Shown piece by piece: positions 1-64,000 of a stretch of DNA of 64,000 nucleotides. The translations under genes and the position numbers were made by a program. This stretch comes from Burkholderiales bacterium (GTDB lineage Bacteria; Pseudomonadota; Gammaproteobacteria; Burkholderiales; Burkholderiaceae_C), in contig JAGWTH010000002.1 in assembly GCA_028868995.1 (NCBI GenBank), positions 1 to 64,000 of the forward strand, read 5' to 3'. The notes beneath the pieces were generated by a model, which ran no database searches, was not told the DNA's origin, and was given only the letters and a program-made list of their open reading frames with translations. Positions within the stretch are counted from its first letter, which is position 1, and each line of letters opens with the position of its first letter.

Positions 1-534
1 CGGGCGCGCCTGGGGCGCGGGGCGGACCGGCAGGGGCGGCGCCGGCTGCACCCGGGGCGCCGGCCGGACCGGCGGCGGGACTTGCGGGGCGGGGACGATC
101 CTCGGGGGCGGTGCGGTCCGCACCGGCGGCGGCGCGGGGTGCGCCCAGCGGTACCGGTCGCGGTACCACGGCTCGTGCGGGTAGTAGGTGCCCCAGTAGT
201 CATCGAGGATGAAGACGACGATCGCGATCCCCACCACGGGCGCGATGCCGGGGAACGGCACATAGCCCTGCTGGTAAAGGTAGCGCAGATTGCCCGCGTA
301 CACCCAGCCGCGGGCGACGTCGAAGCTGACGTCGCACCAGGAATATCCGGTCACGCACCCGTGGACCAGGACCTGCGCCTGCGGCGGGAGCACGGCGACG
401 ATGGGGTAGGCGCGGCCGGGGCCGGCGCGCAGGTTGACGCTCTTGGCGGTGATGGCGAACTGCTGCGCGCCGGCCGCCAGGGGCAGCATGCCGAGCGCGG
501 CGGCGAGGATCAGGGGAGCTCCTAGGCGTTTCAT
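1..534 (-). CDS. SH3-like domain secreted protein (3' part beyond window)
   Basis: This reading frame starts at an ATG at 534 and stays open to the first base of the window, so only the first 178 codons are seen. It begins with a signal peptide (MKRLGAPLILAAALGMLPLA, then AGAQQ). Residues about 27-87 look like a bacterial SH3 domain, with the typical NLRAGPG and GWVYAGNL motifs and two cysteines (GCVTGYSWC). A hydrophobic stretch follows at about 96-112 (VVGIAIVVFIL), then an aromatic YY/WY-rich patch and a tail from about 133 made almost entirely of Pro, Val, Arg and Ala repeats. The family is periplasmic and often binds cell wall; the exact role here is unknown. It is divergent from the next gene. 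Confidence 0.75.
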   Translation of the reverse strand, partial: MKRLGAPLILAAALGMLPLAAGAQQFAITAKSVNLRAGPGRAYPIVAVLPPQAQVLVHGCVTGYSWCDVSFDVARGWVYAGNLRYLYQQGYVPFPGIAPVVGIAIVVFILDDYWGTYYPHEPWYRDRYRWAHPAPPPVRTAPPPRIVPAPQVPPPVRPAPRVQPAPPLPVRPAPQARP

Positions 535-710
535 GGCAGTCCTTCCGGTGCGTGGCACGGCCGTCGTTCGACTTTAGGGACCGGGGACCGCGCGGACTTG
601 ATGCGCGTCAACGGCGCTGCCCGGACCGCTCGTGCGCCGGGCGCCGGAAAAATGTGCGAGGATGGCCGCGACGGATGGGCAGCAGTCCGATCCCGGAGAA
701 GGTGCCGAAC

Positions 711-1595
711 GTGGAGACCTCATCTGCCAGCGAGCCGGCGGCGGCGAACGCGCCCGCGCCCGTGCGTCCGTGCCGCAACTGCGGCCAGCCGGCGCCGGGG
801 CGTTACTGCCCCGCCTGCGGCCAGGCCACCGAGACCGCGCAGCGCGGCCTGCGCGAGCAGGCCCGTGCCGCCTACCAGGAATGGCTGGCTCCCCGCGGGC
901 GCATCACGCTGACGCTGCGCAAGCTGCTGTTCTCGCCCGGCACGCTGACGGTCGATTACCTGGAGGGCCGGCGGGCACGCTACCTGGCCCCCTTTCGCCT
1001 CTACCTGTGGGTGAGCGTGCTGGTGCTGGCGGCCGTCCAGCTGCTGAACCTCGACTTCGTCCTGCGGGTGTGGGGCAGCCAGGGCGTCGGTGTCCTGCGG
1101 GGCGCCCAGGTGCCCGTGTCGGAAATGCAGATCCAGGCCCGCTGGACCCCGGTGGAGGTGATCGTGCGCCACGTGCCCACGCCCGGCGTGGCGCGTTTCT
1201 CCGAGCTGTCGGCCGAGGAGAAGGTGAGGTTCCTGCGGGGCCGCCGGGCCCGCTACCTGTCCTCCATGCTCCTGGTGCTGGTGCCCGCGTTCGCGGCGAT
1301 GCTGGCCGCTTGCTTCCACCGCCGGCACCGGCGGTTCATGGAGCACCTGGTGTTCGCCTTCCACATCCAGGCCTTCGTCCTGCTGGCGGTGCTGGCCGAG
1401 TCGATGTTCCTGCGTGTGGTCTTCGCCAACGTGGTCACCTGGGGGATGTTCGCCTACTTCGTGGTCGCGGCCCGCCGGGTGTACGGCACCGGCTGGGCGG
1501 AGACGGTCGTGCGCGGGGCCGTGGCGATGGCGGGCTATTTCGCGCTGTTCTACCTGGCCAACCTGGGCCTGATCCTGCTGCTGATCTCCCTGTGA
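711..1595 (+). CDS. DUF3667-type zinc-ribbon membrane protein
   Basis: The N-terminus carries a zinc ribbon of the form CxxC-8 residues-CxxC (CRNCGQ and CPACGQ). The motif LFSPGTLTVDYLEGRRARYLAPFRLYLW that follows is characteristic of DUF3667 proteins. About five hydrophobic segments come after it, the last at the very C-terminus, so it is an integral membrane protein of unknown function. The GTG at 711 was chosen because GGAGAAGG lies 8 bases upstream (695-702) and the resulting 294-residue protein begins just before the zinc ribbon; an ATG at 675 in the same frame has no good ribosome binding site. It stands alone, divergent from the SH3 protein and convergent with the next gene. Confidence 0.8.
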   Translation: METSSASEPAAANAPAPVRPCRNCGQPAPGRYCPACGQATETAQRGLREQARAAYQEWLAPRGRITLTLRKLLFSPGTLTVDYLEGRRARYLAPFRLYLWVSVLVLAAVQLLNLDFVLRVWGSQGVGVLRGAQVPVSEMQIQARWTPVEVIVRHVPTPGVARFSELSAEEKVRFLRGRRARYLSSMLLVLVPAFAAMLAACFHRRHRRFMEHLVFAFHIQAFVLLAVLAESMFLRVVFANVVTWGMFAYFVVAARRVYGTGWAETVVRGAVAMAGYFALFYLANLGLILLLISL

Positions 1596-1610
1596 GGCCC
1601 GCGGCGCGCC

Positions 1611-2093
1611 TCAGCGCACCGGCTTCGGCTTCGACTCCAGTCCGGCGATTTCGATCAGCCCGCGCAGCACGGCCTCGGTGGCGGCGATCAGCCAGGGGTG
1701 CCGGTCCGGGCTGATGGACGTGCACTCGTGCACGATCAGGTCGCGGTACCGCGCGGCCAGGCAGAACAGGTCCCAGTCCTCTTCGCCGAAGCGCTGCGCC
1801 GGCCCGCGCGCGCCGTGCAGGCGCAGCACCTCCTGCACCAGCTCCACCGGGCCGGTGGCGCGGAACTGGCGATGCCGCATCTCCGCGGTGCTGGCGGGGC
1901 GCCCGGGCGCGTGCACGACCAGCGAGCGCGCCAGCGCCTCGACCGCCGACACCACGGTGACCAGGCGGGTGGAGCCCGGCTCGCCGTGCGCGCCGGCCAG
2001 CCGCTGCCGGATCACGCGCAGCCGCGCGGCCGGCGTGGCCGCGGCGTAGGCGCGCTGCAGTTCCTCGGGGTGCTCGAGCAAGTCCGGATGCAT
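1611..2093 (-). CDS. Hypothetical HEPN-like protein with R-x4-H motif
   Basis: This is a 160-residue protein without signal peptide or membrane segment, rich in helix-forming residues. I do not recognise the family. Near the C-terminus it has RDLIVH (R117 to H122), which fits the R-x4-6-H signature of HEPN ribonuclease domains, including the polar residue right after the arginine; it is embedded in a helix-like stretch following FGEEDWDLF. HEPN proteins often act with a nucleotidyltransferase antitoxin, but no such partner lies beside it. The gene ends 15 bases from the stop of the DUF3667 gene (convergent), and its start lies about 120 bases from the break point of the truncated urtA. The HEPN assignment is an inference from one motif. 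Confidence 0.55.
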   Translation of the reverse strand: MHPDLLEHPEELQRAYAAATPAARLRVIRQRLAGAHGEPGSTRLVTVVSAVEALARSLVVHAPGRPASTAEMRHRQFRATGPVELVQEVLRLHGARGPAQRFGEEDWDLFCLAARYRDLIVHECTSISPDRHPWLIAATEAVLRGLIEIAGLESKPKPVR

Positions 2094-2210
2094 GCCGGAA
2101 GTGTAGGCAGCGCGCGCGGTCGGGACTGCGCATTCCGCACGGTTCGCGCGGCCGGGGCGGGTCACTGTCGCGGGGAGGTGACAAGAAGGCTGCGCGCCGC
2201 CGTACGCCAT

Positions 2211-2963
2211 GTGCCGTACCCGCGCACCACCAACAAGATCCTGCGCGCCTTCCTGCACACCAAGGGCATCACCGATGCCGACATCATGGAGGAGTACACG
2301 CCCTTCGGCCACAGCGACTACCAGACCATCATCGCGAAGATCAAGAAGTTCGCGAGCGAGGGCAAGAAGACCGCGGTGATCTCCACCATCAACGGCGACT
2401 CCAACGTGCCCTTCTACAAGGAGCTGGGCAACGCCGGCCTGAAGGCCAAGGACGTGCCGGTGGTCGCCTTCTCCGTGGGCGAGGAGGAGCTGCGCGGCGT
2501 CGACACCAAGCCGCTGGTGGGCCACCTGGCCGCCTGGAACTACTTCATGTCCATCAAGAACCCGACCAACGCGGCGTTCATCAAGGAGTGGAGCGCCTAC
2601 GCCAAGGCCCACAACGTGCCGGGCCACAAGGACAAGCCGCTGACCAACGACCCGATGGAGGCCACCTACATCGGCGTGCACATGTGGGCGCAGGCGGTCG
2701 AGAAGGCCAAGAGCACCGACGTCGACAAGGTGATCGCCGCCATGGCGGGCCAGACCTTCAAGGCGCCCTCGGGCTTCACCATCGAGATGGACCCGAAGAA
2801 CCACCACCTGCACAAGCCGGTGTTCATCGGCGAGGTGAGGGCGGACGGCCAGTTCAACATCGTCTGGAAGACCCCCGGCCCGATCAAGGCCAAGCCGTGG
2901 TCTCCCTACATCGAGGGCAACGACAAGAAGAAGGACGAGCCGGACGGCAAGACGAAGATCTGA
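2211..2963 (+). pseudogene. urtA: Truncated urea ABC transporter substrate-binding protein (C-terminal part)
   Basis: The 250 residues from VPYPRTTNKILRAFLHTKG to the end match the C-terminal part of the urea receptor UrtA (EEYTPFGHSDYQTI, STINGDSNVPFYKEL, AAWNYFMS, TYIGVHMWAQAVEKA). A complete UrtA has about 415-430 residues, so the signal peptide and roughly the first 170-180 residues are missing. Upstream of about 2215 there is no UrtA-like sequence in any frame, although the frame stays open because of the high GC. GTG codons at 2178 or 2211 could allow translation, but the product would lack export signal and half of the binding lobes. The urtBCDE genes downstream look intact. The cause could be a real deletion or rearrangement, or an assembly join. 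Confidence 0.8.
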
Positions 2964-2967
2964 CGCC

Positions 2968-3023
2968 CCCCGAAGCGGCCTGCGGCCGCCTCCCCCACTG
3001 GGGGGCGGCGCGGCCGCTTGGGG
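2968..3023. repeat. Intergenic inverted repeat between urtA and urtB
   Basis: The outer arms are CCCCGAAGCGGCC (2968-2980) and GGCCGCTTGGGG (3012-3023), complementary except for one extra G. Inside is a second short hairpin CCCCC-act-GGGGG. Repeats of this GC-rich type are common between genes in Comamonadaceae genomes. There is no following T-run, so it is not a classical terminator; it may stabilise the urtA transcript end. Confidence 0.55.
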
Positions 3024-3097
3024 CGGCCCGGCGCGGCGCGCCCCCGACCCAGGTGCTTGCAGTGTGGGCAGCGTGCTGTCCACTTTCCAGGTTCCTC

Positions 3098-4666
3098 ATG
3101 ATCCGAAGACTCGTTTTCCTCCTCGCGCTGCTGGCGGCCGGTGCCGCCCACGCGCTCACCGCCGACGAAGCCAGGGCCATCGCCATCGGCGAGATGGACG
3201 ACCGCATCGCGGCCCTCGACAAGGCGGTGGCCGACGCCGACGACCGCACGGCGGCCTTCATCCAGGCGCTGGCCGACGAGGTGGTGAAGACCTCCGGCGG
3301 CAAGGTGTTCGTCGTGCGCGACGGGAAGGGCACCGACCCGGTCACCGGCGGCGCGGTCACGGTGCCCGCCGACGCCGACGACGTGGTGAGCAACAACCGC
3401 ATGCGCGGTGAGCTGGACACGGCGCTGTCGGCGCTGAAGCTGTTCTCCCACGACCCGAAGGTGCGCGCCGCGGCCGCCGGCGACCTGCTCAAGGAGGCCG
3501 ACGAGACCAAGCTGCCCCTGATCGAGAAAGCCCTGGCGGCCGAACACGATGCCGGCATCCAGGACCAGCTGCGGCTGGCGCGCGCCGCGGTGATGCTGAA
3601 CTCCGCCGACGCGGGCAAGCGCCTGCACGCGGCGCAGCTGCTGGCCGAGGCGAAGCGCCCCGCCACCCGCAACCTGCTGCTGGAGCGGCTGAAGGCCGAG
3701 ACCGACCCGCAGGTCAAGGCGGCGCTGCAGGCTTCGCTCCAGCGCGTCGAGGCCTCGCTGGCCTGGGGCGAGCGCGCCGCCGCCGTGTTCTCCGGCATCA
3801 GCCTGGGCTCCATCCTGCTGCTGGTGGCGCTGGGCCTGGCCATCACCTACGGGCTGATGGGCGTGATCAACATGGCCCACGGCGAGCTGATGATGATCGG
3901 CGCCTACGCCACCTATGTCGTGCAGGGCGTCTTCCAGAAGTACCTGCCGGGCGCGTTCGACTGGTACCTGGTGGCGGCGGTGCCGGTGTCCTTCGCCGCA
4001 TCGGCGGTGATGGGCGCGATCCTGGAGCGCGGCGTGATCCGCTTCCTGTACGGCCGGCCGCTGGAGACGCTGCTGGCCACCTGGGGCATCAGCCTGATGC
4101 TGATGCAGCTGGTGCGCTCGATCTTCGGCGCGCAGAACGTCGGCGTGGAGAACCCGAGCTGGATGAGCGGCGGCCTGGTGCTGGACAACCTGCAGCTGCC
4201 CTGGAACCGGATCGTCATCATCGGCTTCGCCTTCGCGGTGCTGGCGGGCATGGCGCTGCTGATCTCGCGCACGCGGCTGGGCCTGTTCGTGCGCGGCGTC
4301 ACGCAGAACCGGCCGATCGCCTCCTGCATGGGCGTCAACACGGCGCGCATCGACACCTATGCCTTCGCGCTGGGCTCCGGCATCGCCGGCCTGGCCGGCT
4401 GCGCATTGAGCCAGATCGGCAACGTGGGGCCCGACCTCGGGCAGTCCTACATCGTCGACAGCTTCATGGTGGTGGTGCTGGGCGGCGTCGGCCAGCTGGC
4501 CGGCACGGTGTACGCCGCGCTGGGCCTGGGCATCCTCAACAAGTTCATCGAGGGCTGGGCCGGCGCGGTGCTGGCCAAGATCACGGTGCTGGTGCTGATC
4601 GTGGTGTTCATCCAGAAGCGGCCGCAGGGGCTGTTCGCGGTGAAGGGAAGGAGCGCCGAGGCATGA
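3098..4666 (+). CDS. urtB: Urea ABC transporter permease UrtB
   Basis: Permease subunit of the high-affinity urea transporter in the inner membrane. The 522-residue protein begins with a signal-like segment (MIRRLVFLLALLAAGAAHAL), followed by a periplasmic helical domain of about 200 residues typical of the long UrtB form. A LivH-type permease domain of about 300 residues follows, with the hallmark GLAITYGLMGVINMAHGELM and about eight hydrophobic segments. The ATG at 3098 gives the signal peptide; longer in-frame extensions would run through the repeat. The stop overlaps the urtC start (ATGA), so the two are translationally coupled. The binding protein gene upstream is truncated, which questions whether the transporter still works with its own receptor. 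Confidence 0.95.
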   Translation: MIRRLVFLLALLAAGAAHALTADEARAIAIGEMDDRIAALDKAVADADDRTAAFIQALADEVVKTSGGKVFVVRDGKGTDPVTGGAVTVPADADDVVSNNRMRGELDTALSALKLFSHDPKVRAAAAGDLLKEADETKLPLIEKALAAEHDAGIQDQLRLARAAVMLNSADAGKRLHAAQLLAEAKRPATRNLLLERLKAETDPQVKAALQASLQRVEASLAWGERAAAVFSGISLGSILLLVALGLAITYGLMGVINMAHGELMMIGAYATYVVQGVFQKYLPGAFDWYLVAAVPVSFAASAVMGAILERGVIRFLYGRPLETLLATWGISLMLMQLVRSIFGAQNVGVENPSWMSGGLVLDNLQLPWNRIVIIGFAFAVLAGMALLISRTRLGLFVRGVTQNRPIASCMGVNTARIDTYAFALGSGIAGLAGCALSQIGNVGPDLGQSYIVDSFMVVVLGGVGQLAGTVYAALGLGILNKFIEGWAGAVLAKITVLVLIVVFIQKRPQGLFAVKGRSAEA

Positions 4667-5778
4667 GCGGCGTACCCCCCGATACCGTCGTCCTGCCGCG
4701 GCGCCCGCCGCTGCTCACCCGGTCCGGCTGGACCGCCTTTCTCGTCGCCCTGGTCGCCGTCTGCGCCGTCGCGCCGGTGCTCAACCTCGTCGTGCCCGCG
4801 GCCAGCCCCCTGCACCTGAGCGACTTCACCGTGGCGCTGGTCGGCAAGATCATGTGCTACGCGATCTGCGCCCTGGCGATGGACCTGATCTGGGGCTACA
4901 CCGGCATCCTGTCGCTGGGCCACGGGCTGTTCTTCGCGCTGGGCGGCTATGCCATGGGCATGTACCTGATGCGCCAGATCGGCCGCGACGGCAACTACCA
5001 CAGCGACCTGCCGGACTTCATGGTGTTCCTGGACTGGAAGGCGCTGCCCTGGCACTGGGCGCTGTCCGGCAGCTTCGCCGCCACCCTGTTCCTCGTGGTG
5101 GCGGTGCCCGCGCTGGTGGCCTTCGTGTTCGGCTATTTCGCCTTCCGCTCGCGCATCAAGGGCGTGTACTTCTCGATCATCACGCAGGCCCTGACCTACG
5201 CGGCGATGCTGCTGTTCTTCCGCAACGAGACCGGCTTCGGCGGCAACAACGGCTTCACCGACTTCAAGCGCATCCTGGGCATCCCGATCGCCACGCCGCA
5301 GATGCGCATGGTGCTGTTCGTGCTGACGGGCCTGGCGCTGCTGGGCTTCTACCTGCTGGCCCGCTTCCTGGTCGCCAGCAAGTTCGGCCGGGTGCTGCAG
5401 GCCATCCGCGACGCGGAGTCGCGCGTCATGTTCTGCGGCTACAACCCGATCGGCTACAAGCTGGCCGTGTGGACGCTCAGCGCGGTCATGTGCGGCGTGG
5501 CCGGCGCGCTGTACGTGCCGCAGGTGGGCATCATCAACCCGACCGAGATGAGCACGGCCAGCTCGATCGAGATCGCCATCTGGGCGGCGGTCGGCGGCCG
5601 CGCCACGCTGATCGGGCCCATCGTCGGCGCCTTCCTGGTCAACGGCGCCAAGAGCTGGCTGACGGTCGCGGCGCCTGACTTCTGGCTGTATTTCCTCGGT
5701 GCGCTGTTCATCGCGGTGACGCTGTTCCTGCCCCAGGGCGTGATGGGGCTGGTGAAGAAGCTCGGGAGGAAGGCATGA
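4663..5778 (+). CDS. urtC: Urea ABC transporter permease UrtC
   Basis: Second permease subunit, LivM-like, 371 residues, the usual length. Diagnostic stretches are MDLIWGYTGILSLGHGLFFALGG and the long loop between the first helices (GRDGNYHSDLPDFMVFLDW), which is specific to UrtC rather than LivM. IQAIRDAESRVMFCGYN-like sequence (LQAIRDAESRVMFCGYNPIG) marks the cytoplasmic coupling loop that meets the ATPases. It starts with ATG overlapping the urtB stop by four bases and ends in the same way on urtD. Confidence 0.95.
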   Translation: MSGVPPDTVVLPRRPPLLTRSGWTAFLVALVAVCAVAPVLNLVVPAASPLHLSDFTVALVGKIMCYAICALAMDLIWGYTGILSLGHGLFFALGGYAMGMYLMRQIGRDGNYHSDLPDFMVFLDWKALPWHWALSGSFAATLFLVVAVPALVAFVFGYFAFRSRIKGVYFSIITQALTYAAMLLFFRNETGFGGNNGFTDFKRILGIPIATPQMRMVLFVLTGLALLGFYLLARFLVASKFGRVLQAIRDAESRVMFCGYNPIGYKLAVWTLSAVMCGVAGALYVPQVGIINPTEMSTASSIEIAIWAAVGGRATLIGPIVGAFLVNGAKSWLTVAAPDFWLYFLGALFIAVTLFLPQGVMGLVKKLGRKA

Positions 5779-6650
5779 CCCCCGACCTGATGGACGAAGG
5801 CGCCCGGCGGGTGTCCGCCTATGCCCGGCTCGCCGCCCGCGACAAGACCGAATCCGGCGGCCGCGCCGCGGCGACGGGCCGGCCGGTGGTGCCGGGGGAG
5901 GTGGACGTCGCGCACGGCCGCATCCTGTACCTGGAGGACGTCAGCGTCAGCTTCGACGGCTTCCGCGCGATCAACAGGCTGTCGCTGGACATCGCCCCGG
6001 GCGAGCTGCGCTGCATCATCGGCCCCAATGGCGCCGGCAAGACCACCATGATGGACATCATCACCGGCAAGACCCGTCCCGACGAGGGCACGGTGTTCTT
6101 CGGCAGCACGATCGACCTGCTGCGCTACAAGGAGGCCGAGATCGCCCAGATGGGCATCGGCCGCAAGTTCCAGAAGCCCACGGTGTTCGAGCAGCTCACG
6201 GTCTACGAGAACCTGGAGCTGGCGCTGAAGACCGACAAGGGCGTGCCGGCCTCGGTGTTCTTCCGGCCCTCGTCCGGGGACAGCGACCGGCTGGCCCAGG
6301 TGCTGCGCACCATCCACCTGGCCGGCAGCGTGAACCGGCCCGCCGGCACCCTGAGCCACGGGCAGAAGCAGTGGCTGGAGATCGGCATGCTGCTGATGCA
6401 GGACCCGAAGCTGCTGCTGCTGGACGAGCCGGTGGCCGGCATGACCGACGAGGAAACCGAGCGGACGGCGGAACTGTTCCTGTCGCTGAAGGGCAGGCAT
6501 TCGCTGATGGTGGTGGAGCACGACATGTCCTTCATCAAGACCATCTCCGAGAAGGTGACCGTGCTGCACGAGGGCTCGGTGCTGGCCGAGGGCAGCCTGG
6601 AGGAGGTGCAGGCGGACGAGCGGGTGATCGAGGTGTACCTTGGCCGCTGA
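5775..6650 (+). CDS. urtD: Urea ABC transporter ATP-binding protein UrtD
   Basis: ATPase subunit of the urea transporter. It has Walker A GPNGAGKTT, the signature LSHGQKQWLEIGM (a glutamine-rich variant usual for UrtD), Walker B LLLLDEPVAGM and the switch histidine in VVEHDMSF. About 45 residues precede the first ABC strand (ILYLEDVSVSF), a moderately long N-terminal extension of 291 residues in total. The ATG at 5775 overlaps the urtC stop (ATGA), which supports this start. It would form a heterodimer with UrtE. Confidence 0.94.
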   Translation: MTPDLMDEGARRVSAYARLAARDKTESGGRAAATGRPVVPGEVDVAHGRILYLEDVSVSFDGFRAINRLSLDIAPGELRCIIGPNGAGKTTMMDIITGKTRPDEGTVFFGSTIDLLRYKEAEIAQMGIGRKFQKPTVFEQLTVYENLELALKTDKGVPASVFFRPSSGDSDRLAQVLRTIHLAGSVNRPAGTLSHGQKQWLEIGMLLMQDPKLLLLDEPVAGMTDEETERTAELFLSLKGRHSLMVVEHDMSFIKTISEKVTVLHEGSVLAEGSLEEVQADERVIEVYLGR

Positions 6651-6651
6651 C

Positions 6652-7344
6652 ATGCTTTCCATCCGGAACGTCCACCAGTACTACGGCGGCTCGCACATCC
6701 TGCGCGACGTGAGCCTGGAAGCAAGGCAGGGCCAGGTGACCGTGATCCTGGGCCGCAACGGCGTGGGCAAGACCACGCTGCTGAAGGCGCTGATGGGCCT
6801 GGTGACTATCAAGACCGGGACCATCGAGTTCGACGGCCGCGCCATCCAGGGGTTCACGCCCTACCAGCGCGCCCGCGCCGGCATCGGCTTCGTGCCGCAG
6901 GGCCGCGAGATCTTCGCGCGCCTGACGGTGGAGGAGAACCTGCGCATGGGCCTGGCCACCCGGCCGGGCGGCACGCCCATCCCGCCGGAGCTGTTCGAGC
7001 TGTTCCCGGTGCTGAAGCAGATGCTGCACCGGCGCGGCGGCGACCTCTCGGGCGGCCAGCAGCAGCAGCTGGCGATCGCGCGGGCGCTGGCGGCGAAGCC
7101 GAAGCTGCTGGTCCTCGACGAGCCCACCGAAGGCATCCAGCCTTCCATCATCAAGGACATCGGCCGCGTCATCCGCATGCTGGCCGACCGCGGCACCATG
7201 GCCATCCTGCTGGTGGAGCAGTACTACGACTTCGCCCGGGAGCTGGCCGACACCTACGCGGTGATGGAGCGCGGCGAGGTGGTCGCGCGCGGCCTGGGCA
7301 AGGACATGGAAGCGCAGGGCGTGCGGCAGCTGGTCGCGATCTGA
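6652..7344 (+). CDS. urtE: Urea ABC transporter ATP-binding protein UrtE
   Basis: Second ATPase of the urea transporter. The protein begins MLSIRNVHQYYGGSHILRDV, the typical UrtE N-terminus, which is why the ATG at 6652 is preferred; an in-frame TTG at 6640 with a nearby GAGGTG would add four residues. It has Walker A GRNGVGKTT, signature LSGGQQQQLAIAR, Walker B LLVLDEPTEGI and H-loop LVEQYYDF, 230 residues. The gene follows urtD by one base and ends the urt operon, facing the minus-strand cluster after about 30 bases. No clear terminator is seen. Confidence 0.94.
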   Translation: MLSIRNVHQYYGGSHILRDVSLEARQGQVTVILGRNGVGKTTLLKALMGLVTIKTGTIEFDGRAIQGFTPYQRARAGIGFVPQGREIFARLTVEENLRMGLATRPGGTPIPPELFELFPVLKQMLHRRGGDLSGGQQQQLAIARALAAKPKLLVLDEPTEGIQPSIIKDIGRVIRMLADRGTMAILLVEQYYDFARELADTYAVMERGEVVARGLGKDMEAQGVRQLVAI

Positions 7345-7375
7345 GCGATCCGGCGCTGCCGCAGCTGCGCCGCCG

Positions 7376-7789
7376 TCAGTGGGCGGAGGCCGGCGGAACC
7401 ACCGTCTCGTATTCGCGCAGCATGCCGCCGCCGGCCACGCTGCCGCTGGTGCTGCCTTCGCCCTTCACGCGGGCTTCGCAGGCGGCCTTGTCGTCGGGGC
7501 GCGTGAACACGTCGCAGCGTGCCAGCGCATTGGCCTGGTAGTCGGCGGGCGTGTCCAGTCGGCCGCGCTGCCGGGCGGCCTGCGCGTTGCGCGCCTCCTT
7601 GAGGCAGGTCTGGGTGTCTTCCGCCGTGGTCCCGAGGTGGCATGCCTGCACCTCGTTGCGGTAGCTGCCCGACGTGTCGATGCCGCTGGTGGCGGCCTGT
7701 GCCGCGGCCGCCGCCGCGGCCAGCAGGATGGTGATCCCGAACGGAAGCATGCCCGTACGGAGGGGGGTCATGGATTGGCGCTGGTTCAT
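7376..7789 (-). CDS. Small secreted protein of unknown function
   Basis: A 137-residue protein with an N-terminal signal sequence (hydrophobic segment FGITILLAAAAAAAQAAT). The mature part has four cysteines (VQACHLGT, QTCLKEAR, ARCDVF, AACEARVKGEG), probably two disulfides, and a conserved-looking C-terminal motif GSVAGGGMLREYETVVPP. Similar short proteins are, to my knowledge, widespread in Burkholderiales but uncharacterised. The start at 7789 is supported by AAGGAG four bases upstream. It lies downstream of ureD on the same strand with a 121-base gap, so it may be a separate unit. Confidence 0.75.
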   Translation of the reverse strand: MNQRQSMTPLRTGMLPFGITILLAAAAAAAQAATSGIDTSGSYRNEVQACHLGTTAEDTQTCLKEARNAQAARQRGRLDTPADYQANALARCDVFTRPDDKAACEARVKGEGSTSGSVAGGGMLREYETVVPPASAH

Positions 7790-7910
7790 GAGGCTCCTTG
7801 CCGTCGTGGAGAGGCCTTCAGTCTGGTTGACGCCGGGCCATGGCTCTGCCGGAGAAGGACCGGCATGTCCGTGGCCCTGGGCCGACATTCGTGTAGGACC
7901 TGTCCGGCGC

Positions 7911-8741
7911 TCAGACGTTCCAGCCGCGCGGTTCCTCCGGTGCACGCTCCCAGGCCAGCGGCCGCCATGCGCGCCGCACCGCCTTCAGCAGCTGCAGGGC
8001 CGGCTCCACCAGGGGCGCCAGCACGCGCACCACGACCACCTGCGGGCCGGGCGCGGTCGCGCCGGCACTCTGCGCCAGCGGATGCGCGTCGATCACGGCG
8101 CGGGCCGCGTCCAGCAGCGCCTCGCGGCGCGGCCGCGCGAGCTCGGAGCCGCACGCGAAGAAGAGGCTGGCCAGGCAGCGGTGGCCCGCCAGGCCGAGTG
8201 GTCCGTCCATGAGGCGCGCATCGTCCGCCGCGATGCGCCCGCGTTCCAGCCAGGCTCCCGCCAGTTCCAGGTGCTGCAGCACACTGCCCTGTGCGAAGGG
8301 CTTTCCGGCCTGCGGCAGGCCCAGGGCGGCGACGTCCCATCCCAGCAGCTCGGCGCCCGGCGCGAGCTCCATGCGCAGACGGTTCTCCGCGCGGCAGCCG
8401 CTGTAGTACAGGGCCTCCAGCGGCAGCCATTCCAGGCGCGCGCCGGCCTCCACGCGGATCGTCGTGTCCTGCACCGCAGCCGGCCCCTCGCTGCGGTAGG
8501 AGCGCGAGGCGCCCGGCGTGGTCACCAGGCCGTGGCTGCCGGCGCCGGCGTGGATGGCGATGGCGAGCGTGTCGCCGCCCACCAGGCCGCCCGGCGGGTG
8601 CACCAGCACGTTGTGGCACACCGCATCGCCCTCGGGCCACAGGCTTTGCAGGATCCGCAGCGGCCCGTCGTGGACGAACCGGGCGACGCTGCGGCCGCCC
8701 TCGTGCGAGTAATCGAGCCGCAGGCTCGCGTGCCAGGCCAT
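7911..8741 (-). CDS. ureD: Urease accessory protein UreD
   Basis: UreD (UreH) is the scaffold that binds apo-urease and, with UreF and UreG, helps insert nickel. The 276-residue protein shows family landmarks: LVHPPGGLVGGDTLAI, HGLVTTPGASRSYRS and LEWLPLEALYYSGC. The start lies 9 bases after the stop of an ABC permease gene, so it probably belongs to that operon. No ureA, ureB, ureC, ureE, ureF or ureG is present anywhere in the window, although the urea transporter is next door. The rest of the urease locus must lie elsewhere or is lost. Confidence 0.92.
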   Translation of the reverse strand: MAWHASLRLDYSHEGGRSVARFVHDGPLRILQSLWPEGDAVCHNVLVHPPGGLVGGDTLAIAIHAGAGSHGLVTTPGASRSYRSEGPAAVQDTTIRVEAGARLEWLPLEALYYSGCRAENRLRMELAPGAELLGWDVAALGLPQAGKPFAQGSVLQHLELAGAWLERGRIAADDARLMDGPLGLAGHRCLASLFFACGSELARPRREALLDAARAVIDAHPLAQSAGATAPGPQVVVVRVLAPLVEPALQLLKAVRRAWRPLAWERAPEEPRGWNV

Positions 8742-8750
8742 CCCCTTGCC

Positions 8751-9514
8751 TCAGGGCGCCTGCGAGCCGCGGTGCGCCCAGGCGGTGGTGTGCTTCTCGA
8801 GCGCGCTGAACAGCTCGTACATGGCCATCGCCATGACGCTGATCACCACCAGCCCGGCGAAGGCCAGCGGCATGCGCTGCTGGCTGCCGGCGGTCTGGAT
8901 CAGATTGCCTATGCCGCTGTCGCCCGCCGTCATCTCCGCCAGCACGGTGCCCACGAAGGCCAGCGTGATGGCGATCTTCAGCGAGCCGTAGAAGTAGGGC
9001 ATCGCGCGCGGCAGGCCCACCTTCACCAGCACGTCCCAGCGGCGCGCGCCCAGCACCCGCAGCACGTCCTCCAGCTCCGGCTCCAGCGTCGCCAGGCCCG
9101 TGGCGATGTTCACCGTGATCGGGAAGAAGGAGATGAGGAAGGCGGTGGTGATGCCGGGCCCGAGGCCGATGCCGAACCACACCACCAGGATCGGCACGAT
9201 CGCCGCCTTGGGCACGGCGTTGAAGCCCACCATCAGCGGGTAGAGCGCCGCGTAGGCCGTGCGCGAGGAGCCGATCAGGAAGCCCAGCAGCACGCCCACC
9301 ACGATGGCGATGCCGAAGCCCACCAGGGTGACCCAGAAGGTGCTCCAGGACGCCGCCAGCAGCGGGCCCTTGAATTCGGCCATCTGCTGCGCGATCTGCC
9401 AGGGGCCGGGGAACAGGTAGTCGGGGATGGCGAAGGCCTGCACGACCACCTGCCACAGGACCAGGATGGCCGCCAGCAGCAGCAGGGGCGCCCAGCGCTC
9501 GATGTTGCGCGACT

Positions 9515-9518
<4 letters not shown>
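8751..9518 (-). CDS. NitT/TauT-type ABC transporter permease
   Basis: Inner membrane permease of 255 residues with six hydrophobic segments. It has the cytoplasmic EAA-like loop (LEDVLRVLGARRWDVLVKVGLPRAMPYF) typical of SsuC/TauC/nitrate-type permeases. The GTG start at 9518 overlaps the stop of the ATPase gene (GTGA), indicating translational coupling. It is the third gene of a receptor-ATPase-permease-ureD operon. The substrate cannot be read from the sequence; nitrogen compounds, sulfonates or vitamin precursors are all handled by this family. Confidence 0.88.
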
Positions 9519-10359
<841 letters not shown>

Positions 10360-10363
<4 letters not shown>

Positions 10364-11394
10364 TTCCTCGGGGGCGGCAGCACGTTGAGTTCCGCCTTCG
10401 TCGGCAGGAAGGAGCCGTTCCACACGGCTTCGGGATTGACGCGGGTCTTGGTGCCGAAGGCATCGGACACCTGCGAGGCCATCAGCGACAGGCGCGCCGG
10501 GTTGACCTGGCCGAAGCCCTCGGCGCGCGCGTCGGGGCTGGCGATCACGTCGTCGATCGCCATCTTCAGGCGCCGGTCCTCCAGCTTCGTGTCGATGATG
10601 CCGTCACGCTGCTTGATGTACTGCACCGCGGCGTCGGGGTTGGCCATCACCTCCTTGGCGCCCTTGGCGAAGGCGACCAGGAAGGCCTTGATGGCTTCCG
10701 GGTGCTCGCGGATCATCTTCGGGCTGGCGATGATGACGTTGCCGTACAGCTTGACGCCGTACTGCGGATACATGAAGGTCACCACGTCCTGGGGCTTGAC
10801 GCCGCGCGCCTCCAGGTTCAGCAGCGAGGTGAAGGAGAAGCCGGTGATCGCGTCGACCTCGCCGCGCGCCAGCATGGTCTCGCGCAGCGGCGGGTCCATC
10901 GACACCCAGGTCACGCTGGCGATGTGGTTGGCCTTCTGGAAGATCGGGAAGCCGCGGCGGCCGGCGTCGAACACCGGCGCGCCCAGCTTCTTGCCATTGA
11001 GGTCGGCCGGGGTCTTGATGCCCGACTTCTTCAGCGCCATCACGGCGGCCGGCGTGTTGTTGTAGACCATCATCACCGCGACCGGCTTGTTGGGCGCGTC
11101 GGGGTTGTTGGCGTGGAATTCCATCAGCGCCGCCAGGTCGGCGAAGCCCATGTCGTAGGCGCCGCTGGCCACGCGCTGCACGGTACCGCCGGAGCCGGTG
11201 CCGGCATCGACCTGCACGTCCAGCCCGGCCTCCTTGAAGTAGCCCTTGGCGGCGGGCAGCAGGAATAGGGCGGACGGCCCCTCGAAGCGCCAGTCCAGCT
11301 GGAACTTGATGGGGGTGGCGGCGTGCGCTGCGCTGCCGAGGCCGGCGGCAAGGGCCAGGGCGGCGGCGGTCTGGAGAAAGACCCTCTTTTGCAT
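10360..11394 (-). CDS. NMT1/SsuA-type ABC transporter substrate-binding protein
   Basis: Periplasmic receptor of 344 residues with a signal peptide ending around AAHAA. The mature start TPIKFQLDWRFEGPSALFLLPAAKGYFKEAGLDV is the classical N-terminal lobe of the NMT1/THI5-like and SsuA families, followed by GSGGTVQRVASGAYDMGFAD, which lines the ligand cleft in such proteins. It opens the ABC-ureD operon; GGAG lies 9 bases before the ATG. Genetic linkage to ureD and urt suggests a nitrogenous ligand, but that is inference only. Confidence 0.87.
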
Positions 11395-11554
11395 GAAGTA
11401 AGGCTCCGGATGGCTCGAAATGGGGACAAAGGCGGGGTAGCAAGATTGGTGCCGCAGCGCCGGCCCGCTTGCCCGCATTGTCCGCGGCGAGGCCGCGGCC
11501 GCGCTTCGGGGCTAACCCGCGCGGCGGGCGGAGGCGCCGAACCCCACCGGGCCC

Positions 11555-13849
<2,295 letters not shown>

Positions 13850-14029
13850 GGCGGGCTCCTGGGTTGGCTGGCTGCCGATGCCCGGCCCACGCTACGCCCT
13901 CGGCGCCGGCAGGGGATGCGGACAAGCACGTGGTTGAAAGTCTTTCGCCCGTACGGCAATCTCTCATCCCGCGCAGTGCGGTTCTGCGCTATGGTCGAGC
14001 TTGCTCCGTCGCCTTCCACTCCACGCGCC

Positions 14030-14797
14030 ATGTCGACACCCGAGACCTATGCCCTCACCCCGCTCGGCGAGAGCGAACTGCGCGGCGGCGCCACGCGCCT
14101 GACGACCGCGCAGATCAACGTGCTGGTGCGGCTGGACGGTGTGCTCGACCTCGACCAGCTGACCCGGGGCATGGCGGCGGCGGAGGCAGCCGCCTTCAAG
14201 ACCGTACTGCGCGAATTGCTGGCACGCAAGCTGGTGCAGCCGGTGGAGCTCGACCCTTTCACCTCGGCCTGGAACGCGGAAATGGCGCAGTTCTCGCGCT
14301 CCGCGGGCAGCGAGACCGTCAGTTCCGGCATGGCGTCGCTGCAGCGCAGCGGCTTCTTCGTGGAGATCGCCCGCCAGCGCGCGGCCTCGCCGGCCCGGCG
14401 GCCCGGCGAGGCGCTGAACGTGGTGGTGGTGGAGGACGATCCCCAGCTGTCCAGTTTCACCGGCACCCTGCTCAAGCTGTCGGGCTTCGCCGTGCGCCAG
14501 GCCGGCAACCGGGAGGAGGTGGTCAACGAGATCCGCCGCCCGCCCCGGCCCGACCTGATCCTGCTGGACGTGGTGTTGCCCGATGCCGACGGCTTCGACA
14601 TCCTGATGCGGGTGCGCCAGCATCCCGTGCTGAAGGACGTGCCGGTGATCATGCTGACCGGCAAGGCCACGCGCGAGGCGGTGCTCAAGGGCATCTCCCT
14701 GGGCGCCGACGGCTACCTGACCAAGCCGTTCGAGCCGCATGTGCTGCTGCGCGCCGTGCGCACGGTGATGGGCCTGCCGCAGGAGCCGCAGGGCTAG
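14030..14797 (+). CDS. Orphan response regulator with C-terminal receiver domain
   Basis: A 255-residue protein whose receiver domain sits at the C-terminus (about residues 128-250): acidic pair in VVVVEDDPQL, phospho-acceptor aspartate in LILLDVVLPDADGFD, threonine in VIMLTGKA and lysine in YLTKPFEP. The first 120 residues start with TPLGESELRGGATRLTTAQINVLVRLDG, a helical, possibly winged-helix-like region I cannot name. No kinase gene is adjacent, and there is no separate output domain, so it may act by protein contact. The ATG at 14030 was chosen; an in-frame ATG at 13991 would add 13 residues and neither has a clear ribosome binding site. Confidence 0.8.
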   Translation: MSTPETYALTPLGESELRGGATRLTTAQINVLVRLDGVLDLDQLTRGMAAAEAAAFKTVLRELLARKLVQPVELDPFTSAWNAEMAQFSRSAGSETVSSGMASLQRSGFFVEIARQRAASPARRPGEALNVVVVEDDPQLSSFTGTLLKLSGFAVRQAGNREEVVNEIRRPPRPDLILLDVVLPDADGFDILMRVRQHPVLKDVPVIMLTGKATREAVLKGISLGADGYLTKPFEPHVLLRAVRTVMGLPQEPQG

Positions 14798-14887
14798 ACG
14801 CGGGACGCTCGCCGCTGAGGGGGCCGCGGTCTATCCGGCCTCGCAGCCCCTGCGGGACGGCTTCACCCGGCGGTTCGCACCGTCGGC

Positions 14888-16000
14888 TCAGGCGACCCAG
14901 CTAGCCGCGCCCGCGCGCCGCAGGGCGAGCCAGGCCCCTGCGCAGATGCCCGCCACGGCCAGCAGCGAGCCCGACGACAGCAGCGCCAGGCCGGTGACCC
15001 CGTTGCCCAGGGAGCAGCCCAGGGCCGTGACGCCGCCGAAGCCCATGAGCACCGCGCCGGCGGCATGGGCGCCCAGCTCGCCCGGCTTGCGGAAGGACTC
15101 GATGCGGAAGTCGCCGCGCAGCTTCGCGGTGGCGAAGGCGCCGAGCAGCACGCCCAGCGCCAGCGTCACGCCGAAGGTCGCCACGGTGGCGCGGTCGGTC
15201 CAGAGGGTCAGGAGGTCCAGAGCGTGCGCCAGCGGAGCGGCGAAGGACAGGCCCTCGGGCCGCTTCGACTGCGTGCCGAGCCAGGCCGGCTCCAGCGTGT
15301 CGGGGTTCTCGGCCAGGTAGCCGAGATGGCCGGTGAGGTAGAAGGCCGCGGCGACCAGCAGGCCCACCGCGATGCCGCCGATCCAGTGGGCGGGTCGCAG
15401 CTGGGCGCGCACCCGCCAGGCGAGCGCCAGCACGCCGGCGGTGACGGCCAAGGTCACCCCCCAGCGCAGACCCTGGGGCGGCAGGGCCAGGGCGCGGCCC
15501 AGGACGGCCCCCAGGTCCTGCGAGCCCGCGAGCGTGACGGCCGAAGCGTCGAGCCATTCCGCGCGCGGCACGGCGAAGGCGCCGCGCAGGGTCATGAGCG
15601 AGGCGATGGCGACCAGCACCAGCGTGAGCAGGGCTTTCAGGTTGCCCGAGCCCGCCTTGACCAGGCAGCGCTGCGGGCAGCCGCCGGCCAGGATCATGCC
15701 GTAGCCGAACAGCAGGCCGCCCAGCAGGTAGGACAGCCAGGGGAAGCGCTCGCCCCAGCCGATGGTCCGGCTGGCGTCGAACGCGCCCATGCCTGCGAGC
15801 GCCTGCACCGCGACCGCCCCGACGGCGATGGCGAGCAGCCAGGAGACCAGCCGGCCCGGATGGCGCAACTGAACCCAGTCGGCGATGGCGCCCCGCACGC
15901 AGAAGCGGGTGGCCTGGCCGACGCTGCCCAGCACCAGGCCCAGGGCCAGGCCTCCCCAGACGACAAGACGGGTGAGCGAAGAGGGGTCGGAGGCGGGCAT
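14888..16000 (-). CDS. YeeE/YedE family sulfur-compound transporter
   Basis: A 370-residue membrane protein with about nine to ten hydrophobic segments. It carries the two repeated cysteine motifs of the family: RFCVRGAIAD and GGCPQRCLVKAGSGNLKAL in the first half, and ALGCSLGNGVTG in the second. Family members such as TsuA take up thiosulfate by passing the sulfur along pore cysteines. This is the downstream one of two tandem paralogues (the other at 16101-17165), and it lies beside DsrE, ArsR and sox-related genes, which supports a role in sulfur-compound transport. Confidence 0.87.
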   Translation of the reverse strand: MPASDPSSLTRLVVWGGLALGLVLGSVGQATRFCVRGAIADWVQLRHPGRLVSWLLAIAVGAVAVQALAGMGAFDASRTIGWGERFPWLSYLLGGLLFGYGMILAGGCPQRCLVKAGSGNLKALLTLVLVAIASLMTLRGAFAVPRAEWLDASAVTLAGSQDLGAVLGRALALPPQGLRWGVTLAVTAGVLALAWRVRAQLRPAHWIGGIAVGLLVAAAFYLTGHLGYLAENPDTLEPAWLGTQSKRPEGLSFAAPLAHALDLLTLWTDRATVATFGVTLALGVLLGAFATAKLRGDFRIESFRKPGELGAHAAGAVLMGFGGVTALGCSLGNGVTGLALLSSGSLLAVAGICAGAWLALRRAGAASWVA

Positions 16001-16100
16001 GGGTGGCGAGGCGGAGGGTTCGCGGTGGCGCGCGGGCGGGCCTGCGCGCGCGGGAAAACCCTGAAGTCTACCGTGGGCGGGCCGGCCGCCCTGGCGCCCG

Positions 16101-17165
16101 TCAGGGCGCGATGCGGTGGGCTGCCTGGTCGAGGAGGCGGTCGGTCACGGCCGCGCCGACCCACATGCCGACCAGGGCGAGCCAGGCCGTGAGCGAGAAA
16201 ATCGAGCCGCCGCTCACGCCGGCGCCGACGGCGCAGCCGCCGGCCAGCATCGCGCCGAAGCCCATGGCCATCGCGCCGGCGATGTAGCGGCGCATGCTGT
16301 AGCCGTCCTTGAAGCCTTCCAGCTTCAGGTTGCGGCCCAGGAGCGCGCCGAGGAAGGAGCCGGCGAACACGCAGGGCAGCATGCCGAAATCGAAGCCGAT
16401 GGATGGCGTGGGCCGGGCCAGCACCCGCATCAGCCACTCCGCCGAGGGGCCGCTGAAGGTGACGCCCTGCACCGGCACCACCTGGAAGGAGCTGGCCGCC
16501 ACGCGGGCCGTGAAGGTCCAGGCGAGCGCCACGGCGATGCCGGTGCCCAGCCCGCCGATCCATTTCCACGGGTCGCGCCGGCTGCGCCACGAGTACCAGA
16601 GCGCCGCCGCCAGCCACAGCAGCCCGAAGGCCAGGCCGGCCCAGCGCGGCGCGTGGATCACGGCCAGCAGGTCGCGCGGGCCGCCGCCCTCCACCGTCCA
16701 CCACCCGCTGATGGCCTCGCGCGCGGGCGCCAGGGCGCCGGCCAGCGCCGCCTGCGCCGTCACGGCGAAGATCAGCCCGGACAGCAGCGCGCGCAGGTTG
16801 CCGGTGGCCGAGAGCACCAGCAGCCGGCTGGCGCAGCCGCGCGCCAGGATCATGCCGGCGCCGAACAGCAGGCCGCCGACGATCGCGCCCGACATGCTGC
16901 CGCGCGCGGCCAGCTGGCGGGTGCCGCTGACGTCGATCGCGCCGGCCAGCACCAGGGCCTGCACGGTCACCACCGCCGCCGAGAAGGTGAGCAGCCAGAC
17001 CGCCAGCTTCTCGCCGGGGTGGGCACGGGCGAACTCGATCACGGCCGATCGCAGGCAGAAACTGGAGCGCTGGGCGAAGAAGCCGAACAGCAGGCCGACG
17101 GCGGCCCCGCCGATGGACAGCACGGCGGGCTCGCCCAGGCGATCGAGGAGGAAGGACAGGTCCAT
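16101..17165 (-). CDS. YeeE/YedE family sulfur-compound transporter (second copy)
   Basis: A 354-residue membrane protein, paralogous to the gene just downstream. Cysteine motifs are SSFCLRSAVIEF, RGCASRLLVLSATGNLRAL and AGGCAVGAGVSG. It starts at an ATG at 17165, about 180 bases from the divergent dsrE gene, with which it may share a control region. The two copies differ in loop sequence, so they may transport different sulfur species or form a heteromer; that is inference. Confidence 0.87.
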   Translation of the reverse strand: MDLSFLLDRLGEPAVLSIGGAAVGLLFGFFAQRSSFCLRSAVIEFARAHPGEKLAVWLLTFSAAVVTVQALVLAGAIDVSGTRQLAARGSMSGAIVGGLLFGAGMILARGCASRLLVLSATGNLRALLSGLIFAVTAQAALAGALAPAREAISGWWTVEGGGPRDLLAVIHAPRWAGLAFGLLWLAAALWYSWRSRRDPWKWIGGLGTGIAVALAWTFTARVAASSFQVVPVQGVTFSGPSAEWLMRVLARPTPSIGFDFGMLPCVFAGSFLGALLGRNLKLEGFKDGYSMRRYIAGAMAMGFGAMLAGGCAVGAGVSGGSIFSLTAWLALVGMWVGAAVTDRLLDQAAHRIAP

Positions 17166-17303
17166 GGCGTGGCTTGGGTGTGCGCTTATCTGACGGGATT
17201 CCCGGGCCGGCCGGCTTGCGCCGGATCAACAGGACGCGCCGCGGCGGACGCGCCGGCCGCCGGCCGGCGGTCCCGGGCCGGGAACTTGTCCATCCAAAAA
17301 GAA

Positions 17304-17323
17304 GCAAGCAATGATATTCTTGC
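17304..17323. promoter_or_regulatory. Inverted repeat upstream of dsrE-like gene
   Basis: An AT-richer patch in the divergent spacer holds GCAAG (17304-17308) and CTTGC (17319-17323) separated by 10 bases. A related arrangement, TTGC and GCAA separated by 8 bases (17800-17815), lies upstream of the ArsR gene. Both could be operators for the ArsR-type regulator; this is a pattern-level guess. Confidence 0.35.
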
Positions 17324-17344
17324 GCAAACCTGTCAGGAGACCCC

Positions 17345-17770
17345 ATGATCCGCGCCCGCCGCCTGCTCGCCGTCTTCGCCGCCCTCTGGCTGTGCGCCTG
17401 TGCCGCCTTCGCCGGCGACAAGGTCGTCTACCACATCGACGACTGGCAGGCCCAGGCGACCAAGGCGCTGCGCAACGCGCGCAACCAGCTGGACGTGGCG
17501 CCCGACACCAAGATCGTCGTGGTCGCCCATGCCGAGGGCGTCGACTTCCTGATGGAAGGCGCCAAGGACCCGAAGAACCCGAACATCGACTACGCCTCGC
17601 TGGTCAGCGCCCTGAAGGCGCGCGGCGTGCGCTTCGAGGTCTGCGAGATCACGCTGCGCAACCGCAACCTGCGCAAGGACCAGTTCATCATGGATGCCGA
17701 CTTCACTCCCTCGGGCGTGGTGCGGATCACGCAGCTGCAGCACCAGGGCTACGCCTACATCAAGCCGTGA
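17345..17770 (+). CDS. Periplasmic DsrE family protein
   Basis: A 141-residue protein with a signal peptide (about residues 1-23, ending near AAFAG). The mature part KVVYHIDDWQAQATKALRNARNQL...TKIVVVAHAEGVDFL has the DsrE fold pattern, and the conserved DsrE cysteine is present in GVRFEVCEITLRNRNL. DsrE-like proteins carry sulfur as a persulfide on that cysteine; an exported version would work on periplasmic sulfur, in line with the YeeE and Sox genes nearby. GGAG lies about 8 bases before the ATG. It is followed after about 70 bases by an ArsR gene. Confidence 0.85.
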   Translation: MIRARRLLAVFAALWLCACAAFAGDKVVYHIDDWQAQATKALRNARNQLDVAPDTKIVVVAHAEGVDFLMEGAKDPKNPNIDYASLVSALKARGVRFEVCEITLRNRNLRKDQFIMDADFTPSGVVRITQLQHQGYAYIKP

Positions 17771-17838
17771 CGCAGGCCGAAGGGGCCGGGGCCGGGGACT
17801 TGCTACCATACGCAAACAGCGAAGCAGCGGGGTCAGGC

Positions 17839-18180
17839 ATGGCAAGGCGGCAAGCGGTGGTGCCGGAAGCGGCGGGGGTCGAGTCGGACGAGGTGTTCGA
17901 GCTCGCGGCCGAGGTCTTTCGCGTGATGTCCGCGCCCATGCGGCTGAAGATCATCAGCTGCCTGTGCAACGGCGAGAAGAACGTGAGCCAGCTGCTGGTG
18001 GAGATCGACACCACCCAGCCGAACATGTCGCAGCACCTCAACACGCTGTACCAGGCCGGGGTGATCGGCAAGCGGCGCGAGGGCGTGCAGATCTTCTACC
18101 GCATCATCAACGACCGCGTGGTGACGCTGTGCCGCGCGGTGTGCACCCAGATCGCGATCGAGTCCGACGTGAAGGGCTGA
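17839..18180 (+). CDS. ArsR family regulator, SoxR/BigR-like
   Basis: A 113-residue winged-helix repressor. The recognition helix region is TTQPNMSQHLNTLYQAGVIGKRREGVQIFYRI. Cysteines sit at 41 and 43 in the alpha-2 region (SCLCNGEKNVSQLL) and at 98 and 102 near the C-terminus (LCRAVC). The C43/C102 pair is placed like the two cysteines of SqrR and BigR, which sense sulfane sulfur by forming a polysulfide bridge and then release DNA. It lies between dsrE and a metallo-beta-lactamase gene whose promoter overlaps a possible operator. It probably represses the nearby sulfur genes; the signal is inferred. Confidence 0.82.
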   Translation: MARRQAVVPEAAGVESDEVFELAAEVFRVMSAPMRLKIISCLCNGEKNVSQLLVEIDTTQPNMSQHLNTLYQAGVIGKRREGVQIFYRIINDRVVTLCRAVCTQIAIESDVKG

Positions 18181-18191
18181 AGGCCGCCCCT

Positions 18192-18220
18192 TTGCGGCGC
18201 GGGGCCGCCCTTCCTATAAT
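18192..18220 (+). promoter_or_regulatory. Sigma-70-type promoter before metallo-beta-lactamase gene
   Basis: TTGCGG (18192-18197) and a perfect -10 TATAAT (18215-18220) are spaced by 17 bases, giving a start near 18227 and a short leader before the ATG at 18250. The AT-rich stretch overlapping the transcription start resembles the region upstream of the cytochrome gene at 30260-30285, so an ArsR operator may be included. Confidence 0.6.
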
Positions 18221-18249
18221 TCGGTACTTGCTTATTTAACGGGACTGCG

Positions 18250-19257
18250 ATGGCGCTGCGCTGGCTGTGGAATTCCGCTTTCGTGGTGCTGGGCGCCCTC
18301 GCGCTCGGCGCGGCCGCGCAGGCGCACGACGACGGCGCCGACGAGGCGCCGCCGCCGCCCCAGGGCGAACAGGCCGCGCCGCGGCAGGTGATCCCGCAGC
18401 AGGTGTCGCACTCGGCCTGGTTCGTGCAAGGCGAGGCGGCCCTGGGCAGCCTGGCCAACCGCAACTTCATCTCCAATGCCGGCTTCGTGGTCACGCCCGC
18501 GGGCGTGGTGGTGATCGACGCGCTGGGCTCGCCGCAGCTCGCGCGCGACCTGCTGGCCGCCATCCACCGCATCACGCCGCTGCCGGTCACGCACGTCATC
18601 CTCACCCACTACCACGCGGACCACATCTACGGGCTGCAGGAGTTCAAGAAGGCCGGCGCGAAGATCATCGCCAACCGGCTCGGCCAGGAATACATCGGCT
18701 CCGAGACGGCGGCCAACCGCCTGAAGGCCTCGCGCGTCGACCTGGCGCCCTGGATCGACGAGAACACGCACATCGTGCCGGCCGACCAGTGGCTCGACGG
18801 GCCCTACGACCTGGTGGTGGGCGGCGTGCGCTTCCTGATCCGGCCGGTGGGGCCGGCCCACACGCCGGAGGACGAGGTGATCTACGTGCCGTCCGAACGC
18901 GTCCTGTTCGCCGGCGACATCGTGTTCCGCGGCCGCATCCCCTACGTCGGCCAGGCCGACAGCCGCCACTGGATCGCGGCCCTGGGCGACCTGCTGAAGA
19001 TGGAGCCGCCGCCGCAGGTGCTGGTGCCGGGCCACGGCCCGCGCTCGATCACCGCGCAGGAGGACCTGAAGCTCACGCGCGACTACCTCACCTTCCTGCG
19101 CGAATCCATGCGGCAGGCGGCCGAGGACATGACGCCGTTCGAGGAGGCCTATGCGAAGACGGACTGGTCGCGCTTCGAGCACCTGCCGCTGTTCAAGGTG
19201 GCCAACCGCATGAACGCGTACAACACCTACCTGCTGATGGAGAGCCAGGCCAAATGA
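18250..19257 (+). CDS. Periplasmic metallo-beta-lactamase-fold hydrolase (SoxH-like)
   Basis: A 335-residue exported protein: signal peptide to about residue 25, then a His/Asp/Pro-rich linker and a metallo-beta-lactamase domain. Zinc ligands are visible in THYHADH (HxHxDH), in PVGPAHTPED, in FAGDIV and in VPGHGP. Proteins of this type occur in sox clusters as SoxH and in quinoprotein relay systems; their reaction is not established. It overlaps the next gene (ATGA), a thioredoxin-like protein, and probably forms a two-gene operon behind the promoter at 18192. Confidence 0.85.
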   Translation: MALRWLWNSAFVVLGALALGAAAQAHDDGADEAPPPPQGEQAAPRQVIPQQVSHSAWFVQGEAALGSLANRNFISNAGFVVTPAGVVVIDALGSPQLARDLLAAIHRITPLPVTHVILTHYHADHIYGLQEFKKAGAKIIANRLGQEYIGSETAANRLKASRVDLAPWIDENTHIVPADQWLDGPYDLVVGGVRFLIRPVGPAHTPEDEVIYVPSERVLFAGDIVFRGRIPYVGQADSRHWIAALGDLLKMEPPPQVLVPGHGPRSITAQEDLKLTRDYLTFLRESMRQAAEDMTPFEEAYAKTDWSRFEHLPLFKVANRMNAYNTYLLMESQAK

Positions 19258-19718
19258 AGCCGCTGGCCCGCCGTGAGCTGCTGCTGGCCGCCCTCGGCGC
19301 GGCGGCCCTGGCGCCGGTGCGCGCCGCGCAGGCGCTGCTGCCCACGCCGGCCTCGCTGGCGAAGGAGCTGGCCGCCGCCCAGGGCCAGGGCCGGGCGCTG
19401 GTGGTGATGTTCAGCACGCCGGGCTGTCCCTGGTGCAAGCTGGTGCGCCAGTCCTACCTGGCGCCCCTGCGCGCCCAGGGCCAGCCGGTGGTGGAGGTCG
19501 ACATGCTGGGCGCGGCCCCGCTCGCCGGCTTCGACGGCGCCGCGACCACCGGCGCGCAGCTCGCCCGCGCCCTGCACGTGGGGGTCGCGCCCACCGTGCT
19601 GTTCTTCGGCCGCGGCGGCCGGGAGCTGGCGCACCGCCTGCCGGGCGTGCCGCTGCCCGATTTCTACGGCGCCTACCTGCAGGAACGGCTGGACGCCGCG
19701 AACCAGGCCGCGGCCTGA
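19254..19718 (+). CDS. Thioredoxin-like periplasmic protein (SoxW-like)
   Basis: A 154-residue protein with an N-terminal export signal (RRELLLAALGAAALAPVRAAQA) and a thioredoxin-fold redox site CPWC in MFSTPGCPWCKLVRQ; the cis-proline is likely the one in GVAPTVLFF. It is translationally coupled to the metallo-beta-lactamase gene. In sox systems SoxW is a periplasmic thioredoxin that keeps SoxYZ reduced, fed by the membrane protein SoxV. No soxV is in the window, so the electron source is unknown. Confidence 0.82.
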   Translation: MKPLARRELLLAALGAAALAPVRAAQALLPTPASLAKELAAAQGQGRALVVMFSTPGCPWCKLVRQSYLAPLRAQGQPVVEVDMLGAAPLAGFDGAATTGAQLARALHVGVAPTVLFFGRGGRELAHRLPGVPLPDFYGAYLQERLDAANQAAA

Positions 19719-19723
19719 GCCGC

Positions 19724-20666
19724 TCAGGCGGGCCGCGCGAGCGGCAGGTGGGCGGCGAAATGGCGGGCGAGGAAGGCCTCGCCGTGCTCCAGCATGAAGT
19801 AGCGGAAGGCCTCGGCCGCCGGCGACAGCAGCTTCGACAGGGTGTGGACCACGTTCCAGGCGCGCAGCACCGGCGCGCCCTCGACGTCCAGCACCACCAG
19901 CAGGCCCTTCTCCAGCTCCAGCTGCAGGGTGTGCAGCGACAGGAAGCTCAGGCCCATGCCGGCGATCACCGCCTGCTTGATCGTCTCGTTGCTGGACATC
20001 TCCATCACCAGGCGCGGCTCCATCCGGACCTCGGCGAAGAAAGCCTCCATCGCGGCGCGCGTGCCGGAGCCTTCCTCGCGCACGATGAAGTCGTGCGGCC
20101 GCAGCGACTCCACGGCCACGGGCAGCCCCTGGTGCGCCAGCGGATGGTCCGGCGCGGCCACGAACACGTGCGGGTGGGCGGCGAAGGGTTCGGCCCGGGT
20201 GGCCAACTCGCGCGGCGGCCGGCCCATCACGGCGATGTCGACCTCGTTGCCCTGCAGCAGGGCCACCAGCTTCTCGCGGTTGCCCTCGACCAGCCGGATC
20301 TCCACGTGCTCGTGCTCGCGCCGGAACTCCGCCAGCAGGCGCGGCAGGAAGTACTTGGCGGTGCTGACCATGCCGATGGTGAGCGTGCCGGCCTCGGCCC
20401 GCTTCAGGCGCGCCGCCGCGTCCTCGGCGTCCTTGAGCACCGACAGCAGCCGGCGCGCATAGACCAGCATGTACTCGCCCGGCGTGGTGAGCGACACCTG
20501 GCGGCCCTTGCGCTCGAACAGGGGCAGCCCGATCTGCGCCTCGAGCTCCTTCACCTGCATGGTCACCGCCGGCGGGGTGAGGTGCAGCGTCCGCGCGGCC
20601 TTGGCGAAGCTGAGCTGGCGGGCCACCTCGGTGAAAACCCGGAGCTGCCGGAACGTGGCGTTCTTC

Positions 20667-20668
<2 letters not shown>
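19724..20668 (-). CDS. cbbR: LysR-type regulator of the Calvin operon, CbbR
   Basis: A 314-residue LysR protein. The N-terminus FRQLRVFTEVARQLSFAKAARTLHLTPPAVTMQVKELEAQIGLPLFERKGRQVSLT is the winged-helix domain in its CbbR form, followed by an effector domain (LTIGMVSTAKYFLPRLLAEF). CbbR activates cbb transcription in response to metabolites and NADPH. The gene is divergent from cbbL with about 95 bases between the starts, the classical arrangement, and its start codon lies inside the inverted-repeat region. Confidence 0.94.
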
Positions 20669-22218
<1,550 letters not shown>

Positions 22219-22231
22219 GGAGCCCGAAGCC

Positions 22232-22666
22232 ATGATGACCAACCCCACCGGCAAGCTCACGCAAGGCCAGTTCAGCTTCCTGCCCGAGCTGACCGACGAC
22301 GAGATCAAGCTGCAGATCCAGTATGGACTGGACAAGGGCTACGCCTGGAGCGTGGAGTACACGGACGATCCGCATCCGCGCAACACCTACTGGGAAATGT
22401 TCGGCATGCCCATGTTCGACCTGCGCGACGCGGCCGGCGTGATGAGCGAGGTGAAGGACTGCCGCAAGGCCTTCCCCAACCACTACATCCGCCTGATGGC
22501 CTTCGACTCCACGCGCGGCATCGAGTCGATCGCCATGAGCTTCATCGTCAACCGGCCGAAGTCGGAGCCCGGCTTCGCGCTGGAGCGCCAGGAGATGAAC
22601 GGCCGCACCGTGCGCTACACGACCCGCGCCTACTCCGCGGCGCGCCCGGAGATGGAACGCTACTGA
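22232..22666 (+). CDS. cbbS: RuBisCO small subunit
   Basis: A 144-residue small subunit that caps the L8S8 enzyme. It shows [55 protein letters not shown] and a long C-terminal tail ([15 protein letters not shown] to the end), the beta-hairpin extension that is specific for red-type small subunits and fills the central channel. It starts 13 bases after cbbL. Confidence 0.97.
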
Positions 22667-22676
22667 GGCGCGCGCC

Positions 22677-23621
22677 ATGAACCGGCCCCTGCAACTGTTC
22701 CCCGCCCCGGCGGCCGCCAAGGCGGCACCGGAGCCGCCGCCCGCGGCCAGGCCGCCGGCGCGCTCGGTCGCCGCGGTGCTGGCCGACTCGCAGGTCGAGG
22801 AGGTGCTCGCCGAGCTCGATCGCGACCTGGTGGGGCTGGCGCCGGTGAAGGCGCGCATCCGCGACATCGCCGCGCTGCTGGTGATGGACCGGCTGCGCGC
22901 CAACCTGGGCCTGGCCACGCAGCCGCCCAGCCTGCACATGAGCTTCACGGGCAACCCGGGCACGGGCAAGACCACGGTGGCCATGCGCATGGCGCAGATC
23001 CTGCACCGCCTGGGCTACGTGCGCAAAGGCCACCTGGTCGCCGTCACGCGCGACGACCTGGTGGGCCAGTACATCGGCCACACGGCGCCCAAGACCAAGG
23101 AGGTGCTGAAGAAGGCCATGGGCGGCGTGCTGTTCATCGACGAAGCCTACTACCTGTACCGCCCGGAGAACGAGCGCGACTACGGCCAGGAGGCGATCGA
23201 GATCCTGCTGCAGGTGATGGAGAACCAGCGCGACGACCTGGTGGTGATCCTCGCCGGCTACGCCGACCGCATGGAGACCTTCTTCCGCAGCAACCCGGGC
23301 ATGAGCTCGCGCATCGCGCACCACCTGGACTTCCCCGACTACCAGCCCGAGGAGCTGATGGCCATCGCCGGCAAGATGCTGGCGGCCCAGAACTACCACC
23401 TGGGCGAGGGCGGCGAGGAGGCCCTCGCCCGCTACATCGGGCTGCGCATCCAGCAGCCGCACTTCGCCAACGCGCGCAGCGTGCGCAACGCGCTCGACCG
23501 CGCGCGCCTGCGCCAGGCCAGCCGCCTGTTCGCCGACCGCGAGCGCGAGCTGACCGCGGAAGACCTCACCACCATCGCGGCCGAGGACATCCTCGCCAGC
23601 CGCCTGTTCGCCGCCGCCTGA
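22677..23621 (+). CDS. cbbX: Red-type RuBisCO activase CbbX
   Basis: AAA+ ATPase that pulls the C-terminus of the large subunit to release inhibitory sugar phosphates. The 314-residue protein has Walker [10 protein letters not shown], the pore-loop region [16 protein letters not shown], Walker [12 protein letters not shown] and sensor and arginine-finger segments ([17 protein letters not shown]). The N-terminal 35 residues are Ala/Pro-rich and variable. It is placed right after cbbS, as in other red-type operons. Confidence 0.97.
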
Positions 23622-23631
23622 AGGAAGCCCC

Positions 23632-24375
23632 ATGAACCAGCCCCTGCGCGCCCTCGTCTTCGACGTCGACGGCACCCTCGCCGACACCGAGCGCTTCCAC
23701 CTGCAGGCCTTCAACGAGGCCTTCGCCGCCGAGGGCCTGGACTGGCGCTGGGACCCGGCGCTGTACACGCGGCTGCTGGAGGTCTCCGGCGGCGAGGAGC
23801 GCATGCTCGCCTACTGGCGCGAGGTGCGCGGCGGCACCGTCGACATCGAGGGCAACGCGATGCGCGACCTGATCGAGCGCGTCCACCTCGCCAAGACCGC
23901 CGCCTACGAGGCCATGGTCAACGAGGGCCTGGTGACGCTGCGCCCCGGCGTGCTGGCCCTGATGGACGAGGCGCTCGCCCGCGGCCTGCAGCTGGCCATC
24001 GCGACCACCACCTCGCCGGTGAACGTGGCCGCCCTGCTGCGCCGCGCGGTCGGGCCGCACTGGCGCCTGCAGTTCCCCGTGGTGTGCGACGCCTCCACCG
24101 CGCCGCGCAAGAAGCCCGACCCGCAGGTCTACCGCCAGGCGCTGGAAGGCCTCGGCCTGCCGGCGCACGCCTGCCTCGCCTTCGAGGACTCCGCCAACGG
24201 CCTGCGCTCCGCCCGCGCCGCCGGCATGGACACCGTGGTCACGCCCACGGCGTTCACCCGCCACCACGACTTCACCGGCGCGCTGCGCGTGATGCCCTCG
24301 CTGGCCGGCACCACCGTCGACGACCTGGCCGGCTGGCGCAGCGAGCAGGCCGAACCCGCCGGAGCCCTGTCATGA
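23632..24375 (+). CDS. cbbY: HAD phosphatase CbbY
   Basis: CbbY dephosphorylates xylulose-1,5-bisphosphate, a misfire product that inhibits RuBisCO. The 247-residue protein has the nucleophile motif [22 protein letters not shown], a helical cap domain, the second motif ATTTS and the acidic motif [15 protein letters not shown] with the lysine in RKKPDPQVY. The stop overlaps the cbbF start (ATGA). Confidence 0.95.
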
Positions 24376-25445
24376 GCCTGCACCAGCGTCCCACCCTCAC
24401 CCAGTACCTGATCGAGCAGCGCCGCCGCTTCCCGGAGGCCACCGGCGACTTCAACTCCCTGATCCTGGACGTGGCGATGGCGTGCAAGTCCATCGCGCGC
24501 GCCGTGGCGCTGGGCCGGCTGGCCGACGTGCCCGCGGCCGGCACCACCAACGTCCAGGGCGAGGAGCAGAAGCCGCTGGACGTGCTGAGCAACGAGGCCT
24601 TCCTGCGCACCACCGAATGGGGCGGGAACCTTGCCGGCATGGCCTCCGAGGAGATGGACCGGCCCTACGCCATCCCCCCGCAGCACCCGCGCGGCAAGTA
24701 CCTGCTGGTGTTCGATCCCCTGGACGGATCGAGCAACCTGGACGTCAACGTCTCGGTGGGCAGCATCTTCTCGATCCTGCGGGCGCCCGAGGAGGCGATC
24801 GCCGGCGAGCTGGCCGAGCGGCACTTCCTGCAGGCGGGCGAGCGCCAGGTGGCCGCCGGCTATGCGCTGTACGGCCCGAGCACCATGCTGATCCTCACGG
24901 TCGGCAACGGCGTCGCCGGCTTCACGCTGGACCCGAACCTCGGCGAGTTCATGCTCACCCATCCCGACCTGCGCATCCCCGAGGAGACGCAGGAGTTCGC
25001 CATCAACGCCTCCAACCGCCGCTTCTGGGAGCCGCCGGTGCAGCGCTACGTGGCCGAATGCGAGACCGGCCGCGAGGGCCCGCGCGGCAAGGACTTCAAC
25101 ATGCGCTGGATCGCCTCGATGGTGGCGGAGGCGCACCGCATCCTGATGCGCGGCGGCGTGTTCCTCTACCCGCGCGACAACCGCCAGCCGCAGCGCCCCG
25201 GGCGCCTGCGCCTGCTGTACGAGGCCAACCCGATCGGCTTCGTGATCGAGCAGGCCGGCGGGCGCGCCAGCACCGGCCGCCGGCCCGTGCTGGGCGTGCA
25301 GCCCGAGGAGCTGCACCAGCGCATCGGCCTCGTGTTCGGCTCGCGCAGCGAGGTCGAGCGCATCGAGCGCTACCACGCCGAGCCTGGCACCCGCGACTTC
25401 GTGACGCCGCTGTTCGGCGAGCGCACCCTGTTCCGCACCGCCTGA
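24372..25445 (+). CDS. cbbF: Fructose-1,6-bisphosphatase class I
   Basis: Hydrolyses fructose-1,6-bisphosphate, and perhaps sedoheptulose-1,7-bisphosphate, in the regenerative part of the cycle. The 357-residue protein contains the metal and phosphate motif [23 protein letters not shown] and the substrate-binding segment [18 protein letters not shown]. The ATG overlaps the cbbY stop. Confidence 0.95.
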
Positions 25446-25473
25446 AGCCCCTTCCCAGCCTCCGGAGACCCCC

Positions 25474-26358
25474 GTGTCAGAACGCCATCCCATCATCGCC
25501 ATCACCGGCTCGTCGGGCGCCGGCACCACCTCGGTGACGCGCACCTTCGAGAACATCTTCCGCCGCGAGCAGGTCAACGCCGCGGTGATCGAGGGCGACA
25601 GCTTTCACCGCTACGACCGCAAGGAGATGAAGACGCGGCAGGCGCAGGCGGAGAAGCAGGGCGACCGCCACTTCAGCCACTTCGGCCCGGAGAACAACCT
25701 GTTCGCCGAGCTGGAGCAGCTGTTCCGCAGCTACGGCGAGACCGGCCAGGGCATGCGCCGCAAGTACCTGCACGACGCCGACGAGGCCGCGCCCTACAAG
25801 CAGGAGCCGGGCACCTTCACGCCCTGGGAGCCGCTGCCCGAGAAGACCGACCTGCTGTTCTACGAGGGCCTGCACGGCGCCGTGGTCACGCCCGAGGTCG
25901 ACGTGGCGCGCTACCCGGACCTGCTGGTCGGCGTGGTGCCGGTGATCAACCTGGAGTGGATCCAGAAGCTGTGGCGCGACAAGTCCAAGCGCGGCTACTC
26001 CACCGAGGCGGTGACCGACACCATCCTGCGGCGCATGCCCGACTACGTGAACTACATCTGCCCGCAGTTCACCCACACCCACGTGAACTTCCAGCGCGTG
26101 CCCTGCGTGGACACCTCCAACCCGTTCATCGCGCGCGAGATCCCGGCGCCCGACGAGAGCTTCGTGGTGATCCGCTTCGCCCAGCCCAAGGGCATCGACT
26201 TCCCCTACCTGCTGAACATGATCCACGACTCGTTCATGTCGCGCGCCAACACCATCGTCGTGCCGGGCGGCAAGATGGAGCTGGCGATGCAGCTGATCTT
26301 CACGCCCTTCGTCTGGCGCATGATGGAGCGGCGCAAGCGCGCGCTGGGCGGCGCATGA
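25474..26358 (+). CDS. cbbP: Phosphoribulokinase
   Basis: Phosphorylates ribulose-5-phosphate to the RuBisCO substrate. The 294-residue protein is the class I, bacterial octameric type, with P-loop [20 protein letters not shown], catalytic region [10 protein letters not shown] and Walker-B-like [11 protein letters not shown]. The start is a GTG at 25474 preceded by CGGAGA. The stop overlaps the transketolase start. Confidence 0.96.
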
Positions 26359-28421
26359 TGGAGCGCACCCCCGAACTGCGCAAGGGCATGGCCGACGCCC
26401 TGCGCGTGCTCACCGCCGACGCGGTGGACCGCGCCAATTCCGGCCACCCCGGCGCGCCCCTGGGCATGGCCGACATGGCCCAGGCCCTGTGGGACGGGCA
26501 CCTGCGCCACAACCCGGCCAACCCGCGCTGGAGCGGCCGCGACCGCTTCGTGCTGTCGAACGGCCACGCGTCGATGCTGCTGTACGCGCTGCTGCACCTC
26601 ACCGGCTACGACCTGTCGATGGAGGACCTGAAGTCCTTCCGCCGCCTTCACAGCAGGACGCCGGGCCATCCGGAGGTCGGCGTGACGCCCGGCGTCGAGA
26701 CCACCACCGGGCCGCTGGGCCAGGGGCTCGCGAACGCGGTGGGCATGGCGCTGGCCGAGAAGCTGCTGGCCGCCGAATTCAACCGGGCCGAGGGCGGCGA
26801 GCGCTTCGACATCGTCGACCACTTCACCTACGTGTTCGCCGGCGACGGCTGCCTGATGGAGGGCATCAGCCACGAGGCCTGCTCGCTCGCCGGCACGCTG
26901 AGGCTGGCCAAGCTGGTCGTGCTGTACGACGACAACGGCATCTCGATCGACGGCCCGGTGCAGGGCTGGTTCAGCGACGACACGCGCAAGCGGTTCGAGG
27001 CCTATGGCTGGAATGTGGTCGCCGTCGACGGGCACGACCCGCTGCAGGTCGACGCCGCCCTGCGGCAGGCGCGCGCACAGGCCGCGACCGCCGACGGCCG
27101 GCCGACCCTGGTCTGCTGCCGCACGGAGATCGGACGAGGCGCGCCGACCAAGGCCGGCTCGCACGACGTGCACGGCTCGCCGCTGGGGGCCCAGGAAAGC
27201 CAGGCCATGCGCGCGGCGCTGGGCTGGACCGCCCCGCCGTTCCAGGTGCCGGCGCCGCTGGCCTCGGCCTGGGATGCGCGCGAGCGCGGCGCGGCGGCCG
27301 AGCGCGAGTGGCGGCTGCGCTTCGAGGCCTATCGCGCCCGCTTCCCGGCCGAGGCGGCCGAATTCGAGCGGCGCCTGGCCGGCCGGCTGCCGGAAGACTT
27401 CGCGGCGCGCGCCGCCTCGCTGCTGGAGCAGGCCGCCCGCACCGACGCCGTGGCCACGCGCAAGGCGAGCCAGCTGGCCCTCGATGCGATCGCGCCGGCG
27501 CTGCCCGAGCTGTTCGGGGGCTCGGCCGACCTGACCGCCTCGAACCTCACCAACTTCAAGGGCTGCGTGCGCGCCGGCCGCGACACCTGGGGCAACCACC
27601 TGTCCTACGGCGTGCGCGAGTTCGCGATGGCCGCGATGATGAACGGCATCGCGCTGCACGGCGGGCTCATCCCCTACGGCGGCACCTTCCTCACCTTCAG
27701 CGACTACAGCCGCAACGCGATCCGCATGGCGGCGCTGATGAAGCTGCGCGTCGTGCACGTGCTCACCCACGACTCCATCGGCCTGGGCGAGGACGGCCCG
27801 ACGCACCAGGCGGTGGAACACGTGCCCTCGCTGCGGCTGATCCCGCAGCTGGATGTCTGGCGGCCCTGCGACGCGCTGGAGACGGCCGTGGCCTGGCAGA
27901 GCGCCGTGGAACGCGACGACGGTCCCTCGGCGCTGTGCCTGTCGCGGCAGAACCTGCCCCGGCTGGTGGCCGACGCGGGCCGCGCCGGCGAGGTCCGCCG
28001 CGGCGGCTACGTCCTGTCGGACCTCGAGGGCGCGCAGGCGGTGATCGTCGCCACCGGTTCCGAGGTGGCGCTGGCGCTGGCCGCGCAGGCCGAACTGGCG
28101 CTGGAGGGCATCGCCACGCGCGTGGTCTCGATGCCCTGCACCAGCCGCTTCGACCGCGAGCCGCGGGCCTGGCGCGACGCCGTGCTGCCGCCGGCGCTGC
28201 CGGCCGTGGCGGTGGAGGCGGCGCACCCGGACTTCTGGCGCAAGTACGTGGGCCGCGACGGCGCCGTCGTCGGGATCGCCTCCTTCGGCGAATCGGCCCC
28301 GGCGCAGGAGCTGTATGCGCATTTCGGGATCACGCCGCAGCGCATCGCCGACGAGGTGCGCGGCCTCGTGCACGGCTCGCGCGGGCGCGCCGCGGCGGCC
28401 GAAGCGGTGGCGGCGGCATGA
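26355..28421 (+). CDS. cbbT: Transketolase
   Basis: Thiamine diphosphate enzyme of the regenerative phase, 688 residues. The N-terminal cofactor domain has [33 protein letters not shown], the thiamine pyrophosphate motif [18 protein letters not shown], and [10 protein letters not shown]. The pyrimidine domain starts near [17 protein letters not shown] with [13 protein letters not shown], then [15 protein letters not shown]. Two adjacent ATGs at 26355 and 26358 are possible; the first overlaps the cbbP stop. Confidence 0.96.
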
Positions 28422-29101
28422 GGGGCGCGATCGAACTGGTGCTGTTCGACCTGGACGGCACGCTGGTGGAGACCGCCCCGGAGATCTGCGACGCGGTCAA
28501 CGACACGCTGCTGGCGCTGGACCTGCCGCCGGCGTCGCTCGCCCAGGTCACCGACTGGATCGGGCACGGCACCGGCGTGCTGCTGGAGCAGGCCCTGGCG
28601 AGCGCCAGCGGCCAGCCCCTGGCCGGCCTGCGCGAGACCAGCCTCTGGCGCGCGGCCCAGCCGCGCTTCGCCCAGGACTACGAGCGCCGCTGCGGCACGA
28701 CCAGCCGGCCCTATCCCGGCGCGCGCGAGCTGCTGCGCGCGCTCGGCGAGATCGGCATCCGGCGCGCCCTGGTGACCAACAAGGAGCAGCGCTTCACGAC
28801 CCCGGTGCTGCGCCGCCATGCGCTGCGCCCGCTGCTGGACCGCGTGGTGTGCGGCGACAGCCTGCCCACGCGCAAGCCGGACCCCGCGGGCGTGCTCGAC
28901 TGCCTGCGCGCCTTCGGCGTGCCGCGCGAGCGCGCCGTGTTCGTGGGCGACTCCTCGATCGACGTGGCCACGGCGCGCAACGCCGGCGTGCCGGTCTGGG
29001 CGCTCACCCACGGCTACAACATGGGCGAACCCATCGCCTCGGCCCGGCCGGACCTGCTGATGGACCGGCTGGACGCGGTCCTCGACGCCGCCATCGCCTG
29101 A
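28418..29101 (+). CDS. cbbZ: Phosphoglycolate phosphatase CbbZ
   Basis: HAD phosphatase that removes 2-phosphoglycolate, the product of RuBisCO oxygenation. The 227-residue protein has [35 protein letters not shown], the lysine in [13 protein letters not shown] and [16 protein letters not shown]. The ATG overlaps the transketolase stop (ATGA), so it belongs to the same operon. Confidence 0.94.
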
Positions 29102-29171
29102 GCAGGCGCCCCGCCGGGCGCCGCGCCTGCCTTCCCGTTTCCCTTCCCGCCATCCTTCCAAGGAGCCTGCC

Positions 29172-30209
29172 ATGCCTCTCGTCTCCCTGCGCCAGGTGCT
29201 GGACCACGCCGCCGAACACGGCTACGGCGTGCCCGCCTTCAACGTCAACAACCTCGAACAGATCCAGGCCATCATGGAGGCCGCGCAGGAGACCGCGAGC
29301 CCGGTGATCCTGCAGGCCTCCGCCGGCGCGCGCAAGTACGCGGGCGAGGCCTACCTGCGGCACATGGTGCTGGCCGCCATCGAGTCGCATCCCGACCTGC
29401 CGGTGGTGCTGCACCAGGACCACGGCACGAGCCCCGCGGTGTGCCAGCAGGCGATCCGCTCGGGCTTCTCCAGCGTCATGATGGACGGCTCGCTGCGCCA
29501 GGACGGCAAGACGCCCGCGAGCTACGAGTACAACGTGGAGGTCACGCGCCGGGCCTGCGAGATGGCCCACGCGATCGGAGTCTCGGTCGAGGGCGAACTC
29601 GGCTGCCTCGGCTCGCTGGAGACCGGCGAGGCGGGCGAGGAGGACGGCATCGGCGCGGCCGGGCGCCTGTCGCACGACATGCTGCTGACCGACCCGCTGC
29701 AGGCGCGCGACTTCGTGGCCGCCACCGGCGTGGACGCGCTGGCCATCGCCATCGGCACCAGCCACGGCGCCTACAAGTTCACCCGCAAGCCCACCGGCGA
29801 CATCCTGGCGATCGACCGCATCGCGGCCATCCACGCACAGATCCCGGATACGCACCTGGTGATGCACGGCAGCTCCAGCGTGCCGCAGGAATGGCTGGAG
29901 ATCATCCGCGCGCACGGCGGCGAGATCCGCGAGACCTACGGCGTGCCGGTGGAGGAGATCCGCCGCGGCATCGCCAGCGGGGTGCGCAAGGTGAACATAG
30001 ACACCGACATCCGCCTGGCGATGATGGGCGCGATGCGCGAGGCCTTCGATGCCGACCGCAGCGAGTTCGACCCGCGCAAGGCGCTGGCGGCGGCGCGCAA
30101 GGCGGCCAAGGGAATCTGCAAGGCGCGCTTCGAGGCCTTCGGCTGCGCCGGGCAGGGCACGAAGATCCGTGCCGTCCCCCTCGAAGACATGGCCCGCCGC
30201 TACTCCTGA
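29172..30209 (+). CDS. cbbA: Fructose-bisphosphate aldolase class II
   Basis: Condenses triose phosphates to fructose-1,6-bisphosphate. The 345-residue zinc enzyme has [20 protein letters not shown], the metal-binding HQDHGTSPA, the glycine-rich HGAYKFT region and [10 protein letters not shown], which places it in the class II A family used in cbb operons. AAGGAG lies before the ATG. It is the last gene of the operon; a GC-rich hairpin without T-run follows at about 30220-30238. The operon contains no cbbG, cbbK or cbbE, so those steps are supplied from elsewhere. Confidence 0.95.
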
Positions 30210-30308
30210 AGGACGACCCCGGGTTTTCCCCGGGGTTCGCGGCTGTCCCGGGCCTTTTAAATTCGTGTATCCTTATATTCGAGTTCGCCAATCCACGGAG
30301 ACCCTCCC

Positions 30309-30611
30309 TTGAAGACCCTGCTGCTGGCGGCCGCCCTGGCCGCCGCTACCCCCGCCTTTGCCAGCATGGAGCTGGCCCAGAAGAATGCCTGCCTCGCCTG
30401 CCACGGCATCGACAAGAAGATCGTCGGCCCCGCCTACCAGGACGTCGCGAAGAAGTATGCCGGCCAGAAGGACGCAGAGGCCATGCTGGTCAAGAGCATC
30501 AAGGCCGGCGGCTCCGGCAAGTGGGGCCCCGTGCCCATGCCGCCGCAGGCCGCGCTGAGCGACGCCGACGCGCACAAGCTCGCCGTGTGGATCCTGCAGG
30601 GAGCGAAGTGA
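30309..30611 (+). CDS. Periplasmic cytochrome c, related to the C-terminal domain of SoxD
   Basis: A 100-residue class I cytochrome c: signal peptide to about residue 19, haem site CLACH (C28, C31, H32) and axial methionine in VPMPPQ. The TTG start at 30309 has GGAG 8 bases upstream. It closely resembles the C-terminal haem domain of SoxD at 33142-33378: both share VGPA..DVAKK.AG, IK.GGSG.WG and PMPPQ. It heads the sox operon and is a likely electron carrier between Sox enzymes and the oxidase. Confidence 0.85.
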   Translation: MKTLLLAAALAAATPAFASMELAQKNACLACHGIDKKIVGPAYQDVAKKYAGQKDAEAMLVKSIKAGGSGKWGPVPMPPQAALSDADAHKLAVWILQGAK

Positions 30612-30911
30612 TTGAACGCGCGCGCCGCCGTGGCGGGAGGTTCGGACTTCGAGCGGGCCGCCCAGGTCTTCTCGCTGCTTTCCGCCACCTCGCGCCTGCG
30701 CATCATCGGCGCGCTGTGCGAGGGTGAGATGTGCGTGGGCGAGCTGGCGACGGTGACCGGCCTGCCGCAGCCCACGGTTTCGCAGCACCTGAACCTGCTG
30801 TTCCGCGCGGGCCTGCTGGACCGGCGCCGGGAAGGCGTCCAGGTGCACTACCGCGTCGACCAGAAGATGCGCAGCTTCCTGTGCCGCGCAGTGAGCGCGC
30901 TCTTGGAGTGA
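30612..30911 (+). CDS. ArsR family regulator in the sox operon
   Basis: A 99-residue winged-helix protein starting at a TTG that directly follows the cytochrome stop, with AGGGAG 8 bases upstream. Recognition helix region: LPQPTVSQHLNLLFRAGLL. Cysteines at 36 and 41 (ALCEGEMCVGEL) and at 91 (FLCRAV) allow a C36-C91 pair like that of SqrR and BigR. It is distinct from, but clearly related to, the ArsR protein at 17839. In sox clusters the ArsR protein SoxR represses sox genes until thiosulfate or persulfide appears; the same role is inferred here. Confidence 0.82.
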   Translation: MNARAAVAGGSDFERAAQVFSLLSATSRLRIIGALCEGEMCVGELATVTGLPQPTVSQHLNLLFRAGLLDRRREGVQVHYRVDQKMRSFLCRAVSALLE

Positions 30912-30947
30912 TGCGGCCGGCCCGGCCGACCTGATCAAGGAGTCAAA

Positions 30948-32303
30948 GTGACATCGCAGACCCAACCCGGGCGCCTGCTCAAGGCACCGGAGAACTTCAT
31001 CGACCCCGACGGCGTGCGCCGGGTGTTCGCCGAGGCCAAGGAAGGCCGGCGCGACTTCATCCGCGGCGCCTTCGCGGCCGCGGCCGCCGGCGTGGCGGCC
31101 ACGGCGGCGCGCGCGGCGGATGCGCCGGCCGACGGCGACCCGAACATCCTGAACCTGCCCGAGTACTCGCGTGCCCTGGGCCAGGGCGTGGCGCAGAACA
31201 ACGGCTACGGCGTCCCCTCGAAGTACGAGGCGAACGTGCGCCGCCGCATCAGCCCCGGCCTGACGCAGACCACGCAGGCCTCGGTGGCTTTCGCGCCGCT
31301 GCAGTCGCTGTTCGGCATCGTCACGCCCAGCGGCCTGCACTTCGAGCGCCACCACCAGGGCTGGTGGGACATGGACCCGACCAAGCACCGCCTGATGATC
31401 AACGGCCTGGTGAAGACCCCGATGGTCTTCACGATGGACGACATCATGCGGCTGCCCTCGGTGTCGCGCTTCCACTTCGTCGAGTGCGGTGCCAACTCCG
31501 CCATGGAGTGGGGCAACGTCGCCGTGCCGACCGTGCAGTACACGCACGGCATGCTGTCGTGCAGCGAGTTCACCGGCGTGCCGCTGATCAAGGTGCTGGA
31601 GATGGCCGGCGCGGACACCAAGAAGGGCCGCTTCCTGCTGGCCGAGGGCGCCGACGGCTCGGGCCAGTCGCGCACGATCCCCATGGAGCTGGTCGAGTCG
31701 GGCGAGGTGCTGCTGGCCTACGGCCAGAACGGCGAGATGCTGCGCCCCGAGCAGGGCTACCCGCTGCGCCTGGTGGTGCCCGGCGTGCAGGGCGTCAGCT
31801 GGATCAAGTACCTGCGCCGCATCAAGGTGGGCGACATGCCCTTCGGCGCCAAGGACGAGACGGTCGGCTACGCCGACCTGATGCCGGACGGCCAGCACCG
31901 CCAGTACACGAGCATCCAGGAATGCAAGAGCGTGGTGACCACGCCCTCCGGCGGCCAGGTGCTGCTGGAGAAGGGCTTCCACCCGATCACCGGCCTGGCC
32001 TGGTCCGGCCGCGGCAAGATCCAGCGCGTGGACGTGTCGGTGGACGGCGGCCGCAGCTGGCGCCCCGCGCGCCTGCAGGGCCCGGTCATGAGCAAGTGCC
32101 TCACGCGCTTCAACTTCGACTGGGTGTGGGACGGCAAGCCCACCATCATCCAGAGCCGCGCGATCGACGAGACCGGCTACGTGCAGCCGACCAAGCCCCA
32201 GCTGGCGGCGGTGCGCGGCACGCGCGGCATCTACCACAACAACGCGATCCAGTCCTGGCTGGTGCAGGAAAACGGCGAGGTGAAGAATGTCCACGTTTCG
32301 TAA
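30948..32303 (+). CDS. soxC: Sulfane dehydrogenase molybdenum subunit SoxC
   Basis: SoxC, with SoxD, oxidises the sulfane sulfur bound to SoxY in the periplasm, giving six of the eight electrons of thiosulfate. The 451-residue protein carries a twin-arginine signal (GRRDFIRGAFAAAAAG), a sulfite-oxidase-type molybdopterin domain with the molybdenum-ligand cysteine in FVECGANSAMEW, and a C-terminal dimerisation domain (GLAWSGRGKIQRVDVSVDGG). Start is GTG with AAGGAG upstream. It overlaps soxD by 17 bases. Confidence 0.95.
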   Translation: MTSQTQPGRLLKAPENFIDPDGVRRVFAEAKEGRRDFIRGAFAAAAAGVAATAARAADAPADGDPNILNLPEYSRALGQGVAQNNGYGVPSKYEANVRRRISPGLTQTTQASVAFAPLQSLFGIVTPSGLHFERHHQGWWDMDPTKHRLMINGLVKTPMVFTMDDIMRLPSVSRFHFVECGANSAMEWGNVAVPTVQYTHGMLSCSEFTGVPLIKVLEMAGADTKKGRFLLAEGADGSGQSRTIPMELVESGEVLLAYGQNGEMLRPEQGYPLRLVVPGVQGVSWIKYLRRIKVGDMPFGAKDETVGYADLMPDGQHRQYTSIQECKSVVTTPSGGQVLLEKGFHPITGLAWSGRGKIQRVDVSVDGGRSWRPARLQGPVMSKCLTRFNFDWVWDGKPTIIQSRAIDETGYVQPTKPQLAAVRGTRGIYHNNAIQSWLVQENGEVKNVHVS

Positions 32304-33378
32304 GTCCCTCGTGCTGATCGCGCTGGCGGCGGGAGCGTTGTCGGCGCAGGCGCAGGGCAAGGCCGAGTTCGGCGGCATCGGGCGCCCGGCTACCCCGGCG
32401 GAGGTCAAGGCCTGGAACATCGACGTGCGGCCCGACTTCCAGGGCCTGCCCAAGGGCTCCGGCTCGGTGAGCCAGGGCCAGACGATCTGGGAAGGCAAGT
32501 GCGCGAGCTGCCACGGCGTGTTCGGCGAGTCCAACGAGGTGTTCCAGCCGCTGGTGGGCGGCACCACCAAGGACGACATCAAGACCGGCCACGTCGCCGC
32601 CCTGCGCAAGAGCGACGTGGAGCGCACCACGCTCATGAAGCTCAACACCGTCTCGACGCTGTGGGACTTCATCAACCGCGCCATGCCCTGGAACGCGCCG
32701 AAGTCCCTCAAGACCGACGAGGTCTACGCGGTCACGGCCTACCTGCTGAACCTGGGCGGGATCGTGCCGGACGACTTCGTCATGAGCGACAAGAACATCG
32801 CCGAGGTGCAGCAGCGCCTGCCGAACCGCAACGGCATGACGACCAAGCATGACATGTGGCCGGGCAAGGAACTGGGCGGGACGGGCAAGCCCGACGTACA
32901 GGCGAAAGCCTGCATGAAGGACTGCCCGGTGGACGGCAAGATCGTGTCGTCCCTGCCGGACCACGCCCGCAACGCGCACGGCAATCTCGCCGAGCAGGTG
33001 CGGCTCGTGGGCGAGACGGCGGGCGCCGACACCACGAAGCCCGAAGGCAAGACCCTCGAGGAGGAGCGGGCGCTGCTGGCCGCGCCCACCAAGGTGGCGC
33101 AGGCGGCGCCGGCGGCTGCGGCTGCCGCGGGCCAGGCCCCGATGGACCTGCTGCAGAAGAACGGCTGCGTGGCCTGCCACTCGGTGACGAGCAAGCTGGT
33201 GGGACCCGCGTTCATCGACGTGGCGAAGAAGCATGCGGGCAAGGCCGAGTACCTGGCCGCGAAGATCAAGAGCGGCGGCTCGGGCGTCTGGGGCGACATC
33301 CCCATGCCGCCGCAGACGATCAGCACGGAAGACGCCGCGAAGATCGCCAACTGGCTGGCGGCGGGTGCCGCCCACTGA
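32287..33378 (+). CDS. soxD: Dihaem cytochrome c SoxD
   Basis: Electron-accepting partner of SoxC. The 363-residue exported protein has two haem sites: CASCH (C72, C75, H76) in the larger N-terminal domain and CVACH (C294, C297, H298) in the C-terminal domain. An Ala-rich linker (AQAAPAAAAAAGQAP) joins the domains. The C-terminal domain is a paralogue of the small cytochrome at the head of the operon. Presence of soxCD predicts complete oxidation to sulfate without sulfur globules. Confidence 0.94.
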   Translation: MSTFRKSLVLIALAAGALSAQAQGKAEFGGIGRPATPAEVKAWNIDVRPDFQGLPKGSGSVSQGQTIWEGKCASCHGVFGESNEVFQPLVGGTTKDDIKTGHVAALRKSDVERTTLMKLNTVSTLWDFINRAMPWNAPKSLKTDEVYAVTAYLLNLGGIVPDDFVMSDKNIAEVQQRLPNRNGMTTKHDMWPGKELGGTGKPDVQAKACMKDCPVDGKIVSSLPDHARNAHGNLAEQVRLVGETAGADTTKPEGKTLEEERALLAAPTKVAQAAPAAAAAAGQAPMDLLQKNGCVACHSVTSKLVGPAFIDVAKKHAGKAEYLAAKIKSGGSGVWGDIPMPPQTISTEDAAKIANWLAAGAAH

Positions 33379-33418
33379 GGCCGGAGTCAAGGGGCATCCC
33401 TAAGGGAATGTGCCGAGC

Positions 33419-33458
33419 GTGCCGGCGGTGCCGGCACATTAGTATCGGCTTAACTAAT
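33419..33458. promoter_or_regulatory. soxD-soxY spacer with two adjacent palindromes
   Basis: GTGCCGGCGGTGCCGGCAC (33419-33437) is a perfect 8+3+8 hairpin. Directly after it comes ATTAGT (33438-33443), 9 bases, ACTAAT (33453-33458), a perfect 6+9+6 palindrome in an AT-rich patch ending with six T. The first may attenuate or stabilise the soxCD message; the second looks like an operator in front of soxY. Both readings are inference. Confidence 0.5.
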
Positions 33459-33474
33459 TTTTTGGAGAGCAGAC

Positions 33475-33930
33475 ATGCAGAATCGACGTGAAACCCTCAA
33501 GCAGTCGCTGGCAGTCGCGGGACTGCTGGGGGCGACCGGCCTGTTCCCGCAGTACGCGCTGGCGGCCAACAAGGCGGCCTTCGACGCCAAGAGCGTCGCC
33601 GACGCGGTGAAGGCCTACGGCGCATCCGCGCCGGTGGAGAGCAAGGACGTGACGCTGACCGCGCCGGACATCGCCGAAAACGGCGCCGTGGTGCCGCTGG
33701 CCGTCTCGTCGACGCTGCCCGGCGTGAAGTCCCTGCTGATGCTGGTGGAGAAGAACCCCAGCGCGCTGTCGGCGAAGTTCGACGTGAACGATTCCGTCGA
33801 GCCTGCCTTCTCCACGCGCGTGAAGATGGGCCAGACCTCCGACGTCTACGCCGTGGCGATCACCGCCGACGGCAAGGCGTACTACGCGAAGAAGGAAGTG
33901 AAGGTCACCCTCGGCGGCTGCGGCGGCTGA
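33475..33930 (+). CDS. soxY: Sulfur carrier protein SoxY
   Basis: SoxY carries the sulfur intermediates covalently on a C-terminal swinging arm. The 151-residue protein ends in GGCGG, with the carrier cysteine at position 149. It has a twin-arginine signal (NRRETLKQSLAVAGLLG) and the core ALAANKAAFDAKSVADAVKAYG. It pairs with SoxZ, encoded next. Confidence 0.96.
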   Translation: MQNRRETLKQSLAVAGLLGATGLFPQYALAANKAAFDAKSVADAVKAYGASAPVESKDVTLTAPDIAENGAVVPLAVSSTLPGVKSLLMLVEKNPSALSAKFDVNDSVEPAFSTRVKMGQTSDVYAVAITADGKAYYAKKEVKVTLGGCGG

Positions 33931-33982
33931 TCCGGCGGACCGTTACCCCTTCCCATTCCCACCCAATCAGGAGCAATTCATC

Positions 33983-34294
33983 ATGGCAGATCCGATGCGC
34001 ATTCGCGCCCAGGCCAACGGCGACAAGGCCGTGGTCCGGGTTCTCATGAGCCACGAAATGGAAACCGGTCAGCGCAAGGACGCCTCCGGCAAGGTCATCC
34101 CGGCCTGGTACATCACCGACGTGTCCGCCAGCCTCAACGGCAAGGTGGTGCTGACGGCCGAATGGGGCCCCTCCGTGTCCAAGAACCCGTTCCTGCAGTT
34201 CACGATCAAGGGCGCCAAGGCTGGCGACAAGGTCTCGATCACCTGGAAGGACACCAAGGGCGATACGCGGACCGACCAAGCGACGGTCAGCTGA
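33983..34294 (+). CDS. soxZ: Sulfur carrier partner SoxZ
   Basis: A 103-residue protein without its own signal, exported with SoxY. Family stretches: MRIRAQANGDKAVVRVLMSHEMETGQRKD and GPSVSKNPFLQFTIKGAKAGDKVSITWKD. AGGAG precedes the ATG at 33983. It forms the SoxYZ heterodimer. Confidence 0.96.
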   Translation: MADPMRIRAQANGDKAVVRVLMSHEMETGQRKDASGKVIPAWYITDVSASLNGKVVLTAEWGPSVSKNPFLQFTIKGAKAGDKVSITWKDTKGDTRTDQATVS

Positions 34295-34337
34295 GCGTCC
34301 CCCGCATCGACGAGGTACCAACAAGGAGACACGAGGG

Positions 34338-35141
34338 ATGAAGACCATTCACGTACTGGCGGGCCTGGCGCTCGCCGGCGCCGTCGCCGGCGCCTGGGCC
34401 CAGACGAACTCCGCCGAGGCCGGCATCGAGCAGTACCGGGCCATGCTGGCCGACGGCAACCCGGCCGAGCTCACCGAGGCCAAGGGCGAGGACCTGTGGA
34501 AGCAGAAGCGCGGCCCGAAGAACGCCTCGCTGGAAACCTGTGACCTGGGCAAGGGACCCGGTGTGGTGAAGGGTGCCTTCGTGGAGCTGCCGCGGTACTT
34601 CCCCGACACGGGCAAGGTCCAGGACCTGGAGACGCGCCTGATCACCTGCATGGAGCGCATCCAGGGCTTCAACGGCGCCGAGATCATGAAGACGCCGTGG
34701 GGCAAGGGCGAGAAGGCCACCGTGGACGCCCTGGCGACCTACGTCGCCGGCCAGTCCCGCGGCATGGCGATCAAGGTCCCGCAGGACCAGCCGATGGAGC
34801 GTGAGTACTACGAGGTGGGCCGGCGCATCTTCTTCACCCGCGGCGGCACGCACGACTTCGCCTGCGCGACCTGCCACGGCCAGGACGGCAAGCGCATCCG
34901 CATGCAGGACCTGCCCAACCTGACCAAGAACCCGGGCGACAACGCCGGCTTCCCGGCTTGGCCCGCGTACCGCGTGTCCACGGGCAACGTGTGGACCATG
35001 CAGCACCGCCTGAACGACTGCTTCCGCCAGCAGCGCTTCCCCGAGCCGAACTACGGCAGCGACGCGCTCACCGCACTGTCCGTGTACCTCGGTGTGAACG
35101 CCAACGGGGCCAAGTCGACGGCGCCCGCCCTCAAGCGCTGA
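34338..35141 (+). CDS. soxA: Cytochrome SoxA, single-haem type
   Basis: With SoxX it couples thiosulfate to the SoxY cysteine. The 267-residue exported protein has only one haem site, CATCH (C176, C179, H180), in the C-terminal domain. The N-terminal domain has two cysteines (C68 in LETCDLG and C104 in LITCMER) that probably form a disulfide in place of the first haem seen in dihaem SoxA. C228 in NDCFRQQR is the conserved active-site cysteine that ligates the haem and carries persulfide. AAGGAG lies upstream. Confidence 0.94.
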   Translation: MKTIHVLAGLALAGAVAGAWAQTNSAEAGIEQYRAMLADGNPAELTEAKGEDLWKQKRGPKNASLETCDLGKGPGVVKGAFVELPRYFPDTGKVQDLETRLITCMERIQGFNGAEIMKTPWGKGEKATVDALATYVAGQSRGMAIKVPQDQPMEREYYEVGRRIFFTRGGTHDFACATCHGQDGKRIRMQDLPNLTKNPGDNAGFPAWPAYRVSTGNVWTMQHRLNDCFRQQRFPEPNYGSDALTALSVYLGVNANGAKSTAPALKR

Positions 35142-35155
35142 ACGGGAGAAGTAGG

Positions 35156-35818
35156 ATGAAGAAGACTGCATGGATCGTTTCGTCGGCCGCCGTGGTGGCG
35201 GCCGCCGTCGCCGGCTGTGCCGCGCTGCCCGCGGGCGGCAGCGGCAACCTGGACCAGGAGACGCAGCACATGCTGCTGACCGGGTTCCACGCCCACGGCA
35301 TCGCCAAGATGGACCGGATCACCGACATCGACGACACGGTCAAGGCGTGCAACGCCGCCGACATCGCCGGCAAGCCGCTGGACGAGGCGACCGCCAAGCG
35401 CATCGAGGCCGAGAACCTCAAGACCATCCAATGGCCCAGCGACGGCAAGTTCCTGGGCGACTGGAAGGCAGGCGAGAAGATCGCCCAGAGCGGCCGCGGC
35501 CAGACCTGGTCCGACAAGGCGGGGGCGCCCGCCGGCGGCAACTGCTACAACTGCCACCAGATCACCAAGGAGGAAATCTCCTTCGGCACCCTGGGCCCGA
35601 GCCTGTACCACTACGGCAAGCTGCGCGGCGTCACCGACCCGAACAGTGCGGCGGCCAAGCCGGTCGTCGAGTACACCTGGGGCAAGATCTGGAATGCCAA
35701 GGCCTACAACGCCTGCTCCAACATGCCGCGTTCCGGCCACATGGGCAACCTGACCGAAGGGCAGATCCGCGACATCATGGCGCTGCTGCTCGACCCGCAT
35801 TCGCCCGTCAACCAGTGA
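35156..35818 (+). CDS. soxX: Cytochrome SoxX
   Basis: Haem partner of SoxA. The 220-residue protein has one haem site CYNCH (C130, C133, H134) and the probable axial methionine in NMPRSGHMG. Its signal ends in a lipobox-like VAGC (C21), so it may be a lipoprotein anchored to a membrane, a feature of some SoxX proteins. An N-terminal segment of about 80 residues precedes the haem domain. The gene starts 14 bases after soxA and is followed by a strong terminator. Confidence 0.93.
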   Translation: MKKTAWIVSSAAVVAAAVAGCAALPAGGSGNLDQETQHMLLTGFHAHGIAKMDRITDIDDTVKACNAADIAGKPLDEATAKRIEAENLKTIQWPSDGKFLGDWKAGEKIAQSGRGQTWSDKAGAPAGGNCYNCHQITKEEISFGTLGPSLYHYGKLRGVTDPNSAAAKPVVEYTWGKIWNAKAYNACSNMPRSGHMGNLTEGQIRDIMALLLDPHSPVNQ

Positions 35819-35827
35819 CGGAGCGCG

Positions 35828-35861
35828 GCGGCGGCCCGCAGCGGGCCGCCGCTTTTTTTTT
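35828..35861 (+). terminator. Intrinsic terminator between soxX and soxB
   Basis: A perfect 12-base-pair stem (35828-35839 with 35841-35852) with a minimal loop is followed by nine T residues. It would stop most transcripts from the soxYZAX side, so soxB needs readthrough or its own promoter. Confidence 0.88.
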
Positions 35862-35889
35862 CGCCGCATTCATAAGCATCTACTGAATC

Positions 35890-37626
35890 ATGAATCTCTC
35901 GAAGCGCGAATTCCTGCAGGTCCTGGGCGCCGCCTCCGTGGCCGGTATGGGCTTGGGGCGGTGGGCGTACGCCGATGCCGCCACCGCCGCGGACGCCCTG
36001 TACGACGTCCCGCGCTTCGGCAACGTGTCCCTGCTGCACATGACGGACTGCCATGCGCAGCTCAACCCGATCTGGTTCCGCGAGCCGAACGTGAACCTCG
36101 GCGTGGGCCCCATGAACGGCAAGCTGCCGCACCTGGTGGGCGAGCAGCTGCTGAAGGCCGCGAACATCCCGGCCGGCAGCGCCGAGGCGCACGCGCTCAC
36201 GTACCTGGATTTCGAGACCGCGGCGCGCCGCTATGGCAAGGTGGGCGGCTTCGCGCACCTGGCCACGCTGGTCCAGCGACTGAAGGCCTCCCGCCCGGGG
36301 GCACTGCTGCTGGACGGCGGCGACACCTGGCAGGGCTCCGCCACCTCGCTGTGGACGAAGGGCCAGGACATGGTCGACGCGGCCAAGCTGCTGGGCGTGG
36401 ACATCATGACCGGCCACTGGGAGTTCACGCTGGGCATGGACCGCGTGAAGGAGATCATCGACAAGGACTTCGCGGGCAAGGTCGACTTCGTCGCCCAGAA
36501 CGTGAAGACCACCGACTTCGGCGACCCGGTCTTCAAGCCCTACGTGATCCGCGAGATCAACGGCGTGCCCTGCGCCATCATCGGCCAGGCCTTCCCCTAC
36601 ACGCCGATCGCCAACCCGCGCTACATGGTCAAGGACTGGGAGTTCGGCATCCAGGACGAGAACATGCAGAAGATGGTCGACGAGGCCCGCGCCAAGGGCG
36701 CGAAGGTGGTCGTCGTCCTCAGCCACAACGGCATGGACGTCGACCTGAAGATGGCCAGCCGCGTCTCCGGCATCGACGCCATCCTGGGCGGTCACACGCA
36801 CGACGGCATGCCGGTCGCCTCCATCATCGCCAACAAGGGCGGCAAGACCATCGTCACCAACGCGGGCTCCAACGGCAAGTTCCTCGGGGTGATCGACTTC
36901 GACGTGAAGGACGGCAAGGTCGCGGACTTCCGCTACCGCCTGCTGCCGGTGTTCGCGAACATGCTGCCGGCCGACGCGGGCATGGACGCGCTGATCAAGA
37001 AGATCCGGGCGCCTTACGAGGCGAAGCTGTCCGAGCGCCTGGCCGTCACCGAGGGCCTGCTGTACCGCCGCGGCAACTTCAACGGCTCGGGCGACCAGCT
37101 GCTGCTGGACGCGCTGCTGGACGTGCAGGGCGCCGAGATCGCGTTCTCCCCGGGCTTCCGCTGGGGCACCACGCTGATGCCCGGCCAGGACATCACCCGC
37201 GAGTGGCTGATGGACATGACCGCGACGACCTACTCGTACGCCACGGTCACGCCCATGACCGGCCAGACCATCAAGACGGTCCTGGAAGACGTCTGCGACA
37301 ACCTGTTCAACCCCGATCCCTACTACCAGCAGGGCGGCGACATGGTGCGCGTGGGCGGCCTCGAGTACACCTGCGACCCGAACGCGAAGATGGGCAACCG
37401 CATCCAGGACATGCGCCTGAACGGCAAGCCGATCGACGCCTCGCGCACCTACAAGGTCGCCGGCTGGGCCCCGGTCTCGGAAGAGGCCGCGCATGCCGGC
37501 AACAAGCCGGTGTGGGAAGTGGTGGAACAGTGGCTCAAGGCGCGCGGCGGCAAGGTCAGCCCGCGCAAGGTCAACGAGCCCAAGCTCGTCAACGTGCTGC
37601 CCAACGCCGGCTACGCGGCCGTCTGA
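35890..37626 (+). CDS. soxB: Thiosulfohydrolase SoxB
   Basis: SoxB hydrolyses the terminal sulfone from SoxY-bound intermediates, releasing sulfate. The 578-residue protein belongs to the 5'-nucleotidase family with a dinuclear manganese site: LLHMTDCHAQLNPIWFREP, LDGGDTWQGSATSLWT, GHWEFTLG, LSHNGMDVDLK and LGGHTHDGMP. A twin-arginine-like signal (SKREFLQVLGAASVAGMG) is present. The short spacer before it holds ATTCA and TGAAT 11 bases apart (35868-35888), a possible operator. Confidence 0.96.
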   Translation: MNLSKREFLQVLGAASVAGMGLGRWAYADAATAADALYDVPRFGNVSLLHMTDCHAQLNPIWFREPNVNLGVGPMNGKLPHLVGEQLLKAANIPAGSAEAHALTYLDFETAARRYGKVGGFAHLATLVQRLKASRPGALLLDGGDTWQGSATSLWTKGQDMVDAAKLLGVDIMTGHWEFTLGMDRVKEIIDKDFAGKVDFVAQNVKTTDFGDPVFKPYVIREINGVPCAIIGQAFPYTPIANPRYMVKDWEFGIQDENMQKMVDEARAKGAKVVVVLSHNGMDVDLKMASRVSGIDAILGGHTHDGMPVASIIANKGGKTIVTNAGSNGKFLGVIDFDVKDGKVADFRYRLLPVFANMLPADAGMDALIKKIRAPYEAKLSERLAVTEGLLYRRGNFNGSGDQLLLDALLDVQGAEIAFSPGFRWGTTLMPGQDITREWLMDMTATTYSYATVTPMTGQTIKTVLEDVCDNLFNPDPYYQQGGDMVRVGGLEYTCDPNAKMGNRIQDMRLNGKPIDASRTYKVAGWAPVSEEAAHAGNKPVWEVVEQWLKARGGKVSPRKVNEPKLVNVLPNAGYAAV

Positions 37627-37635
37627 AGGGGTTTC

Positions 37636-37657
37636 CCGGGGATCCTAGAATCCCCGG
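37636..37657 (+). promoter_or_regulatory. Hairpin abutting the start of the third YeeE gene
   Basis: CCGGGGAT (37636-37643) and ATCCCCGG (37650-37657) form a perfect 8-base-pair stem that ends at the base just before the ATG at 37658. No ribosome binding site is visible outside it. It could block translation initiation or, without a T-run, act weakly as transcript end of soxB. Confidence 0.45.
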
Positions 37658-38773
37658 ATGACCTCACCTGAAATGAACGCGCTGACCCACGAGGTGCTGT
37701 GGGCCGCGTTCGGCGTCGCCGTCGCCTTCGGCGCGCTGGTGCAGCGCACCGGTTTCTGCACCATGGGTGCGGTGAGCGATGCCGTGGCGATGGGCGACTT
37801 CACCCGGCTGCGCCAGTGGGCGCTGGCCGCCGCCGTCGCCACCTTCGGCTTTGCGGCCCTGTCGGCCGCGGGCATCCTGAGCGCTCCCCAGACCCTCTAT
37901 GCCTCCGCCCGCTGGCAGTGGCTGTCGGCCCTCGTGGGCGGCGGCCTGTTCGGCTTCGGCATGGTGCTGTCCTCCGGCTGCGTCAGCAAGACGCTGGTGC
38001 GGGTGGGCGGCGGCAGCCTGAAGTCGCTGGTGGTGCTGCTGGTGGCCGGGTTCGCGGCCTTCGCCACCCTGCGCGGCATCACCGCGGTCTGGCGGGTGGA
38101 CACGGTGGACCGGGTGGCGGTCGACTTCGGCGCGAACGCGGATCTCGCCACGCTGCTGGCGCGCGCCGGCGGGATGGCCGCGGGCACGGCGTCCTGGCTG
38201 GGCGCGGCGCTGCTGGGCGGGGCGCTGCTCGCGTTCGCGCTCGCATCGCGCGAGGCGCGCCGGCCCGGCAGCCTCGCCGCCGGTGCGGGCGTCGGCGCCC
38301 TGGTGCTGGCCATGTGGTGGGTCACGGGTTCCCTGGGCCACCTGGCCGAACACCCCGAGACCCTGGAGGAGGCCTGGCTCGCCACCAACTCGCACCGCGC
38401 CGAAGGCCTGAGCTTCGTGTCGCCCACGGCATTCGCGCTCGACTGGCTGATGTTCTTCAGCGACGCCAGCAAGAGCCTCACCGTGGGCATCGTCTCGGTC
38501 TGGGGCGTGATCGCGGGCTCGGCCGCCGTGGCGCTGGCCCGCCGGCGCTTCCGCTGGGAGGGCTTCGCGGGGACGGCCGATCTCGCCCACCACCTGGTCG
38601 GGGGGGCCTTGATGGGCGTGGGCGGTGTCACCGCCCTGGGCTGCAGCATCGGCCAGGGCGTGACCGGCCTGTCGACGCTGAGCCTCACCAGCATCGTCGC
38701 CGTCTCGGCCATGATCGCCGGCGCCGCGGCGGCCGTGCGCTACCAGATGTGGCGCCTGGAGCGCGAGGGCTGA
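37658..38773 (+). CDS. YeeE/YedE family sulfur-compound transporter (third copy)
   Basis: A 371-residue membrane protein with the repeated family motifs RTGFCTMGAVSDAV, SSGCVSKTLVRVGGGSLKSL and ALGCSIGQGVTGLSTL, and about ten hydrophobic segments. It follows soxB by 31 bases on the same strand and likely moves a sulfur compound linked to the Sox pathway. Sequence motifs differ from both copies at 14.9-17.2 kb, so it is not a recent duplicate. Confidence 0.87.
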   Translation: MTSPEMNALTHEVLWAAFGVAVAFGALVQRTGFCTMGAVSDAVAMGDFTRLRQWALAAAVATFGFAALSAAGILSAPQTLYASARWQWLSALVGGGLFGFGMVLSSGCVSKTLVRVGGGSLKSLVVLLVAGFAAFATLRGITAVWRVDTVDRVAVDFGANADLATLLARAGGMAAGTASWLGAALLGGALLAFALASREARRPGSLAAGAGVGALVLAMWWVTGSLGHLAEHPETLEEAWLATNSHRAEGLSFVSPTAFALDWLMFFSDASKSLTVGIVSVWGVIAGSAAVALARRRFRWEGFAGTADLAHHLVGGALMGVGGVTALGCSIGQGVTGLSTLSLTSIVAVSAMIAGAAAAVRYQMWRLEREG

Positions 38774-38777
38774 GAAC

Positions 38778-40487
38778 TCAGGCCACGGCCAGCCGGTCGC
38801 GCAGGATCAGCAGCAGGTCGGTCTTGGTGACGTGGCCCAGCAGCCGTCCGGCTTCGTCAAGCACCGGCAGGCGCTCGCCCGGGTGGGCGTCGAACACCGC
38901 CAGCAGGTCCCACAGCGGCATGTCCGGCGCCAGGCGCGGGTAGTCGGCCTTCAGCAGTCCGGCCGGCCAGGGGGCCTGCGGATCGTGCGGCTCCTTCAGC
39001 AGGGTCGCCATGTCGTGCATCGCGATCGCACCGCGGAAGCGCCCCCCGGCATCGACCACGTAGATGTGGCGCCAGCGGCTTTCCAGCAGCCTCGCCTCGA
39101 CCAGCGCGATGCTGTCGCCCTCCTGCACGGTGGGACTGTCGGTGCGCAGCAGGTCGCGGGCGACGGCCAGCCGCGGGTCGGCGGCGGCCCGCGCCTTCTG
39201 CGAGGAGGCGTAGATCGAATCCGCGCGCAGCAGCCGCGACACGGAATACGCGAACACCGCCGCCAGCATCAGCGGTGCCACGACGCGGTAGTTCTCGGTC
39301 ATCTCGAAGATCATGAGCACCGATGTCAACGGAGCATGCGTCGTGGCCGAGAGGAAGGCGCCCATGCCGATGGCCACGCCGAGCGGCACGGGCAGCGCGC
39401 CGGGGAAGGCCAGGTTCACGACCGAGGCGAACAGCGCGCCGCTCACCGCGCCCACGAACAGCGTGGGCGTGAAGATGCCGCCCACCGCGCCCGAGCCGGT
39501 GGTCGCGGCCACCGCGGCGATCTTGAGCACGAGGACCAGGAGCAGGGCCTGCCAGAGCCAGTCGCCCTGCAGCACGCTGTTGACCACGCTGAAGCCGTTG
39601 CCCCATACCTGCGGCGCCTGGATCGACAGCGCCCCGACCACCAGCCCGCCCGTCGCGAGCTTCAGCGGCAGGCTCGCGTTCCAGGCGGCGAACCCGGCCT
39701 TCGCCCGGTCCAGCAGCCCCAGGTACAGAGGCGCCCCCACCCCCGCCAGCAGGCCCAGCACGCCCCCGAGCAGGAAGGTCGGCCCGCCGGGCAGGGGGAT
39801 CTCCGGCATGCGGTACAGGGGGCTCGCGCCCACCAGGGTCACCACCGTGAGGTGCGCGGCCACCGAGGTGATCAGCAGCGGCGCCAGCGTCTCGGTGGCC
39901 AGGGACTGCAGCACGATCTCGGCGATGAACAGGGCGCCGGCGATCGGCGTGCCGTAGGCCGTGGTCAGGCCCGCGGCGGCGCCGCAGGCCACCAGCAGGC
40001 GCCGCCGCGGCACCGGCAGCTGGCGCCAATCCGCGAACAGCGAGCCGGTGAGCGCGGCCAGCTGCACCATCGGGCCTTCGCGGCCGATCGCGCCGCCGCT
40101 GGCGACGCTGCAGGCCGAGGAGAGCGCGCGCAGCAGCGAGCTGCCCGCGCTCAGCTCGCCGCGCCCGAGCACCACGGCCTCCATGTAGTCGCCATGGGGC
40201 GTGTGCGGGGTGGTGCGGCGGGCGACCAGCAGCACGGCGCCGGCCAGCACCCCGCCCAGCGCCGGCGCGGCCAGGCGCTGCCACCACGCGAGCGAGCTGG
40301 CCGACTGCACCAGGCCGGAGGTGGTCCCGTACAGGAGGTACTCGGCGGTGATGAGGAAGCCGCGGAAGCCCAGGGTGGCCAGCGCGCCGGCGACGCCGAT
40401 CAGCGCGGCCCAGGCCAGGGTGCGCTGCCAGTCCGAGGGCCGCAGCCGTTCGAGCAGGAAGAAGGTGGAGTCGTCGCGCTGGCTCAT
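38778..40487 (-). CDS. ClC-type chloride channel or antiporter with CBS domains
   Basis: A 569-residue protein with a ClC membrane core of about 430 residues and two CBS domains at the C-terminus. Selectivity-filter motifs are visible: GAIGREGP, AYGTPIAGALFIAEI (GxFxP-like segment nearby: GGIFTPTLFVGAV). The pore glutamate is the one in GREGP. The CBS pair (TDSPTVQEGDSIALVEARL and LGHVTKTDLLLILRDRL) likely binds nucleotides. The ATG at 40487 gives the usual short cytoplasmic N-terminus. It is convergent with the sox-side yeeE gene, 4 bases apart. Confidence 0.9.
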   Translation of the reverse strand: MSQRDDSTFFLLERLRPSDWQRTLAWAALIGVAGALATLGFRGFLITAEYLLYGTTSGLVQSASSLAWWQRLAAPALGGVLAGAVLLVARRTTPHTPHGDYMEAVVLGRGELSAGSSLLRALSSACSVASGGAIGREGPMVQLAALTGSLFADWRQLPVPRRRLLVACGAAAGLTTAYGTPIAGALFIAEIVLQSLATETLAPLLITSVAAHLTVVTLVGASPLYRMPEIPLPGGPTFLLGGVLGLLAGVGAPLYLGLLDRAKAGFAAWNASLPLKLATGGLVVGALSIQAPQVWGNGFSVVNSVLQGDWLWQALLLVLVLKIAAVAATTGSGAVGGIFTPTLFVGAVSGALFASVVNLAFPGALPVPLGVAIGMGAFLSATTHAPLTSVLMIFEMTENYRVVAPLMLAAVFAYSVSRLLRADSIYASSQKARAAADPRLAVARDLLRTDSPTVQEGDSIALVEARLLESRWRHIYVVDAGGRFRGAIAMHDMATLLKEPHDPQAPWPAGLLKADYPRLAPDMPLWDLLAVFDAHPGERLPVLDEAGRLLGHVTKTDLLLILRDRLAVA

Positions 40488-40581
40488 GGGGCTGTAGCGT
40501 AACCCGGCCGGGCAGGGGAGGACTTCCCTTGCGAACCCGTGATCTTCGATGGTACGGTCCCGCCAGGGACGGAGGCAGGCC

Positions 40582-41580
40582 ATGCCAGACGCGGAATCGG
40601 GAACCGGGACGGGGCACGCGGATGCCGGCGCGGCGCCGGACGGGCGGCCGCTGCCTTCCTGGAACGAGGGCGCGGCCCGCGCCGCGCTGCTGCGCTTCGT
40701 CGACGCCGTCTGCCGCCCCGGCAGCCCCCACGAGCTGCCGCCGGACGAGCGCATCGCGGTGTTCGCCCACGACGGCACCCTGTGGGGCGAGTTCCCGCTG
40801 CCGGTGCACGCCCTGTTCCTCGGCGAGCGGATCGAGCAGCTGGCGCGGCAGCTGCCCGGGCTGCGCGAACGCCACCCGTTCAGCGCCTTCCTGCAGGACG
40901 ACCTGCCGCGGCTGCACGGCCTGGGCTGGCGGGGCATCATGCAGCTCGCCCTGGTCGCGCACGCCGGCGTGCCGCTGGAGATCTACGCCCGCCAGGCGGG
41001 CGACTGGCTGGCGGCGGCGCGCCATGCCTGGCTCGGCCGGCCGGTGGCCGCCTGCACCTACCAGCCGCAGCTGGAGCTGATCGCGCTGCTGCGCCGGCAC
41101 GCCTTCACCTGCTTCATCGTGACCGCCGGGGAATCGACCTTCGTTCGCGCCTTCGCGCCGTCGGCCTACGGCATTCCCGCGCACCAGGTGATCGGCACCT
41201 GCGTGCGCACGCAGGTGCAGCTGCAGCCCGGGATCGCGGAGCTGGTGAAGCTGGCGCAGGAGGAACGCTGGAACGAACGCGAGGACAAGGTGCGCGGCAT
41301 CGCGGCGCACATCGGCCGGCGACCGGTGCTCGCCTTCGGCAACGCGGACCGCGACCTGGCCATGCTGCGCTACGTGCGCGCCGGGCCGGGACCGCGGCTG
41401 GCCCTGCTGCTGCACCACGACGACGGGGTGCGCGAGTTCGCCTACGACGCCGGCTTCGCGCTCAATCCGCTGGACGACGCGCTGGAGCGCGCGGCCGAGT
41501 TCGGCCTGCAGGTGGTCAGCATGCGCGACGACTGGGCCACGGTGTTCGCGCCGGCGGGATCGGAAGTTCGCTTGAGGTAG
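40582..41580 (+). CDS. HAD-superfamily protein lacking the catalytic nucleophile
   Basis: A 332-residue protein with the later HAD motifs intact: CFIVTAGESTF (motif II), the lysine in REDKVRGIAAH (motif III) and LAFGNADRDLAML (motif IV). In motif I, where related phosphatases read FDNDGTLW, this protein reads FAHDGTLW: the nucleophilic aspartate is alanine (A62, codon GCC), while the second aspartate (D64) is kept. It is therefore probably not an active phosphatase of the classical mechanism. GGAGG is placed 6 bases before the ATG at 40582. It is followed by a strong terminator. Confidence 0.8.
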   Translation: MPDAESGTGTGHADAGAAPDGRPLPSWNEGAARAALLRFVDAVCRPGSPHELPPDERIAVFAHDGTLWGEFPLPVHALFLGERIEQLARQLPGLRERHPFSAFLQDDLPRLHGLGWRGIMQLALVAHAGVPLEIYARQAGDWLAAARHAWLGRPVAACTYQPQLELIALLRRHAFTCFIVTAGESTFVRAFAPSAYGIPAHQVIGTCVRTQVQLQPGIAELVKLAQEERWNEREDKVRGIAAHIGRRPVLAFGNADRDLAMLRYVRAGPGPRLALLLHHDDGVREFAYDAGFALNPLDDALERAAEFGLQVVSMRDDWATVFAPAGSEVRLR

Positions 41581-41639
41581 ATCAGGAATGCGCCGGGTTC
41601 ACCCATTGATCGCGGGCGCCGCCTCCCCCATGCTGTGAG

Positions 41640-41748
41640 CACTGGTTGCGAGGTGTCCCGCCGGGCCTGCCTGGAAGTGTCTCCATTTCGGCAGGCCCAC
41701 CATGGCGTGGAGTGGCCCGCCGGTCCTTCGGGCCGGCGGGCATTTTTT
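41640..41748 (+). ncRNA. Possible small RNA with two stem-loops and terminator
   Basis: In the 176-base spacer, GGGCCTGCC (41663-41671) pairs perfectly with GGCAGGCCC (41690-41698), an 18-base loop between them, and only 17 bases later the terminator hairpin follows. Two ordered hairpins ending in a T-run, over 60 bases beyond the upstream stop codon, are typical of an intergenic small RNA or a processed 3' end. No open reading frame with ribosome binding site is seen. The 5' end is arbitrary. Confidence 0.35.
41715..41748 (+). terminator. Intrinsic terminator after HAD gene
   Basis: GCCCGCCGG (41715-41723) and CCGGCGGGC (41733-41741) form a perfect 9-base-pair stem followed by ATTTTTT. It works on the plus strand; on the minus strand no T-run follows. 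Confidence 0.85.
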
Positions 41749-41756
41749 CGGCGGCC

Positions 41757-44450
41757 TCAGGCGGCCTCGATGCGCACGCGGCCCAGGTGCTCGCGCAGCG
41801 CGCGGATGCGCGCATCCAGCTGCTCCTGCGCGCCGTGCAGCGCCTCGCGCTCGAGGCTCCGGCTCTGGCTGGCGCCCCAGTGCAGGCCCATGGCCGACAG
41901 GCCGCCGGCGATGCGGTGCGCCATGAACTTCAGGTCCTCGCGGTCGTCCTCGGCCAGCGCGCGGGCCATCGCGTCCACGGTTTCCCGATAGCCTTGCAGG
42001 AAGGCCGGGAAGGCCTGCGCCAGTTCGGGATCGACCACCAGGATCTCTTCGTCGCCGCCGCCGTCCGCCGCCGGCGCCGGGGCCTGGGACGGCGCCGGGG
42101 CCTGGCCCGCCTGCAGTTCGACCAGGGTGGCGAGCAGGCGCTCGCGGCTGGCCGGCTTGACGAGGAAGCGATCGGCGCCGGCCGCCAGGGCGCGGGCCTG
42201 CGTGGCCTCGTCGTCGTCGCCGGAGAGCATGACCACCCGGCAGCGCGGACGCCCGGAGGCGGCTTCCCGCGCGCGGATCCAGCGCAGGGTCTCCACGCCG
42301 TCGCGCTGGGGCATCTCCATGTCCAGCAGCACGAACTGCGGCCAGTGCTTGTCCATCGCCTCCGCCGCAGCCAGGCCGTTGGCCGCGGTCTCGACCCGGA
42401 AGGGCGGCGAGGGCAGCAGGCGGCGCGTCACCAGGCGGGTGAACTCGTCGTCGTCCACCACCAGCACATCGCAGGGCGGCAGGGCGGCGAGGTCCTGCGT
42501 CACCTTGTCTTCCCGTTCGGCGGCCGGCCGCGCCGCCGGCAGCTGGCCCCGCAGGGCGGGCAGCGTCAGCGTGAGCGTCGTGCCCCCGGCGCCGGTGCGC
42601 ATCTGCAGCTCGCCCTTCTGCGCGCGCGCCATCAGCCGGGCCGAGTAGGTGCCCAGGCCCGTGCCGCCGCTCTTGCCCCCGGTCACGTACTTCTCGAAGA
42701 AGCGGCCGGCGATCTCCGGCGGCACCGCCCCGGGGTTGTGCACGGTGAGCGTCACCGGGTTGCCGCGTTCGATCGCCACCTCGACGCGCCGGCCGGCGCC
42801 GGCTGCCTCGATCGCGTTCTTCGCCAGGTTGGCGACGATCGAATAGCACAGGGGCTCCTCCGCGCGGACGTAGACCGGCGTGCGGTCGGAGCCCGGCTGG
42901 TGCAGCGTGACCGCGCTCGCCTCGGCGTAGGAGTGCAGGTCGAGCAGCACGCGTGTCACCACCTCGCGCAGGTCCACCGCCTGCGGATGGAACTCGTAGC
43001 TGCCCGTCTCCATCTTGAACAGCCCCAGCGACAGGTTGACCATCTCCAGCATGCGCACGCCGGCGTGCTGCAGCACGTCGACCAGCTCCCGCTGCTCCGG
43101 GTCCAGGGCGGTGTCGTCGCGCAGCAGCCGGGTGGCGCCCAGGATGGCGTTCAGGGGGGTCTTGAGGTCGTGGCGCGACATGCGTTCCACGTCCTCGCGC
43201 AGCTGCGCGTTCTCCTCCAGCGCGCGGTTGCGCTCCTCCGCGTTGAGGGCGGCGCTCAGGCGGCGCGCGATCACCACCGCGGGCGACAGCAGGAACAGGG
43301 CCAGCCCGATGGGTGCGAACTTGGTGTCGTTGCGAGGGGCGTCGATCAGCAGCAGGTCGATGCCGAAGGCCACCAGCACGGCCAGCAGCCCGGCGAGCAC
43401 CACGCCGGCGTCCACCGGCGTGCGGCTCCGCGCCCGCAGCATCGCGTAGGCGAACCAGGCCACCACGGCGACCGCGACGGCCTGGCCGGGCACGGCGAGG
43501 AAGGAGTACACGCCGGGCGGCAGGAACAGCACCGCCAGCGAGCAGGTGCCGAGGATGGCGAGCACCCCCTGCACCACGCGGCGGTGGATCTCCTGCGGGA
43601 ACAGTCCGCGCAGGGTGAGCACCCACAGCACCATGGCGGCGATCCACGACAGGTACTCGACCCGCATGTAGCCCCACCAGTCGATCTGCGGGGGGAACGG
43701 TCGCAGGAACAGCCACTGGCCGATCATGTCCGTGTAGACGGCCATGGCGACGCAGAACAGGCCGAAGACGAGCGGCACGCGCTCGCGGCGGCGCACCGCG
43801 TAGAAGATCAGCGCCACCAGGCCGGGCAGCAGGTAGGTCGCCAGCAGCGCGCTGGCGTCGATGATCTGGGATTCGCGCCGCAGGACCAGCGCCGCCTCGC
43901 TGCCGGCCACCAGCGGCCGCACGAAGCCGCCGGCGCGGTGGTCGAAGTTGGCCACGTGCAGGGTCAGGCGCAGCGGGCAGGCGAATTCCTGCGTGATCGG
44001 CACCCGGTTGTGGACTGTCGGCCAGGTCTGCTCCGGGGTTTCGCCCACCCGGCCCTGTTCGGCCACCAGCGTGCCGTTGATGTACAGGCGCGAGGCCGTG
44101 CGCTCCGCCAGTGCCTCCACGGCCAGCGACTGCCCGCGCGGGCAGTCCACCTGCAGCACGTAGCTGCCCCAGCCGTCCTGGCCCGCGGGCTTGCCGTCGG
44201 CGGTCAGGCCGTTCCAGTTCGACGGGACGGGGGCGAAGGCCCGGGTGGGCAGGTCGTTCCAGCCGGGGTCGACGAAGCGGTGCCAGGCGAAGCCCCATTC
44301 ACCGCGCAGGGGAAGGGTCCCCCCCGGCAGCTCGGCGAGCGCCAGATGGCCCGCGCGCGCCACGGGCGCGCCCGGTGCTGCGCCGGCCGGCTCGCCCCAC
44401 AGCAGGAACCACAGGGCGGCGAGGACGGCAAGGACGCTCCTCCCAGACAT
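41757..44450 (-). CDS. Hybrid sensor histidine kinase, 7TMR-DISM type
   Basis: An 897-residue membrane sensor. Order: signal peptide to about 24; extracellular beta-sandwich of 7TMR-DISM type (about 45-185, with LPLRGEWGFAWHRF and SYVLQVDCP); seven hydrophobic segments (about 200-395); coiled linker; phospho-accepting histidine H427 in SRHDLKTPLNAILGATRLL; ATPase domain with N-box IVANLAKNAIEAAG and G-box GKSGGTGLGTYSARLMA; receiver domain with LVVDDDEFTRLV and LLDMEMPQRDG; and a C-terminal phosphotransfer domain with H845 in FMAHRIAGGLSAMG. An Ala/Pro linker joins the last two. No response regulator lies nearby, so the output partner is unknown. Confidence 0.9.
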   Translation of the reverse strand: MSGRSVLAVLAALWFLLWGEPAGAAPGAPVARAGHLALAELPGGTLPLRGEWGFAWHRFVDPGWNDLPTRAFAPVPSNWNGLTADGKPAGQDGWGSYVLQVDCPRGQSLAVEALAERTASRLYINGTLVAEQGRVGETPEQTWPTVHNRVPITQEFACPLRLTLHVANFDHRAGGFVRPLVAGSEAALVLRRESQIIDASALLATYLLPGLVALIFYAVRRRERVPLVFGLFCVAMAVYTDMIGQWLFLRPFPPQIDWWGYMRVEYLSWIAAMVLWVLTLRGLFPQEIHRRVVQGVLAILGTCSLAVLFLPPGVYSFLAVPGQAVAVAVVAWFAYAMLRARSRTPVDAGVVLAGLLAVLVAFGIDLLLIDAPRNDTKFAPIGLALFLLSPAVVIARRLSAALNAEERNRALEENAQLREDVERMSRHDLKTPLNAILGATRLLRDDTALDPEQRELVDVLQHAGVRMLEMVNLSLGLFKMETGSYEFHPQAVDLREVVTRVLLDLHSYAEASAVTLHQPGSDRTPVYVRAEEPLCYSIVANLAKNAIEAAGAGRRVEVAIERGNPVTLTVHNPGAVPPEIAGRFFEKYVTGGKSGGTGLGTYSARLMARAQKGELQMRTGAGGTTLTLTLPALRGQLPAARPAAEREDKVTQDLAALPPCDVLVVDDDEFTRLVTRRLLPSPPFRVETAANGLAAAEAMDKHWPQFVLLDMEMPQRDGVETLRWIRAREAASGRPRCRVVMLSGDDDEATQARALAAGADRFLVKPASRERLLATLVELQAGQAPAPSQAPAPAADGGGDEEILVVDPELAQAFPAFLQGYRETVDAMARALAEDDREDLKFMAHRIAGGLSAMGLHWGASQSRSLEREALHGAQEQLDARIRALREHLGRVRIEAA

Positions 44451-44456
44451 AGGCCC

Positions 44457-45380
44457 TCAGTGTATAGGGCCTTCCTGCTTCGCAGGCGTCCGCCGGCCGA
44501 CCAGCCCGGCGCGCACGTGCTCCACCAGCACGTTGGGCCGGGCCTTGTTCCAGGCCATCGCGGTGGTGACCACGCGCAGGTTCTCCCGCAGCGGCCGCAC
44601 CAGCACGTTGTCCGGCGCCAGCTTGCGGTAGGCCGCCGGCACCAGGGCGATGCCCTGGCCGCAGCCGACGAAGGCGACCTGCGAGGCCACCGAGCGCACC
44701 TCGTGCAGGATGCGCGGCGTGAAGCCGGCGTCCTTGCAGGCGGCGGTCAGCCCGTCGAAGTACTCGGGGCTCAGCTGGCGGTAGAACATGACGAAGTCCT
44801 CGTCGGCCAGTGCCGCCAGCCCTACGCGCGGCTTGCCGGCCAGCCGGTGCCCGCGCGGCAGGGCCACGGCCAGCCGGTCCTCCACCAGGGGCACGGTCCC
44901 GATGTCCGCGTCGCCTTCGCCGCTGAGGCGGGCGAACGCGAGGTCGATGTCGCCCGCGCGCAGCATCGGCACGGCCTCCACGCTGTCGATCTCGCGCACG
45001 GCCACGGTGATGCCCGGGTGGTGCGCGCGCAGGCGCTCCAGGATGGGCGGCAGCACGTCGACCATCGAGGCATTGATGGCGCCGATGGTGAGCACGCCGG
45101 TCTGGCCCGCCGCGGCCTCGCGCACCGCCAGTTCCAGCTGCTGCATCTGGTCGACGAACTTGCGCACCGCCGGCAGGATCGCGGCCCCGGCGGCGGTGAG
45201 GTGGGCGCCGCGGCGCGAGCGGTCGAACAGCTTGACCTTCAGCGCCGCCTCCAGCGTCTGGATCTGCTCGGTCAGGGGTGGCTGCGACATGCCCAGGCGC
45301 CGGGCGGCCCGGCCGAAGTTCTGCTCCTCGGCGACGGCCAGGAACAGCCAGAGATGGCGGACGAGGCGAAAGTTGATCAT
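44457..45380 (-). CDS. LysR family regulator
   Basis: A 307-residue LysR protein: winged helix at residues 1-60 (HLWLFLAVAEEQNFGRAARRLGMSQPPLTEQIQTLEAAL) and an effector domain starting TGVLTIGAINASMVDVLPPIL. It is divergent from two Bug-type receptor genes with a 216-base spacer and probably regulates them. Its C-terminus ends 6 bases from the start of the hybrid kinase gene, so both may be read together. Confidence 0.9.
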   Translation of the reverse strand: MINFRLVRHLWLFLAVAEEQNFGRAARRLGMSQPPLTEQIQTLEAALKVKLFDRSRRGAHLTAAGAAILPAVRKFVDQMQQLELAVREAAAGQTGVLTIGAINASMVDVLPPILERLRAHHPGITVAVREIDSVEAVPMLRAGDIDLAFARLSGEGDADIGTVPLVEDRLAVALPRGHRLAGKPRVGLAALADEDFVMFYRQLSPEYFDGLTAACKDAGFTPRILHEVRSVASQVAFVGCGQGIALVPAAYRKLAPDNVLVRPLRENLRVVTTAMAWNKARPNVLVEHVRAGLVGRRTPAKQEGPIH

Positions 45381-45408
45381 GGAACGATAGCCTGGGCGTA
45401 TGGATGGC

Positions 45409-45423
45409 TTCCGGAGTTCGGAA
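45409..45423. promoter_or_regulatory. Possible LysR operator
   Basis: TTCCG (45409-45413), five bases, CGGAA (45419-45423) is a perfect palindrome of T-N11-A form in the divergent spacer, 29 bases from the lysR start, where LysR recognition sites usually lie. Confidence 0.5.
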
Positions 45424-45596
45424 TTTACAGCCGGCCCGGCCTGGCCGACAGTCCGCAGCCGCGCGTTCCGCCATCCGATGCTGTACCCGACCCGCTGCCG
45501 GCTCCGGCGGCACCCCTCCCCGACCTCCCGGGCCCGGCCCGCGACGCCACGGCGCCGCCCGGCGGCTTCGCCATCACCACTCGCACAAGGAAAACC

Positions 45597-46574
45597 ATGA
45601 CCTCGTTCAACAGGAGACAGGCCCTCGCGGGCCTCATCGCCGGCCCGCTGGGGCTCGCCGGCGCGGCCGCCCAGCCCGCCTTCCCGTCCCGGCCCATCCG
45701 CCTGCTGGTGGGCTACACCGCCGGCGGCGCGGTGGACCTGATCGCCCGCTCGCTCGGGCAGCAGCTGCAGGCGAGCCTGGGCCAGGCCGTGGTGGTCGAG
45801 AACCGGCCCGGCGCCGGCACCAACGTCGCCATCCACGCCCTGACCGAGAGCCCCCCGGATGGCTACACGCTGATGCTGGCGGCCAACGCCCTGGCGGCCA
45901 ACGTGTCGCTCTACCACCCGGCGCCGTACGACGTGGCCCGCGACATTACGCCCATTGCCGTGGTCGGCCGCGTGCCGGTGGTGCTGGCCGTCGCCGCGAG
46001 TTCGCCAGCGGCGACCCTCCAGCAGTTCGTCGCCTCGGCCAAGGCCAAGCCGATGGCGGTGAACTTCGCCTCGCCCGGCAACGGCTCCACGCCGCACCTG
46101 GCCATGGAGCTGTTCGAGCGCGCCGCGGGCATCCAGCTCACGCACGTGCCCTACAAGGGAGGTGCCCAGGCGATCACCGACGTGCTGGGCGGCCACGTCC
46201 AGGCCGTGGCCGTGAACGCGCTGGAGGTCCAGCCGCACGTGAAGGCCGGCAAGATGCGCGTGCTGGGCGTGATGACGCCCCAGCGCACCGCCATCTTCCC
46301 GGATGCGCCGACCGTGGCCGAGTCCGGCTTCCCCGGCTTCGAGTCCTCGGTCTGGTACATGGTGGTCGGCCCCGCCCACATGCCGGCCGCGGTGGTGACC
46401 CGGCTGCACGACGAGATCGAGAAGGCCATGGCCAGCCCCGAGGTGCGCGAGCGCCTGACCTCCGCCGGCGGCGAAATGCTGCCCGGGCCCGCGTCCGCGG
46501 CGGCGAAGCTGCTGCAGGACGAGAGCGCGCGCTACGCGAAGCTGATCCGGGAAGCCAACATCAAGGCGGACTGA
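45597..46574 (+). CDS. Bug-type (TctC-like) solute-binding protein
   Basis: Periplasmic receptor of 325 residues with a twin-arginine-like signal (NRRQALAGLIAGPLGLAG). The mature protein shows the Bug family path: FPSRPIRLLVGYTAGGAVDLIARSLGQQL, VVVENRPGAGTNVA, VNFASPGNGSTPHLAMELF and HVPYKGGAQAITDVLGG. These proteins bind carboxylates or similar small organic ligands; no TctA/TctB membrane genes are nearby, which is usual for orphan Bug receptors in Burkholderiales. AAGGA precedes the ATG. Confidence 0.9.
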   Translation: MTSFNRRQALAGLIAGPLGLAGAAAQPAFPSRPIRLLVGYTAGGAVDLIARSLGQQLQASLGQAVVVENRPGAGTNVAIHALTESPPDGYTLMLAANALAANVSLYHPAPYDVARDITPIAVVGRVPVVLAVAASSPAATLQQFVASAKAKPMAVNFASPGNGSTPHLAMELFERAAGIQLTHVPYKGGAQAITDVLGGHVQAVAVNALEVQPHVKAGKMRVLGVMTPQRTAIFPDAPTVAESGFPGFESSVWYMVVGPAHMPAAVVTRLHDEIEKAMASPEVRERLTSAGGEMLPGPASAAAKLLQDESARYAKLIREANIKAD

Positions 46575-46577
46575 CGC

Positions 46578-47585
46578 ATGGCGATGAACCCGCATTCCCT
46601 TCCCCTCACCCGCCGCCAGGCCCTGCTGGCGGGCGCCGCCGGCGCGCTGTCCCTGGGCGTCCCGGCCTTCGCCGAGACCTATCCCTCGCGCCCCATGCGC
46701 ATCGTCGTGCCCTTCACGCCGGGCGGCTCCAGCGACGTGCTGGCGCGCGCCATCGGCGCCGAGCTCACCCGCTCCCTGGGCCAGCCGGTCGTGATCGACA
46801 ACACGCCGGGCGCCGGCGGCTCCCTGGGCTGCGAGAAGGCCGCCAAGGCGCCGGCCGACGGCTACACGCTGCTGATGGGGCACATCGGCACGCTCGCCGT
46901 GAACCCCTCGCTGTACCCCAGGCTGGGCTACGACCCGCTGCGCAGCTTCACGCCGGTGGCCTGGGTCGCCCGCGTGCCCAACGTGCTGGTGGTGAACCCC
47001 TCGGTGCCGGCGAAGGACCTGAAGGAGCTGGTGGCGCTGGCGAAGTCGCATCCGGGCCGCATGAGCTACGGCTCCGGCGGCAACGGCAGCGCCGCGCACA
47101 TCACGATGGAGTACTTCAAGATGCAGACGGGCACGTCCTTCCTGCACATCCCCTACCGCGGCACGGCGCCCTCGGTGAACGACCTGCTGGGCGGCCAGCT
47201 GCAGGTGCTGTTCACCGGCGTGACGGTGCTGCTGCCGCAGATCCAGGCCGGCCGCATGCGGCCGCTGGCGGTGTCCAGCCCGAAGCGGCTGGCCGTGCTG
47301 CCCGATGTGCCCACCGTGGCGGAGAGCGGCATCCCCGGCACCCGGGGCTTCGAGGCGGACCAGTGGTACGGCCTGGTGGCGCCCGCGGGCACGCCGGCGC
47401 AGATCGTGGCGCTGCTGAACCAGCATGTGAACCAGGCCCTCAACGCGCCCGAGGTGCGCGCGCACCTCGCCGCCGAGGGCGCGGAGCCCACGCCCGCGAC
47501 GCCCCAGGCCTTCGGCGAGCTGATCGCGCGCGAGATCCCGCGCTGGGCGAAGGTGGTGAAGAACGCCGGCGTGCATTTGGGTTGA
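46578..47585 (+). CDS. Bug-type (TctC-like) solute-binding protein, second copy
   Basis: A 335-residue paralogue of the preceding gene, three bases downstream. Signal: LTRRQALLAGAAGALSLGVPAFA. Family motifs: YPSRPMRIVVPFTPGGSSDVLARAIG, VVIDNTPGAGGSLG, MSYGSGGNGSAAHITMEYF and HIPYRGTAPSVNDLLGG. The binding-site residues differ from the first copy, so the ligands probably differ. Substrate unknown. Confidence 0.9.
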   Translation: MAMNPHSLPLTRRQALLAGAAGALSLGVPAFAETYPSRPMRIVVPFTPGGSSDVLARAIGAELTRSLGQPVVIDNTPGAGGSLGCEKAAKAPADGYTLLMGHIGTLAVNPSLYPRLGYDPLRSFTPVAWVARVPNVLVVNPSVPAKDLKELVALAKSHPGRMSYGSGGNGSAAHITMEYFKMQTGTSFLHIPYRGTAPSVNDLLGGQLQVLFTGVTVLLPQIQAGRMRPLAVSSPKRLAVLPDVPTVAESGIPGTRGFEADQWYGLVAPAGTPAQIVALLNQHVNQALNAPEVRAHLAAEGAEPTPATPQAFGELIAREIPRWAKVVKNAGVHLG

Positions 47586-47602
47586 CGACAGGAGGCCCGA
47601 CC

Positions 47603-48412
47603 ATGGTTCGATCCATCCTGCGTTTCGCGCTGGCGGCGCTGCTGTCCGTCGCGGCGCTGGCCGGCTGCGCCAGCGCGCCCCACGCCGCCGCGCCCGCGCA
47701 GGCGCGCGCGGCGCTCGCGCCCACAGGCACGCTGCGTGTCGCCGTCTACACGGGCAGCCCGACGTCGCTGCTGCGGCCGGCGCCGCCGGAAGAGATGCGC
47801 GGCGTGAGCGTGGACCTGGGCCGCGCGCTGGCTGCTCGCCTGGGCGTGCCGGCGTCCGTCCAGGTCTACCCGCGCCTGGCGGAAGCCCTGGCCGCGGTGA
47901 CGCGCGGCGATGCGGACTTCACCGTCACCAATGCCACCGCCGTGCGCGCGAAGCTCGTCGACTTCGCGCCGCCTCTGGTGGACCTGGAACTCGGCGTGCT
48001 GGTGCCCGCGGGCTCGCGCGTGACCTCGGTCGACGCCGTGGACCAGGCGGGCATCACCGTGGGCGTGAGCCAGGGCAGCTCCTCCGAGCGGGTGCTGGGC
48101 GCGCGCTACCGCCACGCGAAGCTGCGCAGCTTCCCGACGCTGGACGCGGCCGGGGCCGCCCTGCGCGCGCACGAGATCGACGCGTACGCGACCAACAAGG
48201 GCATCCTGTTCGCGCTGGCCGAGCACGTGCCCGGCGCGCGCGTGCTCGATGGACGCTGGGGCGCGGAGCACCTCGCGCCGGCGATCCCCAAGGGCCGCGA
48301 GGCGGGGCTGGCCTACCTGCGCACCTTCACCGGCGAGGTGAAGCGGGACGGCGAGCTGGAGCGCGCTGTCGCGCGCGCGGGACTGCGCGGGACGGCGGCG
48401 CCGGAGCAGTGA
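47603..48412 (+). CDS. Family 3 extracellular solute-binding lipoprotein
   Basis: A 269-residue lipoprotein (lipobox LAGC at about residues 19-22) with the amino-acid receptor fold: GTLRVAVYTGSPTSLLRP, MRGVSVDLGRALAARLGVP, GDADFTVTNATAVRAKLVDFAPPLVDLELGVLVP and VSQGSSSERVLG. It has no ABC permease or ATPase gene beside it. GGAGG precedes the ATG. It may form an operon with the two Bug genes, 17 bases upstream. Confidence 0.85.
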   Translation: MVRSILRFALAALLSVAALAGCASAPHAAAPAQARAALAPTGTLRVAVYTGSPTSLLRPAPPEEMRGVSVDLGRALAARLGVPASVQVYPRLAEALAAVTRGDADFTVTNATAVRAKLVDFAPPLVDLELGVLVPAGSRVTSVDAVDQAGITVGVSQGSSSERVLGARYRHAKLRSFPTLDAAGAALRAHEIDAYATNKGILFALAEHVPGARVLDGRWGAEHLAPAIPKGREAGLAYLRTFTGEVKRDGELERAVARAGLRGTAAPEQ

Positions 48413-48457
48413 GGCGGGCTGTCCCGGTCCGGTCCGGCACCAGGGACGGCGCCTGCC

Positions 48458-48487
48458 TTCACCCCAACCCTCTCCCAGAGGGAGAAG
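48458..48487. repeat. CCCTCTCCC-type intergenic repeat
   Basis: TCTCCC (48471-48476), three bases, GGGAGA (48480-48485), preceded by TTCACCCCAACCC. This short palindromic element is a frequent intergenic repeat in proteobacterial genomes, here between the convergent receptor and fisR genes. No T-run is present. Confidence 0.5.
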
Positions 48488-48509
48488 CTGGCTGCAACGG
48501 TGCGGACTT

Positions 48510-49850
<1,341 letters not shown>

Positions 49851-49868
49851 GGGCGAGGGCGGTCCGGT

Positions 49869-49908
49869 CTGCCAGGATGGCAGCGCATTCTGCCACCTGG
49901 CTGCCAGG
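49869..49908. promoter_or_regulatory. Palindromic enhancer sites upstream of persulfide dioxygenase gene
   Basis: CTGCCAGGATGGCAG (49869-49883) and CCTGGCTGCCAGG (49896-49908) are palindromes built from the half site TGCCA/TGGCA. They lie about 95-130 bases before the -24 element at 50000, the usual distance for a sigma-54 activator. The same half sites recur upstream of the cyd operon. Confidence 0.65.
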
Positions 49909-49999
49909 GACAGGCGCGAGCGTCCGCCGCGACCGCCTGCGGCCCGGATTTTTCATTGAAAATCAGGGGCTTGCAGCCGCCGCCGGGCGGCAGCAGGGC

Positions 50000-50015
50000 T
50001 GGCATGGCTCTTGAT
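50000..50015 (+). promoter_or_regulatory. Candidate sigma-54 promoter of persulfide dioxygenase gene
   Basis: TGGCATGGCTCTTGAT matches the consensus TGGCACG-N4-TTGCW at most positions; the -12 element reads GA instead of GC. It would start transcription near 50026, leaving room for the CAGGAG ribosome binding site before the ATG at 50057. Confidence 0.5.
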
Positions 50016-50056
50016 CCGCCATGGCATTCCCTTTCCTTCGCGACCAGGAGTTACCG

Positions 50057-50938
50057 ATGGAGACGAGCCGCCTGCAGGTCGAGGCCTTCTTCGATCCCGC
50101 CACCTGGACCCTGAGCTACATCGTGCTGGATGCGGCGACGCGCCGCTGCGCGATCGTCGACAGCGTCCTCGACTACGACCCCAAGTCCGGCCGCACCCGC
50201 CACGACAGCGCGGGCAAGCTCGTGGCGCGCGTGCGCGAGCTGGGCGCGCAGGTGGAATGGATCCTGGAGACCCATGTCCACGCCGACCACCTCACCGCCG
50301 CCCCCTTCCTCAAGGAGCAGTTGGGCGGCCAGGTGGGCATCGGCAACCGGATCACGGCGGTGCAGGAGGTGTTCGGCGACCTGTTCAACGCCGGCCCCGG
50401 CTTCGCGCGCGACGGCCGCCAGTTCGACCGCCTGTTCGCCGACGGCGACACCTTCGCCATCGGCGGGCTGCGGGTGCGCGCGATGCATACGCCGGGCCAC
50501 ACGCCGGCCTGCGTGACCTACGTGGTGACCGACGGCACCGAGACCGCGGCCTTCGTGGGCGACACGCTGTTCATGCCGGACTACGGCACGGCGCGCTGCG
50601 ACTTCCCCGGCGGCGACGCCCGCACGCTGTACCGCTCCATCAACAAGCTGCTGGCGCTGCCGCCCGAGACGCGCCTGTACATGTGCCACGACTACCTGCC
50701 GGGCGGCCGGCCGATGCAGTACGTGAGCACGGTGGCCGACCAGCGCGCGCACAACGTCCACGTGCGCGACGGCATCAGCGAGGAGGCGTTCGTGACCATG
50801 CGCACCGCGCGCGACCGCACGCTGGACATGCCGGTGCTGATCCTGCCCTCGGTGCAGGTGAACATGCGCGCCGGCCACCTGCCCGAGCCGGAGGCCAACG
50901 GCACGCGCTACCTGAAGATCCCGGTGGACAGGGTCTGA
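50057..50938 (+). CDS. Persulfide dioxygenase-like metallo-beta-lactamase-fold protein
   Basis: A 293-residue cytosolic protein. It has FFDPATWTLSYIVLD at the start, the motif THVHADHLTA (HxHxDH), MHTPGHTPACVTYVV, FVGDTLFMPDYGTARCDFPGG and CHDYLPGGRPMQYVST. This set matches ETHE1-like/Blh persulfide dioxygenases, which oxidise glutathione persulfide to sulfite with one mononuclear iron. The DYGTARCDFPGG segment and lack of a rhodanese domain fit the PDO branch. The ATG at 50057 follows CAGGAG by 6 bases; an in-frame ATG at 50021 lies upstream of it. No sulfide quinone reductase gene is in the window. Confidence 0.85.
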   Translation: METSRLQVEAFFDPATWTLSYIVLDAATRRCAIVDSVLDYDPKSGRTRHDSAGKLVARVRELGAQVEWILETHVHADHLTAAPFLKEQLGGQVGIGNRITAVQEVFGDLFNAGPGFARDGRQFDRLFADGDTFAIGGLRVRAMHTPGHTPACVTYVVTDGTETAAFVGDTLFMPDYGTARCDFPGGDARTLYRSINKLLALPPETRLYMCHDYLPGGRPMQYVSTVADQRAHNVHVRDGISEEAFVTMRTARDRTLDMPVLILPSVQVNMRAGHLPEPEANGTRYLKIPVDRV

Positions 50939-50955
50939 GGGAAGGCGCCGACCGC

Positions 50956-51243
50956 TCAGCGCAGCAGCACGAGCAGGGCGGCGCCGGCCACGCCGGCCGC
51001 GCACGACGCGGGTGAGAACAGCCAGCGCCACACAGGCGCCCGCGGCACGAAGCCGAGGCCGGCGACGAAGCCCGCGCTCATCGCCCAGAACAGCAGCATC
51101 GCCAGGCCGTGGTCGGCCCCACCGCGGCCGTCGGAGAACAGCGGCGGGTAGGCCGTGCCGGCCAGCATGATGGCCAGGGCCGTCAGCAGGCAGGGCCAGT
51201 GCAGCCGCGTGGCCGGTTCCTGCTGCGGCCGCGGCGCGCTCAA
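50956..51243 (-). CDS. ybgE: Cyd operon membrane protein YbgE-like
   Basis: A 95-residue protein with three hydrophobic segments (LTALAIMLAGTAY, LAMLLFWAMSAGFVAGLGFV, AAGVAGAALLVLLR), matching the size and layout of YbgE, a small protein encoded at the end of cyd operons. Its function is not known. The TTG start at 51243 overlaps the cydX stop (TTGA). Its end is 17 bases from the end of the persulfide dioxygenase gene (convergent). Confidence 0.7.
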   Translation of the reverse strand: MSAPRPQQEPATRLHWPCLLTALAIMLAGTAYPPLFSDGRGGADHGLAMLLFWAMSAGFVAGLGFVPRAPVWRWLFSPASCAAGVAGAALLVLLR

Positions 51244-51362
51244 GGCTGCCGCTCCTCCTCGTGCGACAGCGCGCGCGCCTCCGCGTTCTCGCCCCACATC
51301 GCGTTCAGCACCGCCAGCAGGACGGCGAACCCGACCCCCAGCACCCAGGCGAAGTACCACAT
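51240..51362 (-). CDS. cydX: Cytochrome bd small subunit CydX
   Basis: A 40-residue single-helix protein beginning MWYFAWVLGVGFAVLLAVLNAMWGE, which is the canonical CydX sequence, with a charged C-terminus (EEERQP). CydX binds beside CydA and stabilises the haems. It starts 12 bases after cydB and is too short to be found by length-based gene calling. Confidence 0.9.
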   Translation of the reverse strand: MWYFAWVLGVGFAVLLAVLNAMWGENAEARALSHEEERQP

Positions 51363-51374
51363 CGCGCTTTCCTT

Positions 51375-52517
51375 TCAGTAGGCCGTGTGTTCGTTGGCGC
51401 GGATCTGTTCCACCGTGACCTTGCCGCGCATCACGCGGTAGGCCCAGCTGGTGTAGAAGACGATCAGCGGCATGAAGATGACGGTGGCCCAGAACATCAG
51501 GCCCAGCGTCAGGTGGCTGGAGACGCTGTCCCACACCGTGAGGCTGGCGTCGGGCGCCGAGGACGAGGGCATCACGAAGGGGAACATCGCGCCGCCGGCG
51601 GTGCCGATGACGCCGACGATCGCCAGCGCGGAGCAGACGAAGGCCAGCAAGGTGCGGCGCAGCCGCGCCATCAGCGCGGCCAGCAGCGCGCCGGCGATGC
51701 CCAGCGCGGGCAGCAGCCACAGCGCGGGCGCCGCGGCGTAGTTGGCCCACCAGGCGCCGGCGCTGCGCACCACGTGCTTGGCCAGCGGGTCGGGCAGGGC
51801 CGCCGGGTCGACCGGCGTGGCCAGCGCGTAGCCCTGGATGCCGCCGAAGCGCAGCCAGAGACCCGCCACCACGAAGGCGGCGACCATCACCAGCGCCGCA
51901 CCGGTGGCCGCGCGCACCGCACGCTGCTGGATCGCGCCCTCGGTGCGGTGCGCCAGGTAGGTCGCCCCGTGCAGCGTGATCATCGCGCTGCTCACCACGC
52001 CGGCCACCAGCGCGAACGGGTTGAGCAGCTGCCAGAAGCTGCCCGTGTAGGTCGACACCAGCAGGTCGTCGAACTGGAAGGGCACGCCCTGCAGCAGGTT
52101 GCCGAAGGCCACGCCGAAGATCAGCGGCGGCACCGCCCCGCCCACGAACAGGCCCCAGTCCCAGGTGCGGCGCCAGCGCGCATCGTGGATCTTGCTGCGG
52201 TAGTCGAAGCCGACCGGCCGGAAGAACAGCGCCCAGAGCACCGCCAGCATCGCCCAGTAGAAGCCGCTGAAGGCGGTGGCGTAGACCACCGGCCAGGCGG
52301 CGAAGATGGCGCCGCCGCCGGTGATGAACCACACCTGGTTGCCGTCCCAGTGCGGGCCGACGGTGTTGATCACCACGCGCCGCTCGGTGTCGTCGCGGCC
52401 CACGAAGGGCAGCAGCGTGCCCACGCCCATGTCGTGGCCGTCCATGATGGCGAAGCCCACCAGCAGCACGCCGACGAGCAGCCACCAGATGATCTTGAGG
52501 GTAGCGTAGTCCAGCAT
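51375..52517 (-). CDS. cydB: Cytochrome bd ubiquinol oxidase subunit II
   Basis: A 380-residue membrane protein with the CydB N-terminus MLDYATLKIIWWLLVGVLLVGFAIMDGHDMGVGTLLPF and NTVGPHWDGNQVWFITGGGAIFAAWP, and about nine hydrophobic segments. Length equals the Escherichia coli type. It starts 10 bases after cydA. Confidence 0.96.
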   Translation of the reverse strand: MLDYATLKIIWWLLVGVLLVGFAIMDGHDMGVGTLLPFVGRDDTERRVVINTVGPHWDGNQVWFITGGGAIFAAWPVVYATAFSGFYWAMLAVLWALFFRPVGFDYRSKIHDARWRRTWDWGLFVGGAVPPLIFGVAFGNLLQGVPFQFDDLLVSTYTGSFWQLLNPFALVAGVVSSAMITLHGATYLAHRTEGAIQQRAVRAATGAALVMVAAFVVAGLWLRFGGIQGYALATPVDPAALPDPLAKHVVRSAGAWWANYAAAPALWLLPALGIAGALLAALMARLRRTLLAFVCSALAIVGVIGTAGGAMFPFVMPSSSAPDASLTVWDSVSSHLTLGLMFWATVIFMPLIVFYTSWAYRVMRGKVTVEQIRANEHTAY

Positions 52518-52527
52518 CTCGTCCTCC

Positions 52528-54096
52528 TCAGGCGGCCAGCGCGGCGTGCGCGGGTTCGTGGCTGTAGCGGCCGGTGCCCAGGCTGCCCGGGCCCTGGCGG
52601 GCGAACTTCACCATCAAATACATCTCCACCACCAGCAGCACCGTGTAGAAGCCGACGAAGCCGGCGAGCGACCCGTAGAGGCTGGCCTCCGACAGCGTGG
52701 ACACGCTCAGGTGCGTGGGCAGCACGCCGTAGATGGTCCAGGGCTGGCGGCCGTACTCGGCGACGAACCAGCCCAGCTCGCAGGCGATCCAGGGCGCCGG
52801 CAGCATCCACAGCGCCCAGCGCAGCAGCCACGGTTTCGCCTTGCAGTTGGTCTTCAGGGTGGACCAGAAGGCCAGGCCGAACAGCAGCAGCATCGCGAAG
52901 CCCAGGCCCACCATGATGCGGAAGGTCCAGAACATCGGCACCACCGGCGGCACCGTGTCGTCCACGGCCTTCTGGATCATCTCGGGCGTGGCCTGGCGCA
53001 CGTCGGCGACGTACTTCTTCAGCAGCAGGCCGAAGCCGAGGTCGGACTGCGTGGCCTCCAGGATGCGTTTCGCCTCGGCGTCGTTGCGGTCCTTGCGCAG
53101 GCGCTCCAGCGCCGCCACCGCCTCCACGCCGCGCTGGATGTGCTCGCGGTTGCGCTCCTTGATCTCGTGGATGCCGGGGATCTGCTTGGTGACCGAGCGG
53201 GTGCCGATCAGGCCCATGAGCCAGGGGATCTGGATCTCCCAGTTGTTGCGGCCGTGGGCCTGGTCGATGCTCGCGATCAGCTTCAGGCCGGCCGGGGCCG
53301 GCTCGGTCTCCCACATGGCCTCCAGCGCCGCCATCTTGGTCTGCTGCGCCTCGCCCACGGTGTAGCCGGATTCGTCGCCCAGCACGATCACGCTGGCCAC
53401 GCTGGCCAGGCCGAAGGCCGCCGCGACGCGGAAGCTGCGCCGGGCGAATTCGACGTCGCGGCCCTTGAGCAGGTACCAGCTGGAGATGGCCAGCACGAAC
53501 ATCGACCCGGTGACGTAGCCGGCCGACACCGTGTGCACGAACTTGGCCTGCGCATCGGGGTTGAAGACGATGGCCCAGAAGTTGGTCATCTCCATGCGCA
53601 TCGTCTGCCAGTTGAACTCGGCGCCCACCGGGTTCTGCATCCAGCCGTTGGCCACCAGGATCCACAGCGCGCTCAGGTTGGTGCCGATCGCCATCAGCAG
53701 CGTCACCAGCAGGTGCTGCGGCCGCGACAGGCGGTCCCAGCCGAAGAAGAACAGGCCGATGAAGGTGCTCTCCAGGAAGAAGGCCATCAGGCCCTCGATC
53801 GCCAGCGGCGCGCCGAAGATGTCGCCGACGTAGTGCGAGTAGTAGGCCCAGTTGGTGCCGAACTGGAACTCCAGCGTGATGCCGGTGGTCACGCCCAGCG
53901 CGAAGTTGATGCCGAACAGCTTGCCCCAGAAGCGTGTCATGTCCTTCCAGACCACCTGGCCGGTCATGACGTACACGCTCTCCATGATCACCAGCAGCCA
54001 GACCATGCCCAGCGTGAGCGGCACGAACAGGAAGTGGTACAGCGCCGTGGCGGCGAACTGCAGCCGCGAGAGGTCGACGAGGTGTTCCGAAATCAT
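52528..54096 (-). CDS. cydA: Cytochrome bd ubiquinol oxidase subunit I
   Basis: Haem-bearing subunit that oxidises quinol and reduces oxygen. The 522-residue protein has the haem ligand region SRLQFAATALYHFLFVPLTLGM (H19-type), GLMAFFLESTFIGLFFFGWDRLS with conserved glutamates, and the GRQPW signature in AEYGRQPWTIYGVLPT. The loop with QSDLGFGLLLKKYVADVRQATPEMIQKAVDDT is the long Q-loop type. The ATG at 54096 overlaps the cydP stop and has AAGGA upstream. Cytochrome bd resists sulfide and cyanide better than haem-copper oxidases. Confidence 0.97.
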   Translation of the reverse strand: MISEHLVDLSRLQFAATALYHFLFVPLTLGMVWLLVIMESVYVMTGQVVWKDMTRFWGKLFGINFALGVTTGITLEFQFGTNWAYYSHYVGDIFGAPLAIEGLMAFFLESTFIGLFFFGWDRLSRPQHLLVTLLMAIGTNLSALWILVANGWMQNPVGAEFNWQTMRMEMTNFWAIVFNPDAQAKFVHTVSAGYVTGSMFVLAISSWYLLKGRDVEFARRSFRVAAAFGLASVASVIVLGDESGYTVGEAQQTKMAALEAMWETEPAPAGLKLIASIDQAHGRNNWEIQIPWLMGLIGTRSVTKQIPGIHEIKERNREHIQRGVEAVAALERLRKDRNDAEAKRILEATQSDLGFGLLLKKYVADVRQATPEMIQKAVDDTVPPVVPMFWTFRIMVGLGFAMLLLFGLAFWSTLKTNCKAKPWLLRWALWMLPAPWIACELGWFVAEYGRQPWTIYGVLPTHLSVSTLSEASLYGSLAGFVGFYTVLLVVEMYLMVKFARQGPGSLGTGRYSHEPAHAALAA

Positions 54097-54275
54097 CGTT
54101 GTTGTCCTTCGGAGTCGGCTGCCTGGCCCGCGCCCAGGTGGTCGGTGACGGTCTGGGCATCCACCGGCGGCTGGGCGCCGCGCACGAACGCGGCCCACAG
54201 TGCGGCGAGCAACAGCAGCTTGATGGCGACGGCGGCGGCGAGGTGGCGCAGCAGCCGGCGATCGGCGGGGATCAT
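54093..54275 (-). CDS. cydP: Small cytochrome oxidase protein CydP-like
   Basis: A 60-residue protein with one hydrophobic helix (AAAVAIKLLLLAALWAAFVRG) preceded by the basic DRRLLRHL, the layout of the putative small subunit CydP found before cydA in betaproteobacteria. It overlaps cydA by four bases. The ATG at 54275 fits the family N-terminus, but no good ribosome binding site is seen. Confidence 0.75.
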   Translation of the reverse strand: MIPADRRLLRHLAAAVAIKLLLLAALWAAFVRGAQPPVDAQTVTDHLGAGQAADSEGQQR

Positions 54276-54286
54276 GGGCTCGTTCT

Positions 54287-54302
54287 TACAAGACCTGTGC
54301 CC
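54287..54302 (-). promoter_or_regulatory. Candidate sigma-54 promoter of cyd operon
   Basis: On the minus strand GGGCACAGGTCTTGTA fits TGGCACG-N4-TTGCW with the -24 GGCAC exact and GT in place of GC at -12. The predicted start, near 54276, falls right at the cydP ATG, so cydP would be leaderless while cydA keeps its own ribosome binding site. That oddity lowers confidence. Confidence 0.45.
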
Positions 54303-54345
54303 ATGCAGGCAACAAGGAAAATCAAGCACTTGCGAGCGCCCGGCG

Positions 54346-54389
54346 CTGCCATGGCAGACTGCCAGTGCCAGCTTGGCAGCGCCTGGCAG
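54346..54389. promoter_or_regulatory. Cluster of TGCCA/TGGCA palindromes upstream of cyd operon
   Basis: CTGCCATGGCAG (54346-54357) is a perfect 12-base palindrome. It is followed by half sites TGCCA at 54360 and 54366 and TGGCA at 54374 and 54384; the pair 54366-54378 is again a palindrome (5+3+5). These are the same half sites as upstream of the persulfide dioxygenase gene and lie 45-90 bases before the candidate -24 element of cyd. Confidence 0.65.
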
Positions 54390-54459
54390 ACACCGGTCGA
54401 GGGCAGGCGACTAGACTGCCGGAACCCCGCACGCGGGCCATCAGAAGGAGGCGACGGCC

Positions 54460-54729
54460 ATGCTCACCCGCCAGTTCACCAGCGGCCGCATCCGCAAGGC
54501 GGAGTACGACCCCGCCACCCGCCAGCTGGACCTGCACTGGGACCAGGGCAACGTGCTCGCGTACAAGCAGGTCCCCGAGGAGGTGTTCCGGCGCCTGTGC
54601 GCCGCCCCGAACCCCACGACCTACTGGGAAGACCGCATCGCCGAGGAATACCCGAAGGGCACGCCGCGCTCTTCCGGCAAGCCTGCCGGCGGGCCGACGC
54701 TGAAGGACCTGTTCGGCGACGGCGGCTGA
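54460..54729 (+). CDS. KTSC domain protein
   Basis: An 89-residue protein: RIRKAEYDPATRQLDLHWDQGNVLAYKQVPEEVFRRLCAAPNPTTYWEDRIAEEYP follows the KTSC domain pattern, a small beta-rich domain found alone or fused to lysyl-tRNA synthetases in other proteins, function unclear. The C-terminal 20 residues are Gly/Pro-rich. A very strong ribosome binding site, AAGGAGG, lies 8 bases before the ATG. It is divergent from cyd and shares its palindrome-rich spacer. Confidence 0.82.
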   Translation: MLTRQFTSGRIRKAEYDPATRQLDLHWDQGNVLAYKQVPEEVFRRLCAAPNPTTYWEDRIAEEYPKGTPRSSGKPAGGPTLKDLFGDGG

Positions 54730-54760
54730 GGCACGAGCGGCCGCGTCTAGAGCGCACGAG

Positions 54761-54792
54761 AAAAAGCCGCCGGCTTCGCGGGCCGGCGGCTT
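54761..54792 (-). terminator. Intrinsic terminator of the lipoprotein gene
   Basis: AAGCCGCCGG (54764-54773) and CCGGCGGCTT (54783-54792) form a perfect 10-base-pair stem; read on the minus strand it ends in a TTTTT run. It lies about 20 bases after the lipoprotein stop codon. Confidence 0.85.
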
Positions 54793-54813
54793 GCGGGGAA
54801 GCGAGGCCCGCGC

Positions 54814-56892
54814 CTACTTGTAGCGATAGACCATCGACTTGTTGCTGCCGTCCAGCATGCGGTAGTTCAGCAGGAAGGCGCGCGTGCTGGTCGTCGTGAA
54901 GGCCGGCACCGTCTGGTTGTCCAGCGTCACCGACGTGGCGCCGCGCGGCACGCCCTTCTGCGGGCCGTAGCTGCCGGACGCCGTGTTCACCATCGACGTG
55001 GCGCCGCCGATCTGCTGCGCGGCGATGTTCTGCGTCCAGTCGATGGTCAGGGCGGCCTGGCTGCCGGCGAGGCTGCCGGCCGGGTCGAGCGCCGCGAGCA
55101 GCTGCGATCCGGCCGTGTTCCAGGGCAGGCCGGCGCCTTGCGTGGCGCGCACGAAGTCGGACAGCAGGGTCTTCTTCACCGTGAGGTCCGCCGTGCCCGT
55201 GTTCGTGCCGTAGAACAGCTCGATCTGGTACTGGGCCGGACGCACGAACTGCGTCGCGTCGAAGCCGTCGCCCGCCTGGGCCCAGGAGAAGCCGGTCGGG
55301 TTGGTCGCCAGCGTGGTCGCCGCCGTGCCGGTCAGCCCCGCGGTCTGTTCCAGCCAGACGATCGGGCAGTTGGTGGTGGTGCCGTTGCCGCAGGCGCTGC
55401 CGGTGGTGAGGCTGCCGGTCTTGTTCCACAGGTCCATCCAGGTCTGGGAGGCGTTGCTGGAGACCGTGTAGGTGATGCCGCCCGCGGGCAGGCCGGGACC
55501 GGTGACGCGCGCGAGCTGGAGGCTGTTGCCGCCCTGGACGCTGCCGGGGCCGATCGGGTTGATCAGGAACTGCACGCCGGCCTGGAAGGCGCTGGCGGGG
55601 TTGGCGCCGGACTTCAGCTGCTCGCTGCGCCGGATCACCATCTTGACGTTCGTGTCCACCGCCTGCTGGTTGCCGGTGAGCCACCAGTCGGTGGCCCGGG
55701 AGGCGGTCGACGTGCCGGGGATGCGCGCTGCCATCGTGATGGCGTTGCCGGGATTGCCGTTCACGTCCACGAAGCGGAAGTTGAGGATCGCGCGGTCGAG
55801 CGAGGCGAAGGAGCCGGGCGTGGCGCTGGTGGAGCCAGGGTAGTAGGCCATCACCTCGGGCACGCTGAAGCTCGCGCCGGTCATGCTGTCGCTGGTGAGC
55901 CAGTTGTAGAAGAACTGGCCGGCGTCGTAGCCGTTGTGGAGGAAGTCCATGCCGGCGCCGTTGGTGGACTGCGCGACGATGTCCTGGCATTCCGGCGCGA
56001 CGGCGGTCACGGTCGGGCCGCCCTGCTGGCTGGTGAGCGAAGTGTCCGTCGCCAGGGCGCGGGTGGACGTCGGCAGCGCGAAGCAGTTCTTCAGCGCCAG
56101 CGCCGCCAGCTGCGTGCCCTCGGACAAGGTGGCCAGCGGCGCGGTCGGCGCGGCCAGCGTCGAGCCCGAGCCGGAGGCCGTGGCCAGCAGCACCGGTGTC
56201 GGGTTGTCCACGGTGGTGATGGCCGGCTGGCCGGTGGCCGGGTCGGCGATCACCTTCACCACGTCGAGCACCAGGTCCGCGGTGTTGCCCGCGGCGTCGG
56301 GCGTCCCTGCGGTGATGGAGGTGGTGAAGGGGTCGTAGCCGGCCGGAACGCCGATGGCGCCGAGCACCGGCTGCAGCTGCGCCACGACGTTGCTGGTGAC
56401 CGCGGCGAGCTGCGTCGCGTCGACCGTGCGGCTGTTGACGACGGCCAGGGCGTCGGCCGGCGACACCAGCTGGGCGACGATCGCGGTGGTGAGCGGCGTC
56501 ACGTTCAGCGTGAGCGCCGATCCGGCCGGCGGGGTGGTGGTGGACACGCTCACCAGCGGCGGCTTGTCGCCGGTGGGATCGGTCACCACGATGAAGAAAG
56601 GCGCGGTCTCGCCCGCCTTGAGCGTGCAGCTGTAGCTGCCCAGCGCGCTGGTGGTGACGGAGGTTTCGACGCAGGGCGAGTTGCCCGCGGCGTTGGTGAT
56701 GGTGACCGGGGAGTTGGCCAGGGCCGCGCCGGTGGCTGCCGTGCCGGTGAGCTGCGCCACGGCCGACGCGGCGGGGGGCGTGCTGGTGGTCGGCGTGGTC
56801 GCCGTGCCGCTGGAGCCGCCTCCGCCGCATCCGCCCAGCACCACCGAGAGGCCGGCGCACAGTGCCAGCAGGGACTTCGATGCACTCCTCAT
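54814..56892 (-). CDS. Large secreted lipoprotein of unknown function
   Basis: A 692-residue lipoprotein: signal peptide with lipobox LGGC near residue 23, then a Gly/Ser/Thr linker and a carboxypeptidase-regulatory-like beta domain (AQLTGTAATGAALANSPVTITNAAGNSP). The remainder is Thr/Ala/Asn-rich with segments such as MAYYPGSTSATPGSFASLDRAILNFRFVDVNGNPGN; I do not recognise the family. The start at 56892 has AAGGAG 5 bases upstream. It ends in its own terminator and is divergent from a two-component pair. Confidence 0.82.
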   Translation of the reverse strand: MRSASKSLLALCAGLSVVLGGCGGGGSSGTATTPTTSTPPAASAVAQLTGTAATGAALANSPVTITNAAGNSPCVETSVTTSALGSYSCTLKAGETAPFFIVVTDPTGDKPPLVSVSTTTPPAGSALTLNVTPLTTAIVAQLVSPADALAVVNSRTVDATQLAAVTSNVVAQLQPVLGAIGVPAGYDPFTTSITAGTPDAAGNTADLVLDVVKVIADPATGQPAITTVDNPTPVLLATASGSGSTLAAPTAPLATLSEGTQLAALALKNCFALPTSTRALATDTSLTSQQGGPTVTAVAPECQDIVAQSTNGAGMDFLHNGYDAGQFFYNWLTSDSMTGASFSVPEVMAYYPGSTSATPGSFASLDRAILNFRFVDVNGNPGNAITMAARIPGTSTASRATDWWLTGNQQAVDTNVKMVIRRSEQLKSGANPASAFQAGVQFLINPIGPGSVQGGNSLQLARVTGPGLPAGGITYTVSSNASQTWMDLWNKTGSLTTGSACGNGTTTNCPIVWLEQTAGLTGTAATTLATNPTGFSWAQAGDGFDATQFVRPAQYQIELFYGTNTGTADLTVKKTLLSDFVRATQGAGLPWNTAGSQLLAALDPAGSLAGSQAALTIDWTQNIAAQQIGGATSMVNTASGSYGPQKGVPRGATSVTLDNQTVPAFTTTSTRAFLLNYRMLDGSNKSMVYRYK

Positions 56893-57063
56893 GCTTACTC
56901 CTTCTTCGAATGACAAAGAGCGGGGGCAGGTGCCGGCCGCGGACGCGATTACACGGACGGCGGGGCGCGAGGCCCATCCCATGAAGCCGGGAGGTGGAAG
57001 GCCCGATGGGCGGCAGGTGCCCTCGTTTATCCTTGGCGCTCATTCGGTGGAGGCGAGGGGCGG

Positions 57064-57747
57064 ATGCAGCGCTGGCGGGTCCTGGTGGTGGAAGACGATG
57101 CGGCGACGCGGGAATTCTTCGCGGAGGCCGTGCGGCGCGACCCCGGCCTGGTGCTGGCGGGCTGCGTCGGCACGGTGGGCGAGGCGTTCGCCTGGCTCGG
57201 TGCGCCGCACGAGGCGCTGGACGTGCTGCTGGTGGACATCGGCCTGCCGGACGGAAGCGGCTTGCAGGTGATCCGCGAGACCCTGCGGCACGACCCCGCC
57301 TGCGAGGCCCTGGTCATCTCGATGTTCGGCGACGAGGAGAACGTGCTCGCCAGCATCGAGGCCGGCGCCATGGGCTACATCCACAAGGACTCCTCGCCCG
57401 ACGACATCGCGGGGGTGATCCACGAGATGAAGCGCGGCGGCTCGCCGATCTCGCCCATGATCGCCCGCCGGGTGCTGGGACGCTTCCGCGGCGGGCGCGA
57501 GGCCGCGCGGCCGCAGGCGATGCCCTCGCCGGACGCGCCGGCGCTGTCGCCGCGCGAGCAGGAGGTGCTGGAGCTGGTCGCGCGGGGCTTCTCCTACGCC
57601 GACATCGCGCGCCTGAAGGCGGTCAGCATCCACACGGTGCAGACCCACATCAAGCACCTGTACGCCAAGCTCGCGGTGTCGTCGCGGACCGAGGCGGTGT
57701 TCGAGGCCACGCAGCTGGGGCTGCTGCAGCCCCCGGGGCGGGTCTGA
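57064..57747 (+). CDS. NarL/FixJ-type response regulator
   Basis: A 227-residue regulator: receiver domain with VVEDDAATREFF, phospho-acceptor D58 in LLVDIGLPDGSG, ALVISMFGDEENV and the lysine in GYIHKDSS; linker; and a LuxR-type helix-turn-helix (LSPREQEVLELVARGFSYADIARLKAVSIHTVQTHIKHLYAKL). It is followed by its likely kinase gene after 5 bases. Target genes are unknown. Confidence 0.93.
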   Translation: MQRWRVLVVEDDAATREFFAEAVRRDPGLVLAGCVGTVGEAFAWLGAPHEALDVLLVDIGLPDGSGLQVIRETLRHDPACEALVISMFGDEENVLASIEAGAMGYIHKDSSPDDIAGVIHEMKRGGSPISPMIARRVLGRFRGGREAARPQAMPSPDAPALSPREQEVLELVARGFSYADIARLKAVSIHTVQTHIKHLYAKLAVSSRTEAVFEATQLGLLQPPGRV

Positions 57748-57752
57748 GCCGC

Positions 57753-59588
57753 ATGCGCGGCTGGGCCGGCCGTCTCGCGCGCGCCGCGGCGCTGCTCGCG
57801 GCGCTCGCCGCGCAGGTCGCACAGGCCCAGGTGCTGGAGCTCACGCAGGCGGACGTGGTCAGCAGCACCCGGCAGGGCACGCGGCGCGAGACGGCTACGC
57901 TGCCCTACCACTGGGATCGCCAGCACGGCGGCCTCCCGGGCTCGGCGACCTTCGACATCCCTTTCACGCTGCCCGCCACGCAGACCGGCGGGATGGCGAT
58001 CTACCTCTCGCGCATCGGCAACGCCTACTCGCTGGAGCTGAACGACGTGCTGCTGCAGGAGAAGGGCGACCTCCAGGTGGGCGGCGGCGCGGACTATGCC
58101 AAGGCGCCGCGCCTGGTGGACATCCCCGCGGGCCTGCTGGGCGAGCGCAACCTGCTGCGCGTGCGCATCCGCGCGGACAGCGGGCGGCGCGGCGGGCTGA
58201 GCGCCGTGGTGGTGGGGCCGGGCGACGAAGTGGAGGCGATGTACCGCAGCGACCTCGCGACCCAGAACGGGGTGTCGCTGGCGGTGACGGTCCTGAGCCT
58301 GGTCGTCGCCACGGCGGCGCTCGCCCTGTGGCTGACCCAGAAGGACCCGCGCCGCCCGCGCGGCGGCCGCGACCGCCTGTACCTGTACGTCTGCATCGCG
58401 GAGCTGAGCTGGGCGCTGCGCATGGCGAACCTCGACATCGAGCAGGTGCCGATGGACTGGCGGCCCTGGTCCGTGCTGATGGTCGTCACCGTCGCCACCT
58501 GGGAGGCCGGCATGCTGGCCTTCAGCTGCGAGATCGCGGACTGGGCCCGCCAGCGCCTGGGCCGCCTGGCCCTAGGCGCGGCCTGGCTGCTTCCGCTGCT
58601 GGGCGCCATGGCGGCGGATCTGGGCTGGCAGCGCTCGTCGACGCTGCCGGTGTCGATCTTCTACGCCACCTCCGCGCTGGTGCTGATGCCCTTCGTGGTG
58701 CTGCTGTGCCGGGCGGCGCTGCGGCCGGGCGCCTCCATCGAGCTGCGCCTGCTGGCGATCACGATCTCCATCAACGCCGTCGTCAGCGTGCGCGACCTGG
58801 TGCTGTTCCGGTTCGGCAGCGCCTACGGCCAGACGATCTGGCTGCGGTACTCGGCCGCGCTGTTCGGGCTCACGCTCGGCTACATCGTGATCGTTCGCTT
58901 CCGCCATGCCAACGCGGCGCTGCGCGACCTGCTGGGAAGCCTGGCCCAACAGGTGGCGGCCAAGGAGGACGAACTGCGCCACAGCTACGCGCAGCTGGAA
59001 CAGCTGGCGCGCCAGCAGGAACGGGCATCCGAGCGGGGCCGCATCCTGCGCGACATGCACGACGGCGTCGGCGCGCACCTGAGCGCCGCGATCCGCCAGC
59101 TGCAATCCGGCCGCGGCGTGCGCGAGGAGGTGCTGGCCACCCTGCGCGACGCCCTGGAGCAGCTGAAGCTGTCGATCGACGCGATGAACCTGCCGCCGGG
59201 CGACGTCAACGCGCTGCTGGCGGGCCTGCGCTACCGGCTGGAGCCGCGCTTCGCCGCCTCGGACCTGAAGCTGGAGTGGGACGTGGAGGAGTTGCAGCCG
59301 CTGCCGCGCCTGGACCCGGCGGCGATGCGCCACCTGCAGTTCATGGTGTTCGAGGCGCTGTCCAACGTGCTGCAGCATGCCCGGGCGCGGGTGCTGCGCA
59401 TCGAGGCCAGCCGCCTGGGGGCGGGGGCGCGGGTGCGCATCGTCGACGACGGCTGCGGCTTCGACGTGGCCGGCCGCGCCCGCAAGGGCCTGCAGGCCAT
59501 GCGCGACCGCGCCGCGGCGATCGGCGCCGAGCTGCTGCTGCAAAGCCGCCCCGGCGAGACCGTGGTGCAGATCTCCCTGGCGCCCTGA
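57753..59588 (+). CDS. Sensor histidine kinase, 7TMR-DISM and HisKA_3 type
   Basis: A 611-residue sensor: signal peptide to about 25, an extracytoplasmic beta-rich domain (about 40-165), seven hydrophobic segments (about 175-390), a coiled coil and the kinase core. The phospho-accepting histidine is H436 in RILRDMHDGVGAHLSAAIRQL, typical of NarX/DesK-type HisKA_3 kinases; N-box FEALSNVLQHA and G-box DDGCGFD are present. It pairs with the response regulator just upstream. The same sensor type occurs in the hybrid kinase at 41.8-44.4 kb. Confidence 0.9.
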   Translation: MRGWAGRLARAAALLAALAAQVAQAQVLELTQADVVSSTRQGTRRETATLPYHWDRQHGGLPGSATFDIPFTLPATQTGGMAIYLSRIGNAYSLELNDVLLQEKGDLQVGGGADYAKAPRLVDIPAGLLGERNLLRVRIRADSGRRGGLSAVVVGPGDEVEAMYRSDLATQNGVSLAVTVLSLVVATAALALWLTQKDPRRPRGGRDRLYLYVCIAELSWALRMANLDIEQVPMDWRPWSVLMVVTVATWEAGMLAFSCEIADWARQRLGRLALGAAWLLPLLGAMAADLGWQRSSTLPVSIFYATSALVLMPFVVLLCRAALRPGASIELRLLAITISINAVVSVRDLVLFRFGSAYGQTIWLRYSAALFGLTLGYIVIVRFRHANAALRDLLGSLAQQVAAKEDELRHSYAQLEQLARQQERASERGRILRDMHDGVGAHLSAAIRQLQSGRGVREEVLATLRDALEQLKLSIDAMNLPPGDVNALLAGLRYRLEPRFAASDLKLEWDVEELQPLPRLDPAAMRHLQFMVFEALSNVLQHARARVLRIEASRLGAGARVRIVDDGCGFDVAGRARKGLQAMRDRAAAIGAELLLQSRPGETVVQISLAP

Positions 59589-59640
59589 GCGGCGCCCGCT
59601 CCCGCCGGCCCGGATCCCCCCGCCGAACCGCGGTGCTTGA

Positions 59641-59665
59641 ATGATATGTATGCATACGATATCAT
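59641..59665. promoter_or_regulatory. Palindromic operator upstream of mobA
   Basis: An AT-rich palindrome centred on TATGCATA: left arm ATGATAT then GTATGC, right arm GCATAC, one extra G, then ATATCAT. It is 35 bases before the mobA ATG and looks like a MarR- or GntR-type repressor site. No such regulator gene is adjacent. Confidence 0.6.
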
Positions 59666-59699
59666 CCGCGCCGGACGAACCCGAACCGGAGACAGCCCC

Positions 59700-61616
59700 A
59701 TGCAATTCCACCTCGACGGCTTCCAGCCCGGCGACCCCCACATCTCGCAGGCCTCCCCGCTGGCGCTCCCGCACACCGACGCGGTGCCGGAGCAGGTGGA
59801 CGTGCTGATCGTCGGCTGCGGCCCCGCCGGGCTGACGCTGGCGGCGCAGCTGGCGGCCTTCCCCGACATCCGCACCTGCATCGTCGAGCAGAAGGACGGC
59901 CCCCTGCAGCTGGGGCAGGCCGACGGCATCGCCTGCCGCACCATGGAGATGTTCGAGGCCTTCAACTTCGCCGAGCGGGTGCTCAAGGAGGCCTGCTGGA
60001 TCAACGAGGTCACCTTCTGGAAGCCCGACGAGAAGGACCCCGCGAAGATCGTCCGCCACGGCCGCGTGCAGGACACCGAGGACGGCCTGTCGGAGTTCCC
60101 GCACGTGGTGCTGAACCAGGCGCGGGTGCACGACTTCTACCTGGAGACGATGCGCGATTCGCCCAGCCGCCTCCAGCCGCACTACTCGCGGCGCCTGCTG
60201 GACCTGAAGGTGGACCGTTCCGGCGCCGACTACCCGGTGACCGTGCGCCTCGAGCGCACCGACCCGAAGCACGAAGGCCGGGTGGAAACGCTGAAGGCCC
60301 GCTACGTCGTCGGCTGCGACGGCGCGCGCAGCGCCGTGCGCGGTGCCATCGGCCGCAAGCTGGTGGGTGACGCCGCCAACCAGGCCTGGGGCGTGATGGA
60401 CGTGCTGGCGGTGACCGACTTCCCCGACATCCGCCACAAGGTGGCCATCCAGTCGTCCAACGGCGGCAACCTGCTGATCATCCCGCGCGAGGGCGGCTAC
60501 CTGGTGCGCCTGTACGTGGAGATGGACAAGCTGGGCGAGGACGAGCGGGTGGCGCAGCGGCAGATCTCGCTGGACAAGCTGATCGCCGCGGCGCAGCGCA
60601 TCTTCCATCCCTACACGCTGGAGGTGAAGGAGGTGCCCTGGTGGTCCGTCTACGAGATCGGCCACCGCATCTGCGACAAGTACGACGAGGTGCCGGCGGA
60701 GGACAACGACCAGCTCCTGCCGCACGTGTTCATCGCCGGCGACGCCTGCCACACCCACAGCCCCAAGGCGGGCCAGGGCATGAACTTCTCCATGCAGGAC
60801 ACCTTCAACCTGGGCTGGAAGCTGGCCGCGGTGCTGCGCAAGCAGTGCCCGCCGTCGCTGCTGCGCACCTACTCGCAGGAGCGCCAGGTCGTGGGCCACC
60901 AGCTGATCACGTTCGACCGCGAATGGGCCCACATGATCAGCGACAAGCCGGCCGAGGGCGGCACCGGCGGCGTGGACCCCAAGGTGTTCCAGCAGTACTT
61001 CGAGCGGCACCTGCGCTTCACCGCAGGCATGGGAACGAAGTACCAGCCCTCGGTGATCTGCGGCGATGCCACGCACCAGGCGCTGGCCACCGGCTTCGAG
61101 GTCGGCACGCGCTTCCATTCGGCGCCGGTGGTGCGCGTCACCGACGCCAAGGTGGTGCACCTGGGCCACGCCGGCAAGGCCGACGGCCGCTGGCGCCTGT
61201 ATGCCTTCGCCGGCGCCAACGACCACGTCGACGGGCACACGGGCGTGCGGGCGCTGTGCAAGTTCCTGGAGGAGTCGCCCCAGTCCCCGGTGCGCCGCTT
61301 CACGCGCGCGGGCCAGGACCCGGACGCGGTGTTCGACCTGCGCGCCATTTTCCAGCCCAGCCACCGGGACCTGGCCATCGAGACCCTGCCGGCCCTGCTG
61401 CTGCCGCGCAAGGGCCGCTACGGCCTGCGCGACTACGAGAAGGTGTTCTGCCCGGACCTCAAGAACGGACCGGACATCTTCGACCTGCGCGGCGTCGACC
61501 GCAAGCAGGGGGCGCTGGTCGTCGTGCGGCCGGACCAGTACATCGCGCAGGTGATGCCGCTGTCGGCCCACAAGGAGCTGGCGGAGTTCTTCGCCGGCTT
61601 CATGCTGCCGGCCTGA
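59700..61616 (+). CDS. mobA: 3-hydroxybenzoate 4-monooxygenase (MobA-like)
   Basis: FAD-dependent aromatic hydroxylase converting 3-hydroxybenzoate to protocatechuate. The 638-residue protein starts MQFHLDGFQPGDPHISQASPLA and has the Rossmann motif VLIVGCGPAGLTLAAQLAAF, the CDGARSAVR motif and FIAGDACHTHSPKAGQGMNFSMQD for FAD ribose binding, plus the C-terminal thioredoxin-like domain of the phenol hydroxylase family. N-terminus and length fit MobA of Comamonas testosteroni as I remember it. The ATG at 59700 follows CCGGAGAC; an in-frame ATG at 59637 would overlap the operator. Related phenol 2-monooxygenases are the alternative. Confidence 0.87.
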   Translation: MQFHLDGFQPGDPHISQASPLALPHTDAVPEQVDVLIVGCGPAGLTLAAQLAAFPDIRTCIVEQKDGPLQLGQADGIACRTMEMFEAFNFAERVLKEACWINEVTFWKPDEKDPAKIVRHGRVQDTEDGLSEFPHVVLNQARVHDFYLETMRDSPSRLQPHYSRRLLDLKVDRSGADYPVTVRLERTDPKHEGRVETLKARYVVGCDGARSAVRGAIGRKLVGDAANQAWGVMDVLAVTDFPDIRHKVAIQSSNGGNLLIIPREGGYLVRLYVEMDKLGEDERVAQRQISLDKLIAAAQRIFHPYTLEVKEVPWWSVYEIGHRICDKYDEVPAEDNDQLLPHVFIAGDACHTHSPKAGQGMNFSMQDTFNLGWKLAAVLRKQCPPSLLRTYSQERQVVGHQLITFDREWAHMISDKPAEGGTGGVDPKVFQQYFERHLRFTAGMGTKYQPSVICGDATHQALATGFEVGTRFHSAPVVRVTDAKVVHLGHAGKADGRWRLYAFAGANDHVDGHTGVRALCKFLEESPQSPVRRFTRAGQDPDAVFDLRAIFQPSHRDLAIETLPALLLPRKGRYGLRDYEKVFCPDLKNGPDIFDLRGVDRKQGALVVVRPDQYIAQVMPLSAHKELAEFFAGFMLPA

Positions 61617-61629
61617 GGCGCCGGCAGGG

Positions 61630-62214
61630 TCACTGCTCCGTGACGGTGAGGGATTCCAGCACCTGGCGGCACACCGGCTCGATCGCGCCGAGCTTCGTCC
61701 GGTCCTGGCCGGTGGCCCCGCAGCTCACCACCAGCCGGGTGTCCTTCAGGCAGACCACGAGGCTGCGCACCAGCAGGTGGTCGGGCGGCGCATCGCGCTC
61801 GTAGTGGATCTCGAAAGCGGGCCGGCCTTCGTGCTGGCGCGCGAACACGTCGGTGACCTGCACGCCCGGCTGCTCGCCGGCGCGCTGCAGCATGGTGCGC
61901 GCGTGCTCCGGCTTGCAGACGGCCGCGAGGTCGTCGCGGCGCTGGCCGCGGCCGACCTGGAGGATGCCCGTGACCCCGCCCTCGGGCCCCCGCAGTTCGG
62001 CCAGGGCCATGGGGTCGTCGGTGTCGACCCGCTTCCAGGCGGCCGGATGGCGTACCCGCACGACGACGCCGGCCGAGCCGGGCAGGCCCCGGCTGCTGAA
62101 TTCCTTCCAGTCCTGCGCCTGGGCGCCGGCCGGTGAAGCCCAGGCGAGCGCCAGCGCCGCCGCCAGAACGCGGAGCATCGCCTTGCGCGGGGGGGCGTCG
62201 GCCAGGGTCGGCAT
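61630..62214 (-). CDS. Secreted protein of unknown function
   Basis: A 194-residue protein with an export signal (MLRVLAAALALAWASPAGAQA) and a mixed alpha/beta body: VRHPAAWKRVDTDDPMALAELRGPEGGVTGILQVGRG. Three cysteines (VCKPEHA, VVCLKD, VCRQVL, and one in VSCGATG) could form disulfides. I do not recognise the family. The ATG at 62214 is used; an in-frame ATG at 62178 gives a more typical signal peptide and may be the true start. It is convergent with mobA, 13 bases apart, and divergent from the aminotransferase. Confidence 0.65.
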   Translation of the reverse strand: MPTLADAPPRKAMLRVLAAALALAWASPAGAQAQDWKEFSSRGLPGSAGVVVRVRHPAAWKRVDTDDPMALAELRGPEGGVTGILQVGRGQRRDDLAAVCKPEHARTMLQRAGEQPGVQVTDVFARQHEGRPAFEIHYERDAPPDHLLVRSLVVCLKDTRLVVSCGATGQDRTKLGAIEPVCRQVLESLTVTEQ

Positions 62215-62270
62215 GGGTCGGGCCGATCATATAGTCGATACTTTCGCCCGCCCCCGACCCGGAGATTCGA

Positions 62271-63446
62271 ATGCACCAGGCCCAAAGGATGGAGCGCGTC
62301 GACGCGCCCATCATCCCCACCATCGCCGCCCTGACGCGGGCGACGCCCGGCACCATCTCGCTGGGCCAGGGCGTGGTGAGCTACGGGCCGCCCGTGGAGG
62401 CGGTGGCGCGGCTGCCGGCCCTGCTGGCCGACGGCCAGCTGCACAAGTACCAGCCGGTCGCCGGCTACGCGCCGCTGCTGGAGGCCATCCGTGCCAAGCT
62501 CGCCGCCGAGAACGGCCTGCGCACGGAGGGCGTGTCGCAGGTCATGGTGACGGCCGGCAGCAACATGGCCTTCCTGAACAGCGTGCTGGCCGTGTCCGAC
62601 CCGGGCGACGAGTTCATCCTGCCGCTGCCCTTCTACTTCAACCAGGAGATGGCGGTGCGCATGTGCGGCTGCGTGCCGGTGCCGGTGCCCACCCGCGCCG
62701 ACTGGTCGCTGGACGTCGACGCGCTGGCCGCCGCCATCACCCCGCGCACGCGCGCCATCGTGACGGTGTCGCCCAACAACCCCACGGGCGCCGTCTACGC
62801 CGAGGCCGACCTGCGGGCGGTGAACGCCCTGTGCGCGCGCGCCGGCATCTACCACTTCAGCGACGAGGCCTACGAGTACTTCACCTTCGAAGGCGTCCGG
62901 CATTTCTCCCCCGGCTCCCTCCCCGGGGCGCACGAGTACACGCTTTCGTTCTATTCCATGTCCAAGAACTACGGCATGGCCAGCTGGCGCGTGGGCTACG
63001 TCGTGTTCCCGGCGCACCTGGCCGCGGCGATGGACAAGGTGCAGGACACCAACCTGATCTGCGCGCCCGTGCCTTCGCAGCTGCTGGCGCTGGAGGCGCT
63101 GCGCCTGGGCAAGGCCTGGGTGCGGCCGAAGGTGGAGGAGCTCGCCCGCGTGCGGTCGGCCGTGCACGCCTCCCTGGCCGATCTCGGCGACCTCGTGCGC
63201 TTCCCGCGCACCCAGGGCGCCTTCTACGTCCTGATGCGCCTGCCCGGCGTGGACGATGCGCTGGCCTTCAACCGCGCGATGATCGAGAAATACAAGGTCG
63301 CCACCATTCCCGGCTTCGCCTTCGGCCTGACCGACACGCGCCGCGACAACTACCAGCGGCTGTCCTTCGGCGCGCTCGATGCGGCCACGGTGGCCGAGGG
63401 CGTGCAGCGCTACGTGGCGGCGGTGAAGGACTGGTACGCGGCCTGA
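62271..63446 (+). CDS. Class I/II PLP-dependent aminotransferase
   Basis: A 391-residue enzyme of fold type I: TISLGQGVVSYGPP, KYQPVAGYAPLLEAI, VTAGSNMAFLNSVLAVSDPGDEFILPLPFYFN, NNPTG (N170), DEAYEYFTF (D198 and Y201) and the cofactor lysine K232 in FYSMSKNYGMASWRVGY. The substrate cannot be told; aspartate/aromatic or kynurenine-type aminotransferases share this pattern. CCGGAGATT precedes the ATG. Confidence 0.88.
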   Translation: MHQAQRMERVDAPIIPTIAALTRATPGTISLGQGVVSYGPPVEAVARLPALLADGQLHKYQPVAGYAPLLEAIRAKLAAENGLRTEGVSQVMVTAGSNMAFLNSVLAVSDPGDEFILPLPFYFNQEMAVRMCGCVPVPVPTRADWSLDVDALAAAITPRTRAIVTVSPNNPTGAVYAEADLRAVNALCARAGIYHFSDEAYEYFTFEGVRHFSPGSLPGAHEYTLSFYSMSKNYGMASWRVGYVVFPAHLAAAMDKVQDTNLICAPVPSQLLALEALRLGKAWVRPKVEELARVRSAVHASLADLGDLVRFPRTQGAFYVLMRLPGVDDALAFNRAMIEKYKVATIPGFAFGLTDTRRDNYQRLSFGALDAATVAEGVQRYVAAVKDWYAA

Positions 63447-63459
63447 GCCGTTCCGTCCC

Positions 63460-64000
63460 TCATCCCGCGCTCGCCTGCGGCAGCCGCTGCAGCCCGTTCA
63501 TGCTCGACGCCAGGATGATCCCCGCCTGCAGCACGAAGCCCGCCAGCGCCAGCCACAGGCACGCGGGCTCGCCCCACAGGCCGCCCACGAGCGCGCCGAT
63601 GCCGGCGCCCACCGGCCGCGCGCCGGCATTCACCGTGAGGAACACCGAGCCCACGCGCCCGAGCATCGCGCCGGGCGTGATCGCCTGGCGCAGCGTGGTG
63701 GTGGTGATGGTCCAGACGATGGGGCCGGCGCCGAACAGGAAGAAGGACAGGCCCGCGAGGAGGCCGCTCGGCGCCGCCAGCGTCGCCACCATGGCGCCGA
63801 TCGCGAGCACCGACACGGCGGGCCCCAGCTGGATCGCCCGGCCGAACGCCATCGCGCCGATCACGCGCGGCGCGAGCAGGGCACCGCTCACCATGCCCGC
63901 GCCATAGCAGCCCATGGTGAGGCCGACCGCCTGGGGCGACAGCCCGAGCACGCGCACGGCATAGGGCACGTAGGCGGCCTGCAGCACGAACCAGGCGATG
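63460..64000 (-). CDS. MFS transporter (5' part beyond window)
   Basis: The frame is open to the last base of the window; the 3' 180 codons are seen. Hydrophobic segments follow major facilitator layout: GLSPQAVGLTMGCYGAGMVSGALLAPRVIG, a loop, LGPAVSVLAIGAMVATLA, FFLFGAGPIVWTITTTTLRQAITPGAMLGRVGSVFLTVNAGARPVGAGIG and a last helix pair. The R-QAITP...GRVGS motif is typical of the MFS_3/enterobactin-exporter-like group. It is probably the C-terminal half of an efflux-type transporter. Confidence 0.8.
   Translation of the reverse strand, partial: IAWFVLQAAYVPYAVRVLGLSPQAVGLTMGCYGAGMVSGALLAPRVIGAMAFGRAIQLGPAVSVLAIGAMVATLAAPSGLLAGLSFFLFGAGPIVWTITTTTLRQAITPGAMLGRVGSVFLTVNAGARPVGAGIGALVGGLWGEPACLWLALAGFVLQAGIILASSMNGLQRLPQASAG

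Follow-up and report, generated by a model that had tools for sequence, protein, structure and literature searches.

FisR acting together with RpoN in all likelihood activates the cytochrome bd operon cydPABX-ybgE, so that the operon would belong directly to the FisR regulon, judging from the DNA and its comparison with relatives. Since the elements of the spacer between fisR and the divergent dioxygenase gene (pdo) are repeated before cyd, and the same pairing is found in relatives, this sensor very probably turns cytochrome bd on. An operator-type cluster and a sigma54-type promoter precede the operon, the promoter of the window requiring a relaxed pattern. The case is built on genes, sites and promoters observed in the sequence, on their rarity in the genome and on their conservation together with FisR. 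The suggestion of an earlier sequence-only reading that the cyd operon may belong to the FisR regulon is supported by this comparative evidence, as both sites and promoter are kept in relatives with FisR.

In the window, i.e., the whole 64-kb stretch of DNA analyzed, gene calls placed fisR divergently from pdo, and cydPABX-ybgE tail to tail with pdo (Table 1). The end-to-end arrangement of cyd and the dioxygenase gene described previously was found again, with the two converging on a gap of 17 bp. Of the cytochrome bd subunits, CydA, CydB and the small CydX are all present (PF01654, TIGR00203 and TIGR02106 above cut-off), the stricter CydA model NF011677 giving 780 bits, below its cut-off of 968. 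The NF040641 dioxygenase model scored 394 bits on the pdo product, below its cut-off of 625. An ATG further upstream of pdo, at 50021, lies just 6 nt past the pdo promoter. Divergent from cyd is a KTSC gene (54460), with about 70 bp between the end of the half-site cluster and its start.

Table 1. Genes and predicted regulatory elements of the fisR/pdo and cyd loci (window coordinates).
Feature	Position	Strand	Description
fisR	48510..49850	-	sigma54 activator, PAS-type sensor domain; Pfam PF00158, PF25601, PF08448 above cut-off
Upstream activating cluster of fisR/pdo (predicted)	49870..49906	.	four half-sites; TGCCAGGATGGCA at 49870-49882
IHF-like site, fisR/pdo spacer	49961..49973	+	AATCAGGGGCTTG
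sigma54-type promoter of pdo	50000..50014	+	TGGCATGGCTCTTGA
pdo	50057..50938	+	persulfide dioxygenase-like, metallo-beta-lactamase fold; PF00753 above cut-off
ybgE	50956..51243	-	PF09600 above cut-off
cydX	51240..51362	-	TIGR02106 above cut-off
cydB	51375..52517	-	TIGR00203 above cut-off
cydA	52528..54096	-	PF01654 above cut-off
cydP	54093..54275	-	NF045611 above cut-off
sigma54-type promoter of cyd	54288..54302	-	GGGCACAGGTCTTGT; ends 12 nt before cydP ATG
IHF-like site, cyd spacer, between cluster and promoter	54320..54332	+	AATCAAGCACTTG
Predicted FisR operator cluster of cyd	54347..54388	.	six half-sites; TGCCATGGCA (54347-54356) and TGCCAGCTTGGCA (54366-54378)

The FisR protein has a sigma54-interaction AAA+ domain (PF00158, 219 bits against a cut-off of 20.2) and a sensor cysteine triad, C62-X10-C73-X6-C80, which is invariant in alignment A1; the spacing C-X10-C-X6-C was present in every one of the 54 FisR proteins included in the tree, pdo-linked ones among them, and is presumably that of JMP134 FisR as well. 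The model for a C-terminal Fis-type HTH (PF02954, HTH_8) scored 20.8 bits, just short of its cut-off of 22, and the sequence of the C-terminal end is common to relatives. In addition, the gene shows the FisR trait of lying divergent from pdo with a sigma54-type promoter between them, and RpoN is encoded in the genome.

We then examined the TGCCA/TGGCA half-sites. The dense cluster upstream of cydP-A-B-X-ybgE pointed out by the sequence-only reading consists of six half-sites in 42 bp (starting at 54347, 54352, 54360, 54366, 54374 and 54384), while those of the fisR/pdo spacer start at 49870, 49878, 49891, 49902, 50000 and 50022. These two spacers hold the densest clusters of the window (six and four per 50 bp, respectively), whereas simulated 64-kb windows never exceeded four per 50 bp (300 windows each for first- and second-order Markov models); the cyd cluster is thus beyond chance. 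Over the whole window only 66 half-sites were counted, compared with simulated means of 172 (first-order) and 219 (second-order). In the 3.76-Mb genome there are three copies of the dyad TGCCA-N3-TGGCA, at 49870-49882, at 54366-54378 and at C7:19646, the latter inside a reading frame judged by eye to be pilin-like, so that the genome-wide motif scan that had been proposed leaves the cyd and fisR/pdo spacers as its only positions outside coding sequence. As the dyad is not more frequent than a reversed control pattern (3 vs 5), it is its location and not its count that is telling. Palindromes had also been put forward as a signal shared by the two spacers: half-site dyads are indeed carried by both, but the perfect palindrome TGCCATGGCA, within CTGCCATGGCAG at 54346-54357, carries little by itself and was rejected as a stand-alone signal, being at chance level in the window when up to one mismatch is allowed (4 matches vs 3.84 expected). 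One further perfect copy lies on contig C68.

The promoter-like sequence noticed after the cluster on the cyd strand (GGGCACAGGTCTTGTA, 54302-54287(-)) was recovered as well. The pattern GGCAYNNNTCTTGW has three exact matches in the genome, at 50001 (pdo), at 54301-54288(-) (cyd) and at C30:28852, inside a coding region (ftsH by eye); as the pattern was defined with relatives and window already in view, its rarity is descriptive. The cyd promoter of the window has GGG for TGG (first base of the -24 element) and TTGT at -12, and passes the relaxed pattern only. Moreover, cluster, IHF-like site and promoter follow each other in identical order in both window spacers. The IHF-like sites (49961-49973 and 54320-54332) were called with what we take to be the IHF consensus; shuffles for this site preserve base composition only, and it was missing from 12 of the 19 spacers compared.

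Comparison with relatives was based on an order sample of 399 genomes, 62 of them FisR-bearing; 113 have CydA, of which 34 are FisR-bearing by our own count. A fisR homologue adjoins cyd in at least 24 of the 62, and in many relatives it directly adjoins cydPAB. With the promoter pattern relaxed to TGG[CT]A[CT]N5TTG[ACT] after the results of a consensus score had been seen, a sigma54 promoter was found before cyd in 22/22 tested fisR-linked loci, chosen by eye from coordinates (0.16 expected from shuffles preserving base composition only), in 1/16 loci of FisR-bearing genomes where cyd does not adjoin fisR, and in 2/22 loci from genomes without a FisR hit. This last set represents 22 of the 79 genomes with CydA and without a FisR hit, taken mostly in CydA-score order, and its label is weak: FisR-like sequence adjoins cyd in four of the 22 loci (L227-L230), and both promoter-positive loci turned out to have FisR sequence next to cyd. 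Two linked loci found later, L154 with the promoter and L159 without it (pattern read away from fisR), bring the linked count to 23/24. Scored by a fixed 13-position consensus, the three sets could not be told apart.

A closer comparison of cyd upstream regions, as the sequence-only reading had proposed, covered 11 FisR-bearing loci, window included, and left out L070, where a gene separates fisR from cyd, L073, whose fisR and cyd converge, and G112, whose cydA stands at a contig end and lacks upstream sequence. A sigma54-type promoter was present in all 11, eight of which pass a stricter pattern, the window being among the failures. Conservation of the palindromes upstream of cyd had been set as a means of refuting the proposal; loci with FisR retain them, a TGCCA-N3/4-TGGCA dyad lying 76–132 bp upstream of the promoter in nine loci (76 bp in the window, 92–132 bp in the other eight) and missing in two, whereas neither promoter nor dyad was seen in the orthologous family loci without a FisR hit (0/2). 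The promoter points at cyd and lies 12–13 nt from the cydP ATG in 9/11, and the objection that 12 nt is implausibly short was rejected on these grounds. Five genomes (window, G082, G053, G075 and L068) combine a FisR of the pdo-linked clade with a close cyd operon, and in all five cydP is preceded by TGCCA-N3-TGGCA and by a sigma54-type promoter; in G053, cyd and fisR are on different contigs. Among nine family genomes with CydA of 57–63% identity, eight gave no match to a loose promoter pattern, while the two matches in G070 differed in form. Judged by half-site positions, the dyad thins out in more distant families, and the pdo promoter of L037 did not fit the pattern. Scanning contigs for the AAA+-domain pattern gave 80 loci, nine of which (L068-L076) were used as FisR homologues and 71 dropped. 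The layout of the window is the rarer one, with cyd away from fisR and yet having its own predicted operator and promoter.

From these data we infer FisR binding, RpoN dependence, a role for IHF, a sulfane-sulfur signal and a benefit. The upstream activating sequence occupied by FisR oligomers would be the cluster at 54347-54388. The intervening DNA would bend, with IHF at 54320-54332 as the probable agent, and the AAA+ domain would hydrolyse ATP to open the RpoN-polymerase complex at 54302-54288. At the pdo promoter, FisR may act in parallel, from the cluster at 49870-49906 on the promoter at 50000-50014. The likely signal is sulfane sulfur on the C62/C73/C80 triad, and the outcome would be a joint rise of persulfide removal and of a quinol oxidase expected to tolerate sulfide. 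Haem-copper oxidases are poisoned by sulfide, while cytochrome bd is tolerant.

It is also conceivable, if rather unlikely, that FisR and RpoN control cyd in response to a signal other than sulfane sulfur, namely some other cue, thiol-reactive or gaseous (NO, CO or low oxygen, for example), as several FisR homologues adjoin respiratory genes without a clear link to sulfur (Rieske in L038 and L045; CcoG/FixG in L040 and L047). However, other neighbors do fit sulfur (pdo, the SLAC1 channel of L168, the molybdopterin oxidoreductase of L155), the triad is invariant in 54/54 proteins including the pdo-linked ones, and Cupriavidus pinatubonensis FisR is described, in the available part of the source, as a sulfane-sulfur sensor with three conserved cysteines (PMC9774590).

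That the cyd promoter depends on sigma54 but answers to a different activator encoded in this genome seems very improbable: FisR as a query does match four further sigma54 activators, but the N3 dyad of the cyd spacer is found elsewhere outside coding sequence only beside fisR, and the activator gene adjoining cyd in relatives is a FisR homologue. FNR-type control of cyd is common, and the cluster ends about 70 bp from the KTSC start; nevertheless, we give hardly any credence to the cluster serving the KTSC gene or being due to chance, with cyd controlled otherwise, e.g., by an FNR-type regulator, as it surpasses the simulations, the same elements stand before cydP in relatives, and the promoter faces cyd at the distance given above. 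Activation by FisR with RpoN in response to sulfane sulfur is the reading we prefer.

As far as the available portions of the published texts go, FisR of C. pinatubonensis JMP134 controls sulfide oxidation genes (Li et al. 2017, doi 10.1111/mmi.13725), and resembles the protein of the window in being a sigma54 activator with three sensor cysteines and sulfur-oxidising targets; no terminal oxidase is among the targets described there, whereas in the window a cytochrome bd operon has the same predicted operator and promoter. Similarly, in Acinetobacter baumannii fisR is divergent from pdo1 with a predicted sigma54 promoter, and cydAB is sulfide-induced, as are cydAB transcripts in several bacteria; unlike in our proposal, it is the pdo1 operon that was shown to depend on FisR, and cydAB is not tied to FisR in the accessible text (PMC7315123). 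The cydA2B2 operon of Cupriavidus necator H16, also a Burkholderiales cyd operon, showed at 24 h a reporter signal approximately 1000-fold lower with its wild-type upstream region than with a point-mutated one, and this low signal might suit a promoter awaiting an activator; however, that operon was studied for CO tolerance, a sigma70 promoter was the explanation given for the mutation, and FisR is not mentioned in the text of the paper available (PMC10164946). The circuit had been called undescribed: no description of it was found in the literature library searched, among the matches listed, although it is known already that sulfide induces cydAB in other bacteria (PMC7315123). No named sensor for this induction was found in the library.

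Overall, a direct link between FisR and cyd, if true, would name a sensor for sulfide induction of cydAB and unite respiration with the removal of persulfide in a single regulon. Perhaps it would also account for bd operons that seem silent under ordinary laboratory conditions, and the predicted cyd operator and promoter are precise enough for mutation tests. Regarding the Burkholderiales, we consider it evenly balanced whether the FisR family serves generally to switch the respiratory chain. During evolution, FisR proteins with the cysteine triad would have found new partners several times (cydPAB, CIO-like oxidases, Rieske or CcoG/FixG genes, molybdopterin reductases, SLAC1 channels or pdo), and intracellular sulfane sulfur would pick the terminal oxidase via RpoN. 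With the promoter so close to cydP, its message would be leaderless or nearly so in the window's family and those near it.

The half-sites TGCCA and TGGCA and the motifs that a sequence-only reading had placed between fisR and the persulfide dioxygenase-like gene (pdo), and upstream of the cyd operon, were borne out when the window was checked. Half-sites are under-represented in the window (66 observed against means of 172 and 219 expected); the densest cluster, a predicted FisR operator, lies in the cyd spacer, and the second in the fisR/pdo spacer. The cyd cluster reaches six half-sites per 50 bp, against a maximum of four in 300 simulations under each of two Markov models. The order of elements is identical in both spacers: cluster, IHF-like site and -24/-12 promoter. 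Of 19 FisR-type spacers, seven have an exact IHF consensus in the 110-bp stretch upstream of the promoter (base-composition shuffles predict 0.06) and 12 have none there, and this site would be a helper at most. The pdo start was set at 50057, as the ATG at 50021 lies only 6 nt past the promoter.

Features of the two FisR-type spacers, their neighbouring genes and related genes on contig C26 of the same genome
Feature	Position	Strand	Basis
FisR-like sigma54 activator	48510-49850	minus	NCBIfam + Pfam
pdo spacer, cluster	49870-49906		
pdo spacer, IHF-like site	49961-49973		
pdo spacer, promoter	50000-50014		
pdo (PDO-like), divergent from fisR	50057-50938	plus	fold family above cut-off; best NCBIfam model under cut-off
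cydPABX-ybgE, convergent with pdo	54275 down to 50956	minus	NCBIfam + Pfam
cyd spacer, promoter	54302-54288		
cyd spacer, IHF-like site	54332-54320		
cyd spacer, cluster	54388-54347		
Small KTSC-domain protein, divergent from cyd, common upstream spacer	54460-54729		
SQR-like protein	C26:61192-62454		
Second PDO-like protein	C26:69043-69894		

A genome-wide motif scan of the assembly (3.76 Mb, 99.67% complete), which also encodes RpoN, pointed to the same two spacers. The dyad TGCCA-N3-TGGCA occurred three times, as did the promoter pattern GGCAYNNNTCTTGW, which was designed once promoters from relatives and the window itself had been inspected; for each, two matches are those of the fisR/pdo and cyd spacers and the third falls in a coding stretch, as judged by eye. 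The dyad is not enriched in this genome (three matches against five for the reversed control pattern), and therefore its location, not its number, is informative.

We then compared cyd upstream regions. The closest counterparts are genomes with a FisR of the pdo-linked clade; such a FisR together with a close cyd operon was seen in five (the window's, G082, G053, G075 and that of the Oxalobacteraceae MAG locus L068), and all five have the N3 dyad and a sigma54-type promoter before cydP. In G053, cyd and fisR-pdo are on different contigs, so that the sites there are not explained by neighbourhood. Whole-genome N3 dyads numbered five in both G053 and G075, two in each being those of the fisR/pdo and cyd spacers, and 14 in G082, where one sits between fisR and cydP. 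A sigma54-type promoter precedes cyd in all 11 FisR-bearing loci compared, window included; eight also satisfy the strict pattern, to which the window, G082 and L068 do not conform. The palindromes are likewise kept upstream of cyd in relatives: an N3 or N4 dyad was found in nine of the 11 (G101 and G026 being without), against neither of two orthologous family cyd operons without a FisR match (G038 and G081), which lack promoter and dyad alike, G081 having three lone half-sites. In nine of the 11 (window, 54273-54302; L067, L053, L034, L068, L042, L043, L044 and L049), 12 or 13 nt separate the end of the -12 motif from the downstream cydP ATG (28 and 30 nt in G025 and G048, respectively), from which a leaderless or nearly leaderless cydP message is predicted. 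The textbook sigma54 -12 element is TTGC, beside which the window's GGGCACAGGTCTTGT is made less odd by a promoter subtype, TGGCAYGnnTCTTGA/T, common to many FisR-linked loci of the family. In an Azoarcus MAG (L070), a truncated-globin-like frame, recognized by eye, lies between the FisR-type promoter and cyd, and the cluster carries TGCCATGGCA, as does that of the window.

Searches of 120 family genomes gave 20 with FisR (E ≤ 1e-120) and 21 with CydA (E ≤ 1e-150); in 12 of these 21, one being the window's, CydA has at least 82% identity. FisR and such a CydA occur together in nine genomes, against 2 expected (20 x 12 / 120), and G101, whose cydA is fragmentary and lies at the end of a contig, is a tenth FisR-bearing case. 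fisR adjoins cyd divergently in six family loci (L039, L042, L043, L044, L049 and L050), and the arrangement C-X10-C-X6-C is kept in the window FisR and all 20 family FisR proteins fetched. In G097, from the window's genus, neither FisR (E 1e-120) nor CydA (E 1e-150) was matched, and therefore both genes are missing or too diverged to pass.

Of 399 genomes of the order, 62 carry FisR at E ≤ 1e-100 and 113 carry CydA at E ≤ 1e-180; fisR is divergent from cydA within approximately 1 kb in 22 loci by coordinates and in two found later. Within 600 bp upstream of cydA, the promoter pattern was present in 22/22 linked loci (0.16 expected by shuffling), against 1/16 cyd loci not beside fisR in FisR-bearing genomes (0.06 expected) and 2/22 in genomes without a FisR match (0.15 expected), both of the latter containing FisR sequence in the fetched stretch. 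The promoter before cyd therefore tracks fisR adjacency very closely, and the mere presence of FisR in a genome is no predictor of it. The exceptions that matter are the window and G053, where cyd is detached from fisR and the predicted operator and promoter are retained. At L227 (G428), L228 (G371) and L229 (G456), FisR-like sequence beside cyd gave only short or split matches and may represent decaying fisR; L227 and L228 are without a cyd promoter. In L154 (G285), the CydA match beside fisR covers only the first 79 residues, immediately followed by CydB, so that cydA appears shortened or replaced.

FisR homologues also have as adjacent or nearby genes pdo and those for CydA-like proteins of the kind found in CIO-type oxidases (34% identity; divergent from fisR in L071, Acidovorax benzenivorans, and downstream of it in L032), Rieske proteins (L038, L045), CcoG/FixG (L040, L047), a molybdopterin oxidoreductase (L155; similar beginnings in L158, L160 and L163) and a SLAC1-family channel (L168; similar beginning in L170). 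A tree of 54 FisR proteins places the window FisR among pdo-linked rows and requires eight changes of the label cyd and two of the label pdo. The pairing of FisR with cyd has undergone several losses, gains or re-formations.

Direct activation of cyd by FisR at an RpoN promoter would cover all of these observations. The signal would be sulfane sulfur, a sensing role carried over from the FisR proteins described in C. pinatubonensis and A. baumannii (PMC9774590, PMC7315123) in view of the cysteine triad and the neighbouring pdo. Also encoded in the genome are an SQR-like protein, which shares 66% identity with a Thiobacillus protein whose own match to an SQR model is only weak, and a second PDO-like protein; their genes (stretches L239 and L237) lie approximately 7 kb apart on C26, a contig other than the window's, for which neither an exact FisR-type promoter nor an N3 dyad was among the matches listed in the genome scan.

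The literature search covered FisR, RpoN/sigma54, sulfane sulfur, persulfide dioxygenase and cytochrome bd or other terminal oxidases, was judged by title, abstract start and passages, and had most subscription journals and the primary FisR paper outside its scope; among the matches listed, no publication places cyd under FisR. Overall, conservation of the putative operator and promoter in relatives supports the proposal that cyd belongs to the FisR regulon, and the FisR-cyd circuit is predicted to be an extension of that regulon, present in many relatives.
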